Assembly: GCA_025350445.1 (NCBI GenBank)
Contig: JANXXV010000038.1
Span: 1-13,859, forward strand
Source: Bryobacteraceae bacterium
Lineage (GTDB): Bacteria > Acidobacteriota > Terriglobia > Bryobacterales > Bryobacteraceae
Direction of reading: 5' to 3'
Length of the DNA stretch: 13,859 nucleotides
Position numbers and translations under genes: made by a program. The notes beneath the pieces are model-generated. The model did no database searches and was not told the origin of the DNA. It was given only the letters and a program-made list of their open reading frames with translations. Shown here piece after piece: positions 1-13,859 of this stretch (position 1 is its first letter; every line of letters begins with the position of its first letter).

Positions 1-377
1 TCGGCCCGCGTGAAGATGGGCACAATGTCATTGATGAAGCTGAGGTCACTATGGCGTTCCGGCAACACATCCACGGGAACCTCAGTGGATATGCCTTCGA
101 AAGATACTTTTAACCGCGTGCTTCCAATGCGGCCACCCTTCAGGATTCGAGACGACTCGATGGACGCGAGAGAGGCATCAGTGAATACAAGTTTTGCTTC
201 CGCCAACTGAACTTCCCGGGTGACACCTTCTTTGTCAGTGGCAATCAACAACAGTGTTTGTCCCTCGCCGCCTGCGTGGACACGAACTTCGGGCGGATAC
301 AGGTGAATGTCCACGGTCTTGGCGGCTGCTTCGAGAGCCAACGAAAACAGCAAGAGAATGGCAATTCGCATAGTCAT
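1..377 (-). CDS. Secreted Ig-like / DUF1549-type protein, N-terminal part (runs off left edge)
   Basis: Only the first ~125 codons are in the window. The product begins MTMRIAILLLFSLALEAAAK, a short signal peptide, followed by a beta-rich stretch (VDIHLYPPEVRVHAGGEGQT onward) like a bacterial Ig-like domain. The last visible residues, SFINDIVPIFTRA, match the lead-in to the DUF1549 module of large Planctomycete/Acidobacteria secreted proteins, where a cysteine-rich CxxCH-like stretch normally follows. That part lies outside the window, so the family call is inference. The ATG at 377 overlaps the TGA of the upstream PPC gene (ATGA), which implies translational coupling; Met3 at 371 is an alternative start. 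PPC-domain and DUF1549 proteins are frequent neighbours in these phyla. Role unknown, probably extracytoplasmic. Confidence 0.72.
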   Translation of the reverse strand, partial: MTMRIAILLLFSLALEAAAKTVDIHLYPPEVRVHAGGEGQTLLLIATDKEGVTREVQLAEAKLVFTDASLASIESSRILKGGRIGSTRLKVSFEGISTEVPVDVLPERHSDLSFINDIVPIFTRA

Positions 378-2431
378 TTCACTTCCACTAAGAACGGGGC
401 AGATTCCGCGGCGACGTCCGCCAACTCAAAAATCGCCGGGCCTGTCACGGCATCCTTCGCAACTTTCAATGTGAAAGTCCCGGTTTTCGCATTTGCCGGA
501 ATCGTGATCGGGTCTCCGCTCACGCCGGTGGGAAGCTGGCGCGCCCGTACGGTCAGTGGTACGTCCTTCATCTCTGCAAATCGCCGCACCGTGACCTTCA
601 CCGTCTGCGTGCCGCCCGCTGCGACAGAAACTGTATCCGCTGTCGTCAGCAGTGCCTTGGGGGCGGCGGTGATAGTCAGCTCCGGCTGCTGCATCTGCAT
701 CGATCCGTATATGTAGCCCGATGCCGCATGTTGATACTGAATCGATGCCTCATGCTGCACAACCATTCCATCCATTGTGCCCCGCGCCACAATCCGAAAT
801 GCATGGTGACCGGAGGCGTCGGCCGCTGCCTGAACCGGCAACTTCACAATTGTTCCGTCCACCACGCGATCCACTCCGCAAGTGTCCTTCACCACCGAGT
901 CTTTCGCTTGTGCGATTTGATGTTCCACGGTGACGTTCTCCGGAAGGCCTTCGGCCCAAACCTCGACCGGAGCCGTCCAGCCCGCTCGACGCCGGATACG
1001 GACCTGCAGCGTGTCCTTTTGACCCGGATACAACGACTTTACTGGTTCGCGCAATTCTACCAGGAAATCAGGTTCTCTCCGCTGCACGGTGAGCCGGTAG
1101 AGAAGCGACTCTCCACCGCGATACAGGCTGTCTCGAATGGCCACATAGTAGGTTCCGCTCTTATCAAATTCATAGCTCAGATCGGGATCGAGTTGATACT
1201 CGTCCGTCCGGTCGTCAATGCCCGGGTCGTCCGCAAAGGCAAGCTGCTTGCCGTCGCTGTCCAGCACGGTGAGTGCCGGGTCTAGATGATAGCCGAGTTT
1301 CATGGATTCGGCGTGGAACAGAAAGTGATCGCCGGCCTTTGCTTGAAACCGGAAGTAATGAGAAGAGTTCGGCTGATCAATCACTCCGTTGATCACCGTG
1401 GACGGCTCAACGGGCACAGCCGAGGAGAGTTCCAGCGGCGCCTTCGAGACCGTGACCTCCGGCAGATCCGACACGCGAATTTCGGTGGGCAGGGCAATCT
1501 CCATTCCCCGGTGCGATGCATGAATACGAGAGGCGCCGGTCTTCGAATCTTTAGGTAGACGGAACTCGACGTCTACGCGGTTCGCTTCACGACGGACGAT
1601 CTCGCCTTTCGCCACGCGGTCGCCAAGCCAAACCTCATCGAGAAGATCCATGCGGTCGCCGGACAACTGCAGGGTTGTGGTGCGGCCCCGTTCGAGTCCC
1701 GCTGGGAGAACTCGATTCACATACGGCAGCGCCCCCACGGTCAGCCGGTAGTCCGCGTTCGGGCCGCCTGCCAGGGACCCCACGCGCACCACGTAATCCC
1801 CCGCGCTTTCGAATTTGTGTACCAGATGCGGATCGCCAAAAATAGTTGTGTCGTCCACCCAGGCGATTTCGTTTCCCTGTTTGTCCAGTAGCGCGAGATC
1901 GGCGTCCAGGCGCGAGCCGTGCCGTGTGGCGCTCACATCGAACACCAATATCTCGCCCGCGGCGGCGTGAAATTGGAAGTGATCCCAATCTTCGCTTTTG
2001 ATGATGCCGTTCACCAGCACCGGCAGCGAAATCAATTGCGGCTTGCGCCAATCGTCGTTGTCTTCCACTTCCACAATTTCCGGCACCGCACCCAGATCGA
2101 ACACTCCGACATAGGCGCCGCGAGCCGTCACCAGCCGGAAATCACGAAGTCCCACTTCGGCGGCGGCATCCACGGTAACCTTCATCTGCAAACTGCTTCC
2201 CAACGACGAAACGATTGCAGCGCGCACGCCTTTGCCTGCGAACTCAACCGAGCGGGCATCGTGAAGATTCTGTCCGCTCAGCTTCACCACGGTGGTGGTG
2301 CCGCGCTGTGCACCGTGAGGAAAAATCCCAGTCACTACCGGCGCGGGCGAAGGCAAGTCGGGATCAAGCGCCGCCTGTGCAACGGCTGCGAGTGCCACCC
2401 AGAGAAGACAAGTGAAAATCCTCATGGTCAA
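374..2431 (-). CDS. Secreted protein with two PPC (pre-peptidase C-terminal-like) domains
   Basis: A 685-residue exported protein with a clear signal peptide (MRIFTCLLWVALAAVAQA). Domains in order: an IPT/TIG-like beta-sandwich at about 30-110 (PVVTGIFPHGAQRGTT), a first PPC domain at about 120-233 (EVEDNDDWRKPQ to ADYRLTVG), a second IPT-like segment at about 238-320, a second PPC domain at about 338-450 (INGVIDQPNSSHYFRFQAKAGD to LYRLTVQ), and C-terminal Ig-like repeats. No catalytic motif is visible, so binding or scaffolding at the cell surface is the most that can be said. The first possible start is TTG at 2431, which overlaps the upstream TGA as TTGA. The ATG at 2425 is only two codons in and gives a better signal peptide. 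The stop overlaps the next gene's ATG, so it belongs to the same operon as the MFS and M81 genes. Confidence 0.85.
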   Translation of the reverse strand: MTMRIFTCLLWVALAAVAQAALDPDLPSPAPVVTGIFPHGAQRGTTTVVKLSGQNLHDARSVEFAGKGVRAAIVSSLGSSLQMKVTVDAAAEVGLRDFRLVTARGAYVGVFDLGAVPEIVEVEDNDDWRKPQLISLPVLVNGIIKSEDWDHFQFHAAAGEILVFDVSATRHGSRLDADLALLDKQGNEIAWVDDTTIFGDPHLVHKFESAGDYVVRVGSLAGGPNADYRLTVGALPYVNRVLPAGLERGRTTTLQLSGDRMDLLDEVWLGDRVAKGEIVRREANRVDVEFRLPKDSKTGASRIHASHRGMEIALPTEIRVSDLPEVTVSKAPLELSSAVPVEPSTVINGVIDQPNSSHYFRFQAKAGDHFLFHAESMKLGYHLDPALTVLDSDGKQLAFADDPGIDDRTDEYQLDPDLSYEFDKSGTYYVAIRDSLYRGGESLLYRLTVQRREPDFLVELREPVKSLYPGQKDTLQVRIRRRAGWTAPVEVWAEGLPENVTVEHQIAQAKDSVVKDTCGVDRVVDGTIVKLPVQAAADASGHHAFRIVARGTMDGMVVQHEASIQYQHAASGYIYGSMQMQQPELTITAAPKALLTTADTVSVAAGGTQTVKVTVRRFAEMKDVPLTVRARQLPTGVSGDPITIPANAKTGTFTLKVAKDAVTGPAIFELADVAAESAPFLVEVK

Positions 2432-3666
2432 ACTGCTTCACTCCGCGGGTTGACGAACAACCAAAGAAAAGCCGCCACCACGGTTGTCGCCACACTTAAC
2501 ATTAAAACCGAATCCCAATCGTTCGATTGTTTCAGAACCCAGCCCATCAGTGCGGGGGACGCAAAGCCGGCGCTGTTGGAGGCCGCATTCATCAAGCCGG
2601 CCACCGCGCCACCGGCTGAGCCGCCGATGTCGGTTGCAGACGCCCAGGCTGCTCCCAGGTAGAGATCCACCGATCCGGCAGCCAGTGCCATCAACACCGC
2701 GGCGGTTTGCGCATGCGCGCACCAGATGCCGCTGGACATCAACAGCGCACCGCCGAGCATGGAACACAATCCGACTACGGTGCGGGCGTAGCGGACGCCG
2801 GACCTGCGGCCGATGTAGTCCGTTAGCAAACCTCCCAGCCAATTCGCGCCGACTCCGAACAGGAAGGGAAGACTGGCATAGTACGAAGCTTCCGTCAGTG
2901 ACAAGCCGCGGTGTTCGCGCAAGTACGTGGGGAACCATGTGATATAAAACTGCCAGAGAAATGTCGAGCCAAAAGCCGCGCCCAGCAGACACCAGAGCCG
3001 GGAGGAGCGGAGCAACTGTTTCCAGGGCGTTTTCTCTACGGCGGCGCTCTTCGCCGGAATCCCGGCGCGAATGGTTTCCAGTTCAGCCGGGGAGACCGAC
3101 GGATGGTCCGCCGGACGGTTGCGATACCAAAAGAACCAGGCCGCCGACCACAGCAGGCCAATGGCGCCGAACACCACAAACGGAACGCGCCAGCCATAGC
3201 GCAACATCAGAAATCCCACCAGCGGCGGGGTGAGCGCAGCGCCCAGCCTTCCGCCTCCAAGAAATGCACCAAACGCAGAAGCGCGTTCGCTCACTGGAAT
3301 CCACCGGTTGAACGCCGCCGCGACGGACGGCGAAAAGGCAGCTTCGAGCCCTCCAAAAACAAACCGGATCACCAGAAGCGACGTGAAGCTCCAGGCGGCC
3401 GCCGTGATCGCGGTGAATGTGGACCATCCTGCCACGGCAAAGCTGATCAATCCCCGCGATCCCTGGCGGTCAGCCAGTATGCCCCACGGTGTTTGGCCGA
3501 GAAAGTACGAGAGGCTGAAGATGCTGTAGACCAGCCCCATCTGCGCCTGATCCAGGCCGAAAGCTTTGCGCACATCCGGACCGGCCACGGCCAGACAAAC
3601 ACGATCCGTATAGCAAACCATGTTGATCAACAGCGCCATCAGGACAATGGAAAACCGTACGTTCAC
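2428..3666 (-). CDS. MFS transporter, ACS (anion:cation symporter)-like
   Basis: A 412-residue inner-membrane transporter of the major facilitator superfamily with the usual ~12 hydrophobic segments. TM1 carries the CYTDR stretch (residues 18-22) that resembles the NYxDR signature of the ACS family (hexuronate, glucarate, phthalate and similar organic anions). The loop-2/3 MFS motif is present at about 62-71 (GILADRQGSR). The length is normal for the family. The start is GTG at 3666, overlapping the M81 TGA by four bases (GTGA), so translation is probably coupled to the peptidase. Context suggests it imports the product released by the upstream TonB receptor and M81 peptidase, or a related organic acid or amide. 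The substrate cannot be read from the sequence. The family call is firm and the subfamily is moderately supported. Confidence 0.9.
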   Translation of the reverse strand: MNVRFSIVLMALLINMVCYTDRVCLAVAGPDVRKAFGLDQAQMGLVYSIFSLSYFLGQTPWGILADRQGSRGLISFAVAGWSTFTAITAAAWSFTSLLVIRFVFGGLEAAFSPSVAAAFNRWIPVSERASAFGAFLGGGRLGAALTPPLVGFLMLRYGWRVPFVVFGAIGLLWSAAWFFWYRNRPADHPSVSPAELETIRAGIPAKSAAVEKTPWKQLLRSSRLWCLLGAAFGSTFLWQFYITWFPTYLREHRGLSLTEASYYASLPFLFGVGANWLGGLLTDYIGRRSGVRYARTVVGLCSMLGGALLMSSGIWCAHAQTAAVLMALAAGSVDLYLGAAWASATDIGGSAGGAVAGLMNAASNSAGFASPALMGWVLKQSNDWDSVLMLSVATTVVAAFLWLFVNPRSEAV

Positions 3667-5141
3667 AAACCCTCCGGGCGCGGTCTATCCGGGTCCAAAG
3701 GATAAATGGGACGGGGCACGCGCCGGAAGGGCAACGCCTTCAAATTGGCGGTGCTGACACCGGGAGTATCCACCATAAAAATAGCTTTGGCGATGGGCTC
3801 GTAGGCGGCGCGGAATCCGTTGGGCGATTTCACCACTACGATCTGGCAATGCACGGGGTCGATACCGTGGCTTTGAAACAGCGCCGGATCCACCGTCATC
3901 GCGGACCGTTCGGCAATCAGGATCTGCACCTGGCCTACCTCGATTACAGCGCTTCGTCCCATGCAGGTCATGATGCCGGTATTGTATCCCCGCGCCCGCG
4001 CGATCCAGCGTCCGTCCGAAATCAGCCTGACGTAGGCCGTCACTTTGACCGGCTTGGAGTGCTTCTTATCGAAGGCGCCGCCGATCTTCATCGTCACTGT
4101 GGCGCCGGGCCCTGCCTCTATCGCGCGGGCCACCGCAGCGGGATCGACTAGAAAGATCGCCGCCGGACGCGTCAACGGCGCTTTCACCAGATGCTTCAGA
4201 ACGCCGGTGCTATCCCCTGGAGAACCGGAACCTGTGCTGTCGGACGATTCGGCCAACACCACCAGCCCGTCCTTCACCTTCATGGCCGCGGAGATGGCAT
4301 CCTCTACCGGAGTCAGCTTCACATCGTACGCCGTTCTGTTGTCCCAAAGACGGCGCGCCAATCCATCCGCCTGGCGTTGCGCACGCTTGGCGTGGTTGTT
4401 CGTTACGGAGACAACGGCGCAGCCCATTTCCTCGATGTCCATCCATGGCTGAACCGGGAAAATCGACACCGCTTCTGCCTTTCCCTTTGCCTCCAGAGCC
4501 TCCGCCGCTCGCATCAGTTTATGCATCGGACCGCTGGACGTTTGGCAATTCTCCGCGGGCACAATCAGCGGAAGCTTCCGGAATGCCATGGTAGGCTTTA
4601 CGGCGCCGCGCTGAATTTTCAGCATCAGCTCCGCGGCTTTTCGCCCGGTCTCGAACAAGTCGACGTGCGGGTAGGTGTGGTAGCCGACAATCGCGTCCGC
4701 AACCTGCACCATTTCCCGGGTGATGTTGGCATGTAGATCGAGCGTCACCACGATGGGCCGGTCCGGACCCAGGATCGCGCGCGCCCTGGCGAGCAGTTCG
4801 CCTTCCACGTCGTCCTCGCCTTCCGCAGTCTGCGCCCCGTGCATCGCCAGCAGCAATGCATCGGCCTTAGCCGCTTGCAGTTCCTCCGCGAACCGGTTCG
4901 CCAGCTTTTCAAAGCCGGCCCGCTCCAGACGATTGGCGGTGATGGCCCAGGCGGCGCAGACGGGAAGGATGGTGGCCCGCGCGCGCCGCAGTACGTCAAT
5001 GAAACCGCCCATCTCGGTCAGTTTCCCTTCATGGCGAAGGAGAACCTCCGGGCCGAAGACAGGAGAGAAGTCTTCGTAACGAGTGTGGACGGGAGAGAAG
5101 GTGTTGCTTTCCTGCAGAATGGAGGCAATGGCAATTTTCAT
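3663..5141 (-). CDS. M81 family metallopeptidase (MlrC / microcystinase C-like)
   Basis: A 492-residue member of the M81 (DUF1485/MlrC) family. These are metal-dependent hydrolases named after the enzyme that cleaves linearised microcystin; most members have unknown natural substrates. The N-terminal signature MKIAIASILQESNTFSP is typical, and candidate metal or catalytic residues sit in QESNTF (10-15), MHGA (100-103), TLDLHAN (133-139) and YHTYPHVDLFETG (154-166). A glycine-rich STGSGSPGDSTG segment, also typical, follows in the C-terminal half. No signal peptide is seen, so it is probably cytoplasmic. The ATG at 5141 has no clear Shine-Dalgarno sequence. The TGA of the chimeric remnant lies six bases upstream, matching the spacing between the TonB gene's stop and the remnant's ATG. 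It is coupled to the MFS gene through a GTGA overlap. Confidence 0.92.
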   Translation of the reverse strand: MKIAIASILQESNTFSPVHTRYEDFSPVFGPEVLLRHEGKLTEMGGFIDVLRRARATILPVCAAWAITANRLERAGFEKLANRFAEELQAAKADALLLAMHGAQTAEGEDDVEGELLARARAILGPDRPIVVTLDLHANITREMVQVADAIVGYHTYPHVDLFETGRKAAELMLKIQRGAVKPTMAFRKLPLIVPAENCQTSSGPMHKLMRAAEALEAKGKAEAVSIFPVQPWMDIEEMGCAVVSVTNNHAKRAQRQADGLARRLWDNRTAYDVKLTPVEDAISAAMKVKDGLVVLAESSDSTGSGSPGDSTGVLKHLVKAPLTRPAAIFLVDPAAVARAIEAGPGATVTMKIGGAFDKKHSKPVKVTAYVRLISDGRWIARARGYNTGIMTCMGRSAVIEVGQVQILIAERSAMTVDPALFQSHGIDPVHCQIVVVKSPNGFRAAYEPIAKAIFMVDTPGVSTANLKALPFRRVPRPIYPLDPDRPRPEGL

Positions 5142-5333
5142 CGGAAGTCAAAACACTAATTTCAGGCTCATCTGTCCGACAGGCGCGGCACCGGCGGTTG
5201 AGAAGTCTTCGTATCGAGTGTGGACAGGAGAGAACGTGTTACTTTCCTGCAGTATGGAGGCGATCGCGATTTTCATTTAAATTCAAAACACCAATTTCAG
5301 GCTCATCTGTCCGACACGCGCGGCGCCGGCGGT
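5064..5333 (-). repeat. Two tandem 135-bp units (5064-5198 and 5199-5333)
   Basis: Each unit holds the last 16 codons and stop of a TonB receptor, a 6-base spacer, and the first 26 codons of an M81 gene. By hand alignment they differ at 16 of 135 positions (about 88% identity) with no indels. The four spacer differences (CTTCCG versus ATTTAA) are the densest cluster of changes, while coding parts change almost only at third positions. The outer half-units belong to the intact genes and the inner halves form the chimeric ORF. Confidence 0.9.
5148..5276 (-). pseudogene. 42-codon in-frame chimera: M81 N-terminus fused to TonB-receptor C-terminus
   Basis: An intact small ORF lies between the TonB receptor and the M81 gene. 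Its first 26 residues (ending in HTRYEDFS) are identical to residues 1-26 of the M81 protein. Its last 16 (TAGAAPVGQMSLKLVF) match the C-terminus of the TonB receptor except for one R-to-P change, and it ends in TGA. Against the intact neighbours there are 12 coding differences, 11 of them synonymous third-position changes. The junction has a possible 2-base microhomology (TC). The simplest reading is a deletion scar of a former second TonB-M81 gene pair. Whether it is translated is unknown. No Shine-Dalgarno sequence is visible, but its ATG sits six bases after the TonB stop, as M81's ATG does after its own stop. Confidence 0.8.
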
Positions 5334-8300
5334 TGAAATGATTCCGAAACTTGGCGTCCCCAAGACGCCGCCGGGCTGCCCAAAATTGGTTCGGTTGAGG
5401 GCGTTGAAGTACTCCGCACGATATTCCAGATTCAGGCGTTCCGCGATCTTGAAGGCTTTTTTCAAATTGGCATCCACCGTAGCTACGCCAGGCATGATCA
5501 GCGTTCGCGTCTCCTCTGAACCGAAAGTGTACAGCGGCGCAAAGACGTATGCATCGGTGTCGAACCAGCGGGAAATACTGCGCTGATCCGCGCTCAGATT
5601 TGCATTCCGCAGCCTGTTCGGCCTCTGATCGCTACCCGTATTTACTCTCGACGCTCCGCCTTGTTCGGTTATCGCGAACGCGCCGCCGGATTGAATGGTG
5701 ACAATGGAACTGATTTGCCAGTTGCCAAAAATCTGCCCGGCTACTCCGCCGCGGTTGAGAAGCGCTTTGCCTTTTCCAAACGGCAGTTCATAGACGCCAC
5801 TGGCCACCAATACATTTTTCCGGTGGGAAGCGGAAAGTCCGCGTTGGGAGAGATTCGTATAGGTTTGCGAAATGGCGCCGCCTGTGGGATTTCCGGCCAC
5901 GGAAGAGAAAGCCTGGTCGATGGTTCGCGAAAACGTGTACGACGCCAGCAACGTCAAACCATCGCTGAAGTGCCGGGTGTATTTCAGCGTCCCGGAGTTA
6001 TAGAACGTCTTCGCATCCGTAAGCACTTTGCTCAGAACTCCATACTGCGGCAGCCGCCTGCGCGTTTGGATAGCGCCAGGACCAGGCAGTGCATCGTTCA
6101 CGCTCACGGTGCGGTCTCCACCGAGCGCCAGGTTTCCCGCGTAACCAACCTCAATCGCGTCGTTGGCGGAAAGCTGCTGCGAAATATGCAGCGAACGAAG
6201 TTGGGAGTAGCCCGCTTTGAAATCGTTCGTAAGCGCACCGTAGTTCGGCGGCGCCGGTGCGCCTGCTACGGCCGAAGGAAATGGATTGTCGAAGGTAATA
6301 GGCGGCGCCCCCACATTGGCGATGTAGTTGGTCAAAGTCGCCCACGGCGGATTGCTTCCCAGCTTGGTCAGCGCCAGGTTCATGGTGTAGTTATAGTAGA
6401 TACCAAAACCGCCGCGGATGACTGTCCGATCCGATGAGAAGGGACGCCATGCGAAACCAATACGCGGCGCTACATTGTTCCAGTCGGCCGGATAGAAGGA
6501 GTCGCCGGTTTTCATTGGTATCGGCTGACCCTTAACGAAATCGAATCCGGTTACTTCCCCTCTGGCGTCGTGCACGGGCGTACTGGGCTCGTAGCGCAGG
6601 CCCAGATTTAGAGTGAGTCTGGAAGAAACCTGCCAGTCGTCATTGATGAAAACGGCCGCACGGACGTTACGCATGCGAATAGTCCACGCCCGGTCACCAA
6701 CACCGGTCTGTTGCGGAAGTCCCAGCAGAAAATCGGCGAAGGAGTTACCTGAACCCACGGGATTGTTGTTCTCAAAATTAAACTGGCCGCGAACCGTGAT
6801 TCCTTGGGTTCTATCCGAACGCATTTTGCGAATGTCTGTCCCGATTTTGATGTTGTGCCGCCTATGGTTGATGGTGAGATTGCTGGTTAGCTGCCACACG
6901 TCGTCTGGCTGGATCAGGGGGTCGTTGGTCATGTCGCCGAGGGAAGTGTAACCCGCGATTGCAATCAACGGAAATCCATTCGTCTGTCCGGCAGCCGGGA
7001 TGTTGGGAATGCCTAGTGTTTTGAGAATGCTGAAGTCGGTGTTCTCCCGCGGATCGGCTTGGAAGATAAAGCTCCGGTTATAGCTGATCCGTGATTCTTG
7101 AATGATAGTAGGCGTCCAGATCCGGGTGTAGGCGGCAACAATGTTGTATGCCTTTAGACCGGTTCGCCGGAAGAATCCAGGAAAGTATTCCGGGTCCGGG
7201 CGATCCCGATTGTCGTAAGCTCCCCGCGCAAAGAACGCATCCTTATCACTGAAGCGGTGGTCGATCCGATTGATCGTCGAATCGCTGTTGGTGAGCACCG
7301 GTGCAAGTATTTGATAGTTGAACACACTGCCTGGAGTGTTCTGCTTGGGAAAATACGCGAGAATCTTCTGCGCTTGCGGAGTGATCCGGCTTGCCGGGAT
7401 GTTATTGCCGGGGAATGGGATACCAGTGGAGGGATCGCGAATCGCGCCAGATGAAAGGACACCGGACGAGTTCCTGGTGAAGTTGCCCGCTCGTTGGTCA
7501 TCTGTTGGGAAAGTGAAGCTGCCGAACTGCTGCTGCCGGATCCGAATCCCCTCATAGTTAGAGAAGAAAAAAGTTCGATTGCGTCCGTTGTAAATCTTCG
7601 GTATGACAACCGGCCCGCCGACGGTGCCGCCAAACTGATTTTGCCGCAGCTTCGGTTTCGACGCCGGAAAGAACCCGCGAGCGTCCAGTTTGTCATTCCT
7701 CAAAAAATCGAATCCGGTTCCGTGGACGGAATTGGTACCGGACTTCGTGATAATGTTCACATTCGCGCCGGCTTGAAAACCAAATTCAGCCGAAAAAGCC
7801 CCGGTTTGAATCTTGAACTCCTGAATGGCGTCTATCGATGGATTGAAGGAGTTCCAATTGTAGAAGCCAACGTTCATCGTGGCGCCGTCCAGATTCCATT
7901 CGTTGTCGGTATCTCGATTCCCATGCGCCCAAATCGCGATCCCACCGGCCAGGAACCCCTGTAACGTGGCGCCTCCCGGAACGCCATTCTGGACGTTTGG
8001 CGTCAAGAGCGCCAGGCTGTTGAAGTTCCTCCCGTTAAGAGGCAATTCCACGACTCTCTTGTTCTCAATTACGTCCCCAAAAACTGCCTCCTCGGTGTTT
8101 ATGAGAGGTACCTCGGCGGTTACATTGACTGTTTCGTTTACGCTGCCGGTCTGTAGCGTCAGATCGAGGCGGGCGCGCTGTCCGACTTGAAGAACCAGGC
8201 CTTTTTTGACTTCGGTTCGGAACCCATTGGCCGAAATAGTGATTTCATATTCACCTACTGACAAGTTCGTGATGATGTAATTCCCTTCCGGATCGGATGT

Positions 8301-8474
8301 GAGCTCTCTGGATTGGTTGGTGGCAACAGCTCTTGCCACAACCTTTGCGTTCGGGATCGCTCCCCCGGAACTGTCGTTGACAGCACCAACGACCACAGCG
8401 GTGGTAACCTGCGCCGATAGCGAGGTTGACGATATAAAACAAAAAGCAAGGATCAGCTGACGGGATGGAGACAT
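5283..8474 (-). CDS. TonB-dependent receptor, Oar-like, with carboxypeptidase-regulatory-like N-terminus
   Basis: A ~1063-residue outer-membrane receptor. After the signal peptide (MSPSRQLILAFCFISSTSLSAQ) comes a carboxypeptidase-regulatory-like/CNA-B fold (GAVNDSSGGAIPNAKV to LDLTLQTGS), then a plug domain (VVELPLNGRNFNSLALLTPNV), then a long beta-barrel ending in QMSLKLVF, whose terminal Phe fits the outer-membrane insertion signal. This architecture is the Oar-like type greatly expanded in Acidobacteria and usually linked to uptake of complex carbohydrates or peptides. The frame is open to a TTG at 8504, but that would lie at the predicted transcription start. The ATG at 8474 gives a proper signal peptide and is preferred. 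It is the first gene of the minus-strand operon, and its promoter contains a palindrome next to the divergent regulator gene. The ligand is unknown. Confidence 0.93.
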   Translation of the reverse strand: MSPSRQLILAFCFISSTSLSAQVTTAVVVGAVNDSSGGAIPNAKVVARAVATNQSRELTSDPEGNYIITNLSVGEYEITISANGFRTEVKKGLVLQVGQRARLDLTLQTGSVNETVNVTAEVPLINTEEAVFGDVIENKRVVELPLNGRNFNSLALLTPNVQNGVPGGATLQGFLAGGIAIWAHGNRDTDNEWNLDGATMNVGFYNWNSFNPSIDAIQEFKIQTGAFSAEFGFQAGANVNIITKSGTNSVHGTGFDFLRNDKLDARGFFPASKPKLRQNQFGGTVGGPVVIPKIYNGRNRTFFFSNYEGIRIRQQQFGSFTFPTDDQRAGNFTRNSSGVLSSGAIRDPSTGIPFPGNNIPASRITPQAQKILAYFPKQNTPGSVFNYQILAPVLTNSDSTINRIDHRFSDKDAFFARGAYDNRDRPDPEYFPGFFRRTGLKAYNIVAAYTRIWTPTIIQESRISYNRSFIFQADPRENTDFSILKTLGIPNIPAAGQTNGFPLIAIAGYTSLGDMTNDPLIQPDDVWQLTSNLTINHRRHNIKIGTDIRKMRSDRTQGITVRGQFNFENNNPVGSGNSFADFLLGLPQQTGVGDRAWTIRMRNVRAAVFINDDWQVSSRLTLNLGLRYEPSTPVHDARGEVTGFDFVKGQPIPMKTGDSFYPADWNNVAPRIGFAWRPFSSDRTVIRGGFGIYYNYTMNLALTKLGSNPPWATLTNYIANVGAPPITFDNPFPSAVAGAPAPPNYGALTNDFKAGYSQLRSLHISQQLSANDAIEVGYAGNLALGGDRTVSVNDALPGPGAIQTRRRLPQYGVLSKVLTDAKTFYNSGTLKYTRHFSDGLTLLASYTFSRTIDQAFSSVAGNPTGGAISQTYTNLSQRGLSASHRKNVLVASGVYELPFGKGKALLNRGGVAGQIFGNWQISSIVTIQSGGAFAITEQGGASRVNTGSDQRPNRLRNANLSADQRSISRWFDTDAYVFAPLYTFGSEETRTLIMPGVATVDANLKKAFKIAERLNLEYRAEYFNALNRTNFGQPGGVLGTPSFGIISTAGAARVGQMSLKLVF

Positions 8475-8511
8475 TTGAAGCTTTTGGACGTAAGTGGTAT
8501 GCAATGGACGT

Positions 8512-8541
8512 ATATTAATTCCATACCGGTATCCTTGTCAA
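8512..8541 (-). promoter_or_regulatory. Sigma-70-type promoter of the TonB/M81 operon
   Basis: On the minus strand a perfect -35 TTGACA (8541-8536) is followed after 18 bases by TAATAT (8517-8512, 4 of 6 to consensus). Transcription would start near 8505, leaving about 30 bases of leader before the ATG at 8474. A perfect 10-bp palindrome sits in the spacer, as expected of a repressible promoter. This is a pattern match by eye. Confidence 0.6.
8523..8532. promoter_or_regulatory. Palindromic operator candidate ATACCGGTAT
   Basis: A perfect 10-bp palindrome lies between the -35 and -10 elements of the operon promoter. Its half-site GGTAT recurs nearby at 8496-8500 and 8592-8596, both followed by G. 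The GntR/LacI hybrid regulator encoded immediately to the right is the obvious candidate binder, and binding here would block the polymerase. Assignment to that regulator is inference. Confidence 0.5.
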
Positions 8542-8600
8542 TCAAAATTTTGCCGGACCCGATTGACAGAGAATCAAAATTGGGCTCCAATGGTATGGTT

Positions 8601-8612
8601 TGGTGTAGACCA
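8601..8612. promoter_or_regulatory. GntR-type operator candidate TGGTGTAGACCA
   Basis: An imperfect 12-bp dyad, one base from the symmetric TGGTCTAGACCA form known for HutC/NagR/DasR-type GntR regulators. It lies 11 bases before the regulator's ATG, a position suited to autorepression. TGGTATGG at 8591-8598 sits just upstream and resembles the half-sites of the 8523-8532 palindrome. Which of these the regulator uses cannot be settled from sequence alone. Confidence 0.42.
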
Positions 8613-8623
8613 CATTATCCGCC

Positions 8624-9730
8624 ATGTCGTCGATGATAGAAGCTCAGAGTTCGGTCAGCATTCCTTTACAACTACGTTCCATCCTGGCGCACGAGATCGG
8701 CCAGGGAGTTTACGAGCAGGCGGGAAGGTTACCGTCGGAACGGGCGCTTGCCGAACGATTCGCGGTATCGCGAACTTCGGTACGGGAGTCATTAAATGCG
8801 CTAGTCGAAGATGGAATCCTGGTGCGCCTGGTGGGAAAGGGTACATTCATTGCCTCGTCCAGGCGGAACAATATTCCAAAACCGGGAAGCGAACGCGCGG
8901 GGCATCTGGCTTTTCTGATCGGCGAAAACATCTTTCAGTTTGTGCAACCGGGCTACAGCCGGATTCTTGTGGGGGCCGAGCAGGTTTGCCAGCAAGAGGG
9001 ATATCGCTTATTGTTCCATTCGGTTGGAGAAGAAGAGACAGATCCCGGCCTCGGGCTGCCACAAGGGCAACCGGACGGTATCCAAGGCTGTCTGGTAGCG
9101 GGTGGGCTGAGGACCAAAACCTTGCGCCGGCTTTTGGACTGGAAGGTTCCGGTGGTTCTTACCGACCTGATTGTCGAAGATGGCTACGCGAGCATGGTAG
9201 GAGCCGATTACGCAATCGGCACGCATCAGGCGATGGAGCATCTCTGCTCACTGGGCCATACAGAAATTGGTTTTATAGGATTTCCGAACTCGATTAAGTA
9301 TCAAACCTACTGGCAGAGTTTAGAGAAGCTGGACCTTTCCTACGACGCCCATTTTGTTCATTTCCTGCAGTTACCCGACGTCGCCTCTGGAATCGTGGCA
9401 GGATACCAGGCAATGCGAAGCATGATGGCGCGCGGAACCTTGCCGACAGCGATACTTGCAACGAACGATCTGGTGGCTACGGGGATTCTGGAAGCTTTGA
9501 GCCTCAGCAACGTGAAGGTACCCGATCAAATTAGCGTGATCGGGTACGATGATCTTGGCCGGGATATGAAGCCGCCGCTTACCACCATTCGCTCTTATCC
9601 AGAAGAAGTTGGCCGGATTGCCGCGAGAATTTTAATTAACAATCTGAGCGGCGAATCCACTCAGGATCGGGTTGCGGTGCCAACCGAACTTTTGGTTCGC
9701 GGCTCGACGGCTCCGCCACCCCTAAATTAG
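8624..9730 (+). CDS. GntR-type winged-helix / LacI-type ligand-binding transcriptional regulator
   Basis: A 368-residue regulator with the AraR-like hybrid architecture. Residues ~13-77 form a GntR winged helix, with the signature LPSERALAERF (36-46), recognition-helix region VSRTSVRESL (48-57) and wing GKGTFIAS (71-78). Residues ~94-368 form a LacI/GalR periplasmic-binding-protein fold (GHLAFLIGENIF, LATNDLVATGILEAL, ISVIGYDDLGRDMKPPLTTI). Such proteins are usually repressors released by a small, often sugar-like ligand. The ATG at 8624 has no strong Shine-Dalgarno sequence, and Met4 at 8633 is an alternative start. It is divergent from the TonB/M81 operon, with palindromic sites between, and is followed after 20 bases by the aminotransferase gene. 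This layout suggests control of both arms. The ligand is unknown. Confidence 0.92.
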   Translation: MSSMIEAQSSVSIPLQLRSILAHEIGQGVYEQAGRLPSERALAERFAVSRTSVRESLNALVEDGILVRLVGKGTFIASSRRNNIPKPGSERAGHLAFLIGENIFQFVQPGYSRILVGAEQVCQQEGYRLLFHSVGEEETDPGLGLPQGQPDGIQGCLVAGGLRTKTLRRLLDWKVPVVLTDLIVEDGYASMVGADYAIGTHQAMEHLCSLGHTEIGFIGFPNSIKYQTYWQSLEKLDLSYDAHFVHFLQLPDVASGIVAGYQAMRSMMARGTLPTAILATNDLVATGILEALSLSNVKVPDQISVIGYDDLGRDMKPPLTTIRSYPEEVGRIAARILINNLSGESTQDRVAVPTELLVRGSTAPPPLN

Positions 9731-9739
9731 TATTTTTAC

Positions 9740-9744
9740 AGGAG
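9740..9744 (+). promoter_or_regulatory. Shine-Dalgarno AGGAG fixing a TTG start
   Basis: AGGAG lies six bases before the TTG at 9751. No in-frame ATG occurs until 9781, which is too distant, so this site decides the start of the aminotransferase gene. Confidence 0.75.
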
Positions 9745-9750
9745 ACATCT

Positions 9751-11052
9751 TTGACAACACAATGGGATCAATCCCGGCAAATGCTGGAACGTTCGCGCCG
9801 CTCTCTGGCAGGCGGCGTCAGCAGCCCGTTTCGCGCCAAGGCACCCGTGCCGCTCTTTTTCGAAAACGGCTGCGGCGCCCGGCTTTGCGATGTGGATGGG
9901 AACGAGTACATCGACTACCAGCTCGCCTGGGGACCGATGATCCTGGGGTACAGCCATCCGGCGATGGTGGAACGTCTGCGCAAAGAAGTGGAGAAGCCAT
10001 TGAGCTACGGCGCGCAGCATGAGTTGGAATACATCGTCGCCGAAAAGATTCAAGCTCTGGTTCCCTGCGCGGAACTGATTGCGTTTACCTCTAGCGGCAG
10101 TGAGGCGGTCCAGCTTGTCCACCGTCTGGCACGCGCGTTCACCGGACTTCCGCTGATTCTGAAATTTGAAGGCCACTACCACGGCTGGATGGATTCGGCC
10201 CTGGTCAGCTATAAGCCTCAATCCGGCGAAGTGGGTGATCGCGAAACGCCGCACAGCGTGCTGGGTTCTAAAGGCCAAGTGGTGAACGCGGTGGAAAATA
10301 CGGTCGTCGCGCCGTGGAACGATCTCGAAATTCTGGATCGGATTCTGGCGGCACACGCAGGCCTGGTGGCGGCCATCATGATGGAGCCGGTGCTCTGCAA
10401 CAGCGGTTGCCTGATGCCGGGTCCCGGATATCTGGCGGGCGTCAGAGAGCTGGCTGACCGCTACGGGGCGCTGTTGATTTTCGACGAAGTGATCACCGGA
10501 TTCCGCATCGAGCCTGGTGGGGCCCAAACGCATTTTGGAGTAAAGCCCGATCTTGCCACGTTTGGCAAGGCAGTAGGAGGCGGCGTACCGCTGAGCGTAG
10601 TGGCGGGACGCGCCGCCATCATGGAAATGATGTTTACCGGAGGCGTGGTGTTCGGCGGAACATTCAACGGCAACCCGTTTTCGCTGGCCGGCGCCGATGT
10701 GTGCCTGGACGAACTGGCACGCGACGGAGGGGCCGCGCTACGTCATGCCAACGACAAGGGAGAGAAGCTGATGGGCGGCATCCGAAGCTTGGCGGCCGCG
10801 CACAAAATCCCTTTGCAGGTTACCGGATTCGGGGCGGCGTTCTATCTACACTTTACCGATCGGAGCACCTTGGCCAGCTACCGGGATACCTTCGACGACA
10901 ACCGCGAACGGCTGCAGAAATTCCTTTACGCCGCCCTGGAAGAAGGCGTGATCCTGGTGCCTGACGGTCGTATGTATGTATCGGCTGTTCACACGGAAGC
11001 CGATGTTACGGAAACTCTCGAAAAGCTCAGCCGGGCGTTTGAACGGCTGTAG
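9751..11052 (+). CDS. Class III aminotransferase, glutamate-1-semialdehyde aminomutase-like
   Basis: A 433-residue PLP enzyme of fold type I. Visible motifs: DVDGNEYIDYQLAWGPMILGYSHP (47-70), the phosphate-binding region SSGSEAV (114-120), HYHGW (142-146), LLIFDEV with Asp245 for the pyridine nitrogen, and the Schiff-base lysine Lys273 in TFGKAVGGG. Overall it resembles HemL, but SSGSEAVQL replaces the usual SGTEAT-type segment. Its place beside a regulator and uptake operon instead of heme genes argues for a dedicated catabolic transaminase or aminomutase, so hemL is not assigned. TTG start with a good Shine-Dalgarno sequence; transcribed with the upstream regulator. The stop lies four bases from the opposed tRNA-Gly gene. 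Cytoplasmic; substrate unknown. Confidence 0.9.
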   Translation: MTTQWDQSRQMLERSRRSLAGGVSSPFRAKAPVPLFFENGCGARLCDVDGNEYIDYQLAWGPMILGYSHPAMVERLRKEVEKPLSYGAQHELEYIVAEKIQALVPCAELIAFTSSGSEAVQLVHRLARAFTGLPLILKFEGHYHGWMDSALVSYKPQSGEVGDRETPHSVLGSKGQVVNAVENTVVAPWNDLEILDRILAAHAGLVAAIMMEPVLCNSGCLMPGPGYLAGVRELADRYGALLIFDEVITGFRIEPGGAQTHFGVKPDLATFGKAVGGGVPLSVVAGRAAIMEMMFTGGVVFGGTFNGNPFSLAGADVCLDELARDGGAALRHANDKGEKLMGGIRSLAAAHKIPLQVTGFGAAFYLHFTDRSTLASYRDTFDDNRERLQKFLYAALEEGVILVPDGRMYVSAVHTEADVTETLEKLSRAFERL

Positions 11053-11056
11053 GATT

Positions 11057-11131
11057 TGGAGCGGGAGACCAGGATCGAACTGGCAACCAACAGCTTGGAA
11101 GGCTGTGACTCTACCATTGAGTTACTCCCGC
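11057..11131 (-). tRNA. tRNA-Gly(TCC)
   Basis: A full cloverleaf folds on the minus strand. The acceptor stem is GCGGGAG/CTCCCGC, the D arm ACTC/GAGT with loop AATGGTA, and the anticodon stem ACAGC/GCTGT with loop CTTCCAA (anticodon TCC at 11099-11097). A 5-base variable loop follows, then the T arm GCCAG/CTGGT with loop TTCGATC. The discriminator is T and the CCA tail is encoded at 11059-11057. It reads GGA glycine codons. The gene converges on the aminotransferase, with four bases between that gene's stop and the CCA. Confidence 0.97.
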
Positions 11132-11198
11132 TTGCCTAAACTTATTGTACGGAATGCAGCGGGCGACGGTCAATTTTGTCCCGCCACCCCACCGGGCC

Positions 11199-11669
11199 CT
11201 ACTTCGTCACCTTGATCACAAAATAAGTAAACTGCTTCCCATCCGCCACTTGCAGTTGATGCGGCATCTTTGCCGGAATGCACACAATATCGCCGGCGCC
11301 CAGCTTCTTGCTGTCTCCGCCCTTAATGGAAGGCCCGCGCAGCTCGTTCGGAGCCGATTGGTGCGGGTTCACCACTTGCCCGCCCACCACCAGCGTCGCT
11401 TCCCCGCTCTCCACCACAAAGAAATCCTGCACCATCTCATGAACCTCGGCTTCCCCGTTCCCCTCGCGATGGGAAATCTGCGCCTTGGCATTGTTGCCCA
11501 GCGCACCGAATGCCTCGGACGCAATCTTCGCCTTGTCCACCTTGGCGGCCAAAGTCTTCTCGTAGCCCTTTAATTCCGTGTTGCTCCACAGCCGGAAGCC
11601 CGGCAGATCGGCCCCAGCCGCCAACACCGCGGCCCCTGCGCCAATCAGCGCCATCCATGAATATTTCAT
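11199..11669 (-). CDS. Exported cupin-domain protein
   Basis: A 156-residue protein with an N-terminal signal (MKYSWMALIGAGAAVLAAGA) and a single cupin barrel. Candidate metal ligands are His67 in ISHREG, His77 and nearby acids in AEVHEMVQDFFVVESGEATLVVGG (first cupin motif), and His137 in GAGDIVCIPAKMPHQL (second motif). The function of such small periplasmic cupins is not defined, and no enzyme class can be assigned. The start is well supported by GGAGG at 11678-11674, four bases before the ATG. It lies 35 bases downstream of the redoxin-DsbD fusion on the same strand, so the two are probably co-transcribed. The region between its stop and the tRNA gene (11132-11198) holds nothing recognisable and no clear terminator. 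Confidence 0.85.
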   Translation of the reverse strand: MKYSWMALIGAGAAVLAAGADLPGFRLWSNTELKGYEKTLAAKVDKAKIASEAFGALGNNAKAQISHREGNGEAEVHEMVQDFFVVESGEATLVVGGQVVNPHQSAPNELRGPSIKGGDSKKLGAGDIVCIPAKMPHQLQVADGKQFTYFVIKVTK

Positions 11670-11673
11670 ATTT

Positions 11674-11678
11674 CCTCC
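11674..11678 (-). promoter_or_regulatory. Shine-Dalgarno GGAGG of the cupin gene
   Basis: GGAGG on the minus strand, four bases before the ATG at 11669. It lies in the 35-base gap after the redoxin-DsbD stop and supports both the start choice and independent translation initiation within a shared transcript. Confidence 0.75.
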
Positions 11679-11704
11679 AGGATGGGGATTATATCAGCCA
11701 CGGC

Positions 11705-12742
11705 TTAATGGACCCGGCGCTGCAGCTCCGCGGGAACACGCGTACGGTCATGCGGTTCATACAGCAACGTCCATTTGAGCGGCACATTTTGGGGCAAATA
11801 ACACATCCGGTCGTCACAGGCCTGGTAGCGAAGCGTCCCCTCCATCACAAGCTGCCCGCCTTCCTTCAACAGCGGGTCCACTTTCGCCTGGGCCGCAATC
11901 ACCACTTCCCGCTGCAACGTGAAACGTCCCGCATAAACGTCCACCGTCTCCTCGATTGCCTCCAACCGCAGCTTTTTCGACGGCGGATAGATCGCCGGCG
12001 CCGGCTGCATCGCCGCGGAATCCGCCATCTTCCAGTCGATGGGAATATAGCCCTCCACGCCTGGCGCGTACACATGCATCCCAGGCTTCAACTCGATGTC
12101 CAAAATCAGCCGGATTCTCTCACCAGGCCGGACCTTCGCGTTCGAAGCCGATGCCGTAACCTTCAAGTGCTTCGTCTCTACCTGCGATTGCGCGGCCCCG
12201 GTGCGCACGTCTAACTTCTCAGTCAGGATACTTCCCACCGTGAAGCGCTGCCGGTAGTCCTCGTCGAACTTGCGGGAAATCACAATGCCCTTCGGATCCA
12301 CAATATACGTCACCGGATGCGGAATCCCGTAGAAGGGATTGTCCTTCGCCACCGACTCATTCAGAATCCCGAAATCCCGAATGATCTTGGAGTCCGGGTC
12401 GGAAAGCATCGGAAACTCGATCCCTTTGCGCTTGGCAAAGTTCGACAATACGGCAACACTGTCAAAACTGATCGCCGCCAATCCCAACCCGGCCTTTCGT
12501 AAACTTTCCCTGCTCTCGTTCAGCTCCACGAGCTGGCTTTTACAGAACGGTCACCAGTCCGCCGAACGGAAAAATACGATCATCGCGCCCTTCGGCCCCT
12601 TGACGCGATCCAAGGTCTGCATCACCCCGTTCTGGTCCGTCGCGGAAAATCGTGGGATTAGGGCCCCCACATCGGGGCCGCGACTACCCGACTGGGCGGC
12701 AAGGCGCATTCCCAAAGCCACAAGCAGTATGAATGGACGCAA
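11705..12742 (-). CDS. Putative selenoprotein: secreted redoxin (UxxC) fused to a DsbD-alpha-like domain
   Basis: One frame of 345 codons, interrupted only by TGA at 12553-12551. The TGA stands where the first active-site cysteine belongs: SADW-TGA-PFC, codon 64, giving a Sec-Pro-Phe-Cys redox motif in place of CxxC. The N-terminal half is an AhpC/TSA-type redoxin (IPRFSATDQNG, KGAMIVFFRSADW, ILNESVAKDNPFYGIPHPVTYIVDPKGIV). The C-terminal half resembles DsbD-alpha, with YQACDDRMCYLP carrying Cys309 and Cys314. A signal peptide (RPFILLVALGMRLAAQ) predicts periplasmic thiol-disulfide or peroxide reduction. After the TGA 281 codons stay open and conserved in style, and a hairpin lies at SECIS distance. 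The TTG start at 12742 fits AGGAG at 12753-12749; ATGs at 12748 and 12769 are alternatives. Without Sec machinery in the genome this would be a pseudogene. Confidence 0.82.
12517..12550 (-). promoter_or_regulatory. SECIS-like hairpin directly after the TGA codon
   Basis: On the minus strand CAGCTC (12535-12530) pairs perfectly with GAGCTG (12526-12521) around a GTG loop. The loop begins after 21 intervening bases following the TGA, inside the window generally expected for bacterial SECIS elements, and it contains G. A lower CGTT/AACG helix (12549-12546 with 12520-12517) extends the structure with a 10-base 5' bulge. Recognition by SelB is inferred from position and shape only. Confidence 0.62.
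12551..12553 (-). other. In-frame TGA, predicted selenocysteine codon
   Basis: The codon reads TGA in the frame shared by the upstream and downstream halves of the redoxin gene. The flanking residues SADW and PFCKSQLVEL leave little doubt that family members have Cys here. A single-base change (TGC or TGT to TGA) separates the Cys and Sec forms. Confidence 0.78.
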
Positions 12743-12748
12743 GACCAT

Positions 12749-12753
12749 CTCCT
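12749..12753 (-). promoter_or_regulatory. Shine-Dalgarno AGGAG for the redoxin gene
   Basis: AGGAG lies six bases before TTG (12742), directly abuts the ATG at 12748, and lies inside the ORF if the ATG at 12769 is used. Spacing therefore favours the TTG, the same arrangement as in the aminotransferase gene of this window. Confidence 0.6.
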
Positions 12754-12852
12754 GCACTAGATATACCATTGAACAGCCCGATTATTCCCGCAACTTCTGG
12801 TAGACAGCCGGGTTTGTGAACCGTTAGACGAGAAGCCCGATACCATCCCTCA

Positions 12853-12941
12853 ACCTTAGGACTAAGGTAACTACCCTAGGGTCCTGCATAGCCCAAAAAC
12901 CTTAGATGAAACTAAGTTGATTCAGTACTGGCACTTAAGTG
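12853..12941. promoter_or_regulatory. Cluster of CTTAG/CTAAG palindromes upstream of the response regulator
   Basis: The 219-base gap between the redoxin and response-regulator genes is AT-richer than its surroundings and holds four dyads. They are ACCTTAG-GA-CTAAGGT (12853-12868, perfect 7-bp arms), ACCCTAGGGT (12873-12882, perfect), CTTAG-N6-CTAAG (12901-12916) and CACTTAAGTG (12932-12941, perfect). ACCTTAG appears twice, 46 bases apart, and CTTAGGT follows at 12954-12960. Repeated dyads of one theme before a LuxR-type HTH regulator gene suggest operators, possibly autoregulatory. Confidence 0.5.
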
Positions 12942-12948
12942 ATACAAT
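12940..12948 (+). promoter_or_regulatory. Extended -10 promoter candidate TGATACAAT
   Basis: TACAAT (12943-12948) is preceded by TGn, the extended -10 pattern. TTGATT (12917-12922) is a poor -35 at 20 bases. Transcription would start near 12955, about 34 bases before the response-regulator ATG. The last palindrome overlaps the TG, so a bound protein there would affect initiation. Confidence 0.45.
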
Positions 12949-12988
12949 CCTTGCTTAGGTACTAGGTAGCTATTAGAATCAATCCAGT

Positions 12989-13720
12989 ATGAACAATGCC
13001 GTAGATCCTGCAGCGAATGTCGGCGACCCTTCCGGCCCGGCCGATGTGAAGCCCACCATAATTCGAGTAGTACTGGCGGATGACCATCCTATCGTCAGAG
13101 ACGGGCTGCGCAAGTTGCTTATGCTCGAAGATGACATCGTCGTCGTCGGTGAAGCGAGCGACGGGCGCGAGGTGTTACAGGTGGTTCAGGACACGGAACC
13201 AGACGTAGTAATTCTGGATCTCCGCATGCCGAACCTGGATGGACTTTCCGCTCTCCAGGCACTTCAGCAGTTTAATAAAAAGGCGAAGATCATCATTCTG
13301 ACGGCTTCTGAAGACAAGAACGAGTTTGTCCAGGCGATGAAGCTTGGATGCTCCGGTATTGTGTTAAAGCAGACCGCTCCGGAACTGATCATCAAAAGCA
13401 TTCGCAAGGTGTTTGCCGGCGAGATCTGGCTGGATTCGCACACCACGGCGGCGGTAATGCGCCAGTTCGCCGCTCCGGGAGATGTAATCGGCGGCAGCGG
13501 TGGCAAAACGCGGGAGCGTTCTCCGCTCAGCACCCGAGAGCGCGAGATTGTGGGACTGGTAGCGCAAGGATACAAGAACAAGGAAATGGCCGAGAAGATG
13601 TTCATCAGCGAGCAGACGGTGAAAAACCATCTGCATAACATCTTCGACAAACTGGGCGTTTCCGATCGGCTGGAGCTTGCGCTCTATGCCATCCATAAGG
13701 GTCTGCATCTGGACCGTTAA
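12989..13720 (+). CDS. NarL/FixJ-family response regulator
   Basis: A 243-residue two-component response regulator. The receiver domain (about 25-140) has the acidic pair Asp31-Asp32 in LADDHPIVRDGL, the phospho-acceptor Asp77 in VVILDLRMPNLDG, Thr105 in ILTASED and Lys127 in IVLKQ. A glycine/serine-rich linker (about 162-178) joins it to a LuxR-type HTH (about 178-240: LSTREREIVGLVAQGYKNKEMAEKMFISEQTVKNHLHNIFDKLGVSDR). An extra ~24-residue N-terminal tail rich in Pro, Asp and Ala precedes the receiver, so initiation further in is possible, though no better Shine-Dalgarno sequence is seen. No sensor kinase is in the window, so it is an orphan here. The palindromes upstream may be its own binding sites. 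The signal is unknown. Confidence 0.93.
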   Translation: MNNAVDPAANVGDPSGPADVKPTIIRVVLADDHPIVRDGLRKLLMLEDDIVVVGEASDGREVLQVVQDTEPDVVILDLRMPNLDGLSALQALQQFNKKAKIIILTASEDKNEFVQAMKLGCSGIVLKQTAPELIIKSIRKVFAGEIWLDSHTTAAVMRQFAAPGDVIGGSGGKTRERSPLSTREREIVGLVAQGYKNKEMAEKMFISEQTVKNHLHNIFDKLGVSDRLELALYAIHKGLHLDR

Positions 13721-13765
13721 CGGCTTAGACACAATTTTCAGTGATGGGAAACCGCGAACTGCGGA

Positions 13766-13771
13766 TACAAT
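13766..13771 (+). promoter_or_regulatory. -10 candidate TACAAT for a possibly leaderless sthA-like transcript
   Basis: TACAAT ends five bases before the ATG at 13777, so normal initiation about seven bases after the hexamer would fall at or next to the A of the start codon. No convincing -35 is seen, which keeps this tentative. The octamer GATACAAT also occurs in the response-regulator promoter. Confidence 0.35.
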
Positions 13772-13776
13772 AGTTC

Positions 13777-13859
13777 ATGCCTGATTTTGACTATGACCTG
13801 ATTGTGATCGGGTCGGGTCCGGCGGGACAGCGTGCGGCCATCCAGGGCGCGAAGTTAGA
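13777..13859 (+). CDS. sthA: Soluble (Si-specific) NAD(P)+ transhydrogenase, N-terminal fragment
   Basis: Only 27 codons are present before the right edge: MPDFDYDLIVIGSGPAGQRA followed by AIQGAKL. GSGPAG is the Rossmann FAD-binding GxGxxG motif of flavoprotein disulfide-reductase-like enzymes. The D/YDLIVIGSGPAGQRAAIQ wording is characteristic of soluble pyridine nucleotide transhydrogenase (SthA), which moves hydride between NADPH and NAD+ in the cytoplasm. A dihydrolipoamide-dehydrogenase relative cannot be excluded from so little sequence. It starts 56 bases after the response-regulator stop on the same strand. No Shine-Dalgarno sequence is visible. Confidence 0.72.
   Translation, partial: MPDFDYDLIVIGSGPAGQRAAIQGAKL

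Follow-up and report, generated by a model that had tools for sequence, protein, structure and literature searches.

The window analysed here (the whole stretch of 13,859 nucleotides) carries on its minus strand a gene whose single in-frame UGA, at codon 64, is very probably decoded as selenocysteine (Sec) by SelB under the guidance of a hairpin. The best explanation overall, to which we assign a probability of about 0.85, is that this gene encodes one exported selenoprotein, a thiol:disulfide oxidoreductase recharged in cis by a fused DsbD-alpha domain. The initial annotation had proposed a single selenoprotein, and this proposal is supported by codon alternation in relatives, by the hairpin, by purifying selection on both sides of the UGA and by the Sec machinery in genomes of relatives. 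Sec in the window's own organism is what we infer.

The gene and its two domains

The gene extends from a TTG at 12742 to a TAA at 11705, with the in-frame TGA in the context RSADW-U-PFC. The initial annotation had given the same coordinates, to which we add the strand, and had described two open reading frames in one frame split by the TGA, followed by 281 open codons. Both descriptions are borne out: the frames lie at 12769..12551 and 12529..11705 with the TGA at 12553-12551, and codons 65-345 are free of stops up to the TAA, a run expected by chance with P of about 3.4e-5 at the base composition of the window. The features referred to below, all on the minus strand, are these:

11705..12742, minus: candidate selenoprotein gene encoding a 345-residue redoxin/DsbD-alpha fusion, probably exported (open reading frames, read-through translation, dN/dS, comparison with locus L001)
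12749..12753, minus: ribosome-binding site AGGAG, 6 bases before TTG 12742
12692..12742, minus: residues 1-17, a probable signal peptide, LRPFILLVALGMRLAAQ (initial residue taken as Met; from the sequence)
12278..12670, minus: Prx-like, thioredoxin-fold redoxin domain, residues 25-155 (Pfam AhpC-TSA)
12551..12553, minus: UGA codon 64, first position of UxxC, read as Sec (alternation of TGA and Cys codons)
12542..12544, minus: Cys67, partner of U64 (invariant across the 64 rows of alignment A3)
12521..12535, minus: SECIS-like hairpin (fold energy, pair counts, codon-aware control, model search)
11786..12151, minus: DsbD-alpha domain (DsbD_N, PF11412), residues 198-319 (Pfam and fold)
11816..11818, minus: Cys309, first of the DsbD-alpha pair (invariant across the 64 A3 rows)
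11801..11803, minus: Cys314, second of the DsbD-alpha pair (invariant across the 64 A3 rows)

The closest relative locus, L001, is 86% identical and has a TGA at the same place. Purifying selection acts both upstream and downstream of this codon, with dN/dS between window and L001 of 0.10 over residues 21-63 and of 0.125 over residues 65-345. The TTG start is supported by the ribosome-binding site upstream and by its conservation in L001, which does not keep the ATG (12748) found two codons upstream in the window. A helix spans residues 3-15, within the probable signal peptide, in the AlphaFold model of the whole chain (mean pLDDT 93.0, pTM 0.86).

Pfam matches cover residues 25-155 (AhpC-TSA), 25-163 (Redoxin) and 198-319 (DsbD_N). 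The first two (PF00578 and PF08534) exceed their cut-offs and are accompanied by U64-P-F-C67, the combination that defines a Prx-like UxxC oxidoreductase. By fold, the redoxin part is matched best by peroxiredoxins; in a profile search of PDB sequences, the top match is ResA. The NCBIfam model SelL_rel_redox (NF040769) scores 44.8 bits, below the 120 bits it requires. The C-terminal domain with a Cys pair of its own, also claimed by the initial annotation, was recovered both by Pfam, over the gathering score, and by fold, its pair (C309 and C314) being spaced C-x4-C. Since the whole-chain model gave peroxiredoxin-type matches only among those listed in VIA, this domain was modelled separately. 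The isolated model returned DsbD or ScsB domains in all of its top 11 VIA rows, and in Foldseek ScsB alone stood out (E 2.5e-5) among the 50 matches listed; DsbD entries were absent from those 50 and present in the VIA re-alignment. A phmmer search of the domain against PDB sequences gave no match, and the Pfam scan of the fusion protein listed no DsbD_TM, the same-chain transmembrane domain that characterizes a full DsbD.

Conservation of the cysteines was assessed in alignment A3. Its 64 rows come from the window, from 18 TGA loci out of 22, from five Cys loci and from 40 of the 73 Cys proteins listed; every row was picked for Cys or Sec at position 64, so that invariance at that position is by construction. 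Outside A3 stand L004, L012 (cut by a contig end), L017, L021, the remaining Cys rows, and the 40 late-starting and seven W, S or L proteins described below. L021 does not have one Cys of the DsbD-alpha pair. DsbD_N was recognised in all 24 domain sequences. The source name of one homologue, P0115 ('AhpC/TSA family protein/cytochrome c biogenesis DsbD-like protein'), shows that the two domains have been annotated together before, though without Sec.

In the window the gene is flanked downstream by a cupin gene (11199-11669, minus strand) and upstream by a divergent gene for a LuxR-type response regulator (12989-13720, plus strand), each 93% identical in L001. Among the loci compared, only L001 shares these neighbours. 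An operon hypothesis was rejected, as no gene was shared among 10 neighbour proteins from 7 loci, and none of the neighbours examined is a membrane DsbD gene. Just upstream of the TGA gene of L010 lies a gene for a DUF3179 protein (3759-4868, plus strand), a family for which Sec members are given in the accessible part of PMC13188914. A viral scan found no relative, and none of the 84 records returned by a plasmid tblastn covered 80% of the query. Elsewhere in the window, a tRNA-Gly (TCC) at 11057-11131 (minus strand) adjoins the cupin gene, and a short reading frame at 5083-5280 (plus frame) that overlaps the start of an M81 peptidase gene contains a stretch of about 20 residues in two similar copies, possibly a local DNA duplication.

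Codon 64 and the hairpin in relatives

As a check, the initial annotation suggested looking for alternation between Cys and Sec at codon 64 of homologues, and this alternation is seen. Of 107 loci from a scan of genome contigs, 80 were retained. The codon lies outside the stretch covered by L029 and L074; the 78 alignable loci have TGA in 22 cases and TGT or TGC in 56, the latter count including one distant row (L078, 27% identity). One of the six peptide search patterns, ADWCPFCK, itself selects Cys at this position, and we assume that most single-domain Cys loci were found through this pattern. In a protein search, the best 120 of 2304 homologues were used: 73 have Cys at position 64, 40 begin after it, and the others have Trp (3), Ser (3) or Leu (1). 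These last are P0017, P0021, P0042, P0062, P0086, P0092 and P0101; the Trp residues may reflect UGA translated under another code. The 40 late-starting proteins are probably products of gene callers begun past the UGA.

Record titles place 19 of the 22 TGA loci in Acidobacteria (Bryobacterales, Vicinamibacteraceae, Holophagales and others). The other three are labelled Acidimicrobiia (L008) and Proteobacteria (L016, L023). In the tree, the genes of these three fall among Acidobacteriota rows, either because the bins are mislabelled or because the gene was transferred. The tree is a quick one, built from the part after the UGA for 150 rows, with 54 of its 146 inner branches open. Parsimony on it requires at least 8 changes between Sec and Cys among rows of known state, 16 if the 40 late-starting proteins are taken as Sec, and 5 for the Sec rows on the starred branches alone. 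The starred set that contains the window has 9 rows: two with TGA (the window and L001), six late-starting proteins and one Cys form. The Cys form, P0002 (87% identity), reads SADWCLNC and thus has an altered dipeptide.

Downstream of the UGA, a 6-bp stem (12535-12530 with 12526-12521) closes an apical GUG loop (12529-12527) located 21 bases past the codon; the outer pair 12536/12520, paired in most relatives, is C-A and unpaired in the window. Published rules for the bacterial SECIS call for a loop of 3-9 nt, a stem of 4-16 bp, a distance of 16-37 nt from the UGA, a G within the first two loop positions and a minimum free energy of -7.5 or lower (section 5 of PMC13188914, as far as its accessible text goes). 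The window hairpin agrees with them in stem, loop and distance, and in energy at -8.2 kcal/mol when folded as a 19-base cut-out; the 54-base stretch and the 31-43-base stretches past the UGA adopt a different fold of lower energy. Rfam returned only a tRNA match on the window, so that the hairpin has no support from an Rfam family.

The hairpin recurs in relatives with TGA. In alignment A1 (23 TGA sequences, 21 of them distinct), 96.8% of cells in columns 18-23 versus 29-34 are paired in the distinct rows, a value reached by 0 of 500 shuffles, and four of these 21 rows have no pairing at the outer position 18/34. Double changes occur in the stem, for example from G-C to A-U at 21/31; cells paired, double-change cells and the covariation score all lie above 500 of 500 shuffles, and the counts of doubly changed pairs and of pair types are not above the shuffles (353/500 each). 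Among Cys rows, 53.7% of cells are paired in 27 distinct sequences, the control covering 28 of the 56 Cys loci, and 351 of 500 shuffles score as high. Since the stem follows partly from the coding of Gln-Leu-Val-Glu-Leu, we ran a codon-aware control in which synonymous codons were drawn at each locus's own usage. Codon usage would give the 5-bp core in 5.6 of the 23 TGA sequences, and it occurs in all 23; for the 56 Cys sequences the expectation is 2.75 and the observed count 3. A covariance model made from the TGA sequences scores 56.6-73.4 bits on those same sequences, by construction, and its best other site in the 44 sources searched reaches 27.8 bits, in L044. This site (5118-5168) belongs to a single-domain Cys homologue that retains the 5-bp stem and whose genome, G032, has SelA and tRNA-Sec; the stem may be there by chance or as a relic of a lost Sec codon.

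Selenocysteine machinery and the reading of the UGA

Searches for Sec machinery covered 38 genomes of relatives (22 with TGA, 16 with Cys) and 14 control genomes. SelA and SelB each exceeded their cut-offs in 21 of the 22 TGA genomes, and one or both did so in all 22; the corresponding number for Cys genomes was 2 of 16 (G026 and G032; Fisher p 1.2e-8 versus TGA), and among controls SelA passed in 1 of 14 and SelB in 2 of 14. On its own, selD is a weaker marker, because it passes its cut-off in four of the 16 Cys genomes as well as in 21 of the 22 with TGA. The Rfam cut-off of 47 for tRNA-Sec was passed by 29 of the 38 genomes and 5 of the 14 controls; because it did not discriminate, we adopted a threshold of our own choice, 60 bits, which was exceeded in 15 of 22 TGA and 2 of 16 Cys genomes. 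One Cys locus, L027, lies in a genome (G026) that has SelA, SelB and tRNA-Sec, yet its own copy carries Cys.

In the genome of the nearest relative, G001, SelB scores 384.9 bits, SelA is not over its cut-off and tRNA-Sec is not over 60 bits. As this is a metagenome-assembled genome in several hundred contigs, we read these absences as assembly gaps rather than as true absence. Its selD (L081, G001:C510:6500-8700) contains an in-frame TGA (AAG-TGA-ASK) with a hairpin after it, which makes SelD a second likely selenoprotein there. In eight of the 22 genomes with a TGA locus, the selD match itself carries one TGA.

Two other readings of codon 64 were weighed against Sec. Were the TGA a true stop, the locus would hold either a pseudogene or a pair of genes, with the GTG at 12529 as the start of the second; gene callers do choose such starts, as the homologues that begin past codon 64 illustrate (40 of the best 120 of 2304), and the GTG at 12529-12527 coincides exactly with the hairpin loop. 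A stop at this point would, however, interrupt the redoxin fold within its active site, and it fits poorly with the low dN/dS on both sides, with the same TGA in 22 loci from 22 genomes, with a hairpin present in every TGA sequence (5-bp core in 23 of 23) and with Sec machinery that tracks the TGA (22 of 22 versus 2 of 16 Cys genomes). We regard this reading as very improbable. Still more improbable is insertion of another residue, through a changed code or suppression as Trp, a reading to which the three Trp-bearing proteins among the best 120 of 2304 would lend some weight if they reflect TGA translated as Trp. UGA is a normal stop in the window, given that four of the eight other main genes end in TGA and none of the eight has one in frame, in keeping with the standard code; moreover, the 78 aligned loci have TGA or Cys codons exclusively, and selA, selB or both occur in the TGA genomes. 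Decoding as Sec accordingly remains the reading that we carry forward.

A possible selenium relay and its relation to known systems

In the mechanism that we propose, the hairpin, starting 15 bases past the UGA, would direct SelB to insert Sec at codon 64, and the chain would be exported to the periplasm. There the Prx-like domain would reduce a disulfide or another oxidised substrate through U64-P-F-C67, leaving its site as a U64-C67 selenenylsulfide. The fused C309/C314 pair may then reduce this bond in cis and be recharged in turn by a membrane carrier of the DsbD/CcdA type. That the N-terminal domain acts as a thiol:disulfide oxidoreductase is probable, and for in-cis reduction followed by recharging at the membrane we would give even odds. 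In E. coli, an equivalent hand-over takes place between separate proteins, from DsbD-alpha to DsbC and CcmG. The VIA rows for the C-terminal domain include solved DsbD-alpha complexes, 1jzd (with DsbC), 1z5y (with a partner that we take to be CcmG) and 1vrs (with the DsbD C-terminal domain), so that inter-chain hand-over from DsbD-alpha to thioredoxin-fold partners is known. DsbD_TM (PF02683) is present in 20 of the 22 TGA genomes, including that of the nearest relative, with no match in the other two.

The protein might instead be a selenoprotein of peroxidase type, in which peroxide is attacked by C67, with U64 as the resolving residue and the DsbD-alpha domain as reductant of the pair. Peroxiredoxins are indeed its closest fold matches, and HMMER alignments to Bcp and AhpE chains place C67 on what we take to be the peroxidatic Cys and U64 on what we take to be the motif Thr. 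A typical peroxiredoxin has Thr or Ser three residues before the peroxidatic Cys, together with an active-site Arg. Here, Sec or Cys occupies the Thr position, and the Arg is missing: columns 141, 143 and 144 have it in 0 of 64 rows and column 142 has none in at least 63 of 64. The motif W-C/U-P-x-C is also oxidoreductase-like, and the best PDB profile match is ResA. Taken together, we consider a peroxidase unlikely and retain the thiol:disulfide oxidoreductase as the working model.

A redoxin with UxxC is a known kind of selenoprotein, and, as far as we have checked, what is new is the fusion. The Prx-like (UXXC) family has been described under the names 'Prx-like thiol:disulfide oxidoreductase' and 'Redoxin family protein' (accessible parts of PMC1088965, PMC1794560 and PMC13188914, Table 1). 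The window protein resembles it, as far as these texts describe it, in its PF00578/PF08534 domains, in carrying UxxC where Sec peroxiredoxins carry TxxU and in the existence of Cys homologues; unlike the entries as printed, which name the redoxin domain only, it adds a DsbD-alpha domain with a Cys pair and is probably exported. For Acidobacteria, three selenoprotein families and four selenoproteins had been counted (accessible part of PMC1794560). In Table 1 of PMC13188914, as printed, DsbD is named for TsoB alone, a 'rhodanese/DsbD fusion-like selenoprotein' (NF045694) that is rhodanese-like with UxxxxU. Our protein differs from TsoB in that NF045694 is not among the matches listed for P0001 or the A3 members. 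Our searches of the open-licence literature, supplements and Haft and Tolstoy 2025 (PMC12013261) excepted, yielded no earlier description of a redoxin/DsbD-alpha selenoprotein.

Other relatives differ in architecture. Unlike in DsbD and ScsB, the DsbD-alpha domain of the window protein stands without an attached DsbD transmembrane domain and has C-x4-C spacing; that of E. coli DsbD-alpha is C-x5-C. CcmG/ResA-type oxidoreductases, among which CcmG works with DsbD in E. coli, share the thioredoxin fold and a WCxxC motif, with ResA as the best PDB profile match; in contrast to them, the window protein has Sec at the first Cys and its DsbD-alpha fused rather than separate, and by fold peroxiredoxins are nearer to it. 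The family Unknown_3 likewise joins a Prx-like UxxC domain to a Cys-bearing domain, and differs, by description only, in having three conserved Cys including a CxxC, as opposed to the two, spaced C-x4-C, seen here.

We tentatively propose, at slightly less than even odds, that the protein forms a self-contained periplasmic selenium relay, in which a carrier-loaded DsbD-alpha domain recharges a Sec redoxin on the same chain, and which would constitute a Sec-dependent reducing branch in Acidobacteriota with many exchanges between Sec and Cys. For sequence databases, the family is a reminder that part of it is held as truncated proteins, since 40 of the best 120 of 2304 homologues lose their active site. 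The gene would put a selenoenzyme on the DsbD electron path and makes it testable whether fusion of donor and acceptor, together with Sec, speeds periplasmic reduction. Finally, repeated switches between Sec and Cys within a fixed architecture offer a natural experiment on why Sec is retained or lost.
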